From Halostella salina (GTDB lineage: Archaea > Halobacteriota > Halobacteria > Halobacteriales > Natronoarchaeaceae): a stretch of 64,000 nt of DNA. The DNA lies in NCBI RefSeq assembly GCF_003675855.1, contig NZ_RCIH01000004.1:124001-188000 (forward strand). Direction: 5' to 3'. A program made the translations under genes and the position numbers. Numbering within the stretch: the stretch's first letter is position 1; each line of letters begins with the position of its first letter. The notes under the pieces were generated by a model that was given only the letters and a program-made list of their open reading frames with translations, made no database searches and had not been told where the DNA came from. This document shows positions 1 to 64,000 of this stretch, one piece after another.

Positions 1-1
1 C

Positions 2-178
2 GCGCTCGGGTTCGTCCTCGAAGGCGGCTACGGGCTGGACGTGCTGGCCGACGGCATCGCGATGGTACACGACGTGTTCGACGGCCGGCAGCCGATGGAG
101 CCGGACGACGACGTCGACGACGGCGTCGAGTCGCTGATCGACGATATCCGACGGACTCACGGACTGGGCGAGAAGTAA
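2..178 (+). CDS. Histone deacetylase family protein, C-terminal fragment
   Basis: Only the last 58 residues are in the window; the gene begins upstream of base 1. The visible part reads FVLEGGYGLDVLADGI, matching the EGGY loop near the C-terminus of the arginase/deacetylase fold that helps form the active site of class II HDAC and acetoin-utilisation (AcuC-like) proteins. The tail is short and acidic, as usual in haloarchaea. The family deacylates lysines or small amines in a Zn-dependent way; the substrate cannot be told here. Its TAA stop lies inside the 3' end of the convergent cca gene, so the two genes overlap tail-to-tail by 22 bases. Confidence 0.8.
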   Translation, partial: ALGFVLEGGYGLDVLADGIAMVHDVFDGRQPMEPDDDVDDGVESLIDDIRRTHGLGEK

Positions 179-1515
179 CGCGCGAGCTCCCGCCCGTAGG
201 CGTCGGCCAGCTCGGCCACCTCGTCGCCGACGAGCACGTCGTAGCCCGCCGATAGCTCGTCCTCGACGGCCGCGCCCAGCGCCACGTCGAACAGCGCGTC
301 GCTCCGGAGGAACGCCGCGGCCGTCCGGTGGTTGCGCTCGCGCTCGACGACGTACCGGTCGCCGTCGACGAACGGCCCGTACGCCGCGCCCTCGGCGTAC
401 TTGTCGTAGAACCCGGCGGCGTGGTCGCGGACGTGGACCGGCGGCCCCTCGTGGCGCTCGACGGACGGGCGCTCGGCGACGGCGAGTTCGGCGAACAGGA
501 CGGCGTCGTCGGCGGCGAAGGCCGCGGAGCGGAGCACGTCGAACCCGCGGCGGTCGAGTTCGTCGGTCACGCCGGCGAGCGACTTGCGGAGCTGCGGGTA
601 GAGCTGGTCCTCGACCACGTCCGGCGCGTCGAACCGTACCGCGACGGGCGTCGTCCCGCGGCGCTCGACGTGCTCGCGGACCGCGTCGGCCGAGAGCGAC
701 TCCGGCGGATCGGGGAAGAACAGGTCGGTCCGGGGGTCGGCCAGCAGTTCCCGGGCGTAGTGCTGGACGCGGGCGACGTTGTCCTGCGAGAGCACCGCCG
801 CGACGTTGCGCTCGGGGTCCGTCGGGTCGATCACGACGAGCGGGTCGCCGAACGTTGCCGTCCCGTGGTCCTCGGGGTCCAGCCGGACCGGCGGGTGCCA
901 GTCGGCCGCCGCCTCGACGAACTCGCGGAAACCGCCGTACTCCAGTACGAGGAGTTCCGTGAGGTAGCCGCTGAACCCGCGAGTTCGGAGGTCGCTCCCG
1001 TACGCGTCGACCCCCTTCAGGAACTGCTTGGCGAGGCGGACGTCCGCGGTGCTGTCGTCGTCCAGTCGCTCGCGCAGGTACTCGGTGTGGAACGGCGTCC
1101 GGTCGACCGCGGACTGGATCTCGGTCGCCGATTCCACGTCGAAGCAGGGGACCAGATCCACGTCGAACCCGCGGAACTCGCCGGTGACGTAGGGGTGTTC
1201 GGCGTACTCCTCGTGGCCGTCGGGGAGGACCTCGTTCCCGACGCGGAGGCCGTACTCCTCGAGGGTCTCGCGGTCGAGGTCGGCCGGGAACCGGACGAAC
1301 ACGTCGATGTCGCGGTCGCCGCTGATCCAGGTGCCCCGCGCCGTGCTCCCGACGAGCAGGGCGTCGGCGTCGACGCCGATGTCCGCGACGGCCGCCTCGC
1401 TGCGCTCGACGAGTTCGTCCGCCGCCGCGGCAAGCCGCTCGCGTTCCTCGGGGTCGGGGTCTATCTCCTCGCGGACCGCCCGCGTCACCGTGCGGAACGC
1501 GTCGTCGTCGGTCAT
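157..1515 (-). CDS. cca: CCA-adding tRNA nucleotidyltransferase (archaeal class I)
   Basis: A 452-residue protein of the usual length for the archaeal class I enzyme, which adds and repairs the CCA end of tRNAs using CTP and ATP. The nucleotidyltransferase signature is near residues 50-75: LLVGSTARGTW followed by DIDVFVRF, carrying the two metal-binding Asp residues; a third Asp lies near residue 119 (GFDVDLVPCF). The central domain (VRLAKQFLKGV) and C-terminal tail domain follow. The ATG at 1515 is the only sensible start. The gene sits next to two tRNA genes, fitting its role, and overlaps the HDAC-like gene at its 3' end. It is a housekeeping gene because many haloarchaeal tRNA genes, including the two here, do not encode CCA. 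Confidence 0.96.
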   Translation of the reverse strand: MTDDDAFRTVTRAVREEIDPDPEERERLAAAADELVERSEAAVADIGVDADALLVGSTARGTWISGDRDIDVFVRFPADLDRETLEEYGLRVGNEVLPDGHEEYAEHPYVTGEFRGFDVDLVPCFDVESATEIQSAVDRTPFHTEYLRERLDDDSTADVRLAKQFLKGVDAYGSDLRTRGFSGYLTELLVLEYGGFREFVEAAADWHPPVRLDPEDHGTATFGDPLVVIDPTDPERNVAAVLSQDNVARVQHYARELLADPRTDLFFPDPPESLSADAVREHVERRGTTPVAVRFDAPDVVEDQLYPQLRKSLAGVTDELDRRGFDVLRSAAFAADDAVLFAELAVAERPSVERHEGPPVHVRDHAAGFYDKYAEGAAYGPFVDGDRYVVERERNHRTAAAFLRSDALFDVALGAAVEDELSAGYDVLVGDEVAELADAYGRELARYFSPSP

Positions 1516-1624
1516 CGGCCGCCGGTACTCGCCGTCGCGCCGAAAGCGTGTCGGTGCCCCGCGCCCTGCGGCGAAAACGAAAGCCCTATCAAATGCCCCG
1601 GCGCTACGAGAGAGTGACGACGGA

Positions 1625-1697
1625 GCCGCCGTAGCTCAGCTGGTAGAGCACCTGGTTGTTACCCAGGTTGTCACAGGTTCGAGCCCTGTCGGCGGCG
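1625..1697 (+). tRNA. tRNA-Asn (GUU)
   Basis: A 73-base cloverleaf. The acceptor arm GCCGCCG pairs with CGGCGGC and the discriminator is G. The anticodon stem CCTGG/CCAGG encloses loop TTGTTAC, giving anticodon GUU. The T stem ACAGG/CCTGT holds loop TTCGAGC. No intron is seen and CCA is not encoded. An upstream AT-rich patch (CTATCAAA near 1587-1594) may be its promoter. Confidence 0.96.
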
Positions 1698-1801
1698 CTC
1701 CCGTTTCTTCCGCGACCGCTTCCATAGCCCGCCAGCCGGCGCTACCGCCGGCCTGCGGAAACGATAGGCTGAAATGGACCGCCGGGGAACACGCGACTGT
1801 C

Positions 1802-1876
1802 GGGCCCTTAGCTCAGCCTGGTTAGAGCGCTCGGCTCATAACCGAGTGGTCGGTGGTTCGAATCCGCCAGGGCCCA
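1802..1876 (+). tRNA. tRNA with CAU anticodon (elongator Met or Ile2)
   Basis: A 75-base cloverleaf. Acceptor GGGCCCT pairs with AGGGCCC and the discriminator is A. The anticodon stem CTCGG/CCGAG encloses CTCATAA, so the anticodon is CAU. It lacks the three consecutive G-C pairs of the anticodon stem and the A1-U72 pair typical of archaeal initiator tRNA. It is therefore either elongator Met or the Ile2 species whose C34 is modified to agmatidine; I cannot separate these by eye. CCA is not encoded. Its last 22 bases plus four following bases are repeated twice just downstream (see the repeats at 1958 and 2085), a sign of past integration at this tRNA. Confidence 0.93.
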
Positions 1877-1957
1877 TCGAACCGCACCGCGGAGCGGTGC
1901 GTGTGAGATGTCGCGTGCGGATTCGAAGCAGGGAACGGAGCGCAGCGGAGTGACCGA

Positions 1958-1983
1958 GGTTCGAATCCGCCAGGGCCCATCGA
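1958..1983 (+). repeat. Second copy of CAU-tRNA 3' end (att-like)
   Basis: Repeats bases 1855-1880 exactly for 26 bases: the 3' side of the T arm, the 3' acceptor strand AGGGCCCA and four following bases. It has no matching 5' half and so is not a tRNA. Archaeal integrases of the SSV/pNOB8 and haloarchaeal provirus types recombine into tRNA 3' ends and leave such direct repeats. Confidence 0.85.
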
Positions 1984-2084
1984 TTCTGCGACGAACGAAC
2001 GTGAGGAGCGAATCGTGTACATCTGGCGGTTCAAACCCGGCAAGTCGCGCACAGCGAACGAAGTGAGCGAGCACGTCTTGCTTC

Positions 2085-2109
2085 GGTTCGAATCCGCCAG
2101 GGCCCATCG
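2085..2109 (+). repeat. Third copy of CAU-tRNA 3' end (att-like)
   Basis: Repeats bases 1855-1879 for 25 bases with no mismatch. It lies 127 bases after the second copy (the second lies 103 bases after the first). Together the three copies bound two very short segments of about 80-100 bases, too small to carry an integrase, so any original element has decayed or been lost. Confidence 0.85.
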
Positions 2110-2216
2110 CTTCTGCGTCGGTCTCGTGAACGAAGCGACCGAGTCCTCCGTTCATCCAGCCCAGGGGCTCGTTCGATATCCAAACGCCCATGTCCCAGCG
2201 ATCCGACGGGAGCAGT

Positions 2217-3587
2217 ATGGACGCCGACCCGACGGTGTACGAGGACCGCCTCGACGCCCAGCTGGCGGGCGAGGACTTTGCCGTCGCCGTCGTGACCGCG
2301 ACGAAGCCCGACTTCTACAAGCAAGCACCCGTCGTGGCCGCGGCGAGCGACCGCGGCCTCCCCGCGTTCGTGATCCACACCGGGCAGCACTACGACGACG
2401 TGCTCGGCCACGGCCTCCGGGAGTACGGCCTGGAGGAGCACGTCGCCGCCGACCTGGGGATCCGGGGGGACCTCAGCCAGAAGACCGCCCAGACCATGCT
2501 CGCGGTCAAGGATCTCGCCGAGCGCTTAGACGAGTACGACACGACCGTGCTGCCGGTCGTCCACGGCGACACGCACGCCGCCGGGATCTTCCCGCAGGCG
2601 TGGCTGTTCGCCACCAACCAGCTGGTCGCGCACAACGAGGCCGGCCTCCGGAGCATGGCCCCAGACTACGGGACGGTGACCGACCCCGAGGCGCTCGTCG
2701 CCGACCAGTGGGAGGGTGAGTGGAGCGTCGAGCGCTCCGAGCCGTTCCCGGAGCAGTACGACACCTTCGTCGGCTCGGCCGCCTCGATCTACCAGTTCGC
2801 GCCGGTCGAACTGAATCGGGAGCACCTTCTCAACGAGGGGTACCCGGCGTCCGTCGGCGGCCGGGAACGCATTCCCGTCGTCGGCAACTCGGTGGTCGAC
2901 GCCATCGACATGAAGGCCGACCACGACGGCGAGAGCGTCTTCGACGTCTACCCCGTGCTGGAGGAGCGCGACGACTGGATCCGGGTCGACATCCACCGCC
3001 GGGCGAACCTGCTCCCGGGCCGCTTCACGGCGCTGGTCGAGGGGGTCGTCGACCTCGTCGAGGACGGCTACAACGTCAACTTCGTCGAACTGACGGCGAC
3101 CCGGGAGGCGCTGGAGAACTACGGCTACCGGGAGAAACTGGAGCGGCTGGCCGACGAGCGCGAGAACTTCCTCTTCACCGGGCTGTGGAAGAAACACGCC
3201 CACGTCTACGAGTTTCTCCGGTCGGGCCGGTGTTTCGCGGAGCTGACCGACTCGGGGAGCATGCAGGAGGAACTCAACCACATCGACGAGGCGGTCTGTC
3301 TGACGGCGCGGTTCACCACCGACCGCCCCGAGACGGTGTTCGACGCCCAAACGAACCTGCTCGTGCCGCCGGTGTCCGGCGACGTGGTGCACGACACTGT
3401 CGAGTACGTCGCCGAGACGCCCGCGGTCCGCGAGGCGATCGCGACCGGCGACCACCTCTACGGCGAGCGCGTCGGCGAGCGGATCGTCGACTTCCTCGCG
3501 GAGCGCCGCGACGCGGGCGTCTTCGAGTGGGCCGACGAGCGACTGGGCTTCGACGCCGGCGGCGACCGGGCGTTCGACTACCTCTGA
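2217..3587 (+). CDS. UDP-N-acetylglucosamine 2-epimerase-like enzyme
   Basis: A 456-residue GT-B-fold protein. Family motifs in order: KPDFYKQAPVV (cf. TRPE-IK-APV), TGQHYDDVLG, VHGDTHAAG, HNEAGLRS, PFPEQYDTFVGS, IHRRANLLPGR and DSGSMQEE. These match the catalytic Asp, Glu and His positions of WecB-type epimerases, which interconvert UDP-GlcNAc and UDP-ManNAc for surface glycans. Two things are unusual. It is longer than the usual 370-390 residues, with roughly 25 extra residues between GLRS and PFPE. The normal HRREN is HRRAN. It may therefore use a different UDP-sugar or be a hydrolysing type. I chose the ATG at 2217 because GGGAG lies six bases upstream; an in-frame ATG at 2190 is possible. 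No sugar-nucleotide genes adjoin it, so its pathway is open. Confidence 0.82.
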   Translation: MDADPTVYEDRLDAQLAGEDFAVAVVTATKPDFYKQAPVVAAASDRGLPAFVIHTGQHYDDVLGHGLREYGLEEHVAADLGIRGDLSQKTAQTMLAVKDLAERLDEYDTTVLPVVHGDTHAAGIFPQAWLFATNQLVAHNEAGLRSMAPDYGTVTDPEALVADQWEGEWSVERSEPFPEQYDTFVGSAASIYQFAPVELNREHLLNEGYPASVGGRERIPVVGNSVVDAIDMKADHDGESVFDVYPVLEERDDWIRVDIHRRANLLPGRFTALVEGVVDLVEDGYNVNFVELTATREALENYGYREKLERLADERENFLFTGLWKKHAHVYEFLRSGRCFAELTDSGSMQEELNHIDEAVCLTARFTTDRPETVFDAQTNLLVPPVSGDVVHDTVEYVAETPAVREAIATGDHLYGERVGERIVDFLAERRDAGVFEWADERLGFDAGGDRAFDYL

Positions 3588-3653
3588 GGGACGGTACGCC
3601 GTCGTTCGTGCGATGCTCTCAGACGGCGCGAGCGACGGCGAACCAGCCGTCAA

Positions 3654-3662
3654 GCACTTACC
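3654..3662 (+). promoter_or_regulatory. TATA-like box for the NTPase/TPR regulator
   Basis: GCACTTACC is centred about 26 bases before the ATG at 3684, the spacing expected for a leaderless haloarchaeal transcript. This supports ATG 3684 over the upstream GTG at 3669. Confidence 0.5.
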
Positions 3663-3683
3663 AGTGGCGTGTCAGCAACGCGT

Positions 3684-6600
3684 ATGGAATCGGGGGAGGC
3701 CGAGGGCCGGATCGACCTCGTGGCGGACCGCAGCGAGTTCCTGACGCGGCTGCTCGACCGCCCGGCCGACAAACCGGCGCTCGTCGACGACATCGGTGCC
3801 TCGCGGTCGACCGTCGACCGCGCGATCAGGGAGCTGACCGCGGCCGAACTCGTCGAGCGCACGGACGACGGGTACGAGACGACGACGCTCGGGCGACTCG
3901 CCGTGCGTCGATACCGGTCGTTCGTCGCGGACGAGCGAGCGATCCTCTCGGCAGAGGGCGCGCTCGCGCCGTTGCCGCCGGGCGTCGACCTGCCGTCGGA
4001 ACTGGTCGCCGACGGCGAGGTGGTCACCGAGCCGGACGAACCCTACCGGCTCTACGAGCGGGTGCTCGCGGACGTGCGGACGGCGACGACGGTCGACGCG
4101 GTACTGCCGCGGCTCGGCGACACGCGGCCGCTGCGGCTGTGTCGGGCGCGCCTGCTCGACGGCGACCTCTCGGGCGGCGTCGTCGCCGCGCCGGCCGTCG
4201 TCGACCGGCTCGGGACGGAGTTCCCGGCGCTGGCCGCGGACCTGGCGGCCGAACGCGAGTTCGACCTCCGGCAGGGCGACGTGCCGCCGTTCGAACTGTT
4301 CGTGGTCCGGGAGGGGGACCGGCGGACCACCTTCGTCGTGACCGCCGACGGGAGCGGCGCGGTGGGGCTGGTCCGGTCGACGGCCGACGCGGTCGCGGAG
4401 TGGGCCGAGGGGGTGCTTGCCGACGTGGGAGCCGAGGCCGCCCCGGCAGCGGTCGACCCGGCCGACGGCGACGCGCCGACGGACATGACGGAGACGGCCG
4501 ACCGGCTCCGGGCCGACGGGTTCGAGCGGCTCGACGAGCGCGCGTTCGCCGAGCGGCCTCCAGCCGACCCGGTCCGGGCGTGGCAGACCGGGCACGACCT
4601 GTCCGACGTGTACTACGGCTACGCGTTCGAGCGCCGCACCCGGCCCGAGTCGGGCGAGGGCCGCCCCGTCGCGGCGGCGCTCGCGGACCGCCTCGCGGCC
4701 GACGACGCCCTGGCCGTCACGGGACCGCCGGGCGACGGGAAGTCGACGGCGTGTCGCTCGGTGGCGTGTCGGTGGGTCCGGCGCGACCGGGGGCCGGTGT
4801 TCTACCGGCTGGCGCGGGCGCGGGACTCGTTCGACGCCCCGGAGCGGGTCGCCGCCGCGGCGGCGGACTGCGAGGGGCGCGCGCTCGTCGTCGTGGAGAA
4901 CGCGACCGGCGACCGCGGCGAGGCCGCGCTGGAGCTGTGTCGCCTGCTCGACGGCGACGCCGCCGTCCTGCTGGAGGCGCGGGACGGCGGCTGGCGGGCG
5001 CTCGCCGAGGACCTCACCGACGCGACCCTGCGCGAACTGCTCCGCTCGGGCGTCGAGGAGTACCGGCTGCCGGCCCTCGACGCGACCGCCTGCGAGCGCG
5101 CCGTCGACGCGTTCGAGTCGGCGACCGGGCGGCGCGTGGCCGTCGACGCCGAGCGCCTGCTGGAGCGCGTCGACCGCGGCGACGCCGGGGGGATGTACCT
5201 CCTGAGCTACCACCTCGTCGCCCACTCCGGCGGCGCGCCGTGGCGGCGGGGCGAGGACGCACCGACCGGGCTGGACGCCGACGTGCGGGCGGCCCACGAC
5301 GCGCTCGTGGACGCGACCGACGGGCCGACCGCGCTCGCGGTCGGCGCACTCGCCGCGGCGCTGGTCGCGGCTGAACAGCCCGTGACGGCGGGACAGGCAC
5401 ACGCCGTGGCGGCGGGACGCGTCGCGGACGGCGACGCCGACCCGGTCGACGCCCATCCGCGGGTCGCCGACGCCCTCGACGCGCTGACGGGGCGGCTGCT
5501 GTTCCCGGCCGAGGACGACGGCTACCGGACCCAGCATCCGTACTGGGCCGTCCAGTTCCTCGAAACCCTCCTCGACCGCGAGGACCGGCGAGCGGTCGCG
5601 GCGTTCGAACGCGGGCTCTCGGCGCTGTTCGCCGCCGCGGACGACCCCGAGCGCCGCGACCGCGTCGAGCGCTGGCTCGGCGGCGAGGCGTCGACGCTCC
5701 GGGGACTCGCGGACGACCCGGACGAACTCGTCCGGGCGGTGTTCGACCTCGCCACCGACCACTCCTCGCTCGCCCCGCTGTTCGGCGACCACGCGCGGTC
5801 CGGGATCGCGCTCCCCGACGGCTGTGCCCCCGAGACGGAACTGGCCTGCCGCCGCGACCGGATGCTCGGCTGGTACGAGCACGGCGACCTGGACCGGGCC
5901 GAGGCGGTCGCGGAGGCGCTCGCGGACCGCGCCCGCGGGGCCGACGTGGACGCCGCCACCCGCGACCGGTTCGTCGTCCGGAGCCTCGTCAACCGCGGCG
6001 AGGTGGCCGAGCAGCGCGGCGACATGACGACCGCCCGGGAGCGCTTCGAGCGTGCGCTCGACCGGGCGACCGCGTCCGGCAACGACCGCATGCGCGTCAT
6101 GGTGCGGAACTCGCTGGCGTGGGTCGCGCTCCAGACCGACCGCTTCGACGACGCCGAGGCCCACCTCGACGATGCGCTTTCGGTGGGCGAGGAGCTGCCG
6201 CCGATGTCGGAGCGGGCGACGACGACGAACTACCGGGCGTCGCTCGCGCGCAGGCGGGGGGACCTCGACGCGGCCGAGGAGTGGCTCCAGCGGACGCTGT
6301 CGATGGACCGCGAACTCGGCGACGACGGCGACATCGCCCATACGCTCAACGAACTCGGCATCGTCACCGAGAACCAGGGCGACTTCGACCGGGCGGAGGA
6401 CTACTACCGGCGGTGTATCGAACGCCGCCGCGAGACCGGCAACCGCCGGGCGCTCGCCAAGAACGTGTACAACCTCGGCGACCTGCTCGCCAAGCGCGGC
6501 GACACGGCGGGCGCGGAGGACTGCCTCGAACGGGCACTGGAACTCGCCAACGACCTCGGGATGGACCGGTTCCGGGGGAACGTCCACGCCGGGTTCGGCA

Positions 6601-6986
6601 GGCTCGCGCTCGAACGCGACGACCCGGAGACGGCCGCCGACCACTACCGCCGGAACCGCGACATCCACCGCGACCACGACCACGAGGTCGGGGCCGCACA
6701 GGCGGTCGTCAAACTCGGCGACGTGGCCCGGGAACGGGGCGACGCCGAGACCGCGCTCGACCGCTACGACCGCGCCGCGGCGACGCTTGCCGACCACGAC
6801 GCCGTCGGGATGGCCGTCAAGACGCTGGAGCGGCGCGTCGACCTGCTCGCCGACGAGGGGCGAGACGACGACGCTGCGGCGTGCTGTGAGCGCGCGGCCG
6901 ACCTCGCCGCGGCGGCGGGGCTGGACGACCGGCACGAGGAGTTCCGCGAGCGCAGGTCCGACCTCGTCGCCACGGCGGACGACTGA
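3684..6986 (+). CDS. Winged-helix / FilR1-like / P-loop NTPase / TPR regulator
   Basis: A 1100-residue multidomain protein. Residues 1-80 form a winged-helix DNA-binding domain (ASRSTVDRAIRELTAAELVE). Residues 110-240 resemble the middle domain of the FilR1/DUF1724 family of archaeal regulators (FELFVVREGDRRTTFVVT). A P-loop GPPGDGKST lies near residue 346, with a likely Walker B strand ALVVVEN near 399, giving a STAND- or AAA-like NTPase. From about 730 to 1085 there are tetratricopeptide repeats (SLVNRGEVAEQRGDMTTARE, LNELGIVTENQGDFDRAEDY). By analogy with STAND regulators, the TPR array may sense a ligand or partner, the NTPase act as a switch and the N-terminus bind DNA; this is inference. 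It stands alone, with its own TATA box and no partner gene. The ligand is unknown. Confidence 0.85.
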   Translation: MESGEAEGRIDLVADRSEFLTRLLDRPADKPALVDDIGASRSTVDRAIRELTAAELVERTDDGYETTTLGRLAVRRYRSFVADERAILSAEGALAPLPPGVDLPSELVADGEVVTEPDEPYRLYERVLADVRTATTVDAVLPRLGDTRPLRLCRARLLDGDLSGGVVAAPAVVDRLGTEFPALAADLAAEREFDLRQGDVPPFELFVVREGDRRTTFVVTADGSGAVGLVRSTADAVAEWAEGVLADVGAEAAPAAVDPADGDAPTDMTETADRLRADGFERLDERAFAERPPADPVRAWQTGHDLSDVYYGYAFERRTRPESGEGRPVAAALADRLAADDALAVTGPPGDGKSTACRSVACRWVRRDRGPVFYRLARARDSFDAPERVAAAAADCEGRALVVVENATGDRGEAALELCRLLDGDAAVLLEARDGGWRALAEDLTDATLRELLRSGVEEYRLPALDATACERAVDAFESATGRRVAVDAERLLERVDRGDAGGMYLLSYHLVAHSGGAPWRRGEDAPTGLDADVRAAHDALVDATDGPTALAVGALAAALVAAEQPVTAGQAHAVAAGRVADGDADPVDAHPRVADALDALTGRLLFPAEDDGYRTQHPYWAVQFLETLLDREDRRAVAAFERGLSALFAAADDPERRDRVERWLGGEASTLRGLADDPDELVRAVFDLATDHSSLAPLFGDHARSGIALPDGCAPETELACRRDRMLGWYEHGDLDRAEAVAEALADRARGADVDAATRDRFVVRSLVNRGEVAEQRGDMTTARERFERALDRATASGNDRMRVMVRNSLAWVALQTDRFDDAEAHLDDALSVGEELPPMSERATTTNYRASLARRRGDLDAAEEWLQRTLSMDRELGDDGDIAHTLNELGIVTENQGDFDRAEDYYRRCIERRRETGNRRALAKNVYNLGDLLAKRGDTAGAEDCLERALELANDLGMDRFRGNVHAGFGRLALERDDPETAADHYRRNRDIHRDHDHEVGAAQAVVKLGDVARERGDAETALDRYDRAAATLADHDAVGMAVKTLERRVDLLADEGRDDDAAACCERAADLAAAAGLDDRHEEFRERRSDLVATADD

Positions 6987-7096
6987 CCGGTGCCGGTCGA
7001 CGCTGCTGGAGGCCGCCCGGTCCGACGCCGTCGCTCACGGCTTGAGGGACCTCGCCGGCCGGTGATGTAATGGTCCTGTCGTGCCATCCACGGGAC

Positions 7097-8695
7097 ATGA
7101 CACGAGACGGCGACGATGGCGGTGACGGCGGCGCGGACGGCGCGCGCCGGCGCTTCCTCGCGGCGCTGGCCGCGGCGGGCGTGCCGGCGGTCGCCGGCTG
7201 CAACCAGTCGGGTGGGGAGTCGACCGACACGGCCACCGACGAGCCGACCGAGGCGACGGGGACGCCAGCGACCGAGACGACCGAACCGACCGAGACGACG
7301 GAGCCGGGACCGTCGGTGCGGATCGCGGAGCTGTCGGCACCCCCGGTGGGGCAGTACCGGCCCGGAACGATCGACGTGACTGTGGCGAACGACGGCGAAG
7401 AGCGGTTCGACGGGCTGGTCGCCGTGGAGTTCACGGACGAGTTCGTGGACTCGCGGGCGGTCGAGGTGCCGGCGGGGGAGACCGCCGAGGCGACAGTCGA
7501 GTTCGAACGCGGCCGAGTCGGCGACAACGCCGTGTCGGTGGCCGTCCGGGGCGACGGCGAGACCATCGCCAGCGCGACGGGGACGGTGACGGTCACGCCG
7601 TACCCCGAACACGACGTGGACGTCGACGGCACGGATCTGGTTTGTGGCGACGGGGTCGTCTACTTCGGCGGATCCTCGCTGGCGAACGCGTTCTCGCCGG
7701 ACCGGGGAGACGACCTGGCGACTGCGTTCGACGCCATCGCGGACCGCGGCGTCGCGAGCGTCCGGGTCTTCGGCTTCGCGCCGTCCTGGGCGCGGATCGA
7801 CAGCATGCCGGGGCCGGAGACGTACAACGACGCGTGGTTCGAGTTCTTCGACCGCGTCGTCGTCGCGGCCAAGCGCCGCGACATCCGGCTGTTCGTGCCG
7901 CTGATCAACGGGAACCCGGCGTACGGGCCGATCGGCGAGGAGAACCTGAGCGTGAACGTCCCGCAGTTCGTCCGCTGGGCCGACGACGCGGAGACGCGCA
8001 GCGACTTCTTCGACAGCGATGAGTGCATGGCGATGTTCGAGGGGTGGGTCGAGCGGCTGGTCACCCACGAGAACCACCTCACGGGCGTCGAGTACCGGAA
8101 CGACCCCACCATCGCGATGTGGGAACTCGGCAACGAGATCCAGATGTCGCCCCCCCGCGTCGGCGAGTCGATCCGGCCGTGGATCGAGCAGGCCGGCTCG
8201 TTCGTCAAGGGCCTCGACGACCGGACGCTCCTGACGACCGGCTCCTATGGCCACCAGGGGCGGAACGCGTTCGTCGACGAGGCGAGCGCCGACCCGATCG
8301 ACGTGGTGTCGATCCACTACTACCCCGGCCCGAGCCACTACGATTTGCCCGAAGACGAGGTGATCCCGACGCTCGAAGCGGCGATCGAGACTGCCCACGA
8401 GGAGATCGGGAAGCCGCTGTACGTCGGCGAGTACAACTGGGGCGTCCAGCCGGAGGACTCCGCCCCCTACGAGGAGCGCGCCGAGTGGGTCGGCCGTCTG
8501 CAGGACGTCATGGCCGAGCGAAACGTCGCCGCGACCAACTACTGGACGGTCGCCGTCGAGGAGCGCCCGACGAGCTACCACAAGCACTCGACGGCGTACG
8601 CGCCCGCCGAGTCGACGACGCTGGATGTCGTCGAATCGCACGTCCGCCGACTGCGCGAGCGCTCGCCGTCGTCGTGCATCGAGGCGGAGGACTGA
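7097..8695 (+). CDS. GH5-family glycoside hydrolase, secreted lipoprotein (mannanase-like)
   Basis: A 532-residue exported protein. It begins with a twin-arginine-type signal (ARRRFLAALAAAG) ending in lipobox AVAGC, followed by a Thr/Glu-rich linker and a beta-rich domain (about residues 75-175). The (beta/alpha)8 catalytic domain carries WELGNEI with acid/base Glu347 and VGEYNWG with nucleophile Glu445, plus the family's IHYYPG strand. The layout is closest to plant- and fungal-type endo-beta-1,4-mannanases (GH5_7), but the substrate is inferred. The start at 7097 places the RRR motif near the N-terminus; an in-frame start at 7070 would add nine residues. The neighbouring convergent gene also encodes a lipoprotein, so both may act outside the cell. 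No transporter or sugar regulator adjoins. Confidence 0.85.
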   Translation: MTRDGDDGGDGGADGARRRFLAALAAAGVPAVAGCNQSGGESTDTATDEPTEATGTPATETTEPTETTEPGPSVRIAELSAPPVGQYRPGTIDVTVANDGEERFDGLVAVEFTDEFVDSRAVEVPAGETAEATVEFERGRVGDNAVSVAVRGDGETIASATGTVTVTPYPEHDVDVDGTDLVCGDGVVYFGGSSLANAFSPDRGDDLATAFDAIADRGVASVRVFGFAPSWARIDSMPGPETYNDAWFEFFDRVVVAAKRRDIRLFVPLINGNPAYGPIGEENLSVNVPQFVRWADDAETRSDFFDSDECMAMFEGWVERLVTHENHLTGVEYRNDPTIAMWELGNEIQMSPPRVGESIRPWIEQAGSFVKGLDDRTLLTTGSYGHQGRNAFVDEASADPIDVVSIHYYPGPSHYDLPEDEVIPTLEAAIETAHEEIGKPLYVGEYNWGVQPEDSAPYEERAEWVGRLQDVMAERNVAATNYWTVAVEERPTSYHKHSTAYAPAESTTLDVVESHVRRLRERSPSSCIEAED

Positions 8696-8725
8696 CCGCG
8701 GTGGCCGGCGGTCGGAGTGTCGCGG

Positions 8726-10060
8726 TCACTCGTAGGCGACGAGCGTTGCCGGGGTCCTGTAATCGCCGCCAAGGTCGGCCGACCGGGTCACGACGAACAG
8801 CATTCCGCCGGCGGGAACGACCGTTCCGACGGGGGTGTCGGACGGCGTCAGCTCCCACCCGCCGGACCCGAGGTCGCTGCTCCAGCTCTTGAGCGTCTTC
8901 CCGTGGCCGAACAGCACGGCGTCGTCGGTGACCGCGTGTCGCGACGCGCCGTCGTACTGCCGGGGGACGGTCGTGCCGCCGACGCCGACGCTGCCGGTCT
9001 GCTCCAGACTCGTCCCGTCGTAGGCCCGGATCTCGGTGCCGTCGTTCGTCCCGTATGCGTAGACGGTCTCGCCGTCGGCGAACACCGCGGTGTCCTCGTA
9101 CCCCAGGTCCGCTAACCTCGCCGTTCCGGTGGCCGTCCGGTCGGCCAGCGACACCGCGTACAGTGCGCTGTCCGGCGAGGCGGTCACGTTCGCGTGGACG
9201 AAACAGATGTCGCCGACGACGCCGACCGGCGTGAAGTCGAAGACGTTCTCGTCGGCTTCGACGCCGATCTCGCGGGCGACGCTCCCGTCGCCCGGATCGT
9301 GGGCGAAGAGGGTGAACGCACCGTCGTCCGTGTATTTGGACGTCCTGTACACGAACTCGTCGTCGACGGCGTGTCGTCGGAGCCACGCGTCCTCGTTGCG
9401 CCAGACCTCGTCGCCGCTGGCGAGGTCGAGGCCGACGACCGTGGACCGGTACCAGACGACCGCGGTGCCGCCGACCGCGAGTGCCTTCCCGAGCCGGTAG
9501 TTGCTGCGGAGGTCCCACACGTCGGTCGTCCAGCGGTGGTCGCCGCCGTCGGCGTCGAACGCCGACACCTGCGACTGATACGTCACGAGCACCGCGTCGC
9601 CGGCGAGCGTGACGTACCCCGGGTCCGCGGGGTTGTTATTGCCGGACTCCCGCCCGACGGTCGCCTCCCAGACGTTCTCCCCGGTCCCGGCGTCGAGCGC
9701 TGCGATCTTCGATTCCTTCTGAAACCGGTAGGCGATGTACACCTGCCCACGCTCACCGTCGACGGCTGGCCCCATCATCCCGGCGTAGAACTCGGGGGTG
9801 GCGCCGACCTCGAACCGCCAGGCCTCGGACGGTGCTGACGAACCGGCCCACGACCCCGGATAGCTGGCGCTGCGTCCCGACCTGCCGACGGTTTCGACCG
9901 TTGATAGGTTTGCGGTACTCCCTCCGCTGTCGCCGCCGTCGTCGTCCGAGCCGCCGCCGGTGAGGTCGCCGAGACAGCCGGCGAGCGCGCCGGCCGTCAG
10001 CGCGCCGGTCGTCGAGAGCACGCGGCGTCGCGTCCGTCCGTTCCTCGTGTCGCGTTCCAT
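8726..10060 (-). CDS. PQQ-like beta-propeller repeat lipoprotein
   Basis: A 444-residue exported protein. The N-terminus TRRRVLSTTGALTAGALAGC is a Tat-type signal with lipobox LAGC, followed by a Gly/Asp/Ser linker. The rest is a series of blades with the pattern of PQQ-like (PF13360) repeats: KIAALDAGTGENVWEATV, SQVSAFDADGGDHRWTTD, STVVGLDLASGDEVWRN. No dehydrogenase catalytic module is attached, so this is probably a binding or assembly propeller (BamB-like fold) tethered to the membrane. The start at 10060 puts the arginines at the N-terminus; nine extra codons upstream are possible. It converges on the GH5 gene. Confidence 0.85.
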   Translation of the reverse strand: MERDTRNGRTRRRVLSTTGALTAGALAGCLGDLTGGGSDDDGGDSGGSTANLSTVETVGRSGRSASYPGSWAGSSAPSEAWRFEVGATPEFYAGMMGPAVDGERGQVYIAYRFQKESKIAALDAGTGENVWEATVGRESGNNNPADPGYVTLAGDAVLVTYQSQVSAFDADGGDHRWTTDVWDLRSNYRLGKALAVGGTAVVWYRSTVVGLDLASGDEVWRNEDAWLRRHAVDDEFVYRTSKYTDDGAFTLFAHDPGDGSVAREIGVEADENVFDFTPVGVVGDICFVHANVTASPDSALYAVSLADRTATGTARLADLGYEDTAVFADGETVYAYGTNDGTEIRAYDGTSLEQTGSVGVGGTTVPRQYDGASRHAVTDDAVLFGHGKTLKSWSSDLGSGGWELTPSDTPVGTVVPAGGMLFVVTRSADLGGDYRTPATLVAYE

Positions 10061-10169
10061 AACAGTACACAGACACGACAGGTACATTCTCTCACCGCTT
10101 GAGCGACCCGCTCACGGGCTGAGCGACCGGGCACCTCGGCCGCCGTGACGACGTGCGGGCCACTCCAAG

Positions 10170-10178
10170 ACTTATTAC
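10170..10178 (+). promoter_or_regulatory. TATA-like box before the TgpA cluster
   Basis: ACTTATTAC lies about 70 bases before the ATG at 10243. This would give a leader of roughly 40-45 bases, with a weak GGAG near the start codon. It is the only AT-rich patch in the divergent gap and is the likely promoter of the five-gene cluster. Confidence 0.4.
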
Positions 10179-10242
10179 TCTCTCGGCACCTGTATCCGAT
10201 AACACGTCGGCCGGGGCCCTCCACCGGCCGCGGAGACGAGTC

Positions 10243-12921
10243 ATGGCCGGACCACCCCCCGAGGACCGACAGGACGAGTCGAACAGCCCCGACAGCGGTC
10301 GCGACCTCCGGACGGCGGCGCTCGCCCTCGCCTGCATCGTCGGGCTGGTCACGGCCGGAACGGTCGTGCCGGCGCTCGCCGCGCCCCTGAGCGGCGACAG
10401 CTTCAACCGGTCGCTGTTCAACCAGTCCGGGGGCGGCTCCGACGGCCCGTCCGGGCAACCGGGGCAGGTCACCGGCGGGAGCGGCCCGTCGTCGGCCGGG
10501 CTGGGCGCGCTGAACCCCGGCGACCGGACGGGCGTGGGCGGATCGCTCGGCGGCGAGTCGCTTCGCAACCAGTCCGCCGAGACGCATTTCTACGTCGAGA
10601 GCCCCGAACCGGCGTACTGGCGCACCGGCGCGTACGGGGTGTACACCGGCAGCGGCTGGCGGTCCGGCGAGGGCGACGGGCAGATCGGTCCGATCCCCAC
10701 CGACGGCGGCACCCGGATGGAGCAGACCGTGGAACTGGAACGGCCCGCCACCGCGCTCCCCGCGGCGTGGCAGCCGATCGGCATCGACGGCATCGGCGGG
10801 CCGGTATCGATCGACCGGTACGCGATCGTCGCCAACGAACCGGTCGCCGCGGGCACCGAGTACACGGTGACGAGCTACCGGTACGACCCCTCGCCCGAAC
10901 GGCTCCGGCAGGCGGGCGTCCCGGCCGGTAACGAACGGTTCACCCGGCTCCCCGACGCCACGCCGGACCGGGTCGGCGAGTTCACGAGCGACCTGACCGC
11001 GGACGACGACACCGCGTACGACAAAGCGGCGACGATAGAGCAGTGGCTGGAGGCGAACCACCGGTACTCGCTGGACGCCTCACACGACCGGGACGGCACC
11101 GTCGCCGACGAGTTCATCTTCGAGATGGAGCGGGGCTACTGCGAGTACTTCGCGACGGCGATGACGGTGATGCTCCGCTCGCAGGACATCCCCGCCCGGT
11201 ACGTCGTCGGGTACAGCCCGGGCGAGCCGGTCGATGAGAACCGCTACGAGGTGCGCGGGATGAACGCCCACGCCTGGGTCGAGGTGTACTTCGAGGGCGT
11301 CGGCTGGGTGAAGTTCGACCCGACGCCGGCGGCCGACCGGCAGACCGTCCAGCAGCGGGCGCTGGAGAACCAGACCGGCGACGGCGAGAGCTACCCCCAC
11401 GAGATAGAGACCAGCCCCGGCGAGACGTACGACCCGGCCAACGGGAGCCTCGTGAACGCCGAACCGCCGTACTCGATCGACCTCTCCTCGGAGCCCGCCC
11501 CCGGCCGGGAGGTGACGGTGTCGGTGACGAAGGCCGGTCGCCCGGTCGAGTCCGTCGAGGTCCTGTTCAACGGCGACGCCGTCGGCACCACGGACGCCGA
11601 CGGGGAGGTCGTCGGCACCGTGCCGTACGAGGGCCGGCTGAACGTCACCGTGCGCCCGGTCGACGTCGAGACGGTCGAGAACGGCTCCGGGGGGCTCACG
11701 GGCGACGACAGCGCCGCGCTGGCCGGGACCGGCGAGCGCACCGGCGGGTTCGCGTTCGGCGCGCCCGCGACCCAGGAAGCGCCGGCGGCGGACAACGGCA
11801 CCCGGACGTACGAGGTCGACACCACCGTCGCGGTCCGCGTGGCCGGGACGCCGACGCCGGGGGCGACCGTCGACCTGCTCGTCAGCGCGGGCGGCGAACC
11901 GCTCCGGAACGCGACGGTTCGGGTCGACGGCGAGTCCGTCGGCAGGACGGACGGGGCCGGCGTCATCACGACGACCCTGTCCGGCGACCCGGGCGACGAG
12001 GTGACCGTCGCCGTCGAGCGCGGCGAGGTGGCCGGCGAGCGGACGATATCGCTCGGCGAACTCGACGCGAGCGTCGACGGGCTGGCGGTCGCCGGCCGGA
12101 ACGCGACCGTCGTCGTCACCGTCGGCGACGACCCGGTGTCGAACGCGACGGTGTCGATCAACGGCGAGGTCGTCGGCCGGACCGACGTCGACGGCGAACT
12201 CGCCGTCTCCCTCCCGCTGGCGAACTCGGCGACGCTCTCGGCGAGCGTCGACGGCCGGGAGACGGAGACGGCGCTGAACAACCTCCTGCTCCCGCTCGCG
12301 GGCGCTGCCGTCGCCCTCGTCGCGGTGCTGGCGGGCGTCGTCGCGCTCGCCCGCCGCCGCGGGGTGACCGGCGACGACGTTGCGGCGCGGGTCCGATGGA
12401 TCGCAGGCGGCGTCGTCGCCGTCCTCGTCGCGCTCGGCGACGGGCTCGACGGGCTGGCCCGCCTCGTCCAGCGGGCGATGGACCGGTTCGACGGGCTGGG
12501 GCGGCTCCGCGCGGCCCTCGCCGGGCTGACCGTCGCCGGCGTCGTCGCCCGACTGCGACGGCTCGCCGGTCGGCTGCTCGGACGGGTCGGGATCGGCGAC
12601 GGACCGCGCCCCGACCCGGCAAACCGGAACGAGGTCGTCGACCGGGCGAGCGCCCCCGAGAACGTCGGCGAGCAGCGCCGGTCGCTTCGGGGGCTCTGGC
12701 GGCGGTTCGTCCGGCTCGTCTCCCCCGGCGACAGCCGGACGCGGACGCCGGGCGACGTGGCCCGCGCGGCGGTGCGCAAGGGGTTCCCGGACGAACCGGT
12801 GTACCGACTGACGAACGCCTTCCGGCGGGCGGAGTACGGCGAGGACCCGCCCGACGAGGAGCGGGTGTCGGCCGCCCGCCGCGCGCTCGACGCGCTCCGC
12901 GGCCGGGACGGTGAGCGATGA
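10243..12921 (+). CDS. Transglutaminase-like membrane protein (TgpA/DUF4129 type)
   Basis: An 892-residue membrane-anchored protein. An N-terminal hydrophobic segment (about residues 25-45) is followed by a large extracytoplasmic part with the transglutaminase core: Cys300 in RGYCEYFATA, His343 in NAHAWVEVY and Asp359 in FDPTPA form the catalytic triad. Two Ig-like/carboxypeptidase-regulatory-type repeats follow (VEVLFNGDAVGTTDADGE, VRVDGESVGRTDGAG). A transmembrane segment lies near residues 680-705, and a cytoplasmic tail ends in a DUF4129-like helical region (VYRLTNAFRRAEYG). In other organisms TgpA genes sit with DUF58 and MoxR, as here. I chose ATG 10243 because the upstream extension is basic and unlike the rest. 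The next gene starts within the stop codon (ATGA), indicating translational coupling. Confidence 0.9.
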   Translation: MAGPPPEDRQDESNSPDSGRDLRTAALALACIVGLVTAGTVVPALAAPLSGDSFNRSLFNQSGGGSDGPSGQPGQVTGGSGPSSAGLGALNPGDRTGVGGSLGGESLRNQSAETHFYVESPEPAYWRTGAYGVYTGSGWRSGEGDGQIGPIPTDGGTRMEQTVELERPATALPAAWQPIGIDGIGGPVSIDRYAIVANEPVAAGTEYTVTSYRYDPSPERLRQAGVPAGNERFTRLPDATPDRVGEFTSDLTADDDTAYDKAATIEQWLEANHRYSLDASHDRDGTVADEFIFEMERGYCEYFATAMTVMLRSQDIPARYVVGYSPGEPVDENRYEVRGMNAHAWVEVYFEGVGWVKFDPTPAADRQTVQQRALENQTGDGESYPHEIETSPGETYDPANGSLVNAEPPYSIDLSSEPAPGREVTVSVTKAGRPVESVEVLFNGDAVGTTDADGEVVGTVPYEGRLNVTVRPVDVETVENGSGGLTGDDSAALAGTGERTGGFAFGAPATQEAPAADNGTRTYEVDTTVAVRVAGTPTPGATVDLLVSAGGEPLRNATVRVDGESVGRTDGAGVITTTLSGDPGDEVTVAVERGEVAGERTISLGELDASVDGLAVAGRNATVVVTVGDDPVSNATVSINGEVVGRTDVDGELAVSLPLANSATLSASVDGRETETALNNLLLPLAGAAVALVAVLAGVVALARRRGVTGDDVAARVRWIAGGVVAVLVALGDGLDGLARLVQRAMDRFDGLGRLRAALAGLTVAGVVARLRRLAGRLLGRVGIGDGPRPDPANRNEVVDRASAPENVGEQRRSLRGLWRRFVRLVSPGDSRTRTPGDVARAAVRKGFPDEPVYRLTNAFRRAEYGEDPPDEERVSAARRALDALRGRDGER

Positions 12922-13601
12922 GGCGGCTCGGACGCGTCGTCGGCGTCGCGGTCGGGCTGGCGACGCTGGCGGCGGGCATCGCCTTCGTCTACGCGCCCGG
13001 CCTCCTGCCGAGTGCGCTCCGAGCCGCGGCGCGGGAGGCGACCGCGTCGACGAACAGCACGCAGCTGGCCGCCGGCGTCGCCGCCGTCGGCCTGCTGGCC
13101 GTGCTGTGGAGCGTCCGGTCGTCGGATGAGCCCGGGGCGACCGAACCGATCGTCTCGACGCCGCCGGAGGAGCCGACGACCGACACCGCCGTCGCCGGCG
13201 ATGCGTTCGAGGACGCCGTCGAGCGCGTCGGGGAGCGGGAGCTGTCCGCGTGGGACCGCGGCCCCGACCCGTCGGCGACCCTGCGCGAGACGGCGCTGGT
13301 CGTTCTCGCCCGGAGCCGGCCGGACGCCGACGCGGAGGCGCTGGTCGCCGCCGGGACGTGGACCGACGACCGCGTCGCCGCCGGCTTCCTCGGCGACGAT
13401 CGCGCGACGGCGTGGACGCTCGACGAACGGCTCCGCCGCTGGCTCGCCCCCGAGCGCGAGACCCGGCGGCGGGCCGAGCGGACGGTCGACGCGCTCCGGC
13501 GGGAGCTCGACCGCCACGAGCGCCGCTGGCACGACGGCGGCGGGGCCGGCGGAGAGTCCGCGACGGGCAACCCGGCCCCGGGCGAGGAGGTGCGTCGCTG
13601 A
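12918..13601 (+). CDS. Small two-helix membrane protein of the TgpA-DUF58-MoxR cluster
   Basis: A 227-residue protein with two predicted membrane helices (about residues 5-30 and 48-67) and an acidic, arginine-rich cytoplasmic tail (LRRELDRHERRWHDGG). It probably belongs to the haloarchaeal family now called DUF7269, found in the same gene order; I name that family from memory. No catalytic motif is visible. It overlaps the transglutaminase gene by four bases and the DUF58 gene by one base (TGATG), so all are likely translated from one message. Its job is probably structural within the complex formed by its neighbours. Confidence 0.82.
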   Translation: MRRLGRVVGVAVGLATLAAGIAFVYAPGLLPSALRAAAREATASTNSTQLAAGVAAVGLLAVLWSVRSSDEPGATEPIVSTPPEEPTTDTAVAGDAFEDAVERVGERELSAWDRGPDPSATLRETALVVLARSRPDADAEALVAAGTWTDDRVAAGFLGDDRATAWTLDERLRRWLAPERETRRRAERTVDALRRELDRHERRWHDGGGAGGESATGNPAPGEEVRR

Positions 13602-14893
13602 TGCCGACGGTCCGGCGGTTCGGCGGCGCGGTCGCCGGAAGCGCGGCGCTGGCATCCGCGGGCGTCGCCAGCGGCCAGCAGCCCCTGCTCGCGGCCGCGG
13701 TCATCCCGCTCGCGTTCGTCCTCGTGGGCGCGCTGTCGGGGACGCCCGAGGCGGCGGGAAGCGTCCGCGTCGACCGCCGGATGGGCCCGCCGTCGCCGAT
13801 GCCCGGCGAGACGGTGCGGGTGACGCTGACCGTCGAGAACCCGACCGACCGGGCGCTGCCGGACGTGCGCGTCGTCGACGGCGTCCCGGACGCCGTCACC
13901 GTCTTCGAGGGGTCGCCGCGCGCGGCGCTCTCGCTCCGGGCCGGCGAGTCGGCGACGGTGTCGTACTCGGTGATAGCGCGGCGCGGCGAGTACGCCTTCG
14001 ACCCGCCGCGGGTCAGGCTCCGGAACGCGAGCGCCACGGGGTACGACACCGCCGCCGTCGACGCCGGCGGCGACGTCCGGCTCTCCTGTGAGGTCGGGGT
14101 CGACGCGGTGCCGCTCCACGAGCAGACGACCGGCTTCACCGGGCAGCTTCCGACGGACACCGGCGGCTCGGGCGTCGAGTTCTACGGCACGCGGGAGTAC
14201 CGCACCGGCGACCCGCCGAGCCGGATCGACTGGCGACAGCTGGCCAAGAGCGGCTCGCTGACGACCGTCGACTACCGGCGACAGCAGGCCGCCCGGACCG
14301 TGGTCGTCGTCGACGCCCGAGAGCCGTGCGACCTCGCGCCCGCCGAGGGGTACCCAACCGGGGTCGACCTCGGGGTGTACGCCGCCGCCCGGCTGGTCGG
14401 CACGCTGGCCGACGCCGACCACCAGGTCGGGGTCGCCGCCGTCGAGGACGCCGGGCTCGGCGAGACGGTCTCCTGGGTCGAGCCGTCGAGCGGCCCGGAG
14501 CTGCGGGCCCGCGCCGAGCGGCTGTTCTCGGACGTGCTCGAATCGCCCGCCAGCGACCGGGGCGTCGCCGACGGCAGCGGCGTCCCCGGCGATGGCGACG
14601 CGGTCGCCGACCTCCGCCGCCGGCTCTCGGGGTCGACGCAGTTGCTCATCGTCAGCCCGGTCCTCGACGGCTACCCGGTCGAGGCGGTCCGGACGCTCGC
14701 GGCTCACGGGCACGAACTGACGCTGGTGTCGCCGGACGTGACCGGCTACGACTCGACCGGCAAGCGGATCGCGGCGCTCGAACGGCGGACCCGGCTCGCC
14801 GAGGTCCGCGACGCGGGGGTGCCCGTCGTCGACTGGCACCCGGACGAACCGCTGACGCTGGCGCTGGCGGACGCGACGGAGGCGATGCGATGA
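13601..14893 (+). CDS. DUF58 domain protein
   Basis: A 430-residue protein. Two short hydrophobic segments lie at the N-terminus (residues 8-45). A domain like the DUF11/CARDB fold follows (VRVTLTVENPTDRALPDVRV). The DUF58 core has the signature TREYRTGDPPSRIDW and then a von Willebrand A-like strand TVVVVDAREP. DUF58 proteins occur with MoxR ATPases and transglutaminases and are thought to be assembled or remodelled by MoxR at the membrane. The ATG at 13601 shares a base with the previous stop codon and the end overlaps the next start (ATGA), so the start is well fixed. Confidence 0.93.
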   Translation: MPTVRRFGGAVAGSAALASAGVASGQQPLLAAAVIPLAFVLVGALSGTPEAAGSVRVDRRMGPPSPMPGETVRVTLTVENPTDRALPDVRVVDGVPDAVTVFEGSPRAALSLRAGESATVSYSVIARRGEYAFDPPRVRLRNASATGYDTAAVDAGGDVRLSCEVGVDAVPLHEQTTGFTGQLPTDTGGSGVEFYGTREYRTGDPPSRIDWRQLAKSGSLTTVDYRRQQAARTVVVVDAREPCDLAPAEGYPTGVDLGVYAAARLVGTLADADHQVGVAAVEDAGLGETVSWVEPSSGPELRARAERLFSDVLESPASDRGVADGSGVPGDGDAVADLRRRLSGSTQLLIVSPVLDGYPVEAVRTLAAHGHELTLVSPDVTGYDSTGKRIAALERRTRLAEVRDAGVPVVDWHPDEPLTLALADATEAMR

Positions 14894-16413
14894 GCCTGAA
14901 CCCCTTCGTCACGGCGGACTCGGCGGCCAACGGCGACGCGACGCCGCCGCGGACGAGCCGCCTCCTCGTCACCGTCGTCGCCGGCTTCGGCGTCCTGTTC
15001 GTCGGCTCCCGGACCGCGGTGTTCGGGCAGGTGGTAGACAGCGCGCTGACCGCGCTCGTCGTCGCGGCTGCGCTCTCGCTGCTGAACGACGACGAGCCGG
15101 AGGCGCTCGCGATCGGTAGCCTGCTGCTGGTCCCGGCCGGTGCGCTGCTGGTCGGCGACCTGGTCGCCATGGCGAGCGGGCCGCCGGTGCGGGCGGTGCG
15201 CGCGGTAGCGCTGCTCGTTGCCGCCGGCGGCCTCGCCGCGCTGTGGACCGGCGTCGTCGGGAACCGCTCGCTGACGACCGCCGTCTCGCGCTTCGCCTAC
15301 TCGGTCGTGCCGCTGTCGCTGGCCGCGGTCCTCTCGATGACCTCGGTCCTCGGCGCGCTCGAAACGGCCGCGCTCGGCAGGCCGGTCCTCGGCGCGCTGT
15401 GGGACGCGCTCGTCTCGCCCGAGGGGTCGGCCGTCCGGGTCGCCGACTTCCTCCTGCTGCTGGGTCTGGCCTGCCTCGCGGTCCGGGCCGCGCTGGACCG
15501 GCTCCCCGTCGTCGAACTCGCCCCGGAGCGGGACCGGGACCGCAGGGCGCGGCAGGCCGCGACGGCGCGGCGGGTGCTGACCCGGACCGCGGGGGCGTCG
15601 CTCCCGCTCGGTGTCGTCGTCGGCGTGGTGTTGCTCGCAGGGCCGCTGCCGTCGGGCGGCGTGGCCCTGTCGGTCCTCGAAGCCGCAACCGGCATCGCGA
15701 CCGCGGGGGTCTTCCGGACCCTGCTCGTGGCCGCGACGGTCGGCGGCGTCGTCGCCGCCGTCGCCGCCGAACTGGTCCTCCGCGTCCGCGACGCCGCGGC
15801 GGCGGACATCGCGCCTCGCGTCGTTCCGGCGGCGGCCGGCGTCGCGGTCGTCCTCGGGGTGCTCGTGTTCACCGGCCCCGTGATCGAGCGGGTCCGCGCC
15901 CGGACGCCCGTCGCCGTGCTGCCGACGCTGGAACGACTGATCGAGGTCGCGGGCCGGTCCGCCGTGGCCCTGCTCGCCGTCGCCGCGAGCGTCGTCCTCT
16001 TTACCCTGCTCGTCGGCGCGGTCGTCGCGCTCGGCCGGGCCGGCTTCCTGACCGACCGGGTCGCGCCGGTGTCGCTGGCCAGCGGCGGCCTGTTCGCGGG
16101 GGCGCTCGTCACCGGGATCATCGGTGACGGGGGGATCGCGCTGTACGTCGGCGTGGCGGCCGCGACCGTCGCCTGGGACGCCGGCGAGTACGGCGTCGGG
16201 CTGACTGAGGAGCTGAGCAGGCGCGCGTGGAGCCACCAGGGGGAGCTCGTCCACGCGATGGCCAGCCTCGCGGTCGCGGCCGCCGGCGTCCTCGCCGCGG
16301 TGGCGCTGGAGGGGACCATGCAGCGACCGGTCCCCGAGGGGACGCTCGTCGGCGTCGGCGCGGCGACCGCGTTCCTCGGCACCGTGATCCTCCTCTCGCG
16401 GCTGCGGTCGTAG
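14890..16413 (+). CDS. Multi-spanning membrane protein of the TgpA-DUF58-MoxR cluster
   Basis: A 507-residue, strongly hydrophobic protein with about twelve predicted membrane helices and no soluble domain of note. It probably corresponds to the haloarchaeal family DUF7519, which has this neighbourhood; that name is from memory. It may form the membrane core on which the transglutaminase and DUF58 proteins assemble (inference). It starts inside the stop codon of the DUF58 gene. No catalytic residues are evident. The 3' end is followed by an 89-base gap before moxR. Confidence 0.82.
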   Translation: MSLNPFVTADSAANGDATPPRTSRLLVTVVAGFGVLFVGSRTAVFGQVVDSALTALVVAAALSLLNDDEPEALAIGSLLLVPAGALLVGDLVAMASGPPVRAVRAVALLVAAGGLAALWTGVVGNRSLTTAVSRFAYSVVPLSLAAVLSMTSVLGALETAALGRPVLGALWDALVSPEGSAVRVADFLLLLGLACLAVRAALDRLPVVELAPERDRDRRARQAATARRVLTRTAGASLPLGVVVGVVLLAGPLPSGGVALSVLEAATGIATAGVFRTLLVAATVGGVVAAVAAELVLRVRDAAAADIAPRVVPAAAGVAVVLGVLVFTGPVIERVRARTPVAVLPTLERLIEVAGRSAVALLAVAASVVLFTLLVGAVVALGRAGFLTDRVAPVSLASGGLFAGALVTGIIGDGGIALYVGVAAATVAWDAGEYGVGLTEELSRRAWSHQGELVHAMASLAVAAAGVLAAVALEGTMQRPVPEGTLVGVGAATAFLGTVILLSRLRS

Positions 16414-16502
16414 CCGGCCCGCCGCCGACTGCGGTCCGTTTCCCGTGGCACCCTATCCGTGGAGCCGAAAGCATACGTAGCGGCCGCCGCTAGGGACGGG
16501 CG

Positions 16503-17477
16503 ATGAGCGAGTCCCCGACACGCAGCGTCGACGAGGCCGCCGCCGACTGCTCGGCGATCCTCGACGCGGTCCACGAGGCCGTCATCGCCGACAGACAGTT
16601 CCCCCGGACCGTCCTCCTCGGGGTGCTGGCCCGGGGCCACGTCCTGCTGGAGGACGTGCCTGGCACCGGCAAGACGCTCACCGCGCGGTCGATGGCGGAG
16701 GCGCTCGGGCTCTCCTTCAACCGCATCCAGTTCACGCCCGACCTCCTGCCGAGCGACATCACCGGCACCCACGTGTACGACGAGACCGACGGCACCTTCG
16801 AGTTCAACCGGGGACCGGTGTTCGCCAACGTCGTGCTGGCCGACGAGATCAACCGCGCGCCGCCGAAGACCCAGGCCGCCCTGCTGGAGGCCATGGAGGA
16901 GGGGCAGGTCACCGTCGACGGCGACACCCACGACCTCCCCGACCCATTCTTCGTGATCGCCACCCAGAACCCCGTCGAGCAGGAAGGGACGTTCGAACTG
17001 CCCGAGGCCCAGCGCGACCGCTTCGTCGTCAAGACGGAGATGGGCTACCCCGGTCGCGGCGGCGAGCTACAGCTGCTCAAGCGCCGCGCGAACCGCAGCG
17101 AGCAGTCGCCGTCGGTCGAACAGGTGATCGAGGGGGCCGACGTGGCCGACCTCCAGGCCGTCCCCGAGACGGTGACCGTCGACGAGGCGATCCGCGGCTA
17201 CATCGTCGACCTCTGCCGCGAGACCCGGACCGACCAGCGGGTCGAGGTCGGGGTCTCGCCGCGGGGCGTCCAGCGGCTGTTCGAGGCGGCGCGGGCGAAC
17301 GCCGTCATCGCCGGCCGGGACTTCGTCGCGCCGGACGACGTGCAGGGGGTCGCCCAGCCCGTGCTCGCCCACCGGCTCGTGCTCACGACCGAGGCGTCGG
17401 TCAACGGCGTCGAGAAGGGGACCGTCGTCGCGGACGTGCTCAACCGCGTCGCGGTGCCGGCGATGGCGACGGAGTGA
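16503..17477 (+). CDS. MoxR-family AAA+ ATPase
   Basis: A 324-residue AAA+ protein of typical MoxR length. Walker A is EDVPGTGKT (near residue 50), Walker B is VVLADEINRA (near 113), sensor 1 is FFVIATQNP, and the arginine-finger region is LPEAQRDRF. The C-terminal lid follows. MoxR ATPases act as chaperones that activate or assemble protein complexes, often with a DUF58 and/or VWA partner. It is separated from the four upstream genes by 89 bases with a weak TATA-like patch near 16470, so it may be read both with them and alone. Confidence 0.94.
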   Translation: MSESPTRSVDEAAADCSAILDAVHEAVIADRQFPRTVLLGVLARGHVLLEDVPGTGKTLTARSMAEALGLSFNRIQFTPDLLPSDITGTHVYDETDGTFEFNRGPVFANVVLADEINRAPPKTQAALLEAMEEGQVTVDGDTHDLPDPFFVIATQNPVEQEGTFELPEAQRDRFVVKTEMGYPGRGGELQLLKRRANRSEQSPSVEQVIEGADVADLQAVPETVTVDEAIRGYIVDLCRETRTDQRVEVGVSPRGVQRLFEAARANAVIAGRDFVAPDDVQGVAQPVLAHRLVLTTEASVNGVEKGTVVADVLNRVAVPAMATE

Positions 17478-17561
17478 GCGGCGGGCCGCGGAATCGTCGA
17501 CGCCCGTCGCCGATCGACCCGTTTCGGAGGCCTAAAGGCGGCGACACGCCTCGCCGGTGGT

Positions 17562-18275
17562 ATGAGCGACGCGAATCCCGGAGCGCCCTCGATCGGACAG
17601 GTCTCCCTCATCGCCCTGTTCGTCACGGCGCTGGTGACCGCACAGCTGACCGCGACGAAGATACTCGCCTTCGACATCCCCTTTTCGGTGCCGGTCGCCG
17701 GCGAGACCCTGATCCTGCCCGGTGCGGCGCTCGCCTACGCCGTCACCTTCCTGGCGAGCGACTGCTACGCCGAACTGTACGGCCGCCGGGCCGCGCAGGT
17801 GGTCGTCAACGTCGCGTTCGCGATGAACTTCGTCGTGCTGGCGCTCGTCTGGTCGACGATCCTCGCGCCGGCCTCCCCCGCCGGCATCGACGCGGGGACG
17901 TTCGAGACGGCGCTGGGCGCGAGCACGAACGTCGTCCTCGGGAGCCTGCTCGCCTACATCGTCTCGCAGAACTGGGACGTGCTCGTCTTCCACCGCCTGC
18001 GGGAGTACACCGACGGCGACGCGCTGTGGCTCCGCAACGTCGCCTCGACCGCCAGCAGTCAGGCCATTGACACGGTCATCTTCGTCTCGGTGGCGTTCTT
18101 CCTCGCGCCGGAACTGCTCGGTGTCGGCACCGCGCTGGAACCGCCGGTGATCCTGTCGCTGATGGTCGGCCAGTACCTGCTGAAACTCGGCATCGCCGTC
18201 CTCGACACGCCGGTCGTGTACGCCGTCGTCGCCGCGGTCCGCGACCGCGAGGGCGACCGCGCCGTCCCGGCCTGA
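17562..18275 (+). CDS. Queuosine-precursor-type transporter (YhhQ/VUT family)
   Basis: A 237-residue protein with six predicted membrane helices and family signatures LTATKILAF, FLASDCYAELYGRRAA and ASTASSQAIDTVIF. The family (COG1738) imports queuosine precursors in bacteria. In archaea the corresponding tRNA modification is archaeosine, so uptake of preQ0 or a related deazapurine is the likely role; this is inference. A TATA-like CCTAAAGG at 17530-17537 lies about 28 bases before the ATG, fitting a leaderless transcript. The gene appears to be a single unit. Confidence 0.88.
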   Translation: MSDANPGAPSIGQVSLIALFVTALVTAQLTATKILAFDIPFSVPVAGETLILPGAALAYAVTFLASDCYAELYGRRAAQVVVNVAFAMNFVVLALVWSTILAPASPAGIDAGTFETALGASTNVVLGSLLAYIVSQNWDVLVFHRLREYTDGDALWLRNVASTASSQAIDTVIFVSVAFFLAPELLGVGTALEPPVILSLMVGQYLLKLGIAVLDTPVVYAVVAAVRDREGDRAVPA

Positions 18276-18345
18276 CTGCTCGCGCCGGCGACCAGTTGGG
18301 CTGCTGACAGCGACGTTTTTCACGCCGCTCGTGGCACGCTCCGAC

Positions 18346-18615
18346 ATGGCCAACGAGCCGTCAGTCCAGACCGTCGAGGAGGGGGACGACTACTACCACG
18401 TCCGGTTTCGCGACCCCGACGAGTTCGACGAGATCCGCACCCCCGACTGGGCGGACGAAGCGAGCGACTCGGTATCGGAAGGGAGCGAGGTCCGAACCGG
18501 CAAGGAGTCCGGGAGCGACGACTGGGCGGTCCAGAGCGTCCTGATCAAAAAGAGCGTCGGCGAGGAGAAGGCCCGCGAGCAGGCCAGGGAAGTCGTCGAG
18601 ACGATCCGGTCCTGA
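18346..18615 (+). CDS. Small acidic conserved-type protein, function unknown
   Basis: An 89-residue soluble, very acidic protein (VQTVEEGDDYYHVRFRDPDE at the start; a charged helix REQAREVVETIR at the end). I do not recognise a named domain. A TATA-like GTTTTTCAC at 18315-18323 lies about 27 bases before the ATG at 18346, so this ATG is preferred to the GTG at 18331. Single-gene unit. An inverted repeat CCGGCC/GGCCGG with AT bases lies just beyond its stop and may help end transcription. Confidence 0.75.
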   Translation: MANEPSVQTVEEGDDYYHVRFRDPDEFDEIRTPDWADEASDSVSEGSEVRTGKESGSDDWAVQSVLIKKSVGEEKAREQAREVVETIRS

Positions 18616-18756
18616 GCCGGCCGGTCGATCCCCGGGAGCCATTATCCGTCGGCCGGTAAGGGGAACCGTGACCCGAACGCTGACGTGGGGGCGCGCGAAA
18701 GGCCCAAATATGCACTTATCGAACACCCGGGAAACGATAACTGAGGGAGACGGCCG

Positions 18757-21700
18757 ATGACCGCGAGCCGCGGTGGGCCGGGCACCCGCGTCGACCCCAG
18801 CGCGGACGACCGTGCCCGGTACGACTACGCCGGCGGCGACGTGGACCGACCGGCGCTCGTCGACGACCTGGAGACGCTCGTCGACGGCGAGGTGCGCTTC
18901 GACGAGTACAGCCGTCAGCTGTACGCCACGGACGCCAGCGCGTACGAGCGCACGCCCATCGGCGTCGTGTTCCCGACCGACACCGACGACGCGGCCGCGG
19001 TCGTCGACTACTGCGCCGACCGCGAGATCCCCGTCCTCCCCCGGGGCGGCGGGACGAGCCTCGCCGGGCAGACCGTCAACGAGGCCGTCGTGCTCGATTT
19101 CACCAGGCACATGGACAGCGTCCTCGACGTGGACCCCGACGCGCGCCGTGCGCGGGTCCAGCCGGGCACCGTCCTCGCGGACCTGAACGCCGACCTCGAA
19201 CCCCACGGCCTGAAGTTCGCCCCCGACCCCGCGTGGGGCGACAAGAGCGCGATCGGCGGCGCGGTCGGCAACAACTCGACCGGCGCACACTCCCTGCAGT
19301 ACGGCAAGACCGACGCCTACGTCGAGGAGTGCGAGGTCGTCCTCGCTGACGGCACCGTGACGACGTTCGGCGAGGTGTCCCGCGATGAGATCCGCGAGCG
19401 CGCCGGCGACGGGGCCATCGAATCGCGGATCTACGCCGAGGTCGACCGGATACTCGACGAGGAGCGGGCGGAGATCGATGCCCGTTACCCCGAGCTGAAG
19501 CGCAACGTCTCGGGGTACAACCTCGACAAGCTCGTGGAGGGGGCCGACGACGGGACGGTCAACCTCGCGAAGCTGCTCGCCGGGAGCGAGGGGACGCTCG
19601 CCGTCGTCACGGAGGTCGAGGTGTCGCTGGAGCCGATCCCGGAGACGAAGGCGCTCGCGCTGCTGTCGTACGGCAGCGTCGTCGAGGCGATGGAAGACGT
19701 CGAGCCGATCCTCGAACACGACCCCGCGGCGGTCGAACTCGTCGACGACGTGCTCATCGACCTCGCGCGGGACACCGCCGAGTTCGAGGACGTGGTGGCG
19801 ATGCTCCCCGAAGGGACCGACTCGGTCCTGCTCGTGGAGTTCTATGCCGACGACGCGGCCGAAGGACGCGAGAAAGTCGCGGGACTGCTCGCCGACCGCG
19901 TCCCGGGAAGCGACGCCGCGAGCGCCGACGGCGGCACCGGAACCGCCTCCGAAACCGACGCGGAGACCCACGCCGTCGCGGCGCTGGAAGCCCACGACGC
20001 CGACGACCGCGCGCGGTTCTGGAAGCTCCGCAAGTCCGGGCTCCCGATCCTGCTGTCGCGGACGACCGACGAGAAGCACATCTCGTTCATCGAGGACTGC
20101 GCCATCCCGCCGGAGCACCTCCCGGAGTACGTCACGGAGTTCCAGAAGATACTAGAGGACCACGACACGTTCGCCAGCTTCTACGCCCACGCCGGCCCGG
20201 GCGTGCTCCACATCCGGCCGCTGGTCAACACGAAGTCCGACCTCGGGGCGGAGACGATGGAATCGATCGCCGACGACGTGACCGACCTCGTCGTCGAGTA
20301 CGGCGGCAGCGTCTCCGGCGAGCACGGCGACGGCCGCGCCCGGACCCAGTGGAACCGGAAGCTGTACGGCGACGACCTGTGGGCGACGTTCCGCGACCTC
20401 AAGTCGGCGTTCGACCCGGACTGGATCCTCAACCCGGGCAACGTCTGCGGCGACCACGACATGACCGACCACCTCCGGTACGGGGACGAGTACGAGTTCG
20501 ACGCCGGCTTCGACCCCGAACTGAACTGGGCGAACGACAACGGGTTCCAGGGGATGGCCGAACTCTGCCACGGCTGTGGCGGCTGTCGCGGCGAGCAGGA
20601 CACCACCGGCGGCGTGATGTGCCCCACCTACCGCGCCGAGGACGAGGAGATCCTGAGCACCCGCGGCCGGGCGAACGCGCTCCGGCAGGCGATGAGCGGC
20701 GACCTGCCCGAGGAGGAGCAGCTCTCGGGCGAGTTCGCCGACGAGGTGCTCGACCTCTGTATCGGCTGCAAGGGCTGCGCGAAGGACTGTCCGAGCGAGG
20801 TCGACATGGCGAAGCTGAAAGCCGAGGTGACCCACGAACGCCACCAGCGGGAGGGCGCGAGCCTGCGGGACCGCGCGTTCGCGAACTTCGATTCCCTCGC
20901 CGCGCTCGGCAGCGCGACCGCGCCGGTCTCGAACTGGCTGCCGAAGCTCCCCGGCGCGCGCCTCGTCATGGAGAAGGCGTTCGGGATCGCCCGCGAGCGC
21001 TCGCTCCCGTCGTTCGAGCGGGAGACGCTCCGGGACTGGTTCGAGGCCCGCGGCGGGCCCGCCATCTCGCCGGCCGAGGCCGAGCGCACGGCGGTCCTCC
21101 TGCCGGACACGTACACGAACTACACCCACCCCGAGCGCGGGAAAGCGGCCGTCCGCGTGCTGGAGGCCGCCGGCGTCCGCGTCGAACTCGCCGACGCGAC
21201 CGACAGCGGCCGCCCCGCCCACTCGAAGGGCTTCCTCGACGCCGCCCGGGACACCGCAGAGGGCGTAGTCGCCGAACTCGCGCCGGCGGTCGACGAGGGC
21301 CGGGACGTGGTCGTCGTCGAGCCGTCCGACGCCGTGATGCTCCAGTCCGACTACCTGGACCTGCTGTCCGGGCGGGACGCGAACAGGGTCGCCGCGAACG
21401 CCTACGGGGTCTGCGAGTACCTCGACGCGTTCGGGCTGGACGGCGCGCTCGACGCCGACGGCGCGGGCGCGCTCACCTACCACGGCCACTGCCACCAGAA
21501 GGCGACGAAGAAGGACCACCACGCCGTCGGCGTGCTCCGTCGCGCCGGCTACGACGTGGACCCGCTCGACTCCACCTGCTGCGGGATGGCCGGCACGTTC
21601 GGCTACGAGGCCGAACACTACTCGATGAGTCAGGCGATCGGCTCGATCCTGTTCGACCAGGTCGACGGGAGCGACGGCGACGAGGTCGTCGCGCCCGGCG

Positions 21701-21789
21701 CGTCCTGCCGGACTCAGCTCGGCGACCGCGACGGCGCGGAGCCGCCTGCCCACCCCGTCGAGAAGCTCGCTGCGGCGCTGGACGGTTAG
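18757..21789 (+). CDS. FAD-linked oxidase / Fe-S (GlcD-GlpC type) fusion dehydrogenase
   Basis: A 1010-residue fusion. Residues 40-200 are a PCMH-type FAD-binding domain (VLPRGGGTSLAGQTVN, KSAIGGAVGNNSTGAHS). Residues 250-580 are the FAD-oxidase C-terminal domain with the HGDGRAR motif. Two ferredoxin-like clusters follow: CHGCGGCRGEQ with a further Cys near residue 604, and CIGCKGCAKDCPSEVD near 667. The end has CCG-type motifs (GHCHQK; STCCGMAGTFGYE) that bind a further Fe-S centre in GlpC/heterodisulfide-reductase subunits. The family oxidises D-2-hydroxyacids such as D-lactate or glycolate and passes electrons to quinone; the exact substrate is unknown. GAGGGAG lies a few bases before the ATG, and a TATA-like CACTTATCG at 18713-18721 implies a short leader. 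The stop overlaps the convergent sir2-type gene. Confidence 0.93.
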   Translation: MTASRGGPGTRVDPSADDRARYDYAGGDVDRPALVDDLETLVDGEVRFDEYSRQLYATDASAYERTPIGVVFPTDTDDAAAVVDYCADREIPVLPRGGGTSLAGQTVNEAVVLDFTRHMDSVLDVDPDARRARVQPGTVLADLNADLEPHGLKFAPDPAWGDKSAIGGAVGNNSTGAHSLQYGKTDAYVEECEVVLADGTVTTFGEVSRDEIRERAGDGAIESRIYAEVDRILDEERAEIDARYPELKRNVSGYNLDKLVEGADDGTVNLAKLLAGSEGTLAVVTEVEVSLEPIPETKALALLSYGSVVEAMEDVEPILEHDPAAVELVDDVLIDLARDTAEFEDVVAMLPEGTDSVLLVEFYADDAAEGREKVAGLLADRVPGSDAASADGGTGTASETDAETHAVAALEAHDADDRARFWKLRKSGLPILLSRTTDEKHISFIEDCAIPPEHLPEYVTEFQKILEDHDTFASFYAHAGPGVLHIRPLVNTKSDLGAETMESIADDVTDLVVEYGGSVSGEHGDGRARTQWNRKLYGDDLWATFRDLKSAFDPDWILNPGNVCGDHDMTDHLRYGDEYEFDAGFDPELNWANDNGFQGMAELCHGCGGCRGEQDTTGGVMCPTYRAEDEEILSTRGRANALRQAMSGDLPEEEQLSGEFADEVLDLCIGCKGCAKDCPSEVDMAKLKAEVTHERHQREGASLRDRAFANFDSLAALGSATAPVSNWLPKLPGARLVMEKAFGIARERSLPSFERETLRDWFEARGGPAISPAEAERTAVLLPDTYTNYTHPERGKAAVRVLEAAGVRVELADATDSGRPAHSKGFLDAARDTAEGVVAELAPAVDEGRDVVVVEPSDAVMLQSDYLDLLSGRDANRVAANAYGVCEYLDAFGLDGALDADGAGALTYHGHCHQKATKKDHHAVGVLRRAGYDVDPLDSTCCGMAGTFGYEAEHYSMSQAIGSILFDQVDGSDGDEVVAPGASCRTQLGDRDGAEPPAHPVEKLAAALDG

Positions 21790-22529
21790 ACCGCGTCGGC
21801 GACCGCCGGCAGCACGTCCGTCACGTCGCCCCGGAACGCGTGGTCGGCGCGGTCCGCGAGCGGCGTCGGGTCGGCGTTGACGACGGCGACCGTCGCGCCC
21901 CGCTCGGCCGCCCGGCGCGGGAGGCTCGCGGCCGGTTCGACCGTCAGCGAGGTGCCCGCGACGAGCATCGCGTCACAGCGGCCGGCGTGGGTCTCCGCGG
22001 CCGCCAGCGCCGCCTCCGGGAGCCGTTCGCCGAACAGCACCGTGTCGGGCTTCAGGAGGCCCCCGCAGTCACAATGCGGCGGGGCCTCGCCGTCCCGGAC
22101 CCGCTCGACGGCCGCCTCCGCAGTCACCGAATCGCCGCACCGCCGACAGGTCGCGCGGTCGCCCCGTCCGTGGAGCCGGACGACGCGCTCGCTCCCGGCC
22201 GCGGCGTGCAGGCCGTCGACGTTCTGCGTGACGACGGCGTCCACGCGGCCCGCCGCCTCCAGGTCGGCGAGCGCCTCGTGGGCCGCATTGGGCGCGGCGT
22301 CTCCGGCGATCTCGGCGTGCAGGTCGACCCAGTCCCGCCAGAACGCTTCGGGCTCGGCGAGGAAGCGCTGGACGTGGAAGTCGCGCTCGTCGTAGCGCTG
22401 CCAGAGCCCGTCGTCGCTTCGGAAGTCGGGGACCCCCGAGGCGGTACTGACGCCCGCGCCGGTGAGCGCGACGGCGTGGTCGGCGGCGGCCAGCGCGTCG
22501 GCGACGGCGGCCACGTCCGCGTCGTCCAT
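21786..22529 (-). CDS. Sir2-family NAD-dependent protein deacylase
   Basis: A 247-residue sirtuin of usual length. Motifs in order: LTGAGVSTASGVPDFRS (NAD binding), TQNVDGLH, catalytic His in VVRLHGRGD, two zinc-binding Cys pairs (CRRCGD and the CDCGG region), LKPDTVLFGE, and VAGTSLTVEPAA. It removes acetyl or other acyl groups from lysines using NAD. Haloarchaeal targets may include the DNA-binding protein Alba or acyl-CoA synthetases; one such synthetase is encoded 5 kb away, but a link is only a suggestion. The start at 22529 (MDDADVAAV) removes a long non-homologous extension. It converges on the FAD/Fe-S gene with a four-base overlap. Confidence 0.93.
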   Translation of the reverse strand: MDDADVAAVADALAAADHAVALTGAGVSTASGVPDFRSDDGLWQRYDERDFHVQRFLAEPEAFWRDWVDLHAEIAGDAAPNAAHEALADLEAAGRVDAVVTQNVDGLHAAAGSERVVRLHGRGDRATCRRCGDSVTAEAAVERVRDGEAPPHCDCGGLLKPDTVLFGERLPEAALAAAETHAGRCDAMLVAGTSLTVEPAASLPRRAAERGATVAVVNADPTPLADRADHAFRGDVTDVLPAVADAV

Positions 22530-22597
22530 GGCCGTGGCTACGGCTCCCGGGGCGAAAAGCGCGGCGGGGCCGGCGAGGTGGGCAGCGAAAGACTGCC

Positions 22598-23812
22598 TCA
22601 ACCCTCGTACCGCGTGATCCCCTCGATGGCGTCCTCGTTCACGTCGTCGTAGGCGTCGCGGGCGATCACCCGGCGGTGGACCTCGTCGGCCCCGTCGATG
22701 ATCCGGAACGCACGGACGTTCTCGTAGAAGTCGGCCAGCGGGAGGTCCTTCCCGATGCCGTTGCCGCCACAGAGCTGGATCGCCTCGTCGACGGCGTGCT
22801 GGACGGCGTTGGCGGTGAACACCTTCGACATCGCCACGGGGACCCGGCCCTCCCCGCCCTCGGCGATGGTGCGGGCGGCGTGGCGGACCATCGTCCGGGC
22901 CGCGTGCAGTTGCGTCTGGGCGTCGGCGACGCGGTGGCGCAGCGACTCCTTCTCCGCGAGCGGCTCGCCGAAGGCCTGCCGTTCCGAGGTGTACGCCTTC
23001 GCTATCTCCAGAGCGCGCTGGGCCATCCCGCTGTAGCGCATGCAGTGGGTGAGCCGGGCCGGGCCGAGGCGCTGCTGGGCGATCGCGAAGCCGGTGTGTT
23101 TCGCGCCGAGCATGTTCTCCTCGGGCACCCGGACGTTCCGGTAGCGGATCTCGGCGTGGCTCATCCCCGTCACCGCGCCGCCGACGTGGGGGATGTCCCG
23201 GACGATCTCCACGCCGTCCGCGTCCGCCGGCACGAGAAACATCGAACAGCCCTGATACGGGTGGGCGTCCGGGTCGGTCAGGGCCATCACGATGAGCACG
23301 TCGGCCTCGCTGCCCTGCGTGGTCCACCACTTGTGGCCGTTTATGACCCACTCGTCGCCGTCCTGCTCGGCGGTCGTCCGGATCATCTTCGGGTCCGAGC
23401 CGCCGCCCTGGAGCGGTTCGGTCATCGAGAACGCCGACCGCGCCTCGCCGGCCGCGAGCGGCTGGAGCCAGCGCTCCTTCTGCGCCTCGGTGCCGACCAT
23501 CTCCAGCGTGTGCATGTTCCCCTCGTCGGGTGCAGCGGCCCGGATGGCGGCCGGGCCGAGCAGGCTCCGGCCGGCCGCCTCGAACACGGGCAGCGCCTCG
23601 CGGAAGTCGAGCCCGAGACCGCCGTACTCCTCGGGGATCTGGGGCGCGTACACGTCCCGTTCCCGGGCTTCCGCCCGGAGTTCGGCGACCGTCTCCGCCG
23701 ATACCGGCCCGTCGCCGAGCAGTTCCCGCTCGACCGGGATCACCGTCTCGTCGACGAACTCGCGCGTCCGCTCGGCGACCTCGCGGCCGACCTCGGGGTC
23801 GTGGTAGTCCAT
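22598..23812 (-). CDS. Acyl-CoA dehydrogenase (ACAD10/11-like)
   Basis: A 404-residue flavoprotein with the full three-domain acyl-CoA dehydrogenase layout: helical N-domain, beta domain with SAFSMTEP (FAD/substrate loop), WVINGHKWWTTQG, and C-domain with ERQAFGEPLAEKE, QLCGGNGIGKD and the final DGADEVHRRVIARD. The GADEVH sequence in place of EGTSEIH is typical of the ACAD10/11-like group, which acts on longer or branched acyl-CoAs. It catalyses the first step of beta-oxidation, reducing an electron-transfer flavoprotein. The start at 23812 is supported by a minus-strand TATA-like box 25-30 bases upstream. It belongs to a fatty-acid neighbourhood with SDR, hydratase and acyl-CoA synthetase genes. 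Confidence 0.93.
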   Translation of the reverse strand: MDYHDPEVGREVAERTREFVDETVIPVERELLGDGPVSAETVAELRAEARERDVYAPQIPEEYGGLGLDFREALPVFEAAGRSLLGPAAIRAAAPDEGNMHTLEMVGTEAQKERWLQPLAAGEARSAFSMTEPLQGGGSDPKMIRTTAEQDGDEWVINGHKWWTTQGSEADVLIVMALTDPDAHPYQGCSMFLVPADADGVEIVRDIPHVGGAVTGMSHAEIRYRNVRVPEENMLGAKHTGFAIAQQRLGPARLTHCMRYSGMAQRALEIAKAYTSERQAFGEPLAEKESLRHRVADAQTQLHAARTMVRHAARTIAEGGEGRVPVAMSKVFTANAVQHAVDEAIQLCGGNGIGKDLPLADFYENVRAFRIIDGADEVHRRVIARDAYDDVNEDAIEGITRYEG

Positions 23813-23833
23813 ACCGTCACCCACGGCCGTCGC

Positions 23834-23845
23834 GGTGTAAAAACT
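23834..23845 (-). promoter_or_regulatory. TATA-like box of the acyl-CoA dehydrogenase gene
   Basis: On the minus strand the sequence reads AGTTTTTACACC, centred about 27 bases before the start at 23812. The spacing implies a leaderless transcript. Confidence 0.55.
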
Positions 23846-23937
23846 TCCCCCGAATTGTCCGTTTCCTCCGTCGGCGGCCCCGAACGCGAGCGTTCCCGCC
23901 GGGTCAGGCGGCACCCCTCGGAAAAACTACACCAAAA

Positions 23938-23948
23938 TTTAATATTTA
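23938..23948 (+). promoter_or_regulatory. TATA box of the MTH865-family gene
   Basis: TTTAATATTTA, preceded by the A-rich stretch ACCAAAA (BRE-like), lies about 25 bases before the ATG at 23968. It is one of the clearest TATA boxes in the window. The divergent acyl-CoA dehydrogenase promoter lies about 100 bases away. Confidence 0.7.
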
Positions 23949-23967
23949 TGAGCCAGAAGGGGTTGCC

Positions 23968-24219
23968 ATGGCAGACGAATCCGAACTCCGCCAGCAGATG
24001 ATCGACGCGTTCGAAGGCGCTGACTACCCCATCTCCAGCCCGATGGACCTCGTCCCCGCGCTCCCCGACGGCCCCGGGACGAAGTTCGAGTCCGGCGACT
24101 TCTCGATGACGGCGATGGAGCTGAACACGAAACTCCCCGGCGGCGACTTCCCCTACGACTCGCCGGAGGCGTTCGTCGACGACGTCATCGAGCAGCTCAA
24201 GGACCAGGACTACCTGTAG
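23968..24219 (+). CDS. MTH865-family small acidic protein
   Basis: An 83-residue acidic helical protein matching the MTH865 family (PF07747): QMIDAFEGADYPISSPMDL, FSMTAMELNTKLPGGDFPY and a final VDDVIEQLKDQDYL. Its structure was solved from Methanothermobacter, but its biochemical role is unknown. A strong TATA box 25 bases before the ATG suggests a highly expressed leaderless message. It lies between the acyl-CoA dehydrogenase and SDR genes, which may or may not be functional context. Confidence 0.92.
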   Translation: MADESELRQQMIDAFEGADYPISSPMDLVPALPDGPGTKFESGDFSMTAMELNTKLPGGDFPYDSPEAFVDDVIEQLKDQDYL

Positions 24220-24255
24220 CGCCGCCGGACCCGGACGGTCCCGGCGACCCGATTC

Positions 24256-25032
24256 TCAGTAGGCGAACAGGTCGGCACCGCCGGTGACGCCGATCACCTG
24301 CCCCGTCACGTAGCCCGCCAGGTCGCTGGCGAGATAGGCGACGAGGTTCGCCACGTCCTCCTCGCGGCCAAGTTCCTGCATCGGCGTCGCCTGCCGGACG
24401 CGCTCGTACTGCGGCTCGAACGCCTCCAGTTCCTCCGGCGAGAGGTCGGCCAGCGCGCCGACGACGATGCTCGGCGCGAGCACGTTCGACGTGACGCCGT
24501 GTTTCGCCCCCTCGAGCGCCAGCGTCTTGCCGAAACCGGTCATCCCGGCCTTCGTCGTCGCGTACGACAGCTGGGCGAAGTTGCCGCCGGTGCCGGCGAT
24601 GCTCGCCATGTTGATCACCCGGCCCCAGCCGCGGTCGCACATCTCGGGGAACACCTCCGTCGTCACGTTGTACGCGCTGGTGAGGTTCACTTCGAGGTCG
24701 CGGTCCCACGCCTCGTCGTCGAAGTCGCCGACGCGGGCGACGGTGTCGACGATGCCCGCGTTGTTCACCAGCACGTCGACGCCGCCGGTGCGGTCGCGGA
24801 CCGTCTCGACCGCGGCAGTCACCTCGTCGCGGTCCGTCAGGTCGGCCTCGACGGCGAACGCGTCGCCGCCGTCGTCGCGGATCCCCTCGGCGACGACCTC
24901 CGCCGAGTCGCCGTCCACGTCGACGACGGCGACTTCCGCGCCCTCGCGGGCGAGCACTTCGCAGTCGACGCTTCCGATCCGGCCGGCACCGCCGGTCACC
25001 AGTGCCGTTCGTCCGTCCAGTCCGAGATCCAT
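24256..25032 (-). CDS. SDR-family oxidoreductase (3-oxoacyl/acetoacetyl-CoA reductase-like)
   Basis: A 258-residue classical short-chain dehydrogenase. The cofactor loop is VTGGAGRIGS, a variant of TGxxxGIG. NNAG follows, and the catalytic residues are Ser in INMASIAG and Tyr/Lys in SYATTKAG. The C-terminus has the family's YVTGQVIGVTGG. Asp-rich residues after the first strand (VVDVDGD) point to NAD(H) rather than NADP(H). Given the acyl-CoA dehydrogenase and enoyl-CoA hydratase nearby, a 3-hydroxyacyl-CoA or acetoacetyl-CoA substrate is likely but not proven. The start at 25032 (MDLGLDG) is two codons inside the longest frame, with TATA-like GGTTAAGC about 28 bases upstream on its strand. 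Confidence 0.9.
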   Translation of the reverse strand: MDLGLDGRTALVTGGAGRIGSVDCEVLAREGAEVAVVDVDGDSAEVVAEGIRDDGGDAFAVEADLTDRDEVTAAVETVRDRTGGVDVLVNNAGIVDTVARVGDFDDEAWDRDLEVNLTSAYNVTTEVFPEMCDRGWGRVINMASIAGTGGNFAQLSYATTKAGMTGFGKTLALEGAKHGVTSNVLAPSIVVGALADLSPEELEAFEPQYERVRQATPMQELGREEDVANLVAYLASDLAGYVTGQVIGVTGGADLFAY

Positions 25033-25062
25033 GCACACACGGTGCGGGCGCGCTCGCTTAAC

Positions 25063-25075
25063 CGTTTGGGAAAAT
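25063..25075 (-). promoter_or_regulatory. Putative operator, copy 1 (ATTTTCCCAAACG)
   Basis: On the minus strand this reads ATTTTCCCAAACG, directly upstream of the TATA-like GGTTAAGC of the SDR gene, so it sits where an activator or the factor TFB would bind. A near-identical motif lies at 25188-25200 on the plus strand. Confidence 0.5.
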
Positions 25076-25187
25076 GAACGTTCGGAAAGTTTCCCGACGT
25101 TTCGGTGGGAGTTATCCGACGCACTTCGTTCATGATCGATGTGTATGAATCGTGCGTGTGAACCACAGACACACCGGGAGTAGTTTT

Positions 25188-25200
25188 ATTTTCCCAACCG
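25188..25200 (+). promoter_or_regulatory. Putative operator, copy 2 (ATTTTCCCAACCG)
   Basis: ATTTTCCCAACCG follows AGTTTT, forming a TATA-like AT-rich patch. It matches copy 1 in 12 of 13 bases but on the opposite strand, so the two point away from each other in a divergent promoter region. Confidence 0.5.
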
Positions 25201-25235
25201 TTCTGGGATGGAGTACACCGTCTCCGGGTGAGATC

Positions 25236-25403
25236 ATGACGACCATCGCAACGCCACGCTGGACGACCGCTCGCGCGACGAGCGGGGCGTCCGGCTACGT
25301 CGAGGCCGCGTCCTCGACGGCCGCCGCCGGTGGCGGCGTGGCGTTCGCCGATGGGTGCGGCATGACTCGCCCACGCGCTCGGACCGAACCCCTCGCCGCG
25401 TAG
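25236..25403 (+). CDS. Possible small protein (55 codons), weak
   Basis: A short frame beginning ATGACGACC, with GGTGAG a few bases upstream and an AT-rich patch (AGTTTTATTTT) about 45 bases upstream. The product (MTTIATPRWTTARATSGASG...) is Ala/Thr-rich and not acidic, unlike most proteins in the window, and no family is recognised. The promoter-like sequence and the duplicated motif are the only support. It could equally be a short untranslated transcript. Confidence 0.25.
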   Translation: MTTIATPRWTTARATSGASGYVEAASSTAAAGGGVAFADGCGMTRPRARTEPLAA

Positions 25404-25723
25404 GACGCCGCCGAGGGTCGGCCCGTTTCTCCGGAACACAACCGTTCCGGGGACGGGTCCGTCCCTCGCCGGGGGTCGGGCCGAGCGCGGTTCTCCGACC
25501 CCTTCCAACCGGCGAGCCCCGGGCGTGTGACGGTGGCGACGACCGCCCCGCGCCCCGCTGACGCTCCCGCCGACGGCCGTCCGGTCCCCGGACCCCGCCC
25601 GTCGCCGAGCACCACGGCGCTGGAGAGGTATCGCTCCCGACCAACCCACCCCCGCCGCGGCACGCCGCCGCGGCCCCGGACGTCCCGAACGGGACCCGCG
25701 CGTTCGACTCGCGCCGGGGGAGT

Positions 25724-26026
25724 ATGCAGGCCAGACAGCTGCCCGCGGCGACCGTGACCGCCCAGCTCGAACTGCGGGTGCCCCGCGACGGCGAGGCGCT
25801 GGAGCGCGACGCCGAGACCGTGCTGGAACGCGTCGACGGCGTCGCCGCCGCCGACGTGGAACGGCTCACCGGCGTCACGCCGACGCTGAACGACCTCCAG
25901 GTCGGCGTCGCCGTCCGCGTGACGTTCGACGAGCGGCCGGCCGACGCCGACGCGGCCCGCGAGACGCTCGCCGACGGCTTCGGCGTCTCCGACGTGACGG
26001 GCGTCGAGGTTCGCGACGCGGCGTAA
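25724..26026 (+). CDS. Small acidic protein, function unknown
   Basis: A 100-residue protein with typical haloarchaeal acidic composition and an alternating pattern of strands and helices (VTAQLELRVP, DAETVLERVDGVAAADVERL, VGVAVRVTFD). This suggests a compact alpha/beta fold of ferredoxin-like or HMA-like type. No metal-binding or catalytic motif is present. I do not recognise the family. It is followed at once by the tRNA-like hairpin at 26035. Confidence 0.7.
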   Translation: MQARQLPAATVTAQLELRVPRDGEALERDAETVLERVDGVAAADVERLTGVTPTLNDLQVGVAVRVTFDERPADADAARETLADGFGVSDVTGVEVRDAA

Positions 26027-26034
26027 CCGACCCC

Positions 26035-26082
26035 GCTCCCAGGGGTACCGCGAGGGGGCAGGTTCGACTCCTGCCGGGAGCC
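26035..26082 (+). other. tRNA-like minihelix (acceptor plus T arm only)
   Basis: GCTCCC (26035-26040) pairs with GGGAGC (26076-26081). A perfect T arm, stem GCAGG/CCTGC with loop TTCGACT, occupies 26058-26074 directly before the 3' strand, with one A-C mismatch at the seventh acceptor pair. Only 16 bases lie between the 5' acceptor strand and the T arm, so the D and anticodon arms are missing. It is a tRNA remnant, an att-type scar or a tRNA-mimic element, not a working tRNA. Confidence 0.5.
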
Positions 26083-26307
26083 TATGCACGATATCCCCCG
26101 CCCCGTGACGGATCCGGGGCACGACTCCGACGCACAGCCAGCCGGCGGGCGGCCGCCCCACTTCGGGACGCCCCGGCCGGCCCCAACCGCGCGACGGCTC
26201 GACTGACGGCCGTCGGCTCTCCGACACGCCCGCGGTCGGCCGGTAACCGCCGCGCCGACCCCGCGCAGACGCATCGCTCGCCAGCTATCAGCACACACCA
26301 CACACCG

Positions 26308-26637
26308 ATGTTCCGACAACACGACGCGGACCGACACGACGCATCGCTCGCACACCGCGCGTCCGCCGCCGTCGCGGACGCGTTCCACGCAGTCGACCGC
26401 AACGCCCGACGACCCCCGCCCGTCCCCGACGCGGTGCTGGCCGCGGCGCTCGTCGTCGCGCTGTTCGCCGCGGCTTCGGCCGCGGTTGCCGCCGCGATGG
26501 CGCTGGTCGCCGCGGTCGGCGGTCCCGCCGCCGGCGCGGCAGCCGTCGCGCTGGCCGCGGCCGCCGTCATCGTCGCCCTGCCGCTGCTCGCGGTTCGGGC
26601 GGTCGAGGCGGTCGCCGAGCGTGCCCTCGCGGGCTAA
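26308..26637 (+). CDS. Small two-helix membrane protein, function unknown
   Basis: A 109-residue protein with a His/Asp/Arg-rich N-terminal 40 residues (FRQHDADRHDASLAHRAS) and two Ala/Val-rich membrane helices (about residues 42-65 and 70-95). No family or catalytic motif is recognised. It converges on the enoyl-CoA hydratase gene, with nine bases between the stop codons. The clean hydrophobic pattern and length support a real gene. Confidence 0.65.
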   Translation: MFRQHDADRHDASLAHRASAAVADAFHAVDRNARRPPPVPDAVLAAALVVALFAAASAAVAAAMALVAAVGGPAAGAAAVALAAAAVIVALPLLAVRAVEAVAERALAG

Positions 26638-26646
26638 CGGGGCGCG

Positions 26647-27438
26647 CTATCGTCCTTCGAACTCGGGCGCTCGTCCCTCCATGAACGCCTCCGCGCCCTC
26701 GCGGTGGTCGACCGATTCGAACACCGCGCCCTGCGCGTCGGCCTCGCACTCGACCGCTTCGCGGAGCGACCGCTCGGAACCGCGGTTCAGCAGGCGCTTC
26801 GACGCCCGCAGGGCGACGGTCGGTCCCGAGGCGATCCGGTCGACGAGTTCGTCCGCACGCTCGTCGAACTCGTCGTCGGGGTAGACGTGGTTGAGGATCC
26901 CCAGGTCCTCGGCCTCGGCCGCGTCGAGGCGCTCGCCGGTGAACACCAGTTCCTTGGCGACGTTCTCGCCGACCAGCCGCGGGAGGAGGTAGGAGGTGCC
27001 CGAGTCGACAGCGAGCCCGACGTTTCGGAAGCCGAAGCTGACCGTCGAGGACTCGCTGGCGACCTGCAGGTCGCAGGCGATGGCGAGGTTTGCGCCCGCG
27101 CCGAACGCCGCGCCGTCGACCTTCGCCACCGTCGGCAGCGGACACTCCGCGACGCGGGCGACCGCTCGGCCCGTCAGCTCGATCACGATCCGGACCTTCT
27201 CGGCGGTCGTCACGTCGCCGGCCAGCCCCTCGATCATCATGTTCACGTCGCCGCCCGCCGAGAACGTCTCGCCGGCTCCCTCGACGACGAGACAGCGGGC
27301 GTCGCTCGCCTCCACGTCGTCGACCGCGTCGATCAGGCCGCGGGCAACGTCCTCGGTGAGCGCGTTGCTGGTGCCCGGCTGGTCGACCGTGACCGTGGCG
27401 ACGCCGTCGTCGTAGTCGAGTTCGACCGCGCCGTTCAC
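26647..27438 (-). CDS. Enoyl-CoA hydratase/isomerase family protein
   Basis: A 263-residue crotonase-fold protein. Family motifs: GAGETFSAGGDVNMM (oxyanion hole), PTVAKVDGAAFGAGANLAIA, and FGFRNVGLAVDSGTSYLLPR. The second catalytic Glu position of true hydratases is not obvious here (GLAVDSG has Asp one turn later), so it may be a hydratase with altered residues or an isomerase. It starts with GTG inside the stop region of the acyl-CoA synthetase gene (four-base overlap), so the two are co-translated. Together with the dehydrogenase and SDR it would supply the middle steps of fatty-acid beta-oxidation. Confidence 0.9.
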   Translation of the reverse strand: MNGAVELDYDDGVATVTVDQPGTSNALTEDVARGLIDAVDDVEASDARCLVVEGAGETFSAGGDVNMMIEGLAGDVTTAEKVRIVIELTGRAVARVAECPLPTVAKVDGAAFGAGANLAIACDLQVASESSTVSFGFRNVGLAVDSGTSYLLPRLVGENVAKELVFTGERLDAAEAEDLGILNHVYPDDEFDERADELVDRIASGPTVALRASKRLLNRGSERSLREAVECEADAQGAVFESVDHREGAEAFMEGRAPEFEGR

Positions 27439-28997
27439 TCCTCGTCACCCACCAGTTCGAACTTCTGGACCTTCCCGGTCGTCGTCCGCGGGAGTTCGTC
27501 GACGAACTCGACCTCGCGGGGATGCTTGTACTCCGCGAGGTTGTCGAGGCAGTACTGGCGGATCTCGTCGGCAGTCACGTCGGCGTCCGGAACCGTCACG
27601 ACGAACGCCTTCACGGTCTCGCCGCGCCGTTCGTCGGGAATGCCGACGACCGCGGCCTCCGCGATCGCCTCGTGTTCGAACAGCAGTTCCTCGACCTCGC
27701 GGGGGTAGACGTTGTAGCCGCCCGAGACGATGACGTGCTTCTCGCGGTCGACGACGTAGTAGAAGCCGTCCTCGTCGTGGTACCCCACGTCGCCGGTGTG
27801 GAACCAGCGCTGGCCGTCGCGCTCGGTGAACGCCTCCTCGTTTGCCGCCGGCAGGCCGGCGTACCCCTTCATCACGTTCGGGCCGCTGACGACGAGTTCG
27901 CCGGTGATCTCGTCCAGGTCGACCTCGTCCTCGTCGACCGGCCCCTCCTCGACCGGCGGGACCGCCTCGAACTCCTCGGTGACGACCCGGGCGTCGACCC
28001 CTTCGAGCGTCTTCCCGATGCTGCCGACGCGGCGGCCCGCCTCGGGGCTGTTGAAGTGGGTGACCGGACTGGTCTCCGTGAGCCCGTACCCCTCGTAGAT
28101 CGTCGCGTCGTACAGCTCCTCGAACCGGCGCAGCACCTCGACGGGGATGCCGGCCCCGCCGACGCCACAGAGCCGCAGGTTGGAGAGGTCGAACTCCTCG
28201 GCGTTGGGCTGGTTGATCACGTCGTTGTACATCGCCGGCACGCCGTGCATCATCGTCAGCCCCGCCTGCTGGATCAGGCCGACCGCCTGCTGGGCGTCCC
28301 ACTCCGGCAGGGGGTAGTACGCGCCGCCCCGGAACAGCGTCGCGTTCATCACGACGGTCATGCCGTAGATGTGGAACAGCGGGAGGACGCCGAGCTGCTT
28401 GTCGTCGGGCTTGATGCCGCCCGGCACCAGGTCGGCCGCCATGTTCGCGTTCGAGTCGAGGTTGCGGTGGGTGAGCTGGACGCCTTTCGGCTGGCCCGTC
28501 GTGCCGCTCGTGTACGGCTGGACCGCCAGGTCGTCGTCGCCGCGCTCGACCACGTCGGCCGGCTCCTCGGCGAGGAACTCCTCGAACGGCGTCCCCGTCT
28601 CGGCCTCGCCGCCGACGGTGACGAGATGCTCGACGGCGGTGTCGTCCCGGACCTCCTCGACGAACGGCGCGAGGTCGGCCAGCGCGACGACCACCTCGGC
28701 CCCGCTGTCGTCCAGCAGATGGGTGATCTCCCGGGACTTGTACTGCGGGTTCATCGGGACGACGACGCCACCGGCCCGGAGCGTGCCGTGGAACGCGGTG
28801 ACGAACTGGGGCAGGTTCGGCAGATACACGCCGACGCGGTCGCCCGGCTCGACGCCGTGCTCGGCGAGCGCCGCCGCGAACTGTCCCGTCCGGTGCCAGA
28901 GCCCGCCGTAGCTGATGTCCGTTCCGTCGAAGTGTACCGCGGTCGATTCGGGACGCTCGGCGGCCACCTCGCCGACGTTCCTGACAAGGTTTGTCAT
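27435..28997 (-). CDS. Long-chain acyl-CoA synthetase (AMP-forming)
   Basis: A 520-residue ANL-superfamily ligase. The AMP-binding motif is YTSGTTGQPKGV. The adenylate-binding region includes YGLTETSPVTHFN. The hinge region is TGDVGYHDEDGFYYVVDR, and the catalytic Lys lies in PRTTTGKVQKF near the C-terminus. It activates a fatty acid with ATP and CoA; acyl chain length is not predictable. The start at 28997 (MTNLVRNV) is supported by a TATA-like box 27 bases upstream; longer frames run into the divergent promoter. The acidic insert near residues 360-380 (VEEGPVDEDEVDLDEITGE) is of haloarchaeal type. It is coupled to the downstream hydratase gene. Confidence 0.94.
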   Translation of the reverse strand: MTNLVRNVGEVAAERPESTAVHFDGTDISYGGLWHRTGQFAAALAEHGVEPGDRVGVYLPNLPQFVTAFHGTLRAGGVVVPMNPQYKSREITHLLDDSGAEVVVALADLAPFVEEVRDDTAVEHLVTVGGEAETGTPFEEFLAEEPADVVERGDDDLAVQPYTSGTTGQPKGVQLTHRNLDSNANMAADLVPGGIKPDDKQLGVLPLFHIYGMTVVMNATLFRGGAYYPLPEWDAQQAVGLIQQAGLTMMHGVPAMYNDVINQPNAEEFDLSNLRLCGVGGAGIPVEVLRRFEELYDATIYEGYGLTETSPVTHFNSPEAGRRVGSIGKTLEGVDARVVTEEFEAVPPVEEGPVDEDEVDLDEITGELVVSGPNVMKGYAGLPAANEEAFTERDGQRWFHTGDVGYHDEDGFYYVVDREKHVIVSGGYNVYPREVEELLFEHEAIAEAAVVGIPDERRGETVKAFVVTVPDADVTADEIRQYCLDNLAEYKHPREVEFVDELPRTTTGKVQKFELVGDEE

Positions 28998-29020
28998 AGT
29001 CCATCGTGAACATGCGCGTG

Positions 29021-29033
29021 ATGTGTATAAAAC
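29021..29033 (-). promoter_or_regulatory. TATA box of the acyl-CoA synthetase-hydratase operon
   Basis: The minus strand reads ACGTTTTATACAC across this stretch, centred 27-30 bases before the start at 28997. The transcript would be leaderless. Confidence 0.65.
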
Positions 29034-29104
29034 GTTCCGCCCGTTTCCTGTTTCCAGCGCGGCGCACCGCGAGCATCCGGCCCCCGTCGGTCGGAACCCG
29101 TCGG

Positions 29105-29113
29105 TTCTTTTAC
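29105..29113 (+). promoter_or_regulatory. TATA-like box of the M29 aminopeptidase gene
   Basis: TTCTTTTAC lies about 26 bases before the ATG at 29135. With the minus-strand box at 29021-29033 it defines a 140-base divergent promoter region. Confidence 0.55.
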
Positions 29114-29134
29114 CCCGCTGGTCGAGCAACCGCT

Positions 29135-30232
29135 ATGGACGACAGAGTGTACGAGCACGCCGAGGTGCTCGTCGACTGGAGCGCGCGGATCGAGGACGGC
29201 GACGACGTGGTCGTCAGCGTCGGCCCGGAGGCCCACGAACTGGCCGTGGCCGTCGCCGAAAAGCTCGGGGAGCGCGGCGCGAACCTGCTGGCGACGTACG
29301 CCTCCGGTGAGGTCCGGCGGGCGTACCTCCGCGCCCACGACGGCGAGTTCGACGAGGACCCGGCCCACCAGCTGGCGCTGTTCGAGGAGGCCGACGCCGC
29401 CCTCTCGCTGGGCGGCGGTCGGAACCGGTCCGCGATGGCCGACGTGCCGAGCGACCGTCGCGGGGCGTTCCGGGAAGCGCGGACGGGGATCCGGGAAACT
29501 CGCCTGGACACCGACTGGGTGTCGACGCTCCACCCTACGCGCTCGCTGGCCCAGCAGGCCGGGATGTCCTACGAGGCGTATCAGGACTTCGTGTACGACG
29601 CCGTCCTGCGCGACTGGGAGTCGCTGGCCGACGAGATGGCCCGGATGAAGGAGATCCTCGACGACGGCAGCGAGGTCCGACTCGTGAAGGAGGGGACCGA
29701 TCTCACGATGTCCATCGAGGGGCGCACGGCCGTCAACAGCGCCGCCTCGGTCGCCTACGACTCGCACAACCTCCCGAGCGGCGAGGTGTTCACCGCGCCG
29801 TACGCGACGGAGGGGGAGGTGCTGTTCGACGTGCCGATGACGCTGCGGGGCACCGCGGTCCGCGACGTGCGCCTGACGTTCGAGGACGGAGAAGTCGTCG
29901 ACTACGCCGCCGCACAGGGCGAACACGTGGTCGGCGACATCGTCGAGACGGACGAGGGGTCACGTCGCCTCGGCGAACTCGGCATCGGGATGAACCGCGG
30001 CATCGACCGCGTCACGGACAACATCCTGTTCGACGAGAAGATGGGCGAGACGGTCCACCTCGCGCTGGGCCGCGCCTACGACAGCAACCTCCCCGAGGGG
30101 GACTCCGGCAACGAGAGCGCCGTCCACGTCGACATGATCACCGACACGAGCGAGGACGCGCGGCTGGAGGTCGACGGCGAAGTGATCCAGCGGAACGGGA
30201 CGTTCCGGTGGGAAGACGGGTTCGAGGCGTAG
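29135..30232 (+). CDS. M29-family metallo-aminopeptidase
   Basis: A 365-residue cytosolic peptidase of thermophilic aminopeptidase (AmpS/PepS) type. Metal-binding and active-site residues of the family are visible in the C-terminal half: Glu and His in KMGETVHLALG, then Tyr in GRAYDSN, and His and Asp in VHVDMI. The N-terminal domain is alpha/beta (LVDWSARIEDGDDVVVSV). It releases N-terminal residues from peptides using Co or Zn. The start at 29135 is fixed by a TATA-like box at leaderless spacing; the longer frame overlaps the divergent promoter. A structured repeat element begins 74 bases after its stop codon. Confidence 0.92.
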   Translation: MDDRVYEHAEVLVDWSARIEDGDDVVVSVGPEAHELAVAVAEKLGERGANLLATYASGEVRRAYLRAHDGEFDEDPAHQLALFEEADAALSLGGGRNRSAMADVPSDRRGAFREARTGIRETRLDTDWVSTLHPTRSLAQQAGMSYEAYQDFVYDAVLRDWESLADEMARMKEILDDGSEVRLVKEGTDLTMSIEGRTAVNSAASVAYDSHNLPSGEVFTAPYATEGEVLFDVPMTLRGTAVRDVRLTFEDGEVVDYAAAQGEHVVGDIVETDEGSRRLGELGIGMNRGIDRVTDNILFDEKMGETVHLALGRAYDSNLPEGDSGNESAVHVDMITDTSEDARLEVDGEVIQRNGTFRWEDGFEA

Positions 30233-30305
30233 CGAACGCTCCCGAACAGACCTCTACGGCCGGGCGGACGGCGAGGTCCCGACGCGGGCCGAGCCGTCCA
30301 ACCCG

Positions 30306-30479
30306 GGGGAGGGCAGGCTGGCGGCGGTCGTTGGTTGTGGAGGCGAAGCAGACGAGCATACGCCGCCGGAGGCGGCGTTTCCCCGGACGCGGCCGGCGGC
30401 CGCGTCCGGCCTTTTTGATCGACATTTTTTGCGCGAGTGGTCGCCGCAGGCGACCCGAGCGTCAAAAAAGGTCGTCTTA
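30306..30479. repeat. Structured dispersed repeat, copy A
   Basis: A 174-base element sharing its order of motifs with copy B at 47198-47378: GGGGAGGGCAGG, then GCATACG, a 7-bp hairpin CGCCGCC-GGA-GGCGGCG, a 12-bp hairpin (arms 30385-30396 and 30400-30411), GGCCTTTTTGATCGAC, a 7-bp hairpin GGTCGCC-GCA-GGCGACC, and AAAAAAGGTCGT-TTA. The terminal TTA is the stop codon (TAA) of the minus-strand glycosyltransferase gene, so that gene runs straight into GACGACCTTTTTT, a U-tract suited to archaeal termination. GGCCTTTTT and AAAAAGGTC can pair and close the last domain. The first hairpin shows paired changes relative to copy B. Confidence 0.85.
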
Positions 30480-31376
30480 CCGCCAGTCGTACCGCTCGAC
30501 CACGCGGTCGTGGCGGTTGTCGAGGCCGTGAGGGTTGCCGTCGTCGTCGGCCTTCCGGGCGGCGAGGCCGTCCTTGCTCCCGCCGACGATGCCCCGGACG
30601 ACGCTGCGCCCGTTGCCGAGCCACGCGGACGGCTCCACGTCGCCCCGCACCACGTCCTTGGCGACGGCGACGGCGTCCGAGACGGCGAGCCCGAGCATCC
30701 GGCGCGGGACGCTCGGGTGGACGCCGTAGTTCTTGCAGAGCTGGTAGGCCAGCGAGCGGTGCCGCCAGCCCCAGTCGTGCTCCGTGCGGCCGCCGTCGGC
30801 TCCGTACTCGCCGCGAACGCTCATCTCGGGTGCCCAGGCGACCGACCGGTCCGCGCGGGCGAAGCGATGGGAGGCGTCGCGCGCGCCGCCCCGTTCGAGA
30901 TACTCGTCGAAGCCGTCGATCGCCTCGATGGCGTCGCGGGCGAAGACGACGTTGTTCCCGTTGAAGAAGGTGACCGAGCGCCCGGCGTACGTGCGCGTTT
31001 CCTCGTCCTCGGTGGTCATTCCGGCCCGGAGCGTGCGGTGGGTGGGTCCCGTCACGGCGTCGACGCCGTCCGCCAGCGCGTCCGCGGCGGCGTCGTACCA
31101 CGACGGCTCGACCGCGAGCCGGTAGTCGACCACTGCGACGGCGTCGCCCGTCGACGCGCCGATGCCGGCGTTCCGGGCGACGTTGACGTTGCGGTCCGAT
31201 ATTTCGAGCAGGAGGTCCACGTCCTCGCGCTCCCGGACCATCCCCGTGGTGCCGTCGGCCGAGGGGCCGTTGACCACGACCACCTCGGCGTCGGGAACGT
31301 GGTCGGCGAGCGCGTCGAGGGACCGCTCCAGTTGCTCCCGGCCGTTGAGCGTCGGAACGACTACCGAGAGCTCCAT
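30477..31376 (-). CDS. Family 2 glycosyltransferase
   Basis: A 299-residue GT-A-fold protein. The N-terminus MELSVVVPTLNGRE is the nucleotide-sugar-binding strand, followed by VVVVNGPSADGT and NVARNAGIGASTGDAVAVVD; the metal-binding motif, usually DxD, is reduced to VVDYR. FNGNNVVFARDAIEAIDGFD is the acceptor-site region. There is no membrane anchor. Donor and acceptor sugars are unknown. A minus-strand TATA-like TCTTTTAAC lies about 27 bases upstream of the ATG. Its stop codon is the first three bases of a structured repeat (copy A). The next minus-strand gene upstream encodes a methyltransferase but has a separate promoter. Confidence 0.9.
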   Translation of the reverse strand: MELSVVVPTLNGREQLERSLDALADHVPDAEVVVVNGPSADGTTGMVREREDVDLLLEISDRNVNVARNAGIGASTGDAVAVVDYRLAVEPSWYDAAADALADGVDAVTGPTHRTLRAGMTTEDEETRTYAGRSVTFFNGNNVVFARDAIEAIDGFDEYLERGGARDASHRFARADRSVAWAPEMSVRGEYGADGGRTEHDWGWRHRSLAYQLCKNYGVHPSVPRRMLGLAVSDAVAVAKDVVRGDVEPSAWLGNGRSVVRGIVGGSKDGLAARKADDDGNPHGLDNRHDRVVERYDWR

Positions 31377-31431
31377 ACCGTGCTATAGGTCGAAGGACGG
31401 TTAAAAGACCCGTGGATGACCGCCGAACCCA

Positions 31432-32139
31432 TCACTCGACCGAGGCGTTCCAGTACGAGACCGAGGCGAGGCTGTCGCCGACCGGTGAGCGGCCGAGCCC
31501 GGTGTCGATCCGGCGGAACGTGCTGGCGAGGCTGTTGGGGATCTTCCGGTAGAAGCCGTACGGCAGGACGAAGTCGTGTTCGTCGCCGACGAGCCGGAGG
31601 TCGGCCTTCGCCAGCAGCGACTCGACCTCCGAGCGGGAGTAGAGCCGCGAGCCCATCGGAAGGAGCCAGTTGTAGATGCTCCGGGTGCTGAAGCGGTTGA
31701 ACGTGTCGAACACCACCTGGTCCTTCGAGACGCGGCGCATCTCGCTCAGGAACGCGGCCGGCGTGTCCGCGAGGTGGAAAAACCGCATCGCGAAGACGGT
31801 GTCGAAATGGTCGTCGGGGAAGGGCAGGCGCGCGGCGTCGCCGCGCATGAACTCCAGGGTGTCGTCGACGCCCGCCGAGCGGGCCTTCTCCCGGCCCTGC
31901 TGGAGCATGGGGCCGGAGATGTCGAGTCCGACCACGTCGGCCCCCCGTTCGGCGAGCATGACGGTGAACCGACCCGTGCCGCAGGCGATCTCCAGAACGC
32001 GCTTGTCGTCGACAGGACCGACGGCGTCGAGGACCGCCTCCTTCTCGCGGCGGTCGATGAGCCGTCCCCCCCGCGAGAACCGCTTCTCGTCGTACTCCTC
32101 GGCAACGTCGGACTCCTGATACCACTCCTGTCCCTTCAC
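31432..32139 (-). CDS. Class I SAM-dependent methyltransferase
   Basis: A 235-residue methyltransferase with the Rossmann motifs VLEIACGTGRFTVMLAERGA (motif I), VVGLDISGPML (post-I), GDAARLPFPDDHFDTVFAM (motifs II-III) and a UbiE/COQ5-like layout. The substrate is unknown; family members act on quinones, lipids or small metabolites. I place the start at the GTG at 32139 (reading VKGQEWYQESD): a TATA-like TTTTATTCC lies 25-30 bases upstream, while any longer frame is Arg-rich and overlaps the divergent zinc-finger gene. Confidence 0.85.
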   Translation of the reverse strand: MKGQEWYQESDVAEEYDEKRFSRGGRLIDRREKEAVLDAVGPVDDKRVLEIACGTGRFTVMLAERGADVVGLDISGPMLQQGREKARSAGVDDTLEFMRGDAARLPFPDDHFDTVFAMRFFHLADTPAAFLSEMRRVSKDQVVFDTFNRFSTRSIYNWLLPMGSRLYSRSEVESLLAKADLRLVGDEHDFVLPYGFYRKIPNSLASTFRRIDTGLGRSPVGDSLASVSYWNASVE

Positions 32140-32243
32140 GCTGTGGTGATTTCCTCGCCCCTGGAATAAAACGGTACTGGAGTCGGTTCGCCGACCGCTC
32201 CGCCGCGCCGAACGTACTTTGCCCGCGGTACTGTACCGGTAGC

Positions 32244-32381
32244 GTGCCGATCTGCAAGCGCTGCGGCGCGACCCACGAGGCCGCCGAACTCGTCCGCCAC
32301 TGGCGCGGCGACCTGCTCCGGGTCCACTGTCCCGATTGCGAGCAGCCGATGGGCGAGTACCGGGACCCAAGCCGCCGCTGA
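32244..32381 (+). CDS. 45-residue double-CxxC zinc finger protein
   Basis: A short gene beginning with GTG. The product has two zinc-knuckle pairs, CKRCG near the start and CPDCE near residue 33, separated by 27 residues (ATHEAAELVRHWRGDLLRVH). This spacing fits a single small zinc ribbon as in the haloarchaeal family of small CPxCG-type proteins, some of which affect motility and biofilm formation in Haloferax. The composition is balanced and the Cys pattern strongly argues for a real gene. An AT-containing patch TACTTTGC about 30 bases upstream may be its promoter. It is divergent from the methyltransferase gene. Confidence 0.75.
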   Translation: MPICKRCGATHEAAELVRHWRGDLLRVHCPDCEQPMGEYRDPSRR

Positions 32382-32401
32382 GGGCCTCCGGTTCCGGTTG
32401 G

Positions 32402-32809
32402 TTACTCGCCGCCGGTGAGCACTTCCTCCGGACGGATACGGATGATCACGCGCTCGCCCGACTCCTCGCCGTGGTTGGGGTACTCGTCGAGCCCCATGTA
32501 CCGGCCGGCGAGTTCGTCGATGTGCTCGACGGCCCCGTCCGTGGTGACCGTCTCGACGGTGCCGGTCACGGAGAGATACCGGTAGGGATCCTCGGGGTCG
32601 AGCATCGACAGCGCGACCGTGGGGTTCTCCCGGACGTTGCGCTCCTTGCGCCGGCCGCGCGCGGTGTTGACGAGCAGTTCGTTCGCCTCGGGGTCGTAGT
32701 CGACCCACACCGGTGTCGTGTGGGGTCGGCCGTCCGCGTCGTGTGTCACGAAGTGTGCGAACGTCTCCGTCTCGAACAGGTCGCGGTGCGAGGCAGGTAT
32801 TTCGGCCAC
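32402..32809 (-). CDS. PPOX-class (pyridoxamine 5'-phosphate oxidase fold) protein
   Basis: A 135-residue split-barrel flavin-binding protein. Motifs: FAHFVTHDADGRPHTTPVWV (first strands), NTARGRRKERNVRENPTVAL, DPYRYLSVTGTVE, and a C-terminal HGEESGERVIIRIRPEEV. In this family, flavins such as F420 or FMN bind at a dimer interface; haloarchaea make F420, so an F420-dependent reductase is plausible but not certain. TATA-like CGTTTTTTCGC lies about 27 bases before the start. It converges on the 45-residue zinc finger gene with a 20-base gap. Confidence 0.88.
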   Translation of the reverse strand: MAEIPASHRDLFETETFAHFVTHDADGRPHTTPVWVDYDPEANELLVNTARGRRKERNVRENPTVALSMLDPEDPYRYLSVTGTVETVTTDGAVEHIDELAGRYMGLDEYPNHGEESGERVIIRIRPEEVLTGGE

Positions 32810-32914
32810 GCCTGTCGAGTGGCGTGGAAGCGAAAAAACGGTGTCGAGACGTTACCTTATATGATAATGATACACCTAATATTGTCCACATTGTTTGAAC
32901 CCCCATATAGCCAA

Positions 32915-32924
32915 GCTTTACTTA
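32915..32924 (+). promoter_or_regulatory. TATA-like box of the small HTH gene
   Basis: GCTTTACTTA is centred about 27 bases before the ATG at 32947, at the end of an AT-rich stretch (32856-32930) that separates this gene from the divergent PPOX gene. Confidence 0.55.
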
Positions 32925-32946
32925 CAACGTTTGCCGAGTGGGAGCC

Positions 32947-33231
32947 ATGAGCACAAGTGCGACGGACGACCGCTCACGGGATGCCGAGGAGACGCCGCTG
33001 TCGGACACCGAGTTCCGCGACCGCCTCCGCGAACTGCCGCCGAGCGCGAAACTCGTAGCCAAAGTCCTCGAATCGGACGCGCCGCTCTCACAGGGCCAGC
33101 TCGCCGACGAGTCGCTGCTGCCCGATCGGACGGTTCGGTACGCCCTGAACCGGCTGGAGGAAGACGAACTCGTCAACTCCCGGTACTCCTTCCAGGACGC
33201 CCGGAAGCAGGTGTACTTCCTGAACAACTGA
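32947..33231 (+). CDS. Small winged-helix transcription factor (MarR/TrmB-like)
   Basis: A 94-residue protein consisting almost only of a winged helix: LRELPPSAKLVAKVLESDAP (helices 1-2), LSQGQLADESLLPDRTVRYA (recognition helix) and NRLEEDELVNSRYSFQDARK (wing). The short Ser/Thr/Asp N-terminus is disordered. It lacks a ligand domain. The gene has its own TATA-like box in an AT-rich region and GGGAG just before the ATG. It is a stand-alone regulator; its targets are not shown by the sequence, and the divergent PPOX gene is one candidate. Confidence 0.88.
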   Translation: MSTSATDDRSRDAEETPLSDTEFRDRLRELPPSAKLVAKVLESDAPLSQGQLADESLLPDRTVRYALNRLEEDELVNSRYSFQDARKQVYFLNN

Positions 33232-33312
33232 TCACATCTGTCTCGGTTCGGCACAGGTTCTATCGATTCTCTTCCCCACGTTTTCTTCACCGACTGCTCC
33301 GACTAGCGACGC

Positions 33313-34086
33313 ATGAACGCCATCGAGCGAGTCGCCGTCGCGGTGCCCAGCGCACCCGGCGGCACGACGAACGCGTATCTCGTCGGGGACGATCCGGCCC
33401 TGCTGGTCGACCCCGCGGCGCGGAGCGACGCCCTCGACGCGGCCGTGGCGGAGCGTCCCGTCGACCACGTCGCGGTCACGCACGCCCACCCCGACCACGT
33501 CGGCGGCGTCGCCGCGTACGCCGACGCCTGCGACGCGACCGTCTGGTGCCGGGCCGGACGCGCCGCGCGGTTCGAACGCGCGGCCGGCGTCGCGCCCGAC
33601 GAGACGTTCCGCGAGGGGGCCGTCCTCCCCGTCGCCGGCGGCGTTACCGTGCTCGACACGCCCGGTCACGCCCCTGACCACGTCGCGTTCGCCGTCGGGG
33701 ACGACGTGCTGTCGGGCGACCTCGCCGTCGCCGAGGGGAGCGTCGCGGTGGCCGCGCCGGAGGGTGACCTGCGGGGCTACCTCACCGCGCTCCGCCGGCT
33801 GTACGCCCGCGACCCGGCGCGATTGCTCCCGGGGCACGGCCCCGTCATCGACGCGCCGCGCGAGGTGCTGGAACGGCTCCTCGCCCACCGCACGGACCGC
33901 GAGGCGTCCGTGCTGCGGGCCGTCCGCGACGGCGCGCGCACCGTCGACGAGGTCGTCGACGGGGCCTACGAGAAGGACCTGACCGGCGTCCGCGAACTCG
34001 CCGCGGGGACCGTCCGCGCACATCTGGCGAAACTGGCCGTCGAGGGCCGGGTCGACTGGGACGGCGAGCGGGCGACGCCACGGTGA
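33313..34086 (+). CDS. MBL-fold metallohydrolase (LACTB2-like)
   Basis: A 257-residue metallo-beta-lactamase-fold protein. The Zn ligands are in THAHPDHVGG, with further ligands in DTPGHAPDHVAF, the Asp in SGDLAV and the His in LLPGHGPVI. The C-terminal 60 residues (VLRAVRDGARTVDEVVDGAY) form a winged-helix-like extension seen in LACTB2-type enzymes, which include ribonucleases and glyoxalase-like thioesterases. Substrate not determinable. Ordinary length for the family. No operon partner: the next gene begins 67 bases later with its own TATA-like patch. Confidence 0.9.
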   Translation: MNAIERVAVAVPSAPGGTTNAYLVGDDPALLVDPAARSDALDAAVAERPVDHVAVTHAHPDHVGGVAAYADACDATVWCRAGRAARFERAAGVAPDETFREGAVLPVAGGVTVLDTPGHAPDHVAFAVGDDVLSGDLAVAEGSVAVAAPEGDLRGYLTALRRLYARDPARLLPGHGPVIDAPREVLERLLAHRTDREASVLRAVRDGARTVDEVVDGAYEKDLTGVRELAAGTVRAHLAKLAVEGRVDWDGERATPR

Positions 34087-34153
34087 CCGTGAGGCCGTCC
34101 CCGACCGGTCCCGCGACCGCGCCCCTTTTGCCGCCCCGGACGTACCCGGAGGC

Positions 34154-34846
34154 ATGGAGAGCCTCGAAGCCGAACTGGAGCGCGCCCGGGACCTGGACGT
34201 GGCCGCGCTGGCCGACGCCATCGAGGCGATCGGGTTCGAGTGCACGCGCTGCGGGGCCTGCTGCAAGGCCGACGACGAGGACCCACACACCGCCACCGTG
34301 TTCCCCGACGAGGTGCGCGACCTGCAGGGCGAGGACCGGGACTGGCGCGATGTCGCCCGGCCGATGCCGTACGGGCTGACCGACGGCGCGGACGGTCCCG
34401 AAGGGGAGACGTTCGAGTGGGCGCTCCAGACGGACGGCTGCGGGGACTGCACGTTCTACACGGAGGACGACGACGGCGAGGGGGCCTGCACCGTCCACGA
34501 GGACCGGCCGCTGATCTGTCGGACGTACCCGTTCAGCGTCGCGCTGGCCGGGACCAGCCAGCCGATGGGCGAGGCCGTCGAGAGCGCCGATCTGGAAGGA
34601 CAGGGGGATGCCGGCGATGACGCGGACCTCGTCCGCGCCCACGAGTGCGAGGGGCTGGGCCGGGACATCTCGCGGGCGGACGCCGAGGCGCTGGCCGCCG
34701 CGCTCAAGGAGCGCGCCGTCCGCGAACTGACCGAGGCGATCGGCGTGCGCGACGAGTACGAGCCCGCCGACCCGGACCCGGGCGAGGTCGTCGTCCACGA
34801 CTCGGAGGGGGCGAAATCCCCGGACGGCACGCAGCACGGCTCCTGA
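34154..34846 (+). CDS. YkgJ-family cysteine-cluster protein
   Basis: A 230-residue protein with the family's cysteine pattern: FECTRCGACC near residue 35, then CGDCTFY and ACTVHEDRPLICRTYPF near residues 100-125. The Cys residues resemble those that bind Zn or Fe-S in the YkgJ/PF03692 family, whose function is unknown though some members are linked to methylation or iron-sulfur chemistry. TATA-like CCCTTTTGCC at about 34121-34129 lies 27 bases before the ATG. The C-terminal part is acidic and variable. Confidence 0.88.
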   Translation: MESLEAELERARDLDVAALADAIEAIGFECTRCGACCKADDEDPHTATVFPDEVRDLQGEDRDWRDVARPMPYGLTDGADGPEGETFEWALQTDGCGDCTFYTEDDDGEGACTVHEDRPLICRTYPFSVALAGTSQPMGEAVESADLEGQGDAGDDADLVRAHECEGLGRDISRADAEALAAALKERAVRELTEAIGVRDEYEPADPDPGEVVVHDSEGAKSPDGTQHGS

Positions 34847-34894
34847 CGTGCCGGCGGCGATACTTCTTTAATGGATGAATCCGAGGTTCATGCT

Positions 34895-34899
34895 GGAGG
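34895..34899 (+). promoter_or_regulatory. Shine-Dalgarno GGAGG selecting a TTG start
   Basis: GGAGG ends seven bases before TTG 34907, ideal spacing. A TATA-like CTTCTTTAATGG at 34864-34873 would start transcription near 34895, downstream of the ATG at 34871, so that ATG is unlikely to be used. Confidence 0.6.
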
Positions 34900-34906
34900 T
34901 TTGACC

Positions 34907-35302
34907 TTGGAAATATCTGATGAACTCCTGTGTCTGTTCAGTGCCGACGTGTCCGTTCAGGACGACAAGTACGTCGTGGAGGTACCGCGCCGGGAGGTCG
35001 AAACCGGCTCGGTCGAGGCGGGCAGCACCTACCGCGTCGCGCTCATCGCCAGCGAGGACGCCGACGAGTCCGAGGACGCATCGACGGGCGCGCCGCCCGA
35101 ACCGCAGCCGCCGGTCGAGGTCGGCGAGACGCGCTACGTCGAGATCGAGGACATCGGCAAGCAGGGCGACGGGATCGCCCGCGTCGAGCGCGGCTACGTG
35201 ATCATCGTCCCCGGTGCCGAGGTGGGCGAACGTGTCAAGATCGAGGTGACCGAAGTGAAGTCGAACTTCGCGGTCGGCGAGATCATCGAGGAGAGCTTCT
35301 AG
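34907..35302 (+). CDS. TRAM-domain protein
   Basis: A 131-residue protein with an N-terminal beta segment (EISDELLCLFSADVSVQDDK) and a C-terminal TRAM RNA-binding domain (TRYVEIEDIGKQGDGIARVE, GAEVGERVKIEVTEVKSNFA). Small TRAM proteins are common in archaea and act as RNA chaperones in some methanogens. An acidic linker joins the halves. The start is probably TTG at 34907, chosen because GGAGG lies seven bases upstream and the family normally begins with MEISD-like residues. The alternative ATG at 34871 would add 12 residues and overlaps the TATA-like box. Confidence 0.9.
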   Translation: MEISDELLCLFSADVSVQDDKYVVEVPRREVETGSVEAGSTYRVALIASEDADESEDASTGAPPEPQPPVEVGETRYVEIEDIGKQGDGIARVERGYVIIVPGAEVGERVKIEVTEVKSNFAVGEIIEESF

Positions 35303-35367
35303 CGGCCGGCGGCGACGGTCGCCACGCGACTCCGGGGCGACCGCATCCAGCCGCGCCACAGCGGTTC

Positions 35368-35544
35368 CTACTTCGTGAAGTACGGCGGCTCGTCGCGCTC
35401 GCCCAGCGCCCACTCCAGTTCGGCGATCGCCCGCAGGATTTCGACCTCCATCTCGTCCTCGACGGGCGTCGTCGGCGGGTCGTTCGCGTCGTACTTCTCC
35501 TCCAGGGCCTCGATCCGCGCCCGGATCTCCGATTCCGATCTCAT
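35368..35544 (-). CDS. 58-residue acidic helical protein, function unknown
   Basis: A short minus-strand gene beginning ATGAGATCGGAATCG. The product starts MRSESEIRARIEALEEKYDA, has a turn at DPPTTPVED and then a second amphipathic helix (EVEILRAIAELEWALGE), ending PPYFTK. The two charged helices could form a hairpin or dimer. It has the acidic composition of genuine haloarchaeal proteins and good third-position GC. The family is not recognised. It lies between the TRAM gene and the divergent nucleotidyltransferase gene. Confidence 0.75.
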   Translation of the reverse strand: MRSESEIRARIEALEEKYDANDPPTTPVEDEMEVEILRAIAELEWALGERDEPPYFTK

Positions 35545-35671
35545 CTACCGATCCCGGCAACGGGGCCCGGGGTAATAGAAGGTTGTGCTGCGGTCATCGC
35601 GATGCGGCGTGGCGTCAGCGCCCTGTCGCCGAAGGATAAAGGACTTACCCCCTGGCGTCGACCGTCGAACT

Positions 35672-36640
35672 ATGGACGCAGTCGTGCTTGCGGGAGGGTA
35701 CGCCACTCGCCTCTGGCCGATCACGAAGAATCGGCCGAAGATGTTTCTGCCCATCGGCGACGCGACGGTTATCGACCAGATATTCGGCGAACTGGAGGAC
35801 GACGACCGGATCGACGACGTGTACGTCAGCACGAACGAGCGGTTCGCCGACGACTTCCGCGAGCACCTCGCCGACAGCCGGTTCGAGAAGCCGACGCTGT
35901 CTATCGAGGACACGGAGGAGGAAGACGAGAAGTTCGGCGTCGTCGGCGCGCTCGCCCAGCTGGTCGACCGCGAGGGCGTCGACGACGACCTGCTGGTCAT
36001 CGCCGGCGACAACCTGATCAGCTTCGACGTCTCGGAGTTCGTCGATTTCTTCCAGGCGAAAGGCGAGCCGACGCTGGCCGCCTACGACGTCGGATCGAAG
36101 GAGCGGGCGAAGTCGTACGGGCTGGTCGAACTCGACGGCGAGCGCATCGTCGACTTCCAGGAGAAGCCCGACGACCCGAACAGCACGCTCGTCTCCATCG
36201 CCTGTTACGCCTTCACGGCGGACACCCTCGGCACGCTGGAGGAGTATCTGGAGAACGGGAACAACCCGGACGAACCGGGCTGGTTCGTCCAGTGGCTCCA
36301 GAACCGTCAGTCGGTGTACGCCTTCACGTTCGACGAGGCGTGGTTCGACATCGGCACGCCCGAGAGCTACCTCGACGCCGTCGCATGGCACCTGAACGGC
36401 GACAACCGGATCGCCGCCGACGCGACCATCGAGAACACCACCGTCGGCGAGAACGTCCACGTCATGCCCGGGGCAGAACTGGTCGACTCCCACGTCGACT
36501 CCTCGATCATCTTCCCCGACGCGACCCTCCACGGCACCGACGTGCGCAACTCGATCATCGACCGGGACACCGACCTCCACAACCTCGATCTGGCCGGGGC
36601 GCTCATCGGCGCGCACACCGAGATCCGGAACGGGGAGTAG
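35672..36640 (+). CDS. Sugar-phosphate nucleotidyltransferase (NTP_transferase/left-handed beta-helix)
   Basis: A 322-residue protein. The N-terminal GT-A domain begins MDAVVLAGGYATRLWPITKN, the pyrophosphorylase signature, followed by LPIGDATVIDQ, VIAGDNLI (metal-binding Asp) and YGLVELDGERIVDFQEKP. The C-terminal part has hexapeptide-like repeats (ADATIENTTVGENVHVMPGA). It activates a sugar-1-phosphate with NTP, probably glucose-1-phosphate with dTTP or UTP, or mannose-1-phosphate with GTP; the base is not decided by the motifs seen. A TATA-like GGACTTACC at 35641-35649 lies about 27 bases before the ATG, fitting a leaderless message. It probably feeds glycan synthesis, although no glycosyltransferase gene adjoins. 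Confidence 0.92.
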   Translation: MDAVVLAGGYATRLWPITKNRPKMFLPIGDATVIDQIFGELEDDDRIDDVYVSTNERFADDFREHLADSRFEKPTLSIEDTEEEDEKFGVVGALAQLVDREGVDDDLLVIAGDNLISFDVSEFVDFFQAKGEPTLAAYDVGSKERAKSYGLVELDGERIVDFQEKPDDPNSTLVSIACYAFTADTLGTLEEYLENGNNPDEPGWFVQWLQNRQSVYAFTFDEAWFDIGTPESYLDAVAWHLNGDNRIAADATIENTTVGENVHVMPGAELVDSHVDSSIIFPDATLHGTDVRNSIIDRDTDLHNLDLAGALIGAHTEIRNGE

Positions 36641-36679
36641 GTCGTTTCGCCGCGCTCACGCGAAGCCGAGCCGCGGGTC

Positions 36680-37402
36680 TCAGCCCAGCCGCGCGTCCGT
36701 GATCCGCAGACGCCCCCGCGAGCCGTCCCACTCCGTCCCGTACTCCAGTTCGATCGGCCGGTCCATGTGGGGACCGTCCGTCACCAGCGTCTCGAACTCG
36801 CCGCCCTCGCCGAGGACGTGGACGCCGTACTCCTCGTTCAGGGCGCGCAGGTCCGCGAGCGTCTCGCGGTCTATCGTCCGCCCGAGCCACGACTCGTCGA
36901 GCCCGTAGGCCGCGACCTGCACGATCCGGATCTCGAAGCCGGCGTCGATCATTTCCTCGGCCAGCGTCCCGGGGTCGCGCTGCCACAGCGGCGCGAACAG
37001 TTCGACGCCGAGGCGCTCGCACATCGCCTCGATCCGGCTGGTCTGGAACTCGCTCTCGACGGCCCCGGCGGTGACGCCCGTGACGCCGCCGTCCAGTTCG
37101 GCGTCGAGGTCCACCAGCGCCGCCTCCAGCGGTTCGAGTTCGGCGTCGCCCTGCGCGCCGGCGTCGTCGGCCCCGGCGGCGTTCAGGTCGCCGGGCCGCA
37201 CGTCGACGAGGTCGATCCCGACGCTCTCGGCGGCGAGCGCCGCGAGGTCGGTCGCGGGAACGTGGTACATGTACGAGTCCTCGCCGGGGTGGACGGTGAC
37301 GAGTCGCTCGACCGGCAGGTCGCGTTCCAGCGCGCGGTACAGCGCCCACGAGGAGTCCTTGCCGCCGGAGAAGAGGCTCACCCAGGCTCCGCTGTCGTGC
37401 AT
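36680..37402 (-). CDS. Diphthine--ammonia ligase (Dph6-type ATP pyrophosphatase)
   Basis: A 240-residue PP-loop protein. The ATP-binding loop is SLFSGGKDSSWAL, near the N-terminus. The later family motifs are HPGEDSYMYHVP, GVTAGAVESEFQTSR and HVLGEGGEFETLVTDGP. Dph6 carries out the last step of diphthamide synthesis on elongation factor 2, using ATP and ammonia. It is the usual length. The start at 37402 (MHDSGAWV) leaves a short N-terminus before the loop. The next gene upstream (DUF373) ends 60 bases away on the same strand. Confidence 0.9.
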   Translation of the reverse strand: MHDSGAWVSLFSGGKDSSWALYRALERDLPVERLVTVHPGEDSYMYHVPATDLAALAAESVGIDLVDVRPGDLNAAGADDAGAQGDAELEPLEAALVDLDAELDGGVTGVTAGAVESEFQTSRIEAMCERLGVELFAPLWQRDPGTLAEEMIDAGFEIRIVQVAAYGLDESWLGRTIDRETLADLRALNEEYGVHVLGEGGEFETLVTDGPHMDRPIELEYGTEWDGSRGRLRITDARLG

Positions 37403-37462
37403 ACCGTCGTCTCGGGCCGGGCGGGTAAACCAGCTACGGACCGCCACCGACCCGACGGCCGG

Positions 37463-38614
37463 CTACGGACCGCTGCCGGGGAGCTCGTCCTCGTCGATGC
37501 TCGTACCGCCGAGGTACGTAGCGACCCGGACGCCGACCAGGCTGACGAGCACGCCCGCGACGACGAACACGGCCAGATGCTCGCCCGGCGAGAGGGTAAA
37601 GGGCGCGACCGACACGACGCCGAGTTCGAGCGGCGGCACCTCGAACGGCGCGAGCACGCCGGCGCGGGCGAGGAAGTACGCCGAGAACCCCCGGACCACG
37701 AGCCCGACCGCGAGGACGCCGAAGGGGATGTTCAGGTACGAACTGCGGACGCTGTCCTCCTGTATCGCCACGTCGAGCAGGCGGCCCGTACTCGCGGCCA
37801 GCGCCGCCGTCGCCAGCCACGGGACGCTGTCGTGGGCAAAGCGCATCGCCTGGAGGAGGACGCTCGCCTGCCCGTCCATGTTCGACACGCCGAGCGCGCC
37901 GACGAACACGCCGATCAGCGACAGCCCGACGGCGACGACGTACGTGACGATCGACACCCGCCCGGAGTACAGCGACTCCTGGACGCGGACGGCGAGGTCG
38001 GTGAGGTACTCGTCGACGCCGAGCCCCTTGTACAGCAGGAACACGCCGATGACGGCCGTGATAGCGGAGACGGCGATCGCCGGCCCCGCGATCATCGAGA
38101 GCACCGGCGCGACCAGCAGGGCGAGCCCGATCGGAACGAGGACGGTCTGACGCAGTTCCTCGTCCGCGAGGAACTGCTTCAGCAGGTAGTACGTCGACTC
38201 GATGTCGCGTGCCTGCCGGACGACTACGCGGTCGACCGAGTCGACCCGGAGGCGGCTCTCGACGATGGGGACCAGCCGCTCGTCCTGCGCGCTGTCGATG
38301 ACGACGACCGCCGAGTCGGGGTCGTGCTGGTCGATGAGGGCGTCGAGCTGGTGGGCGACCGACCGGTCGGCTCCGACGACGTTCTCGGTCCCGCCCGAGA
38401 CGACGGCGACGACGGCGTCGCGGTTCTCGTCGCGCAGGTCGCGGGTGACCCGCAGCGCCTCCAGCAGCGAGTTGACGCTCGAATCCTCCGGGTCGGCCAG
38501 CCCCACGTCGGTGACGAGGGAGTGGACCGCCTCCCACCCCGACACCGGGGTCCGAAGGCCGGCCTTCCGGCCGATGTCGTCGGTGCGGTCGACACACACC
38601 ACGAGCGTGGTCAC
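37463..38614 (-). CDS. DUF373 family membrane protein
   Basis: A 383-residue archaeal protein. The N-terminal third is a soluble alpha/beta domain with conserved CVDRTDDIGRKAG, VVSGGTENV and VVVIDSAQDERLVPI. The remaining part has about seven membrane helices (PIGLALLVAPVLSMIAGP, SIVTYVVAVGLSLIGVF). The family is widespread in archaea and its function is unknown; the soluble part resembles a nucleotide-binding or toprim-like fold. A TATA-like TTTTTATTC on its strand lies about 29 bases before the start. It is followed by dph6 on the same strand. Confidence 0.93.
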   Translation of the reverse strand: MTTLVVCVDRTDDIGRKAGLRTPVSGWEAVHSLVTDVGLADPEDSSVNSLLEALRVTRDLRDENRDAVVAVVSGGTENVVGADRSVAHQLDALIDQHDPDSAVVVIDSAQDERLVPIVESRLRVDSVDRVVVRQARDIESTYYLLKQFLADEELRQTVLVPIGLALLVAPVLSMIAGPAIAVSAITAVIGVFLLYKGLGVDEYLTDLAVRVQESLYSGRVSIVTYVVAVGLSLIGVFVGALGVSNMDGQASVLLQAMRFAHDSVPWLATAALAASTGRLLDVAIQEDSVRSSYLNIPFGVLAVGLVVRGFSAYFLARAGVLAPFEVPPLELGVVSVAPFTLSPGEHLAVFVVAGVLVSLVGVRVATYLGGTSIDEDELPGSGP

Positions 38615-38637
38615 GGTGGCTCCGACAAGGCGGCCGG

Positions 38638-38648
38638 AGAATAAAAAC
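38638..38648 (-). promoter_or_regulatory. TATA box of the DUF373 gene
   Basis: The minus strand reads GGTTTTTATTC here, centred about 29 bases before the ATG at 38614. It lies within the short gap after the sppA-like gene on the same strand. Confidence 0.55.
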
Positions 38649-38655
38649 CCCCGAG

Positions 38656-39660
38656 TTACTTCAGCCGAAACTCCACGAGGGAGCCGTCACGGTCGGCGAC
38701 GACGCTCGCCGCGCCGCGCCCGAACGCCCGGGCGACCGCCTGTGCACCGACGCTCAGTTTCTCGCCGATGCCCCGGTCCGGCTCGAACTGCTCGACCGCG
38801 ATATCGTCCAGTCCGGCGCGCTCCGCGAGACGCTCCTCAACGTCGTCGCGGTCGCCCAGCGCGTCGACGAGGCCGTTCTCGGCGGCCTGCCGGCCGTGGT
38901 AGATGCGGGCCTCCGTGTCGTCGACGAACGCCCGGTCGATGTCGCGCTCCTCGGCGACCAGGTCGACGAAACTCTCGTAGCTACTGTCGATGACGCCCTG
39001 GAAGTACGCCCGCTCGTCCTCCGAGAGCGCCTTCAGCGGGTCCGTCGTGTCCTTGTACTTCCCGCCGGTAAAGCGCTCCAGGTCGATGCCGTAGCGGTCC
39101 GCGAAGTCGGCGAACTTCCGCTGGTTGGCGATGACGCCGATGCTGCCGACGAGGCTGTCGCGGTGGGCGACGAACTCGTCGCAGCCACAGGCGATCATGT
39201 AGCCGCCGCTGGCGCAGATGTCCTTCGCGTGGGCGACCGTCGGCCCGTCGAACTTCGCCGCCGCGTGCCGGATCTCGTCGCTGGCGACCGGCTGGCCGCC
39301 GGGGGTGTTCAGCGTCACCACGAGCGCCTCGGCCCCGTCGTCCGCGTCGGCCGCCTCGATCTGGTCGACGACGTCGTCGGCGGACGCACCCCCGGGCCGG
39401 AGCGGCATCCCGCCGCCGTCGGCGGTGATCGGCCCCGTTACCTCCACCTCAGCGACGTTGTAGCCGGGGAACAGCGATCCCGCGAGGCTGCCGGCGACTT
39501 TCAGGCCGGCGGCCGCCGTCGCGACCGCCAGCAGGACGCCGACGACGCCGGCCGACGTTTCGGCCGGCACGACCACGAACAGCGCGACGCCGACCGCGGC
39601 GGCGACGAGCAGGCCGGCGAGGACGATCCCGAGCTTGCCGAGCGACTGTAGGGTTCCCAT
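38656..39660 (-). CDS. Signal peptide peptidase SppA-type S49 peptidase
   Basis: A 334-residue membrane-bound serine peptidase. Two N-terminal hydrophobic segments (residues 8-30 and 35-60) are followed by the S49 domain: LNTPGGQPVASDEIR, catalytic Ser in ICASGGYMIACG, and the general-base Lys in the FTGGKYKDTTDPLKALSED region. The family breaks down signal peptides in membranes. The ATG at 39660 is preferred because GGTGA lies five bases upstream; a GTG at 39669 fits a TATA-like CTTTTCTAC at leaderless spacing, so both are possible. Usual archaeal length. Confidence 0.92.
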   Translation of the reverse strand: MGTLQSLGKLGIVLAGLLVAAAVGVALFVVVPAETSAGVVGVLLAVATAAAGLKVAGSLAGSLFPGYNVAEVEVTGPITADGGGMPLRPGGASADDVVDQIEAADADDGAEALVVTLNTPGGQPVASDEIRHAAAKFDGPTVAHAKDICASGGYMIACGCDEFVAHRDSLVGSIGVIANQRKFADFADRYGIDLERFTGGKYKDTTDPLKALSEDERAYFQGVIDSSYESFVDLVAEERDIDRAFVDDTEARIYHGRQAAENGLVDALGDRDDVEERLAERAGLDDIAVEQFEPDRGIGEKLSVGAQAVARAFGRGAASVVADRDGSLVEFRLK

Positions 39661-39816
39661 CGAGTTCACCTGCCGTCGTCTTGCGGCCGCGAGTAGAAAA
39701 GGGTGGAGCCTCCGGCGGGACGCTCGACGTCGTCGAGGCGGTCGGTCGGTGTCCGCGGACGAGCGCCGCCGCTACCGGATCGTGGCCCGCAGAGAGAACC
39801 GCAAAATCCTAGCCGA

Positions 39817-40698
39817 TTACAGCAGCCCCGTCTTCTGGAGCTTCATCAGGTCCTCGGTTTCGAGGGTCTCGCCTTCCTTGAACTTCTGGTAGATCTCCTC
39901 GGCTTCCTCCTTGGCTTCCTGCTCTTTCTGCTCGCGCTCGGACTTGCGCTCCTCCTCCTCCTGCTTGTCCAGTTCGCGCAGGCGCTTCTGGACGCGGACG
40001 AAGTCCTCGTGGTGGCGGTCGGCCGCCTCCTGGGCCTCGACGAACTTCTCGTGCATCTCGTCGGCCTCGTCGCGGATGTCGTCGGCCTCGCGGTAGGCCT
40101 CGATCATCTGGTTGTGGTGCTCCTGGGCCTTGTCGGCCAGTTCGGTCACCTTCTGGTGGTGCTTGGAGGCCTCCGAGCGCACGGACTCGGCCTTCTCGAC
40201 GTACTCCTCCAGGTCCTCGTTCTGGTCGAGTTTCTCCTTGCGCTGCTGGTACTCCTCGCGCTTCTCCTCGATCTTCTCGATGAGTTCGCGCTCGTCCTCG
40301 GTCGAGAGCACCTCGGTCTGCTGCTTGAACTCGAGGTCCTCGATCTCCTCCTCGAGCTCCTCTAAGTCCTTGCCCTCGTCGAGCTCGAGGTCGGACTTCA
40401 TCTCCTCGACCTTGTCGAAGAGCTCGTTGGCCTTCGCGTTGAGCTCGTTGCGCTGCTCCTTGTGCTCCTGGACCAGCTCGTTCAGCTCGTCGCGCTTCTC
40501 GCGGTGTTCCTGGGCCTCGTCGACCTTCTCGCGGGTCTTGGCGTTCAGGTCGTCGCGTTTGGACGCGCGCTCCGACGCCATCTGGTTCAGCTCGTTTCGT
40601 CGGTCTCGAAGCTGACCGGCGCGTTTGATGAGCTGTCCTTTGGATTCGTTTTCGAGGTCGTCCTCCGTGAGTTCGACGTTCTTGCTTGTGTCTACCAT
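39817..40698 (-). CDS. COG1340-type archaeal coiled-coil protein
   Basis: A 293-residue protein that is almost entirely alpha-helical coiled coil, with heptads of Glu/Lys/Leu (RDDLNAKTREKVDEAQEHR, DLEELEEEIEDLEFKQQ) and a short break near residue 115-125. It matches the archaeal coiled-coil family COG1340, often misnamed phosphoserine phosphatase. No enzyme motif is present. It probably has a structural or complex-scaffolding role in the cytoplasm. It has an unusually high Lys content for this genome. The leader is about 50 bases or more: TATA-like ATCCTTATC near 40767-40776, GAGG just before the ATG. Confidence 0.9.
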   Translation of the reverse strand: MVDTSKNVELTEDDLENESKGQLIKRAGQLRDRRNELNQMASERASKRDDLNAKTREKVDEAQEHREKRDELNELVQEHKEQRNELNAKANELFDKVEEMKSDLELDEGKDLEELEEEIEDLEFKQQTEVLSTEDERELIEKIEEKREEYQQRKEKLDQNEDLEEYVEKAESVRSEASKHHQKVTELADKAQEHHNQMIEAYREADDIRDEADEMHEKFVEAQEAADRHHEDFVRVQKRLRELDKQEEEERKSEREQKEQEAKEEAEEIYQKFKEGETLETEDLMKLQKTGLL

Positions 40699-40911
40699 GT
40701 TAGTCAATCCTCTGTGCCTTCCCCTCACCGGCGGCTGACAGGCGCTGCTGACCGGGTGTAACTGACCGTGGATAAGGATTCCCTGTCATTCTGTCGAGCG
40801 AGCGATGCTGCCGGAACGCCGGTGACGTTCTGGTATCAGTTAGTAGCGCGGGTTCGAACATAAAAGTATCGGTCACTGAACCCCTGAAAACAGTTAGCAA
40901 GCGGCCCAGCA

Positions 40912-40936
40912 AGGGTGTAAACGGTTCACACACCCT
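40912..40936 (-). terminator. Hairpin after the GH2 gene
   Basis: AGGGTGT and ACACCCT form a perfect 7-bp stem with an 11-base loop, starting 10 bases after the stop codon of the minus-strand GH2 gene. No long U-tract follows, so it may serve 3'-end stability rather than act as a classical terminator. Confidence 0.4.
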
Positions 40937-40946
40937 GCGGGAGCAC

Positions 40947-42815
40947 TTATAAATAGTACTCGTTGTACACGGTCCGGTCCGACAGCGTGAGCAGCAGTTC
41001 GACTTCCTCGGCGTCCGGCGGGATCCGGGCCGCACCGGCGTCGACCCGGTCGCCGGGCGCGGCCGACAGCTCCGCCGTCCCCTCGGCGTCCCCGGCGGCC
41101 CAGGAGAGCGTCGGCTCGACGGTCTCAGGGCCGTCGTTGACGACCGTGATCCCGACGGCTCCGGGTTCCGGTGGCTCGTCGATCACGGCCTGTACCGGCT
41201 CGAACGACTGCGAGAGCGCCTCGTAGGCGGGCTTTGCCGCCCCGTCGTGTGCGAGGACGCCCATCCCCGCACCCGGCGCGGCGTCCCGCAGCGCGAAGGC
41301 CGCGGCCACGTCCGTCCCGCGCCGACGGAGCGTCTCGGTCACCGTCTTCAGCGTCGTCGCCTGAGACGCGCCCGACTCGTCGGCGTCGTCCGTCCCGACC
41401 GCGACCTCGTGGGCCCGCGCGTCGAACCCCGGAACGTCGCCGTCGCTGTCGCCGGCGGCCGCCAGTGCCCCCGCGCCGTACTCGCCGACGATCCCTTCCA
41501 GATCCGGGTACCGGTCGAGCAGCCACCCGATGTCGGTCGCCGTCCCGTACGACCAGCCCGGATACAGGTGGGCGGCGTCCGGGTCGGTGCCGGGCGGGCC
41601 GGCGACCGGCACCGTCGGCGTCCCCTCGGGGAACGCCTCGGCGACCTCCTCGGCCGGCCCCCGGTCGTACGAGGTCCGCCACGCCCGCCAGCGGAGGCGA
41701 TACCGGCTCGTCCGACCCGCGCCGAGCGGGTCCGCGAAGGGCGCGCGCGGGTCGTCGTGGACGCCGTACAGCGAGACGCTCGGGTGGTGGTCGTACTCGT
41801 CGGCGAGCGCGGCGGCCAGTTCGCGGCCGCGGTCGGGGTCGAACTCGCGGTTCCCCGTCAGTGGGAGGTCCTGCCAGACGAGCAGCCCCGCCTCGTCGGC
41901 CGCCTCGTGGAGGTCGTGGGGCGGGACGTGTGCGTGGGCTCGAAGGAGGTTCGCGTTCGCGTCGGCCGCCCGCTGCACGTCCCCCGTCGGGTCGTCCGAC
42001 GGGAGGACGTTCAGCCCGCGAGCGTGCACCTGCCGCCCGTTCACGTACAGGCCATCGTCCCCGTACGACACCGTCCGAAGCCCGGTCGTCGCGCTCGCGC
42101 TCGCCTCGCCGAGCTTCGCACGGACCGTGTAGCGGTGCTGTGGCCCGTGGTCGGCCGGCCACCACCACGACGGGTCTCGGACCCGTATCTCCCGGCGCAC
42201 CCTCGTCCGCTCGCCGGCGTCGGCGGTCACCTGTGCGCGCTCCATCGCGCCGCCGCCGCGGAACCCCTCCGGGCGCAGCGAGAACGTCACGTAGTCGTCG
42301 ACCGCCTCCGCGGCGTCGACCGCGACGGACGCCTCGATGGTCGCGTCGTCGCCGTCGACGTGCGGGCTGACGGTCAGGTCGTCGAGAAACGTCGGCTGAC
42401 GGACCCGGACGTGTGCACCCCACCGGATCCCCGGGACGCCGGCGTCGTCCGGCAACTGGTCGGTCCGCTCGACGCCGCCGAACGCGTCCTCGGGCGCGCG
42501 GCACTCCACGACGAGTTCGTTGCGCTCCTGCGGCTCGAACTCCCGCCGGAACGGGACGAAGTAGGCGTCGTGCTCGCCGAGCAGGTCGCCGTTGAGCCAG
42601 ACCCGGGCGTGGGCGTACAGCCCCCGGAGGTCGAGCAGCGTGCGCTGGGCGGCGTCGCTCCGCGGGTCGTCGAACGACAGGCGGTAGGCGACCGCCGACT
42701 CGCCGGCGAACCGCTCGGGCTGTCCCGGTACCGATACGTCCTCCCACTCCCCGGCGCTCGGCGGCTCCCCGTCGTCGCTCGGGTCGACCGCCGCGGCCGT
42801 CCACGTCCCCGTCAT
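40947..42815 (-). CDS. Glycoside hydrolase family 2-like protein, probable altered active site
   Basis: A 622-residue protein with the GH2 domain order: sugar-binding jelly roll (residues 20-160; WLNGDLLGEHDAYFVPFRRE), Ig-like domain (about 160-250), then a TIM barrel beginning GLYVNGRQVHARGLNVLPSD. It ends with a beta-sandwich tail. The nucleophile position is kept (Glu445 in GIVGEYGAG). The acid/base region, normally HPSV-LW-GNE, reads HHPSVSLYGVHDDPRAP (residues 339-355), so the usual Glu is absent. It may use an Asp, have other chemistry, or bind sugar without hydrolysis. No signal peptide is seen, so it acts in the cytoplasm. Start at 42815 (MTGTW); a TATA-like TAAAACCTATTT lies about 30 bases upstream. 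Confidence 0.82.
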   Translation of the reverse strand: MTGTWTAAAVDPSDDGEPPSAGEWEDVSVPGQPERFAGESAVAYRLSFDDPRSDAAQRTLLDLRGLYAHARVWLNGDLLGEHDAYFVPFRREFEPQERNELVVECRAPEDAFGGVERTDQLPDDAGVPGIRWGAHVRVRQPTFLDDLTVSPHVDGDDATIEASVAVDAAEAVDDYVTFSLRPEGFRGGGAMERAQVTADAGERTRVRREIRVRDPSWWWPADHGPQHRYTVRAKLGEASASATTGLRTVSYGDDGLYVNGRQVHARGLNVLPSDDPTGDVQRAADANANLLRAHAHVPPHDLHEAADEAGLLVWQDLPLTGNREFDPDRGRELAAALADEYDHHPSVSLYGVHDDPRAPFADPLGAGRTSRYRLRWRAWRTSYDRGPAEEVAEAFPEGTPTVPVAGPPGTDPDAAHLYPGWSYGTATDIGWLLDRYPDLEGIVGEYGAGALAAAGDSDGDVPGFDARAHEVAVGTDDADESGASQATTLKTVTETLRRRGTDVAAAFALRDAAPGAGMGVLAHDGAAKPAYEALSQSFEPVQAVIDEPPEPGAVGITVVNDGPETVEPTLSWAAGDAEGTAELSAAPGDRVDAGAARIPPDAEEVELLLTLSDRTVYNEYYL

Positions 42816-43001
42816 CACTACTCGGGCCACCGCACCCCTGCGAAATAGGTTTTACGTCGTCTCCTCGCCCGGTCGGGTTTCGGTGCCGGCGTTTCCCATC
42901 CGGCATGGGGAAACTGCCGCCTGTACCGCCCCGAGCTATCAGTTTCACTTTCACTCCGGGGACGGGTCGCTTTGACAAGGGGTCGCGCAGAATCCCCGGA
43001 T

Positions 43002-43163
43002 ATGCTCGAACGGCTCACCGCCACGTGCGAGGCCGCCGGCTGCGACCGCGCGCTCGACGACGGCAACGCCATGCTGGAGATGGAGCGCGACGGCGGCGTC
43101 CGCCGCGCCTACGAGTGCGACTGCGGCGCGGTCACCGTCACCGTCGTCGATCCGTCTCGCTAA
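43002..43163 (+). CDS. 53-residue Cys-rich protein (probable zinc finger)
   Basis: A short protein MLERLTATCEAAGC...CDCGAVTVTVVDPSR with Cys at about residues 9, 14, 39 and 41, a possible zinc site. TTTGACAAGG about 30 bases upstream may be its promoter. It is followed 25 bases later by the DUF371 gene on the same strand, so the two are probably co-transcribed. The family is not recognised. Confidence 0.7.
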   Translation: MLERLTATCEAAGCDRALDDGNAMLEMERDGGVRRAYECDCGAVTVTVVDPSR

Positions 43164-43188
43164 GTGGGGCGACCCGATACCGGCGGCC

Positions 43189-43602
43189 ATGGACGAAGTC
43201 GTCCGCGCTCGCGGCCACGAGAACGTGACCGCCGAGCACGGCAGCACGTTCGAGGTGACGACCGACGACTACCTCACGCCGGCCGGCGACTGCATCCTCG
43301 CCGTCGAGGCCGATCGCGCGCCGGCGGACTTCGACCCCGAGTTCGTCGCGGCCTGCCGTGACGCCGACGCGACGATCACCGCCACCTTTGAGGCCGACGG
43401 CCACGTCGAGACGGTCCGGGGCCGCGGCGACCCGGACCTGGAACTGACGAGCGAGCGGAGCATGGTGGGCCGCACCAGCGACTACGTCGACGAGCGCACG
43501 TTCCTGCTCGGAGCCGACTTCGCCGCCGCCGAGTTCGACCGCGACCTCGTCGCGGCGCTCGCCGACGGGGCGGCGCTGACGGTGACAGTTACGGTGGAGT
43601 AA
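43189..43602 (+). CDS. DUF371 family protein
   Basis: A 137-residue archaeal protein of the DUF371 family: VRARGHENVTAEHGSTFEVT, YLTPAGDCILAVEADRAP, HVETVRGRGDPDLEL, SMVGRTSDYVDERTFLLGAD and a C-terminus ALTVTVTVE. The fold is a beta barrel of unknown function and the gene is conserved across archaea. The start ATG follows CGGCGGCC with no clear SD. Notably, the last eight codons plus stop are duplicated with different synonymous codons at 44338-44364, beyond two small genes, suggesting that this 3' end was replaced by recombination (see the pseudogene entry). Confidence 0.92.
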   Translation: MDEVVRARGHENVTAEHGSTFEVTTDDYLTPAGDCILAVEADRAPADFDPEFVAACRDADATITATFEADGHVETVRGRGDPDLELTSERSMVGRTSDYVDERTFLLGADFAAAEFDRDLVAALADGAALTVTVTVE

Positions 43603-43626
43603 GAACGAACGAAACGGCTAGCAACG

Positions 43627-43740
43627 CTACTCGTCGGAGCGGTCGCGCTTACGCCGGATAAGGAACCGGGAGAGCAGCGCAGGCCCTTGCTGGCTTCGCT
43701 GACCTTTGTCGGACCGTTCGGCAGCGTCGCTATCGGTCAT
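43627..43740 (-). CDS. Possible 37-residue basic peptide, weak
   Basis: A short frame MTDSDAAERSDKGQRSQQGP ending RFLIRRKRDRSDE. It begins 23 bases after the stop of the membrane-protein gene on the same strand, so it could be the second gene of that unit. It is basic and has no recognised domain or clear SD. It lies in the presumed inserted segment. Confidence 0.3.
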   Translation of the reverse strand: MTDSDAAERSDKGQRSQQGPALLSRFLIRRKRDRSDE

Positions 43741-43763
43741 ACGATATGCTAACCGGTCGAGGG

Positions 43764-44264
43764 TCAAAAAACCACGCCATACCCGATCAGCGCGACGCCG
43801 GACAGCAACGCGAGCTGCGTGATCAGGAGTAGCCTCGCATTGAGCCAGGTCGTCGTCCCGTTTTCGTCGATCCAGACCGCGTACGTTCGAAGCAGGTCCT
43901 CGTCCCACGAAACGTCCTGATCGAAGTCGTCCTCGACGAGCTGGTGGATATACCGTTTCGTCGGGCCGACGTGGACGCTCGATTCGCTGTACGTGTAAAC
44001 GCCGAAACAGAGGGACGCAAAGAGGAACCCACCGCCGAGACGAACCGACACACCACTGAAGGCGTCCGCCCCGGCGATCTCCCGAGCCGAGATCAGGATC
44101 CCGATCAGGACGATCGTGATTCGGACGGTCCGCATGGCTTTGTCGTCGATATCGGCGACCGTTTGTTGCTGTGCTTCCAGCACACAGCGTGCCTCTTCGT
44201 ACGTTGTCTGGAGTCGTTGGCTCTCCCAGCCATCCGACTCGTTCGGTTCCTTGCTGCCTTCCAT
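43764..44264 (-). CDS. Three-helix membrane protein with DxKA motif, function unknown
   Basis: A 166-residue protein. The N-terminal 50 residues are a charged helix ending QQQTVADIDDKAMRTVR. Two membrane helices follow (ITIVLIGILISAREIAG and LGGGFLFASLCFGVYTY). An acidic cytoplasmic segment (VEDDFDQDVSWDEDLL) comes next, and a final helix ends the protein (LLLITQLALLSGVALIGYG). The helix with Asp-x-Lys-Ala just before the membrane resembles small-membrane effector families such as SLATT/PycTM, which act in antiviral signalling; this is only a resemblance and no cyclase gene is beside it. Its codons use more A and T than its neighbours. A minus-strand TATA-like AATTATTTAG lies about 35 bases upstream. 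Confidence 0.75.
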   Translation of the reverse strand: MEGSKEPNESDGWESQRLQTTYEEARCVLEAQQQTVADIDDKAMRTVRITIVLIGILISAREIAGADAFSGVSVRLGGGFLFASLCFGVYTYSESSVHVGPTKRYIHQLVEDDFDQDVSWDEDLLRTYAVWIDENGTTTWLNARLLLITQLALLSGVALIGYGVVF

Positions 44265-44337
44265 CCGAACGATCGCGAAAGCTACCGCTGGGGACTAAAT
44301 AATTCCGACCACAGACAGTTGAACCAATCATCGGCGA

Positions 44338-44364
44338 CTGACTGTCACGGTCACCGTCGAGTAA
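44338..44364 (+). pseudogene. Remnant of a DUF371 gene 3' end
   Basis: CTGACTGTCACGGTCACCGT then CGAGTAA encodes LTVTVTVE and stop, exactly the C-terminus of the DUF371 protein, but most third positions differ from the intact copy at 43576-43602. No similarity is seen further upstream. This is best read as the original 3' end of the gene, left behind when a foreign DUF371 tail plus extra DNA recombined in. Confidence 0.65.
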
Positions 44365-44401
44365 CGGGAGGCATTTCTCCCCCGCGCTCCAAGGCTCGTC
44401 C

Positions 44402-45217
44402 ATGTCCGACGACGCCGAGCCGACGGAGAACATCAGCGGCGGGACGGAGGGCTGGGAGGCGTTCGCCGACGACGGCGAGGAGGCGACCACCCGGGCCGAG
44501 GCCGTCGTCGACCGCCTCGGCGAGCTGTACTGGCAGAAGGCGTACGGCGGGCGCGACGCGTTCGAGTGTCTCGTCCGCACTATCCTGAGCCAGAACACCA
44601 GCGACGTGGCGAGCCAGCCGGCCCACGATGCGCTGATGGACCGGTACGGAGGAGACGACAAGGATCTGGCGGAAGCCCTGGCCGCCGCCGAGCAGTCACG
44701 GCTCGCCGAAACCATCTCGTCGGCTGGCCTGTACAACCAGAAATCCGAGGTGATCATCGACGCCGCCGAGTGGGTGCTGGACGAGTTCGGCTCCGAGGCG
44801 GCGTTCGACGAGTTCGTCCGGACCGGCGACCCCGACGAAGTCCGGGACACCCTGCTGTCGGTGACCGGCGTCGGGCCGAAGACGGCCGACTGCGTCCTGC
44901 TGTTCTCGGGCGGACGCGGTGGGGTGTTTCCCGTGGACACGCACGTCCACCGGATCGCGCGCCGCCTCGGGGTCGCGCCGGCCGACGCCGACCACGAGGG
45001 CGTCCGCGCGGCGCTGGAGCAGGCTGTCCCCGCCGAGAAATGTGGTTTCGGCCACACCGCGATGATCCAGTTCGGCCGGGAGTACTGCACGGCGCGCAAG
45101 CCGGCCTGTCTCGACGACCCCGAGGCGTGCCCGATGTCGGAACTGTGCGACCAGGTCGGCGTCTACCCGGCGACGGGCGAGGTGGAGGACCCGGCGGACG
45201 CCGCGGCCGGCGACTGA
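44402..45217 (+). CDS. nth: Endonuclease III (DNA glycosylase/AP lyase)
   Basis: A 271-residue HhH-GPD glycosylase. Motifs: FECLVRTILSQNTSD (helix-turn region), the helix-hairpin-helix LLSVTGVGPKTADCVLL with catalytic Lys, and the conserved Asp in FPVDTHVHRIARRLG. The [4Fe-4S] cluster loop is CTARKPACLDDPEACPMSEL followed by Cys. The Cys spacing is 6, 6 and 5 residues, whereas the bacterial enzyme has 6, 2 and 5, so four extra residues sit in the loop. It removes oxidised pyrimidines and nicks abasic sites. It has an acidic N-terminal extension of about 40 residues, common in haloarchaea. Downstream of the putative insertion. Confidence 0.94.
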   Translation: MSDDAEPTENISGGTEGWEAFADDGEEATTRAEAVVDRLGELYWQKAYGGRDAFECLVRTILSQNTSDVASQPAHDALMDRYGGDDKDLAEALAAAEQSRLAETISSAGLYNQKSEVIIDAAEWVLDEFGSEAAFDEFVRTGDPDEVRDTLLSVTGVGPKTADCVLLFSGGRGGVFPVDTHVHRIARRLGVAPADADHEGVRAALEQAVPAEKCGFGHTAMIQFGREYCTARKPACLDDPEACPMSELCDQVGVYPATGEVEDPADAAAGD

Positions 45218-45245
45218 GCGCCGCGGGACCGTCTCTCTGCGGTCG

Positions 45246-45833
45246 TCACGGGTCGACCGGGCAACCCCGGATCATGCCGCCGCGCATCCCGTCGGCCAGC
45301 CAGTACAGCGACAGCAGGAGGACGCCCAGCGACAGGAGCGCGAACTCCAGGCCATCGAGGGGGAGCAGCGTCAGCAGCCCGGTCGCGCCGAACAGCGAGA
45401 GCAGGCCGGCGAGCACCGTCGACCCGCAGGCCGCACAGCCCGCGCCGAGCGTGCCCAGCACCACGCCGGCGGCGCTCCCGGTGCCGCCCCGCAGCGTGGC
45501 GTGTTCGACCAGGTGGTAGGCGACCAGCGCGACGTTGACGCCGATCAGCGCGGCGACGGCGAGCAGGATCCCCGTCTCGGCGGCGGTGTACGCGGTCGGG
45601 CTGACGACCGGGTAGAGGTTCACGAGGATCCCGAGTCGGTTCTCGACGGGGAGCGAGCCGCCGAGCACGAGCGCGTTGATCAGCCCGACGTTCAGCGTGT
45701 AGACGAACAGCGTCAGACCGACGAGCGCGGCGACGACCGCCAGCAGCGCGTAGCGCGGGACGCCGAGCACGAGCCGGGCGGTACGGCCGACCAGTCGCCA
45801 GTCGCCAGTGGCGGTGGGGAGGTCCGGCGTCAT
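45246..45833 (-). CDS. Membrane protein with C-x-x-C motif, paired with DsbA-like lipoprotein
   Basis: A 195-residue protein with about five membrane helices (YALLAVVAALVGLTLFVYTL, AAETGILLAVAALIGVNVAL, and others). The segment LGAGCAACGSTVLAGLLSLF places a Cys-x-x-Cys pair at the start of a helix, and a further Cys lies near the C-terminus (RGCPVDP). I do not recognise a named family. It overlaps the upstream DsbA-like gene by four bases (ATGA), so they are co-translated. A role in re-oxidising or reducing the DsbA-like partner, as DsbB or CcdA do elsewhere, is a reasonable inference but unproven. Confidence 0.8.
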   Translation of the reverse strand: MTPDLPTATGDWRLVGRTARLVLGVPRYALLAVVAALVGLTLFVYTLNVGLINALVLGGSLPVENRLGILVNLYPVVSPTAYTAAETGILLAVAALIGVNVALVAYHLVEHATLRGGTGSAAGVVLGTLGAGCAACGSTVLAGLLSLFGATGLLTLLPLDGLEFALLSLGVLLLSLYWLADGMRGGMIRGCPVDP

Positions 45834-46480
45834 ACCCCGAGTGCGTTGGCGTACACGTCGTAGCTCTGTGCCCCCGTCACGAGCGTCCGGAACTCGCCGC
45901 CCGAGAACAGCGCGACGGTCGGCGTCGCGGACACGTCGGCGTCCTCGCCGTCCGTCAGGTCCTGCTGGACGGCGTCGTCGTACGTCTCCGCCCGGGCGTC
46001 TTCGACGACCCCGGCGGCGTCCACTTCGGTCTCGTCGGCGAGGAACGCCTCGGTCCGGTCGAGGACGTTGTCGGTCCCGAACGCCGACTGCTCGGCGTAG
46101 TAGTGCGCTTTCAGCGCCCAGAACGCCGCCTCGTCGCGGTCGTACGTCGCCTCCATCGCCTGCACGGCGGGCTTGCCCCAGTCGTACACTACCGGGAACA
46201 CGCGGTAGACGAACGCGGCGTCGCCCGGATCGACGAGTTCGTCGCGGATCCGCGGGAACGTCTCCGTCTCGAAGCGACGGCAGGTGGGACAGGACGGGTC
46301 CTCGAACGCGACCAGCAGGTCCTCGGCGTCGTCGGGGTCGCCGAGCGCGGGCTGGGCAGCGAGGTTGCGGGCGGCCGGATGGTCCGACTGGCCGCTGCTG
46401 CTGCCGCCCCCGCCGCCCAGACAGCCGGTCAGCCCCGCGACGCCGGTGCCGACCGCGCCGAGAAGCGCACGCCGTCTCAT
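45830..46480 (-). CDS. DsbA-family thiol-disulfide lipoprotein
   Basis: A 216-residue exported protein. The N-terminus MRRRALLGAVGTG with lipobox LTGC and a following Gly/Ser linker marks a Tat-exported lipoprotein. The thioredoxin fold has active site SCPTCRRFE (CPTC), the helical insertion domain (FWALKAHYYAEQSAF) and the cis-Pro loop VSATPTVALFSGGE. It should form or rearrange disulfide bonds outside the membrane. The start at 46480 puts the arginine motif first; MPRAAEQPAM nine codons upstream is possible. It is translationally coupled to the membrane-protein gene with the C-x-x-C motif. Confidence 0.9.
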   Translation of the reverse strand: MRRRALLGAVGTGVAGLTGCLGGGGGSSSGQSDHPAARNLAAQPALGDPDDAEDLLVAFEDPSCPTCRRFETETFPRIRDELVDPGDAAFVYRVFPVVYDWGKPAVQAMEATYDRDEAAFWALKAHYYAEQSAFGTDNVLDRTEAFLADETEVDAAGVVEDARAETYDDAVQQDLTDGEDADVSATPTVALFSGGEFRTLVTGAQSYDVYANALGV

Positions 46481-46544
46481 TGCCGGCTGTTCGGCCGCCC
46501 GCGGCATGAACCGCCCGCGCTCTTGCGGGGCCGCCGCACGGCCG

Positions 46545-47030
46545 TCACTGCGCCAGCAGGACGACCGCGGCGGTCGCGAGACCGACGCCGGCCACGTCGG
46601 TCGCCTCGACGGACTCGCCAAGCACCACGACGCCGAGCAGCGCGGCGACGACGAAGTACAGCGCGCTCACCGTCGTGACGACGCTGGTCCGCCCGCGCTC
46701 TAACCCGGCGTAGAACGCGACCGCGCCGATCCCGGCGAACACACCGGCGACGAGCGCGATGCCGATGCCTGTCCGGGCGGTCGACAGCGTGTCGTCCCGG
46801 GCCGCGACGTAGCCCAGCGCGACCACGACGCTCGCCGCGTAGGAGAACACCATCGCCGACACGGGGTCGATATGCTTCGTCGCCACGTCGGCCAGCAGCG
46901 CCCACACGCCCCACGCCAGCATCGCCAGCACCGCGAACAGTATGTCGGACTCGCCATACTCGCCGTTCGGTCGGCCCCGTGCTAACGGCTTCGGACGGAC
47001 CCGGGCCGGCGTGGACTGTTTTGGTTTCAA
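46545..47030 (-). CDS. EamA/DMT-type half-size transporter
   Basis: A protein of about 161 residues with five membrane helices (DILFAVLAMLAWGVWALLAD, PVSAMVFSYAASVVVALGYV, GIGIALVAGVFAGIGAVAF, TTVSALYFVVAALLGVVVLG, and the last AGVGLATAAVVLLA). It is a half-length drug/metabolite transporter-type protein, which must pair to form a full unit. The substrate is unknown. The start is uncertain. The longest frame uses TTG 47030 and adds about 28 polar residues (KPKQSTPARVRPKPLARGRP) that family members lack; no ATG lies nearer the first helix. Confidence 0.75.
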   Translation of the reverse strand: MKPKQSTPARVRPKPLARGRPNGEYGESDILFAVLAMLAWGVWALLADVATKHIDPVSAMVFSYAASVVVALGYVAARDDTLSTARTGIGIALVAGVFAGIGAVAFYAGLERGRTSVVTTVSALYFVVAALLGVVVLGESVEATDVAGVGLATAAVVLLAQ

Positions 47031-47068
47031 CCGATGTGGTCACCAGTACGGTCACCGATGTGGTCGCC
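47031..47068 (+). repeat. 14-base direct repeat pair (CCGATGTGGTCrCC)
   Basis: CCGATGTGGTCACC at 47031-47044 and CCGATGTGGTCGCC at 47055-47068, differing at one base. They lie directly upstream of the EamA gene start and could be protein-binding sites or part of an unstable sequence. Confidence 0.6.
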
Positions 47069-47105
47069 GAACCGATCGGGTGACGCCCTCCCCTCTGAAT
47101 AGCAC

Positions 47106-47147
47106 ACGATCACTGAACCAGTCAGCAGACGATCACCGAACCAGCCA
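47106..47147 (+). repeat. 19-base direct repeat pair (ACGATCACyGAACCAGyCA)
   Basis: ACGATCACTGAACCAGTCA at 47106-47124 and ACGATCACCGAACCAGCCA at 47129-47147, with two mismatches and a 23-base period, so adjacent faces are two helical turns apart. Function unknown. Together with the pair at 47031 and repeat copy B they fill the 345 bases before the aCPSF1 gene end; no gene is seen in this stretch. Confidence 0.6.
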
Positions 47148-47197
47148 TACGGCCGGCGCGAGCCCGCGGCGCTTGCACGCGCCGCGGGCGAGCGGAC

Positions 47198-47378
47198 GGG
47201 GAAGGGCAGGTTAGCAGCTGTCGGTTACAGTATAGCAAGCATACGGCGGCGGAGCCGCCGTTTCACCCCGAACGAGCGCAGCGAGTGAGGGGCCTTTTTC
47301 ATCGACGTTTTTGCCGGGAGGGTGCCCGCAGCAGGCCGACGGCCTGCGAGGACACCCGACCGGGAAAAAGGTCGTTTA
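47198..47378. repeat. Structured dispersed repeat, copy B
   Basis: A 181-base element with the same motif order as copy A: GGGGAAGGGCAGG, GCATACG, 7-bp hairpin CGGCGGC-GGA-GCCGCCG, GGCCTTTTTCATCGAC, hairpin GCAGGCC-GAC-GGCCTGC inside GGGTG/CACCC, and AAAAAGGTCGT-TTA. The final TTA is the TAA stop of the minus-strand aCPSF1 gene, exactly as in copy A. In the first hairpin the central stem bases are swapped on both arms relative to copy A (CGCCGCC/GGCGGCG there), so pairing is kept while sequence changes. The variable middle hairpins differ in sequence but keep their position. Confidence 0.85.
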
Positions 47379-49307
47379 TACGAAGCGGAACGTTTCCAGG
47401 TTCTTCGGCGCGAACGTCCGCATGTTGTAGTCGTGGTACAGCGCCGACGAGAGGTCCTGCACCGACGACTCGTCGCCGTGGACGCAGAGCACCTTCTCGG
47501 GGCGGGGGTTCATCGTCTTCACGAAGTTCTCCAGCCCCTGCCGGTCGGCGTGGCCGGAGAAGCCGTCGACGGTCTCGGTTTCCATCTTCAGCGTGAGCGT
47601 GTCGCCGCCGCGGCGGCCGCCGTTGCCCCGGTCGTCGATGGGGATCTCGTCCCAGCCGCTCTGGATGCGGCTACCCAGCGTCCCCTGGGCCTGGTAGCCG
47701 ACGAACGTGAGGGTGTTGTCGGGGTCGCTGCCGAAGTGGCGGAGCCAGGACATGATGGGGCCGCCCTCGATCATGCCGGAGGTCGAGAGGACGATGCAGG
47801 GCTCGCCGTCGGCGACCTCGCGGCGCTCCTCCTCGCCGCCGTCGATGTGGTTGAACTGGTCGGCGAGGAACGGGTTCTCGTCGTCGTGGAAGATGCGGTC
47901 ACGCAGGTCGTCACGGAGGTACTCGGGGTAGGTGGAGTGGATGGCCGTCGCCTCCCAGATCATGCCGTCGAGGTGGACCGGCATCTCCGGGATGTCGCCG
48001 TTTCGCATGGCCTCCTCCAGCACGAGCATCATCTCCTGGGAGCGGCCGACGGCGAACGCCGGGATGAGCACCTTCCCGTCGCGGTCGTACGTCTCGTTGA
48101 TGACCTCCTTCAGCTTGCGCTCGGAGTCCTCCTGGTCGGTCTGGTAGTCGTTGCGACCGCCGTAGGTGGATTCGAGCACGAGCGTCTCGACGCGCGGGAA
48201 GTCGTTGACCGCGCCGTTGAACAGGCGGGTGTCGTCGTAGTGGATGTCGCCGGAGAAGGCGACGTTGTACAGGCCGTCGCCGATGTGGAAGTGGGAGACG
48301 GCGGAGCCGAGGATGTGGCCGGCGTTGTGGAGGGTGAGCTTCACGTCCGGCGCGATGTCGGTCACGTCGCCGTACTCAAGCGGGATGGTGTGTTTGATCG
48401 CCTCGCGGACCATCTCGGAGTCGTAGGGGGGTGCGCGGCCCTCCTTGGCGGCCACGTCGAGGTAGTCCAGCTGGAGCAGGCCCATCAGGTCCCGGGTCGG
48501 CTCCGTCGTGTATATCGGGCCGTCGTAGCCGTACTTGAACAGGAGGGGGATGAGCGCCGAGTGGTCGAGGTGGGCGTGTGTGAGGACGACGGCGTCGATG
48601 TTCTGCGCGCCCGCGCCGAGCGCCTCGGGCACCTGGAGGTACGGCACCTCGCCCTCCGCGCCGGGCTTGTCGCCGCAGTCGATGAGGATGCGCGTCTCGG
48701 GCGTCGAGAGGACGAAGGAGGCGCGCCCGACCTCGCGGCAGCAGCCGAGCGTGGTGATCCGGACGTACTCCTCGTCGGACATCTCCTCGCGGTGGATCTG
48801 CCGGCCGACGCGCTCGAGCACGTCGCGGCGGTCGTCGCGTTCCTGCTTGAGGAAGTTCCGGACGTTCGAGACGGTGGAGGACTCGATCGGCGGCGTGCGG
48901 ACGACCTCGGGCGTCCAGCCGACCTTCTGGGTGATCTCCCGGAGCGTCGAGCCGTGGCGGCCGATCACCATGCCGGGTTTCTCGGCCTCGATGACGACCT
49001 CGCCGGTGTCGGCGTGGAAGTCGAGGTCGGTCACGCCCGCGTCCTCGGGGATGACGTTCCTGATCTGCTCGCGAGCGTCGCGGGGCTCGGAGAGCACGTC
49101 CGGGTCCGGGCGGACGGTGATTCGCTTGCGGAGCTTGCTGGCGAGCTGTCGGATCAGGTCGCCCTTCTGCGCGAACTTCTTCGGGTCGCGGGTGTACACG
49201 ACGAGCTCGGGGCCCTCGTACTTGACGTCGGACACCGAGATGTCGTTCGGCAGTTCGCTCGTGATCTCTTCGTGCAGGTCGTCGAGTTGTTGTTCAACGG
49301 AACTCAT
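47376..49307 (-). CDS. aCPSF1/FttA beta-CASP ribonuclease (transcription termination factor)
   Basis: A 643-residue protein with the full archaeal layout. Two N-terminal KH domains come first (residues 1-140; EAEKPGMVIGRHGSTLREI). The metallo-beta-lactamase core has VLTHAHLDHSA and further Zn ligands HNAGHILGSAVSHF and FSGDIHYD. The beta-CASP domain contains VETLVLESTYGGRN and PAFAVGRSQEMM. A C-terminal metal-binding His lies in VDGFSGHADRQG. In archaea aCPSF1 (FttA) cuts nascent RNA 3' ends at U-rich sites and terminates transcription. The start at 49307 (MSSVEQQ) matches the usual N-terminus. Its own stop codon merges with a structured, U-tract-bearing repeat, a fitting though unproven context for self-regulation. 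Confidence 0.95.
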   Translation of the reverse strand: MSSVEQQLDDLHEEITSELPNDISVSDVKYEGPELVVYTRDPKKFAQKGDLIRQLASKLRKRITVRPDPDVLSEPRDAREQIRNVIPEDAGVTDLDFHADTGEVVIEAEKPGMVIGRHGSTLREITQKVGWTPEVVRTPPIESSTVSNVRNFLKQERDDRRDVLERVGRQIHREEMSDEEYVRITTLGCCREVGRASFVLSTPETRILIDCGDKPGAEGEVPYLQVPEALGAGAQNIDAVVLTHAHLDHSALIPLLFKYGYDGPIYTTEPTRDLMGLLQLDYLDVAAKEGRAPPYDSEMVREAIKHTIPLEYGDVTDIAPDVKLTLHNAGHILGSAVSHFHIGDGLYNVAFSGDIHYDDTRLFNGAVNDFPRVETLVLESTYGGRNDYQTDQEDSERKLKEVINETYDRDGKVLIPAFAVGRSQEMMLVLEEAMRNGDIPEMPVHLDGMIWEATAIHSTYPEYLRDDLRDRIFHDDENPFLADQFNHIDGGEEERREVADGEPCIVLSTSGMIEGGPIMSWLRHFGSDPDNTLTFVGYQAQGTLGSRIQSGWDEIPIDDRGNGGRRGGDTLTLKMETETVDGFSGHADRQGLENFVKTMNPRPEKVLCVHGDESSVQDLSSALYHDYNMRTFAPKNLETFRFV

Positions 49308-49665
49308 AGTGAGAACTGAGTAGCGTCGTCGGGGTCTTCCGGTACCGGTGGGCCGCTCGCGCTCCGCCGCCGGCCGGCCGCGGGGGTCCCGCGGTCGGCG
49401 TCCCGTGAGACGGACTACAGCAGTCCGTAGCAGGCGGTTCGTCACTGTGTCGTAACACGGTACACATAGCGATATCGTCCCGGTTGTGTGTGGGTAGCGC
49501 GTCGGTCGAGGCGCTCGGGGATCGGTCCCACGATGCGCGGGAAGGTCCGGAAGAACCCGCTTACTCGGCCATATTACTTCCTTGTTATAAAAGCCTTCGC
49601 AATACCGGGCAGTCGCGGGGCCGTCGCCCGAAGCGTATTGCCCGGTCGTGCCCTACGGTCCCACG
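49308..49665. other. 358-base divergent intergenic region
   Basis: No gene is seen. It includes the promoter region of aCPSF1, an AT-rich stretch with TTGTTATAAAAGCC at 49583-49596, and an 8-bp inverted repeat ACCGGGCA (49604-49611) / TGCCCGGT (49639-49646) placed just before the hypothetical gene starting at 49666. GCGTATTG near 49634-49641 is a TATA-like box about 27 bases before that gene. Confidence 0.55.
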
Positions 49666-50145
49666 ATGCATCTCACCCCCGACACAGTGGCCGCGGAGCG
49701 CGACCGGGTCCGGGAGCGCGCGGACGTGGTGGTGCCGCTGGTCAACGACCTCCGGACGGAGTTCTCGGAACTGTTCGACACCGACGTCGACCCGGTGACC
49801 GCGGCGGCGTACCGCGACGAGGTCGACGCCGTCTTCGCGGACGGGGACCTGGCGGTCAACGTCGCCGCGCTCGTGGGGCTGTTGCGCGGTCTGGACGTCG
49901 AAACGGACTACCCGGGCTTCGTGGTCGACGAACTGCTCGGCCGCCAGCTCGCGGGCATGATCGCCGGCGGCCAGCCGCTCGGCCTGCTCGGCGAGGCGGC
50001 GTTTCACTACGCGGACGTCCGCCACCACCCGCCGGACGCGACCGCGGGCAGCGACGACCTGGACGCCGCGCTCGCCGCGGGGTTCCAGACGCGGCTGCCC
50101 GGCTGGGACTGGACCGAGGGGCCGAGCCCGTTCCGGGTGGATTAG
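49666..50145 (+). CDS. Soluble helical protein of unknown function
   Basis: A 159-residue protein, mostly helical and acidic (VAAERDRVRERADVVVPLVN, VNVAALVGLLRGLDVETDYP, LLGRQLAGMIAGGQPLGLLG), ending RLPGWDWTEGPSPFRVD. No named domain is recognised. The ATG at 49666 (MHLTPDTV) is preferred to the upstream GTG at 49648 because of a TATA-like patch about 27 bases away. Its stop overlaps the convergent DICT gene by four bases. An inverted repeat just upstream may control it. Confidence 0.75.
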   Translation: MHLTPDTVAAERDRVRERADVVVPLVNDLRTEFSELFDTDVDPVTAAAYRDEVDAVFADGDLAVNVAALVGLLRGLDVETDYPGFVVDELLGRQLAGMIAGGQPLGLLGEAAFHYADVRHHPPDATAGSDDLDAALAAGFQTRLPGWDWTEGPSPFRVD

Positions 50146-50846
50146 TACGCCGCCCGGAGGTGGGCCGTCACGTCGTCGACGCGGGCCGGGTCGTACGTCC
50201 AGACGCCGCGGTACTCGCCGGGGTCGTGTTCCTCGGCCAGCAGCGCGCACTTGTTCTCGTCGCTGCCCCCGCCCTCGAAGACGACGAACCACACCGCGCT
50301 GATCTCGTCGTCGTCGGTCACGTGGGTCCGGACGCCCGGAATCGCTGGCCGGTCCCACTCGGCGGCCACGTAGAGGTGGACGGCCAGGTCGTCGCGCTCG
50401 CCGAACCGCTCGTACACCGACCGCTGTGCCGCCAGCGCCTCGGGGCGCTGGAAGCCGACGTACAGCGTGCCGCGGCCGACCCGCCACGCGCGGTCCTCTA
50501 TCTCCCGGGTCGTTGCGAGCAGCTGTCGCCTGTCGCTGGCGGCGAACGCCGCCCCCTCGAACAGGTCCATGAACCGGCGGAAGGCGTCGTCGCGCCGCTC
50601 CCCCGGCCGGCGGGGGGACGGGGATAATCCGTCCCGGACGTGGGCCACCGGGAGCGCGCCGCGAAACTCGCCGTCGCGTCGGACGACGACGAAGCCGTCG
50701 GTCCCGTCGTTCGGATACCGGCGGTGCGTCACGGTGACGTTACGGGCGGCGAACAGGTCGGCGAGGTCGTCGAACGGCTTCGGTGCGTACACGCCGACCT
50801 CCACCGCGTCCGCCCGCGCCTCGGCGATGGCTCCCCGGAGGCTCAT
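50142..50846 (-). CDS. DICT-domain sensory protein
   Basis: A 234-residue protein made of one DICT domain (named for diguanylate cyclases and two-component systems). It opens SLRGAIAEARADAVEVGVYA; a central region carries GFVVVRRDGEFRGALPV and EGAAFAASDRRQLLATTREI; the C-terminal half has LYVGFQRPEALAAQRSVYER and SAVWFVVFEGGG. DICT proteins are thought to be sensors, possibly of light or small molecules, in haloarchaea. It starts inside the stop codon of the upstream winged-helix gene (ATGA), so the two form a sensor/DNA-binding pair. Confidence 0.9.
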   Translation of the reverse strand: MSLRGAIAEARADAVEVGVYAPKPFDDLADLFAARNVTVTHRRYPNDGTDGFVVVRRDGEFRGALPVAHVRDGLSPSPRRPGERRDDAFRRFMDLFEGAAFAASDRRQLLATTREIEDRAWRVGRGTLYVGFQRPEALAAQRSVYERFGERDDLAVHLYVAAEWDRPAIPGVRTHVTDDDEISAVWFVVFEGGGSDENKCALLAEEHDPGEYRGVWTYDPARVDDVTAHLRAAY

Positions 50847-51274
50847 CGGGGGTCCCCGCCCGGCGTGCGTTCCCGGTCGGTCGCCGGATAGTTCGGGGTC
50901 GCCCCCTCGCCCGCCACGGTGCGCGCGAGGTCGAGCAGCGTCTCGACGGGTTCGGGAAGGGTGTCGAGCGCGACGCGTTCGCGGTCGCGGCCGTAGTCGA
51001 CGATCCCCCGGTCGTCGAGAAGGGGGAGCTGCGCGTGGTCGAGTTCGATCCGGATCCGGACCCGTCGCTCCGGCGGGACGAACGTCCCTTCGGCGGCGGC
51101 CCGCCGGCCGGCCACGACGTCGGCGAGTTCGGCCAGCGTCGCGTCGCCGTGCTCGCGCAGGTAGTTGAGGACGGCGCGACGCTCCGCGCTGGCGAGCAGT
51201 TCGAAGGCGTCGTCGACAGCCTCGGGGTCGGCCTGGTGGTCCGACCCACCGCTCGTCCGCCCCTCGTTTGTCAT
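50843..51274 (-). CDS. DUF7344-type winged-helix protein
   Basis: A 143-residue protein. Residues 20-110 form a winged helix of the haloarchaeal type often labelled DUF7344 (VDDAFELLASAERRAVLNYL, DATLAELADVVAG, VRIRIELDHAQLPLLDDRGI). The C-terminal part is acidic. The start at 51274 (MTNEGRTSGG) follows GGTTGG-AC with a weak TATA-like GTTTCTTC 30 bases upstream. It is translationally coupled to the DICT gene, suggesting that the HTH binds DNA and the DICT protein modulates it. It is divergent from proS. Confidence 0.88.
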   Translation of the reverse strand: MTNEGRTSGGSDHQADPEAVDDAFELLASAERRAVLNYLREHGDATLAELADVVAGRRAAAEGTFVPPERRVRIRIELDHAQLPLLDDRGIVDYGRDRERVALDTLPEPVETLLDLARTVAGEGATPNYPATDRERTPGGDPR

Positions 51275-51359
51275 AGGTTGGCACACGATCCGGTCGGTGA
51301 AGAAACCTTTCGTTCCCAACTGGTAGGTCCGGAACGCCCCCGCTCGCCAACACGGCGCG

Positions 51360-51367
51360 TTTATTAC
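51360..51367 (+). promoter_or_regulatory. TATA box of proS
   Basis: TTTATTAC is centred about 26 bases before the ATG at 51390, a good leaderless spacing, and confirms that ATG over the GTG at 51372. Confidence 0.65.
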
Positions 51368-51389
51368 TCCGGTGGCACGACCAAAGGGC

Positions 51390-52844
51390 ATGAGCGACGA
51401 GCAGGATCTCGGGATCACCGAGAGCAAGGAGCACAGCCCCGGCGACTGGTACGCCGAGGTCGTCCAGAAGGCGGGCCTCGCGGACTACGCGCCGATGGGC
51501 GGGTTCATCGTCACCCGGCCCCGCGGCTACGCCCTCTGGGAGTCGATCCAGGACCACCTCGACGGCTGGTTCAAGGACACCGGCGTCACGAACGCCTACT
51601 TCCCGCTCTTTATCCCCGAGAGCTACCTCGAACGGGAGAAGGACATCGTCGAGGGGTTCGACCCCGAGGTGGCGTGGGTCACCAAGGGCGGCCACGACGA
51701 ACTGGAGGAGCGACTGGCGGTCCGGCCGACGAGCGAGAGCATCATCGCGCCGTTCATGGCCAAGTGGACCCGGAGCTACCGCGACCTCCCGCTGCGCCTG
51801 AACCAGTGGTGCAGCGTCGTCCGCTGGGAGGCGACGGAGACGAAGCCGTTCTTCCGCACCAAGGAGTTCCTCTGGCAGGAGGGCCACACCGCCCACGAGG
51901 ACGGCGACGAGGCGTGGAACGAAACGATGACTCGCCTCGACCAGTACGAGCGCCTGTACGAGGACGTGCTCGCCATCCCGGTGCTGCGCGGCCGCAAGCC
52001 CCCCCACGACAAGTTCCCCGGCGCGGACACGACGACGACCGTCGAGGCGCTGATGCCCGACGGCAAGTCCGTGCAGGGTGGCACCAGCCACTACCTCGGT
52101 CAGTCGTTCGCGGAAGCGTTCGACATCACGTTCGTCGACGAGGACGAGGAGGAGTCCGTCGCCCACACGACCTCGTGGGGGCTCTCCTGGCGCGCGCTCG
52201 GCGCGCTGATCATGACCCACAGCGACGACCAGGGGCTCGTGCTCCCCCCGACCGTCGCCCCCACGCAGGTCGCCATCGTCCCCATCTGGCAGGAGGACAC
52301 CAAAGACGAGGTGCTCGACTACGCCGAAGGGATCGCCGACGACCTGGAGGCCGCCGGCGTCAGCGTCGAACTCGACGACCGCGACGAGCGCAACCCCGGC
52401 TTCAAGTTCAACGAGCACGAGCTGAACGGCGTCCCCGTCCGCTTCGAGATCGGCCCGAACGAGGTCGAGGAGGACCGGGTCACTGTCGTCCACCGGCCCG
52501 ACGGAGAGTCGGTCGAGGCGGACCGCGACGGCATCGCCGACGCCGTCGAGGACCACTTCGACGCGGTCCACGACAAGCTGTACGAGGCCGCCGAGGAGAA
52601 CCTCGAAGAGAACGTCCGCAAGGCCTACAGCCCGGAGGACATCCTCGGGACCATCGGTCGCTACGGCGGCTACGTGAAGACGCCGTGGTGCGGCGACGAG
52701 GCCTGCGAGACCGCGATCAAGGAGGAGATCGCCGCCGAGATCGTGATGACGCCGCTGGACAGGGACGCGGAACCGATCGGCGACGACTGCGGCGTCTGCG
52801 GGGACGAGGCCGTCGAGACGGCGTACTTCGCCAAGTCGTACTGA
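51390..52844 (+). CDS. proS: Prolyl-tRNA synthetase (archaeal/eukaryal type)
   Basis: A 484-residue class II aminoacyl-tRNA synthetase. It begins MSDEQDLGITESKEHSPGDW. Motifs: motif 1 region with FPLFIPESYL, motif 2 WEATETKPFFRTKEFLWQEG, VRPTSESIIAP, and motif 3 SWGLSWRALGALIM. The C-terminal anticodon-binding domain ends with a Cys-rich zinc-like region (CGDEACETA and CGVCGDEA), typical of archaeal ProRS. It charges tRNA-Pro. The start at ATG 51390 is set by the TATA box. The gene is a single unit. Confidence 0.96.
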   Translation: MSDEQDLGITESKEHSPGDWYAEVVQKAGLADYAPMGGFIVTRPRGYALWESIQDHLDGWFKDTGVTNAYFPLFIPESYLEREKDIVEGFDPEVAWVTKGGHDELEERLAVRPTSESIIAPFMAKWTRSYRDLPLRLNQWCSVVRWEATETKPFFRTKEFLWQEGHTAHEDGDEAWNETMTRLDQYERLYEDVLAIPVLRGRKPPHDKFPGADTTTTVEALMPDGKSVQGGTSHYLGQSFAEAFDITFVDEDEEESVAHTTSWGLSWRALGALIMTHSDDQGLVLPPTVAPTQVAIVPIWQEDTKDEVLDYAEGIADDLEAAGVSVELDDRDERNPGFKFNEHELNGVPVRFEIGPNEVEEDRVTVVHRPDGESVEADRDGIADAVEDHFDAVHDKLYEAAEENLEENVRKAYSPEDILGTIGRYGGYVKTPWCGDEACETAIKEEIAAEIVMTPLDRDAEPIGDDCGVCGDEAVETAYFAKSY

Positions 52845-52862
52845 CGGCTCCTTCTCTCCGTC

Positions 52863-53372
52863 TCAGCCGACGAGCGTGACGTACAGCGCGACGGTCCACA
52901 CGAGCCCCCCGATCCCTTCTATCGCAAGCAGCGTCGCGGTGCGGACCGGCACGGCGAGCAGGTAGCCCAGCGGGCGCAGCGCCCGCGGCAGGCCCCCGGC
53001 CGTGTCGAGCAGGCCGTCCGTGTCCGACGGACTCGGGATCGCGGTCCACGCGAAACAGCCCCCGAGCCAGAGGAAGGGGATCGCGACCGTCGATCCGAGC
53101 CACTCGGCAAGCGCGAACGCGGCGACGGCGAGGACGCTGTTGACGGCGAAGGGCGCGACGGCGATGGCGAAGTCCGCCCCGAACCGGTCGGTCGGCGCGT
53201 GGTCGACGAACGCGTCCTTCCCGAAGGGGTTGAGCGAGGGCGTCGAGTGAACCTCGACGCCGCTCAGGCGACAGGCGGCGACGTGGGCGTACTCGTGGGT
53301 CAGGATCCCCGGCGCGAGGACGAGCGTGAGGGGGACGTACCAGACGGCGCGGAGGGTCGACCGGAGCAACAT
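52863..53372 (-). CDS. Small HEXXH membrane metallopeptidase-like protein
   Basis: A 169-residue membrane protein with about four helices. The HEXXH motif (ILTHEYAHVAACR) lies in the first helix near residue 26, as in M50/site-2-protease-like and related M56 proteins; a possible third ligand region is PSPSDTDGLLDTAGG. No PDZ or other domain is attached. It is shorter than classical site-2 proteases, so a family assignment is tentative. It faces proS tail-to-tail, 18 bases apart. Confidence 0.75.
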   Translation of the reverse strand: MLLRSTLRAVWYVPLTLVLAPGILTHEYAHVAACRLSGVEVHSTPSLNPFGKDAFVDHAPTDRFGADFAIAVAPFAVNSVLAVAAFALAEWLGSTVAIPFLWLGGCFAWTAIPSPSDTDGLLDTAGGLPRALRPLGYLLAVPVRTATLLAIEGIGGLVWTVALYVTLVG

Positions 53373-53740
53373 CCGGCGGTGATAGGGGTGCCGGCCGATA
53401 AACGCTGACGGTGTCCCTCATGGTTCGGCCGGGACCGCGCGGGCACCGCTCCGACCGACCGTTCGGGCGGACCCGTCGAATCAGCGTTGTCGAGAGATCA
53501 CTGAAAAACCATTATGATTGAGATACACCATGGGATTCGGTGAATACATGATCGAAATTCACGGGAATCCAGTATTCAGGTTTAGTATCTCTACGTGATG
53601 GCCCTCCGCAACGTCGTTCGATCACGCCACTATGTCCCAACGTACGTTCGGATAAATAGATTATATCTCCTAGTATGTGTTGGTACTCCACTTAACCATT
53701 TAGGAGTAACCTCTTATTGGAGCAGCCGCCACTCCGGCGT
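53373..53740. other. AT-rich regulatory region before glutamate synthase
   Basis: 368 bases without a convincing gene. The part from 53500 to 53720 is far richer in A/T than the surrounding DNA. It contains an imperfect direct repeat ATGATTGAGATACACC / ATGATCGAAATTCACG about 35 bases apart, a short 22-codon frame around it, and several TATA-like patches including AAATAGATTATATC. Confidence 0.55.
53711..53718 (+). promoter_or_regulatory. TATA-like box of the glutamate synthase gene
   Basis: CTCTTATT is centred about 26 bases before the ATG at 53741, implying a leaderless transcript from the AT-rich region. Confidence 0.55.
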
Positions 53741-56700
53741 ATGACTGACCATCACGGACAGGTATCCCCCGACCGACACGAGGGACTCGCGGACCCGACC
53801 GACGAGCGGTCCAACTGCGGCGTCGGCGTGGTCATGGACCTCGACGACGGGACGAGCCACGACGTCGTCGCCGACGGCCTCGAACTGCTGGAGAACCTCG
53901 AACACCGCGGCACGACCGGCGCGGAGGAGTCGACGGGCGACGGTGCCGGCGTCCTCCTCCAGACGCCACACGGTTTCTTTGCCGACGAACTCGACGTGTC
54001 GCTGCCCGACACCTACGCCGTCGGGTCGCTGTTCCTGCCACAGGACGATGACGCCGCGGCCGACCTGATGGCCCTCGTCGAGGAGACGCTTGCCGAGCAC
54101 GACATCGACGTCTTCCACTGGCGCGACGTGCCGACCGACAACGCGGACCTCGGCGCGACCGCGATCGACTCCGAACCGGACGTGTCCCAGTGTTTCGTCC
54201 GCCCCGACGGCCTCGACCGCGAGGCGTTCGACCGCGCGCTGTACGTCGCCCGCCGGGCGCTGGAGAACCGCGTCGAGGACGAGCGGCCGCCGGGCCACGA
54301 ACGGTTCTACGTCTGTTCGCTCGACCGCGAGACGCTCGTCTACAAGGGCCTGCTCAAGGGCGAGCAGGTCGCCGGCTACTACCCCGACCTGACCGACGAG
54401 CGCGTCGCGTCGACGTTCGCCATGGTCCACGCGCGGTTCTCGACGAACACGCTCGGCGCGTGGCATCTCGCCCACCCCTACCGGAACATCATCCACAACG
54501 GCGAGTTCAACACCATCCAGGGCAACATCAACTGGATGCGCGCCCGGGAGACCGACCTCGAAAGCGAGACGCTCGGCGACGACATCGAGGAGCTCAAGCC
54601 GATCATCAACGACCCGGAGCAGTCCGACACCGCCTCCGTCGACAACGCGCTCGAACTGCTGATGGAGGACGGCCGGGACCTCCCTCACGCGCTCCGGATG
54701 CTCATCCCCGAGGCGTGGCGCGACGACGACGCGATGGACGCGGACCGCAAGGACTGGTACGACTTCCACGCCTCGCTGGTCGAGCCATGGGACGGGCCCG
54801 CCCTCGTCGCAGCGACGGACGGCGAGCGCGTCGGCGCAGTGCTCGACCGCAACGGCCTGCGCCCCTGCCGCTACGACGTGACGACGGACAACACGCTCGT
54901 GATGGCCAGCGAGGCCGGCGCGCTGGAGACCGACCCCTCGGAGATCCGCGAGCGTGGTCGCCTCCAGCCGGGCCAGCTGTTCCTCGCGGACCCTTCGGAG
55001 GGCCGGGTCATCCCGGACGCCGAGGTGTTCGACGACCTCGTCGACGAGCAGTACGGCGAGTGGGTCGACGACGAGCAGGTCCACCTCCACGAGGTGGCCG
55101 ACGCCGACGACCGCCAGCCCCGGACCAGCGTCGACGACCTGCGTGCCTTCCAGTCGACGTACGGCTACACCCACGACGAACTGGAGAACATCATCGAGCC
55201 GATGATGAAACAGGGGAAAGACCCCGTCGGCTCGATGGGCGACGACACGCCGCTGTCGGTGCTGTCGGACTTCAACCGCCCGCTGTTTACCTACTTCAAG
55301 CAGCTGTTCGCGCAGGTGACGAACCCGCCGCTGGACTACATCCGCGAGGAACTGGTGACGAGTCTCGAAACCCGCCTCGGCTTCCAGCGCAACCTGCTCG
55401 ACGAGTCGTCCGACCACGCCCGGCAACTCGTCGCCGACTCGCCGGTGCTGACCGACGCCGAGACGGCCGCCGTCAGGAACCTCTCGGCCAACGGCCTCTC
55501 GTCGGCGACCGTTGACATCACGTACGACCCGGACGGCGACCTCCAGGCGGCTGTCGAGCGCGTCCGCGACGACGCCCGCGAAGCGATCGAGGGGGGCAAC
55601 GACGTGGTCGTCCTCTCCGACCGGGCGACCGGCCCCGACCGCGTCCCGATCCCGAGCCTGCTGGCGATGGGCGGCGTCCACCACCACCTCGTCCGCAACG
55701 GCCTGCGCAACCACGCCGGGATCGTCGTCGAGTCCGGCGACCCCCGCGCGGTCCACCACCTCGCCACGCTCGTCGGCTACGGTGCCGACGCCGTCAACCC
55801 CTACCTCGCCTTCGCGACCATCGAGGACATCGTCGCCGGCGAGGACGGCGCGGACGTGGCGGACGCCGTCGAAGCGTTCGTCGGCGCGCTGGAGGACGGC
55901 CTGCTGAAGACGATGGCGAAGATGGGCATCTCCACGATGGAGAGCTACCAGGGCGCACAGATCTTCGAGGCCGTCGGGCTTGACGACGATTTCGTCGCGG
56001 AGTACTTCGAGGGGACGGAGGCCCGCACCGGCGGCATCGGTATCGAGGACATCGAGGCCGACCTGGAGGACCGCCACCGCGCCGCCTTCGACGACGCCGA
56101 CATCGAGCGTCAGGGCGAGTACGAGCACCGCTCGGACGGCATCCACCACCAGTGGAACCCCGAGACGGTCGGCACGCTCCAGCAGGCGGTGCGGCAGGGC
56201 GACTACGACACGTACCGCGACTTCGCCGAACTGATCAACGACCAGAACGAGAACCTCCAGACCCTGCGGGGGCTGCTGGAGTTCGACACCGACGAGCGCG
56301 AGTCGATCCCGGTCGAGGAAGTCGAGCCCATCGCCGACATCGTCGAGCGGTTCTCGACGGCAGCCATGTCGCTCGGGTCGCTGTCGCCCGAGGCCCACGA
56401 GAACAACTCCATCGCGATGAACCGGCTCGGCGGCAAGTCCAACTCCGGCGAGGGCGGCGAGCCGCCCGAGCGGTTCGGCACCGAGAAGGAGTGCAACGTC
56501 AAGCAGGTCGCATCGGGCCGGTTCGGCGTCACCTCCGGCTACCTCGCCAGCGCAGACGAGCTACAAATCAAGATGGCGCAGGGCTCCAAGCCCGGCGAGG
56601 GCGGCCACCTGCCCGGGATGAAGGTCAACGAGATGATCGCCCACGTCCGGCACGCGACGCCCGGCGTCGGCCTCATCTCGCCGCCGCCGCTGCACGACAT

Positions 56701-58276
56701 CTACTCCATCGAGGACCTGAAGCAGCTGATCCACGACCTGAAGGCCGCCAGCCCGGACGCCGACATCAACGTCAAGCTCGTCTCCGAGGCGGGCATCGGC
56801 ACCATCGCGGCCGGCGTCGCCAAGGCCAACGCCGACGTGGTCCACATCTCCGGCCACGACGGCGGCACGGGCGCGAGTCCGCGCACCTCGATCAAGAACG
56901 CCGGCCTGCCGTGGGAGCTCGGCCTCGCCGAGGCCAACCAGATGCTCGTCGGCACGGACCTGCGCGACCGCATCCGCGTCTCCGTCGACGGCGGCATGAA
57001 GACCGGCCGCGACGTGGCCGTCGGCGCGCTGCTCGGTGCCGAGGAGTACGTGTTCGGCACGGCGTCGCTGGTCACCTCCGGCTGCGTGATGGCCCGCCAG
57101 TGCCACAAGAACACCTGCCCGGTCGGCGTCGCCACCCAGCGTGAGGAACTGCGCAACCGCTTCCCCGGCGAACCCGAGCACGTCATCAACTACATGACGT
57201 TCATCGCCCAGGAGCTCCGGGAGATCATGGCCGAACTCGGCTTCGAGACGGTCGACGAGATGGTCGGCCGCGTCGACGTGCTCGCCCAGCGCGACGACGT
57301 GGACCACCCGAAGGCGCGTAACGTCGACCTCTCGGGCGTGCTCGCCGAACCGGACGGCGACCAGCGCCGGAAGGTCCGCGAGCAGACTCACGAGGTCGAC
57401 GACGCGCTCGACTGGGAGCTGATCGACGCCGCCGAGCCGGCGCTGGCGGACGGCGAACCGGTCGACCTGCTGACCGACGTGTCGAACGTCGACCGCGCCG
57501 TCGGCGCGACGCTCTCCCACGAGGTGTCGTCGCGCCACGGCGTGACGGGGCTGCCGGACGACGCGATCACCGTCGACCTGCACGGCACCGCCGGGCAGAG
57601 CTTCGGCGCGTTCCTGGCCAGCGGCGTCTCGATGCATCTGACCGGCAGCGCCAACGACTACGTCGGGAAGGGGCTCTCCGGCGGCAAGCTCTCGGTGACG
57701 ATGCCGGAGAACGCCGCCTACGAGGCCGACGAGAACGTCTGCATCGGCAACGTCGCGCTGTACGGCGCGACCGAGGGCGAGGCATACATCAACGGCGTCG
57801 CCGGCGAGCGCTTCGCGGTGCGCAACTCCGGCGTCAAGGCCGTCGTCGAGGGCGTCGGCGACCACGGCTGCGAGTACATGACCGGCGGCGCCGTCGCCGT
57901 GCTCGGCGACGTGGGCAAGAACTTCGCGGCCGGGATGTCCGGCGGCGTCGCCTACGTCCTGGACGAGGACGGCGACTTCGCCGAGCGGGCGAACACCGGT
58001 ATGGTGAGCGTCTCCGACACGCTCGGGGAGTCCGACCGCCGGATGCTCCGCCGCCTCGTCGAGAACCACGTCGCCTACACCGACAGCGAGCGCGGCGCGG
58101 AGATACTCGACAACTGGGAGGCGTACGTCGAGCAGTTCGCCGTCGTGATGCCGGACGCCTACCACCGCGTCATCACCGAGGAGGGAGCCGAGGACGTGCG
58201 CGAGTCGCCGCCCGAAGCGGCGACGGTCGACGCCGAGGCGGACGCCTCCGGCTTCGCCGCCTCGACGGACGACTGA
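53741..58276 (+). CDS. gltB: Glutamate synthase, large subunit (GOGAT)
   Basis: A 1511-residue enzyme. The N-terminal class II glutamine amidotransferase domain has the probable nucleophile Cys26 (in RSNCGVGVV), after a short leader that would be cleaved off; further motifs are VHARFSTNT and HNGEFNTI. The central domain and FMN/3Fe-4S synthase domain include KMAQGSKPGEGGHLPG, ISGHDGGTGASPRTS and CHKNTCPVGVATQ with the cluster Cys. The C-terminal GXGXG beta-helix (GGAVAVLGDVGKNFAAGMSG) ends it. It makes two glutamates from glutamine and 2-oxoglutarate with ferredoxin or a small subunit; no small subunit lies in the window. The start at 53741 is fixed by a TATA box. Confidence 0.96.
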   Translation: MTDHHGQVSPDRHEGLADPTDERSNCGVGVVMDLDDGTSHDVVADGLELLENLEHRGTTGAEESTGDGAGVLLQTPHGFFADELDVSLPDTYAVGSLFLPQDDDAAADLMALVEETLAEHDIDVFHWRDVPTDNADLGATAIDSEPDVSQCFVRPDGLDREAFDRALYVARRALENRVEDERPPGHERFYVCSLDRETLVYKGLLKGEQVAGYYPDLTDERVASTFAMVHARFSTNTLGAWHLAHPYRNIIHNGEFNTIQGNINWMRARETDLESETLGDDIEELKPIINDPEQSDTASVDNALELLMEDGRDLPHALRMLIPEAWRDDDAMDADRKDWYDFHASLVEPWDGPALVAATDGERVGAVLDRNGLRPCRYDVTTDNTLVMASEAGALETDPSEIRERGRLQPGQLFLADPSEGRVIPDAEVFDDLVDEQYGEWVDDEQVHLHEVADADDRQPRTSVDDLRAFQSTYGYTHDELENIIEPMMKQGKDPVGSMGDDTPLSVLSDFNRPLFTYFKQLFAQVTNPPLDYIREELVTSLETRLGFQRNLLDESSDHARQLVADSPVLTDAETAAVRNLSANGLSSATVDITYDPDGDLQAAVERVRDDAREAIEGGNDVVVLSDRATGPDRVPIPSLLAMGGVHHHLVRNGLRNHAGIVVESGDPRAVHHLATLVGYGADAVNPYLAFATIEDIVAGEDGADVADAVEAFVGALEDGLLKTMAKMGISTMESYQGAQIFEAVGLDDDFVAEYFEGTEARTGGIGIEDIEADLEDRHRAAFDDADIERQGEYEHRSDGIHHQWNPETVGTLQQAVRQGDYDTYRDFAELINDQNENLQTLRGLLEFDTDERESIPVEEVEPIADIVERFSTAAMSLGSLSPEAHENNSIAMNRLGGKSNSGEGGEPPERFGTEKECNVKQVASGRFGVTSGYLASADELQIKMAQGSKPGEGGHLPGMKVNEMIAHVRHATPGVGLISPPPLHDIYSIEDLKQLIHDLKAASPDADINVKLVSEAGIGTIAAGVAKANADVVHISGHDGGTGASPRTSIKNAGLPWELGLAEANQMLVGTDLRDRIRVSVDGGMKTGRDVAVGALLGAEEYVFGTASLVTSGCVMARQCHKNTCPVGVATQREELRNRFPGEPEHVINYMTFIAQELREIMAELGFETVDEMVGRVDVLAQRDDVDHPKARNVDLSGVLAEPDGDQRRKVREQTHEVDDALDWELIDAAEPALADGEPVDLLTDVSNVDRAVGATLSHEVSSRHGVTGLPDDAITVDLHGTAGQSFGAFLASGVSMHLTGSANDYVGKGLSGGKLSVTMPENAAYEADENVCIGNVALYGATEGEAYINGVAGERFAVRNSGVKAVVEGVGDHGCEYMTGGAVAVLGDVGKNFAAGMSGGVAYVLDEDGDFAERANTGMVSVSDTLGESDRRMLRRLVENHVAYTDSERGAEILDNWEAYVEQFAVVMPDAYHRVITEEGAEDVRESPPEAATVDAEADASGFAASTDD

Positions 58277-58283
58277 GCGCGTC

Positions 58284-58544
58284 TCAGTTCCAGCCGTTCC
58301 GGTCGCCGTCGCGGTCGCTCCAGGGGTCGTAGTCGTCACCGTCGGCCCCCCGGCCGTCGTCGCCGCGGTCGTCTTCGGGCGATCCGTGGTCGTCGGCCGC
58401 GTCCCGCCGCACCCGTCGCTCGGCCGCCTCGCGGTCCAGCCGTTCGGTGTCGTCGGCCTCCGCCGAGACGAGCGCGTACAGGACCAGCGGCGCGACGAGC
58501 GCGAGCAGAAGGAGGAACGCGAACAGCACGCTACCGGCGGGCAT
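58284..58544 (-). CDS. Small single-helix membrane protein with acidic tail
   Basis: An 86-residue protein with one N-terminal membrane helix (VLFAFLLLLALVAPLVLYAL) followed by a long Asp/Arg-rich tail (DDRGDDGRGADGDDYDPWSD). No domain is recognised. Its ATG shares a base with the stop codon of the upstream zinc ribbon gene (TGATG), so it is the second gene of a two-gene unit. A scaffold or anchor role is a guess. Confidence 0.75.
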   Translation of the reverse strand: MPAGSVLFAFLLLLALVAPLVLYALVSAEADDTERLDREAAERRVRRDAADDHGSPEDDRGDDGRGADGDDYDPWSDRDGDRNGWN

Positions 58545-58750
58545 CAGCCGAAGAACACGTCGACAACGTCGCTGGCGGCCGACCGGTCCGCGCGGTACAG
58601 TTCGGAGTAGCCGCAACTGGCACAGGAGACGACCTCGAACTTCCGGTTCTGGATGTCGAACATCTTGCTCAGGCCGCCGCCGGTGGTCGAGATGGTGTCC
58701 ACGTCTGCTTCGCCGTGGCCGCACTTCGGGCAGCCGTCTTCGGAGGGCAT
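58544..58750 (-). CDS. Zinc-ribbon nucleic-acid-binding-type protein
   Basis: A 68-residue protein with two Cys pairs: CPKCGHG near the start and CASCGYSELYR near residue 43, separated by 33 residues containing GGGLSKMFDIQNRKFEVVS. This is the zinc ribbon of the COG3478-like family predicted to bind nucleic acids. It ends DVVDVFFG. TATA-like CATTTTCCG lies about 27 bases before the ATG at 58750. It is coupled to the next small membrane protein gene. Confidence 0.85.
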   Translation of the reverse strand: MPSEDGCPKCGHGEADVDTISTTGGGLSKMFDIQNRKFEVVSCASCGYSELYRADRSAASDVVDVFFG

Positions 58751-58809
58751 GAGCGTGGGATCGGAGCCGCGGAAAATGGGTTTTGTGGTGTCCCACTTGA
58801 AACGAACCC

Positions 58810-59217
58810 TCACCCCAGGCGCTCCCGTTCGTCGCGCGCCGCCGACAGCAGCGTCTCGCGGTCGGGCGCGCGGAGCAGGTGGGCCTCGCAGTCGCAGTCC
58901 GACGCGCCGAACTCGGACACCGGATCGCCGGGCAGTGACGACGCGAGGGCGCACTCCACGTCCATCTCGGGGAACTTCACGACCGCCGCCAGCGACGCCG
59001 TGGGGTGGCCGAGCACGTAGTCGATATGCCAGTGGCGGGCGTCGCGCTCGCCGGCGGCGAGTTCGCGGTGGCGGTCGACCCGCGAGAAGCCGCCGGGCCC
59101 GAACGCGCTCCCGACGTAGGCGTAGATGCCGGGGTCGAAGGCGCGCTCGCCGAGCGCGCCGACTTCGATCGTCGCTGCCTCGTCGAACGCGACCGCGAGG
59201 ACGTACGTTCCGGGCAC
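58810..59217 (-). CDS. DUF123 (GIY-YIG-like) protein
   Basis: A 135-residue protein of the DUF123 family: GTYVLAVAFDEAATIEVGAL, GIYAYVGSAFGPGG, and ARHWHIDYVLGHPTASL, with a Cys/His-containing C-terminal part (GASDCDCEAHLLRAP). DUF123 is a GIY-YIG nuclease-like domain, sometimes fused to endonuclease III in archaea, so a DNA-repair role has been proposed; here the nth gene is 14 kb away. Usual length. Start at 59217. Confidence 0.9.
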   Translation of the reverse strand: MPGTYVLAVAFDEAATIEVGALGERAFDPGIYAYVGSAFGPGGFSRVDRHRELAAGERDARHWHIDYVLGHPTASLAAVVKFPEMDVECALASSLPGDPVSEFGASDCDCEAHLLRAPDRETLLSAARDERERLG

Positions 59218-59294
59218 GGGCGACGGTCGTCGCGCCGGCCACCTGAAGCCGCCGATCCGCCACCGTTTTGCCGTCGCTGCCCCGACTCGCCGGC

Positions 59295-60284
59295 ATGGAC
59301 GACCTCCTCGTGATCGGCGGCACGCGCTTCATCGGCCGGCACGTCGTCGACGAGTTCCGGGCACACGACTACGACGTGACGACCTTCAACCGCGGGAACC
59401 ACGACAACCCATTCGCGGACGCCGAGGACGTGTCTCACATCGAGGGCGACCGGACTGACGACGGCGACCTCGCGGCGGCCGCCCGCGAGGCCGACCCCGA
59501 CGTGGTCGTCGACTGCGTGGCGTACAGGCCCCGAGAAGTGCGAACCGCAACGCGGGTCTTCGACGGCGTCGACGCCTACGTGTTCGTCTCCAGCGGGTCG
59601 GCGTACGGGCGGGAGGACCTGCCCAAGCGCGAGGGCGAGACGCCGCTGTGTGACTGCACCGAGGAGCAGGCGACCGACGACTCGCAGTCCTCCTACGGCC
59701 CGCGGAAGGCCGAGGGCGACCGCGCCGTCTTCGCCGCCGCCGAGCGCGGCGTCAACGCGATGAGCGTCCGGCCCTGCATCGTGTACGGCCCCCACGACTA
59801 CACCGAGCGGCTGGACTACTGGATCGACCGCGTGAACCGGTTCGACCGGATCGTCGTGCCCGGCGACGGCACGAACGTCTGGCACCGCGCGTACGTCGAG
59901 GACGTTGCCGGCGCGATCCGCCGCGTGGCCGAGGACGGCGAGCCGGGCGAGGCGTACAACGTCGCCGACCGGCGGATGGTGACGCTCGACGGGATGGTCG
60001 ACCTGATCGCCGACGCGCTCGACACGGATGTCGAGGTGGTCCACGCCGGCGAGCGCGAACTCGCCGCGGCGGACCTGTCGCTCGACGACTTCGTCCTCTA
60101 CCGGAACCCGCCGCACATGCTCGCCACGGACAAGCTCGCGCGGCTCGGCTGGGAGTCGACGCCCATCGACGAGGCGATGACCCGCGCCGTCGAGGACCAC
60201 CTCGATAGCGACCGCGACGGCCGCGAGCACGGCCCCGACCGCGAGACGGAGGAGCGCGTGCTGGGCGTGCTCGACACGCTGTAG
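59295..60284 (+). CDS. NAD-dependent epimerase/dehydratase family protein
   Basis: A 329-residue extended SDR. The NAD-binding start MDDLLVIGGTRFIGRHVVDE, the active-site Tyr/Lys in SSYGPRKAEGDRA, and later VRPCIVYGPHDYTERLDYW and GTNVWHRAYVEDVAGAIRRV place it near the UDP-glucose epimerase group and chloroplast RNA-binding CSP41-like proteins. The substrate is not clear and it may not be a sugar enzyme. TATA-like CCGTTTTGCC at about 59263-59272 lies 27 bases before the ATG, supporting the 59295 start over 59268. It is followed by egsA on the same strand with a separate promoter. Confidence 0.88.
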   Translation: MDDLLVIGGTRFIGRHVVDEFRAHDYDVTTFNRGNHDNPFADAEDVSHIEGDRTDDGDLAAAAREADPDVVVDCVAYRPREVRTATRVFDGVDAYVFVSSGSAYGREDLPKREGETPLCDCTEEQATDDSQSSYGPRKAEGDRAVFAAAERGVNAMSVRPCIVYGPHDYTERLDYWIDRVNRFDRIVVPGDGTNVWHRAYVEDVAGAIRRVAEDGEPGEAYNVADRRMVTLDGMVDLIADALDTDVEVVHAGERELAAADLSLDDFVLYRNPPHMLATDKLARLGWESTPIDEAMTRAVEDHLDSDRDGREHGPDRETEERVLGVLDTL

Positions 60285-60320
60285 GGCGGCCGCCGCGGCG
60301 GGAGTCAGCGACGAAAGCCC

Positions 60321-60328
60321 CTTTACCC
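60321..60328 (+). promoter_or_regulatory. TATA-like box of egsA
   Basis: CTTTACCC, preceded by CGAAAGCC (BRE-like), is centred 25 bases before the ATG at 60349. Confidence 0.6.
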
Positions 60329-60348
60329 CCCGACGTGACGGGGCAAGC

Positions 60349-61407
60349 ATGTTCGACAAGTCGACGTGGATCCGCCTGCCCCGCAACGTCGTCGTGGGCC
60401 ACGGCGTGCTCGACCGGACGGTCGAGGCCGTCGAGGAGCTCCACCTCCAGGGGCAGCCGCTGATCGTCGCCAGCCCGACGCCCTGGGAGATCGCCGGCGA
60501 GCGCATCGCCGACGCGTTCGCCGCCGAGGGGATGGAGCCGGAGACGGTGATCGTCGAGGAGGCGAGCTTCGACGCCATCCAGCACGTCATCGACCGCGCC
60601 CGCGAGGTCGACCCCGGCTTCCTCGTCGGCGTCGGCGGCGGCAAGCCCATCGACATCGCGAAGATGGCCAGCGACGACGTGGGGCGGGGGTTCGTCTCGG
60701 TCCCGACGGCGGCGAGCCACGACGGCATCGTCAGCGGCCGCGGCTCGGTGCCGGAGGGCGACACGCGTCACAGCGTCGCCGCCGAGCCGCCGCTGGCGGT
60801 CGTCGCGGACACGGAGATCCTCGCGGAGGCCCCCTGGGATCTCACCACGGCGGGCTGTGCGGACATCATCAGCAACTACACCGCCGTCATGGACTGGCGG
60901 CTCGCCAACCGGCTGAAAAACGTCGAGTACTCCGAGTACGCCGCCTCGCTGGCGGAGATGACCGCCGAGATGCTCGTCGACAACGCCGACACGGTCCGGC
61001 CCGGGCTGGAGGAGTCCTCGTGGGTCGTCGTGAAGGCGCTCGTCTCCTCGGGCGTCGCCATGTCGATCGCCGGCTCCTCGCGGCCGGCAAGCGGCGCGGA
61101 ACACCTCTTCTCGCACCAGCTCGACCGGATCGCGCCCAACGAGGCGCTCCACGGCCATCAGGTCGGCGTCGGCTCGATCATGACCGCCTACCTCCACGGC
61201 GGGGAACGGGGCATCTGGCAGGACATCCGCGCCGCGCTCGCGAGCATCGACGCGCCGACGACGGCCGACGAACTCGGCATCGACGACGCGACGGTGATCG
61301 AGGCGCTGACGACCGCTCACGAGATCCGGGACCGCTACACGATCCTCGGCGACGGCGTCACGGAGCGGGCGGCCCGCGAGGCGGCGAGAACGACGAGCGT
61401 GATCTGA
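60349..61407 (+). CDS. egsA: Glycerol-1-phosphate dehydrogenase (archaeal lipid stereochemistry)
   Basis: A 352-residue NAD(P)-dependent dehydrogenase with the group III (Fe/Zn) alcohol-dehydrogenase fold. Motifs: VGVGGGKPIDIAKMA (nucleotide binding), VPTAASHDGIVSGRGSV, and the metal ligands in EHLFSHQLDRI and LHGHQVGVG. It reduces dihydroxyacetone phosphate to sn-glycerol-1-phosphate, the backbone of archaeal ether lipids, so it is a strong marker that the organism is an archaeon. The start at 60349 (MFDKSTWI) has a TATA-like box at leaderless distance. Confidence 0.96.
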   Translation: MFDKSTWIRLPRNVVVGHGVLDRTVEAVEELHLQGQPLIVASPTPWEIAGERIADAFAAEGMEPETVIVEEASFDAIQHVIDRAREVDPGFLVGVGGGKPIDIAKMASDDVGRGFVSVPTAASHDGIVSGRGSVPEGDTRHSVAAEPPLAVVADTEILAEAPWDLTTAGCADIISNYTAVMDWRLANRLKNVEYSEYAASLAEMTAEMLVDNADTVRPGLEESSWVVVKALVSSGVAMSIAGSSRPASGAEHLFSHQLDRIAPNEALHGHQVGVGSIMTAYLHGGERGIWQDIRAALASIDAPTTADELGIDDATVIEALTTAHEIRDRYTILGDGVTERAAREAARTTSVI

Positions 61408-61427
61408 GGTCGGCGGCGGGGGCAGCG

Positions 61428-62270
61428 TTACCCGAGTTCCGCGCGCCGGAACCGCCACGCGCCCAGCGCGAGCGGGACGACGACCCACGCGGCGAGGATC
61501 AGCACCATGAACCAGCCCTGGATGAAGAACGGCGGGTCGGCCACGACCGCGCCTGCCTGCGCGTTGAACCGGTCGGGCATGATCAGCTTCAGGATGCCGT
61601 TCAGGTACGCGCCGGTCGGGCTGATACTGTAGACGAGTTCCGTGACGCTGTCGGACACCTCCACGTTGAACTGGTCCGACAGGAACCCGATCATCTGGAC
61701 GGGGCCGACCGGGAGGAAGTTCCAGACGAGGTTGAAGAGGAAGAAAAAGCCGATCGCGCCGCTCATGGCGCGGGACCGGCTCGCCGTCGCCGCCGAGATG
61801 GCGACCGCGACGGCGACGTAGGCGACCGCGTACAGCACCGTCACCGCGGCGAAGAGGACGTAGTCGCCGTACTCGAACGTCATGTCCGGGACGAGCAGCG
61901 CCGCCGCCGGCACGCCGATCACGAAGGCGACGAGGACGCCGGCGGTCACGACCGCCGACCGCGAGAGCACCTTCCCGACGACCACGTCGGTTCTGGTGTT
62001 CGGTAGGCCGAGCAGGAACTTGATGCTGCCCGACTCGCGCTCGCCGGCGATGGAGAGGTAGGCGGCGACCAGCGCGATCAGCGGGATGAGCAGGGCTCCG
62101 CCGATGCCGACGAGCCCCCAGAGGATCTGGTAGAAGTCGGGGTTAGTGCTCTGGGACTGGCCCCAGAAGAACAGGAGCATGAACAGCGTGTACACGACCG
62201 CCGGTGCCCAGACCAGCTTCGCGCGGCGCACGTCCTTGAAGTCCTTCCGGAGGACGCCGACGACGCTCAT
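61428..62270 (-). CDS. ABC-2-type transporter permease
   Basis: A 280-residue membrane protein with six helices and the ABC-2 pattern: [20 protein letters not shown] at the N-terminus, [20 protein letters not shown], and a final helix near [18 protein letters not shown]. It starts inside the stop codon of the ATPase gene (four-base overlap), so the two form an export system. The cargo is unknown. It converges on egsA. Confidence 0.92.
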
Positions 62271-63211
62271 GCCGTCACCTCCGCTCTGGGGGCGTCCTTC
62301 TCGGGCGTCTCGCCGGACGTGTACGCGTTGAACAGTTCCTCAAGCGACGTGTCCTCGGAGAGGATGTCGACGACCTCTGCCTGCCGGGCGACAGCGGTCA
62401 CCACGTCGACTTTCACCGTCGCGTCCTCGCAGACGACCGAGACGGCGTCGTCCTCCACCGTCGCCGAGACGACGCCGCCGACGCCGGCGAGGTCGACCGC
62501 CCCGGGGTCGCCCGCGACCTCCACGTCGATCCGGGCCTGTGCGTCGGAGCCGTCCCGCAGGTTCTCGATGGAGTCGACCGTCGCCAGCCGCCCCTCGTTC
62601 ATGATGGCGACGCGGTCACACACCGCCTCGACCTCCGGGAGGATGTGGCTGGAGAAAAACACCGTCGTCCCGTCGGCGGCTTCCTCGCGGATCAGTTCGC
62701 GCATCTCCTGGATGCCGTTGGGGTCCAGCCCCGAGGAGGGCTCGTCGAGGATCAGCAGGTCGGGGTCGCCGACCAGCGCCATGCCGAAGGAGAGCCGCTG
62801 GGTCATCCCCTTCGAGTAGCCGCCCGCCGGGCGGCGGGCGTCCTCGGGCGAGAGCCCGACCGTCTCGATCACCTCGTCGGGGTCGTCGTCGGCCCCCTTG
62901 GTCTCGATCGCCCACTCGACGTGCTCGCGGCCGGTGAGGCGGTCGTAGACGGCAGCGCCCTCCGGGAGGATGCCGACCTTCCGCCGGATCGCCTCGGACT
63001 CGGCCTGCGCGTCGTGGCCGAGCACCGTCGCCGACCCGTCGGTGGGGCGGATGAAGTCGAGCAGCAGGTTGATCGTCGTCGACTTCCCCGCGCCGTTCGG
63101 GCCGAGAAAGCCGAAGATCTCGCCCTCCTCGATCGAGAGGTCGAGGTCGTCGACTGCGAGTACGTCCTCGCCGAAGCGTTTCGTCAGGCCGTTCGTTTCG
63201 ATAGCGGTCAT
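62267..63211 (-). CDS. ABC transporter ATP-binding protein
   Basis: A 314-residue ABC ATPase. Walker A is GPNGAGKST, the signature is [12 protein letters not shown], Walker B is [15 protein letters not shown], and the switch His lies in [15 protein letters not shown]-terminal regulatory extension follows. It pairs with the downstream permease to form a two-subunit ABC-2-type exporter, drug- or NosF-like. The TATA-like TTCTAATAG on its strand lies about 30 bases before the ATG. Confidence 0.94.
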
Positions 63212-63236
63212 CTCGGTCCGAACGTGGACGCCCCGG

Positions 63237-63246
63237 ACTATTAGAA
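63237..63246 (-). promoter_or_regulatory. TATA-like box of the ABC transporter operon
   Basis: On the minus strand the sequence reads CTTCTAATAG, centred about 29 bases before the start at 63211. Confidence 0.55.
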
Positions 63247-63314
63247 GTGGCTCAGTCGTTGCTGGCGCGGCAACGCGGGGAAAGGTTGATAAAGCAGTTC
63301 CGCCGATGACGGCC

Positions 63315-64000
63315 TCAGACGTGCTCGTCGAGGAACTCGGCGACGGCCGAGTACGCCTCGATCCTGTTTTCCAGCTTCGTGAACCCGTGGCCCTCGTCCT
63401 CGAAGATCAGCTTCCGGACGGGCACGCCCTGCTCGCGGGCCCGCTCGACTATCTGCTCGGCCTCGCCGACGGGGACGCGCGGGTCGTTCTCGCCGTGGAG
63501 GACGAACAGCGGCGCGGCGATGTCGTCGACGCTGTGGATGGGGCTGATCGATTCGAGGAACTCGCGGTCATCGGCCAGACTGCCGTACTCGGCCTCGCGG
63601 AGCGAGCGCCGCCAGTCGCCGGTGTTTTCGAGGAACGTGACGAAGTTGGCGATGCCGACGATGTCGACGCCGGCGGCCCACAGGTCGGGGTACTCCGTCA
63701 GCGCGGCGAGCACCATGAACCCGCCGTAGGACCCGCCCATCGCGGCGATCCGGTCGGGGTCGACCGCGGGGTGGTCGGCGAGCCAGTCGACGCAGGCCTC
63801 GATGTCCGCGACCGAGTCCATCCGCTTTTCCACGTCGTCCAGCGCGGTGTACGCCCGGCCGTAGCCCGAGGAGCCGCGGACGTTCGGCTCGAACACGGCG
63901 TAGCCGCGGTCGACGAGGTACTGCTTGACCCCGTGGAACGACGGCCGGCGCTGGCTCTCCGGGCCGCCGTGGATGTCGACGACGACCGGCGTGTCGCCGG
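63315..64000 (-). CDS. S9-family (prolyl oligopeptidase-type) peptidase, C-terminal part
   Basis: The C-terminal 228 residues of an alpha/beta-hydrolase peptidase; the gene continues beyond base 64000. Visible motifs: VVVDIHGGPESQ (oxyanion-hole strand), NVRGSSGYGRAYTALD, the nucleophile Ser in AAMGGSYGGFMVLAA, the acid Asp in LHGENDPRVPVGEAE and the His in FEDEGHGFTKLEN. The triad is intact. Such enzymes degrade peptides or release acylated residues. The N-terminal propeller is out of view. The frame is open to the edge of the window. Confidence 0.92.
   Translation of the reverse strand, partial: GDTPVVVDIHGGPESQRRPSFHGVKQYLVDRGYAVFEPNVRGSSGYGRAYTALDDVEKRMDSVADIEACVDWLADHPAVDPDRIAAMGGSYGGFMVLAALTEYPDLWAAGVDIVGIANFVTFLENTGDWRRSLREAEYGSLADDREFLESISPIHSVDDIAAPLFVLHGENDPRVPVGEAEQIVERAREQGVPVRKLIFEDEGHGFTKLENRIEAYSAVAEFLDEHV

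Follow-up and report, generated by a model that had tools for sequence, protein, structure and literature searches.

Two copies of a structured, non-coding repeat lie in the window (the whole 64,000-nucleotide stretch of Halostella salina DNA that was analysed), each abutting the stop codon of a minus-strand gene. Copy A follows a glycosyltransferase gene and copy B follows the gene for the beta-CASP ribonuclease aCPSF1 (FttA). The features of the two loci, with the evidence for each, are as follows.

30257–30318, plus strand: copy A left module, terminal hairpin GGACGGC/GCCGTCC and GGGGGAGGGCAGGC motif (pattern search)
30355–30479, plus strand: copy A core, H1-H2-T5-H3 to the host stop (R1 covariance model match, E 2.8e-22, with A absent from the seed; G000:C4:154355-154479 in genome coordinates)
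30361–30377, plus strand: copy A hairpin H1, CGCCGCC-GGA-GGCGGCG (sequence; covarying helix 1)
30383–30409, plus strand: copy A hairpin H2, GC-rich, directly followed by GGCC/TTTTT (sequence; fold)
30412–30416, plus strand: copy A T5 tract, readable by transcription from the left (sequence)
30420–30474, plus strand: copy A hairpin H3, CGAC-A-TTTTTT ... AAAAAA-G-GTCG (fold; covarying helix 3)
30477–31376, minus strand: copy A host gene, glycosyltransferase, 299 aa (TAA at 30477–30479)
47150–47210, plus strand: copy B left module, terminal hairpin GCCCGCGGCGC/GCGCCGCGGGC and GGGGAAGGGCAGG motif (sequence; pattern search)
47238–47379, plus strand: copy B core (R1 match, E 7.2e-33, with B in the seed; DNA alignment with A)
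47244–47260, plus strand: copy B hairpin H1, CGGCGGC-GGA-GCCGCCG (sequence; covariation)
47303–47374, plus strand: copy B hairpin H3, long form, CGAC-G-TTTTT ... AAAAA-G-GTCG (sequence; folds)
47376–49445, minus strand: copy B host gene, aCPSF1 (FttA) (TIGR03675, 972 bits; TAA at 47376–47378)

A first-pass annotation had placed the copies at 30306–30479 and 47198–47378 with one order of motifs in common, and both are present there in that order. As it had also proposed, the right edge of each copy is the TAA of the minus-strand gene, followed on the gene strand by CGACC and then five or more T (TAA-GACGACCTTTTTT and TAA-ACGACCTTTTT); the T tract of copy A begins 8 nt past the stop codon. Two details required correction. 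The closing pair had been misidentified: the true closing helix joins CGAC-x-TTTTT with AAAAA-x-GTCG and runs on into H3 (30420–30430 with 30464–30474 in A; 47303–47312 with 47365–47374 in B), and GGCCTTTTT is a second T tract just outside this stem rather than a stem partner. The left edges had been set too short, as the element runs via the GGGGRAGGGCAGG motif to a terminal GC hairpin, reaching ~30257 in copy A and ~47150 in copy B. On the plus strand, the complete unit begins with the terminal GC hairpin, GGGGRAGGGCAGG, a variable stretch, AGCATACG with hairpin H1, and TTTC; continues through one or more H2 hairpins, GGCC TTTTT N-AT, stem a′ CGAC, x, TTTTT and stem b; and ends with GAG..stem c..CGA, stem b′, AAAAA, x and stem a GTCG. 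Between this GTCG and the stop codon of the minus-strand gene lie 0 to 6 nt, and the gene strand beyond the stop reads CGACC(T5)C. Elsewhere in the window, ARAGORN calls a tRNA-Arg within a coding region (33498–33591) that Rfam does not confirm and that is probably spurious.

Range of the family and conserved pairing

The unit belongs to a dispersed family of folded elements, 100–300 bp in size. A DNA search of the H. salina genome returned 47 matches, several of which often cover different parts of one copy, with a second copy at E down to 9e-32, far beyond chance; sequence from this genome was read in stretches around the matches. The covariance model R1, seeded with 13 own-genome copies and with copy A left out, recovered copy A at E 3e-22 and, with it included, a total of about 27 sense copies in this genome, although model E-values are rough; the first model alignment omitted copies A and L003, whose T6 stems were shifted by MAFFT. 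Four other species of the genus carry 11–23 R1 matches apiece (23 type I copies in G002, 11 in G003; sister types are treated below). Across the class Halobacteria, 200 of 242 genomes and 67 of 74 genera have an R1 match at E ≤ 1e-5. As a control of specificity, a phylum-wide draw gave matches in 16/24 genomes of the same order and 0/124 others. A pattern scan of named genomes located the unit in Haloterrigena, Natrinema, Natronococcus, Natronorubrum, Halovivax, Halomicrobium, Haloarcula, Natronomonas, Halorientalis and Halomarina; the same scan gave a few chance matches in bacteria, where the structure is absent. An Rfam search of the window and both copies returned no family match above the gathering score in or near A or B, and plasmid and phage collections searched in distant DNA mode returned no match to the element. 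As far as we could find, the family is undescribed in the library (Rfam) and papers searched.

Folded as RNA, copy A has z-scores of −4.0 and −3.9 on its two strands and copy B has one of −4.2; copy B reaches −5.2 when folded as DNA. Between the two copies, H1 differs by the exchange of two base pairs on both arms, from which compensatory change in the first hairpin had been proposed; class-wide, the column pair in question indeed reads CG in 41, GC in 36, AU in 4 and UA in 2 cases. In the class-wide alignment of 114 matches, which was fitted to the model and includes a few antisense rows, double changes occur in 24 of 28 named pairs, double-changed cells number 412 against 137.9±7.4 after shuffling, and 93.6% of cells are paired compared to 42–53% with slid partners. 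When only the seed set is taken and MAFFT aligns it with no use of the model, the result agrees (31 double-changed cells against 10.0±2.0). Pairing is thus maintained by compensatory change in large excess over shuffles, and the lack of such excess, which had been named as counter-evidence, did not appear. The closing triplets by the T tract also vary by clade (CGA/TCG, CCA/TGG, GTA/TAC, GGA/TCC, GAA/TTC), always with the complement on the other arm, and unpaired loop letters are conserved as well (TCGGG / CNCTC, AAAAAGG). G-U pairs make up 1.6% of paired cells compared to 6.4% in tRNAs of the same loci (Fisher P 8e-5, indicative only as cells are not independent), with no clear bias to either strand (G-U versus A-C asymmetry of 37 against 20). 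The low share points to a duplex that is read in its DNA form, or on each of its two strands.

Position at gene ends and displaced 3′ ends

The distance from element to stop codon was surveyed for 185 instances in 22 genomes, with the upstream coding frame assigned by amino-acid composition (our own scoring). Of 182 inspected copies, 119 have their T4-6 tract starting 0–15 nt past a coding stop, and 143 have such a stop within reach; the distances peak sharply at 4–8 nt (mode 7). Most of the others can be accounted for: three directly follow tRNA 3′ ends (tRNA-Leu, -Ser and -Arg in G099), 19 have the displaced gene ends described below, and five are near-identical intergenic copies in G017. 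About a fifth of those inspected lie at neither a stop, a tRNA nor a displaced end. Among 232 control genes around loci from the taxonomic family of H. salina, T5 lies ≤15 nt from the stop in 34, of which 29 are element-like. The model matches thus favour gene 3′ ends, without the unselective scatter that would have spoken against a link, and the idea of a terminator-like module set in register at gene 3′ ends is borne out by their position. A fixed left border at the stop of the convergent gene was considered and rejected, given distances of 2–414 nt. Because only the T5 end is anchored and the far end is not, the unit is polar with respect to the host gene.

Host genes include those for transcription factor S (TFS), EngB, EF-2, SRP54, PAN, RadA, IF-2 and aCPSF1, and they recur between genomes. 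Specifically, 12 of 14 hosts are common to G002 and H. salina (P 9e-27). In other taxonomic families, 17 of 62 hosts belong to the 34 host groups of the H. salina family, compared to 0.6 expected; the P values treat genes as independent. Similarity is 0.676 for orthologous copies across families, 0.672 for non-orthologous copies and 0.725 for copies within one genome, the latter being more alike than cross-family orthologues in 40 of 51 pairs. Together, recurring hosts and a within-genome likeness exceeding that of orthologues indicate that the sites are either kept or visited again, whereas homogenisation of the sequence proceeds genome by genome.

Further evidence comes from the copies, 63 in number, that lack a host gene at their T5 border. 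In 19 of these, the 3′ end of the gene on the H1 side is repeated at the T5 border, compared to 0 with random pairing. The 16 aligned loci, a minimum for this class, share one arrangement. An intact gene has its stop at H1 or close to it and is followed by the element; 0–7 nt beyond GTCG begins a second copy of the end of that gene, which mostly retains a stop codon of its own. The repeated end covers the last 21–123 nt of the gene, and the duplications as a whole vary from about 21 to 127 nt. Differences between the two copies number 4 at first, 5 at second and 39 at third codon positions (39/48 at the third), such that both were under coding constraint before the event and the diverged end came in with the element. 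Mobility is therefore supported, as the element can arrive accompanied by a further copy of the gene's 3′ end, and plain tandem duplication is excluded as a general cause by the synonymous divergence. This route of arrival is documented for a minority, as a displaced gene end occurs in only 2–3 of about 119 stop-anchored copies; behind such copies, C-terminal remnants showed no excess over control except at L045 (PAN, GGYPDYAY*/GGHSDYSY*). Target genes recur across families among the displaced-end loci (tails ..YFAKSY and ..VVERTPxA).

Successive events are also visible. At L251 (G099, C1:416624 region), the order gene, element, displaced end, element, displaced end records two insertions stacked on one another, and tandem copies lie 144–174 bp apart at G008 C1:953681/953825 (L080), G168 C1:2561066/2561240 and G006 C1:335871/336026. 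Genome G017 holds five near-identical intergenic copies (L262–L265, L268). The G017 copies share ~10 bp upstream (TCANTACAGCC, found also near the other end) and perhaps represent a recently active lineage. Features of MITEs were not found, as the ends differ in place of terminal inverted repeats and the duplications are variable and diverged rather than fixed-length target duplications.

Proposed function, transfer and alternative readings

We consider it probable that these copies represent a class-wide, mobile, REP-like element of gene 3′ ends in Halobacteria, which supplies a terminator and enters with a diverged gene end. The T5/A5 hairpin is a plain feature of the copies; from it and from the loci above we infer both the role in termination and the mechanism of transfer. 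In a reporter of Haloferax volcanii, 95% of transcripts end at T5C (PMC7237163), and the T5(C) next to the stop would therefore most simply be the transcription terminator of the host gene. The T5 tracts of the other strand would end transcription arriving from the opposite side, with the GC hairpin between them separating the two. FttA reportedly needs U-rich RNA some 23–36 nt behind the polymerase (PMC11616081). Speculatively, the polymerase would then stand inside H3 when FttA acts, U5 would be hidden in the stem once A5 had been made, and H3 might in this way time cleavage. With regard to transfer, the end products suggest that the unit may enter new genomes as [diverged gene 3′ end – stop – element], with one junction in the homologous gene and the other exactly where the element ends with T5. 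This would restore the reading frame and displace the old 3′ end. Entering in this way, the unit could spread with its host gene retained, and could turn up at the same genes in more than one family.

An unlikely alternative is a conserved, vertically inherited bidirectional terminator with no mobility, in which likeness among copies reflects selection on the same signal. The conserved housekeeping hosts across families would fit, as would a GC palindrome flanked by T5 tracts on both strands and the convergent gene opposite 69 of 122 stop-anchored copies. However, the remaining 53 of 122 are not between convergent genes, and homogenisation within genomes extends to H1, H2 and linker letters for which a T5 terminator has no need. 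Nor would vertical inheritance explain the displaced gene 3′ ends, the near-identical intergenic copies in G017, the tandem copies in G008 and G168, or the different types carried by aCPSF1 in sister species. We regard as quite improbable a REP/BIME-type repeat moved by a Y1 transposase (RAYT, IS200/IS605-like) acting on the hairpins, like the PATEs of Haloquadratum. The element is palindromic, non-coding, multi-copy and without terminal inverted repeats, REPs of E. coli likewise lie ≤15 nt from stop codons (PMC12306157), and PATEs are known from haloarchaea (PMC3119063). Y1_Tnp (PF01797) is present in H. salina, partly with internal stops, yet it is absent from G002 and G003, both 99% complete and rich in type I copies, so that a Y1 transposase is unlikely as a universal mover. 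Furthermore, IS605-type insertion neither duplicates nor displaces gene ends, and it is at stop codons, not at a short target word, that the copies found are anchored.

The remaining readings have little probability. A slight chance may be given to template-switch (quasi-palindrome) correction, rather than selection, keeping the palindromes perfect, with only the T tract functional. As this predicts, double changes (31) far outnumber single changes of the G-U type (2) in the own-genome set. Against it stand the conservation of the arms class-wide and in position relative to the stop, and that of unpaired loop letters. It is very improbable that the unit works as a small RNA or as a structured regulatory RNA of the 3′ UTR. 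Stable folds on both strands, strong covariation and tandem G-A letters (GAG/CGA) in the plus-strand internal loop are compatible with such an RNA, but the rarity of G-U pairs without a clear strand bias better suits a DNA palindrome, and the downstream hairpins lie past the expected 3′ end. The earlier suggestion of a small-RNA family accordingly finds no support: no AT-rich, promoter-like stretch adjoins the unit, G-U is rare, and the unit is anchored to a host gene. Similarly remote is the prospect that the hairpin makes ribosomes stall, or come off, at the stop codon, a role put forward for E. coli REPs ≤15 nt away; the hairpin begins 0–6 nt past the stop, and at aCPSF1 a sister type has the stop codon inside its stem, but tRNA genes bear the same unit and translation is thus not required.

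Against this background, the mobile gene-end element may be compared with known systems. The REP/BIME repeats of Enterobacteria are also multi-copy, non-coding palindromes enriched near stop codons (≤15 nt class; PMC12306157). Relative to these, the spacing from the stop is far tighter, and several hairpins are combined with T5/A5 in one stem; moreover, the element is class-wide, its hosts are conserved between families, and it has displaced gene ends. It is a short, dispersed, extragenic palindrome in the sense of REP, and none of the copies printed has, by eye, a GTAG-like tetranucleotide at the stem foot. The element works like a REP-type repeat turned gene-end module, yet it fails one defining test of REPs, as G002 and G003 have no Y1 transposase (RAYT) in the genome. 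The PATE/SMR repeats of Haloquadratum walsbyi are likewise small, transposase-free, palindrome-bearing and mobile in haloarchaea (PMC3119063), but they derive from IS605-type ends and are not described as stop-anchored, a separation made by description rather than by sequence. Archaeal T-tract (T5C) terminators and FttA-dependent termination, in which FttA favours U-rich RNA upstream of the polymerase (PMC11616081), share the T5C just past the gene end, and a T tract stands at gene 3′ ends here also, type II excepted. Ordinary T-tract terminators, unlike the element, are neither repeats nor mobile, and they lack a conserved, covarying hairpin of which one arm is A5. A further parallel lies in integrative elements that rebuild the 3′ end of the gene they enter, as with tRNA integrases and e14/P21 at icd. 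These similarly bring in a synonymously diverged 3′ end, leave the gene intact and displace the old end; the insert here is, by contrast, only some 100–250 bp plus a gene end, without an integrase, in many different genes and with a variable restored length (21–123 nt). If the proposed reading is correct, a large share of haloarchaeal gene ends would be defined by one homologous, moving module, transcription termination would be linked to horizontal transfer, and an enzyme-free element could enter genes without breaking them. The T5/A5 hairpins, with bidirectional ends and placed behind tRNA and mRNA alike, offer test objects for how archaeal RNA polymerase and FttA stop.

Sister types and the aCPSF1 gene

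Two further types (II and III) in the H. salina genome are marked by the same GGGGRAGGGCAGG end, the left module being common to all; a pattern search for this module returned 33 sites compared to 8 for a backward control. Type III is near type I but has T4. Type II has no T tract and begins GAAAGCCC.. directly at the stop codon, with its start −1 to +2 nt from the stop of a long frame in 9 of 12 printed copies (own-genome examples C2:244990, C1:335487 and others, L099–L123). Since type II occupies the same place without a T tract, a T5 terminator cannot be the whole of the shared function. At three further own-genome sites (C2:492352, C7:120810 and C13:422; L110, L122, L125), GCCTGCCCTCCCCCG and the terminal hairpin module stand alone, with the rest of the element missing.

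The type II model R2 matched in 12 of 145 genomes of the class, and in six genomes of family f4 (G012, G037, G053, G082, G097, G146) the single match coincides with the stop codon of aCPSF1. When 3′ ends of aCPSF1 were surveyed, the pattern was matched in 138 of 391 genomes, with ~25 type II and ~8 type I/III starts counted by eye; type II occupies the aCPSF1 stop in several families. The aCPSF1 gene is followed by type II in G001–G004 and by type I (copy B) in H. salina. At these type II sites the stop codon lies within the stem, a TGA stop giving the stem TGAAAG/CTTTCA, and in G082 the stem TTGTAAAG/CTTTACAA indicates that a change of stop codon was compensated on the other arm. The first-pass annotation had raised a cut site for aCPSF1; type II at aCPSF1 is the single most suggestive link to that idea, and it is silent on cleavage. 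Possibly, type II acts as a 3′ autoregulatory element of the termination factor gene, a specific hypothesis that would be raised for FttA if this holds. We offer only tentatively, as a doubtful extension, a new kind of minimal homing element: a non-coding, enzyme-free hairpin that would spread between haloarchaea with a diverged copy of the last codons of its host, restore the frame, displace the old end and terminate that host, its sister type having begun at aCPSF1/FttA, with the stop codon held in the stem, and perhaps feeding back on it. Eight genomes (G047, G064, G119, G230, G426, G428, G494, G510) have two aCPSF1 C-terminal pattern matches each, which suggests a second aCPSF1-like gene in family f3 with the element on some copies only. 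In G004 (C8:6973-8894), aCPSF1 is read in two overlapping frames, reflecting a frameshift or an assembly error.
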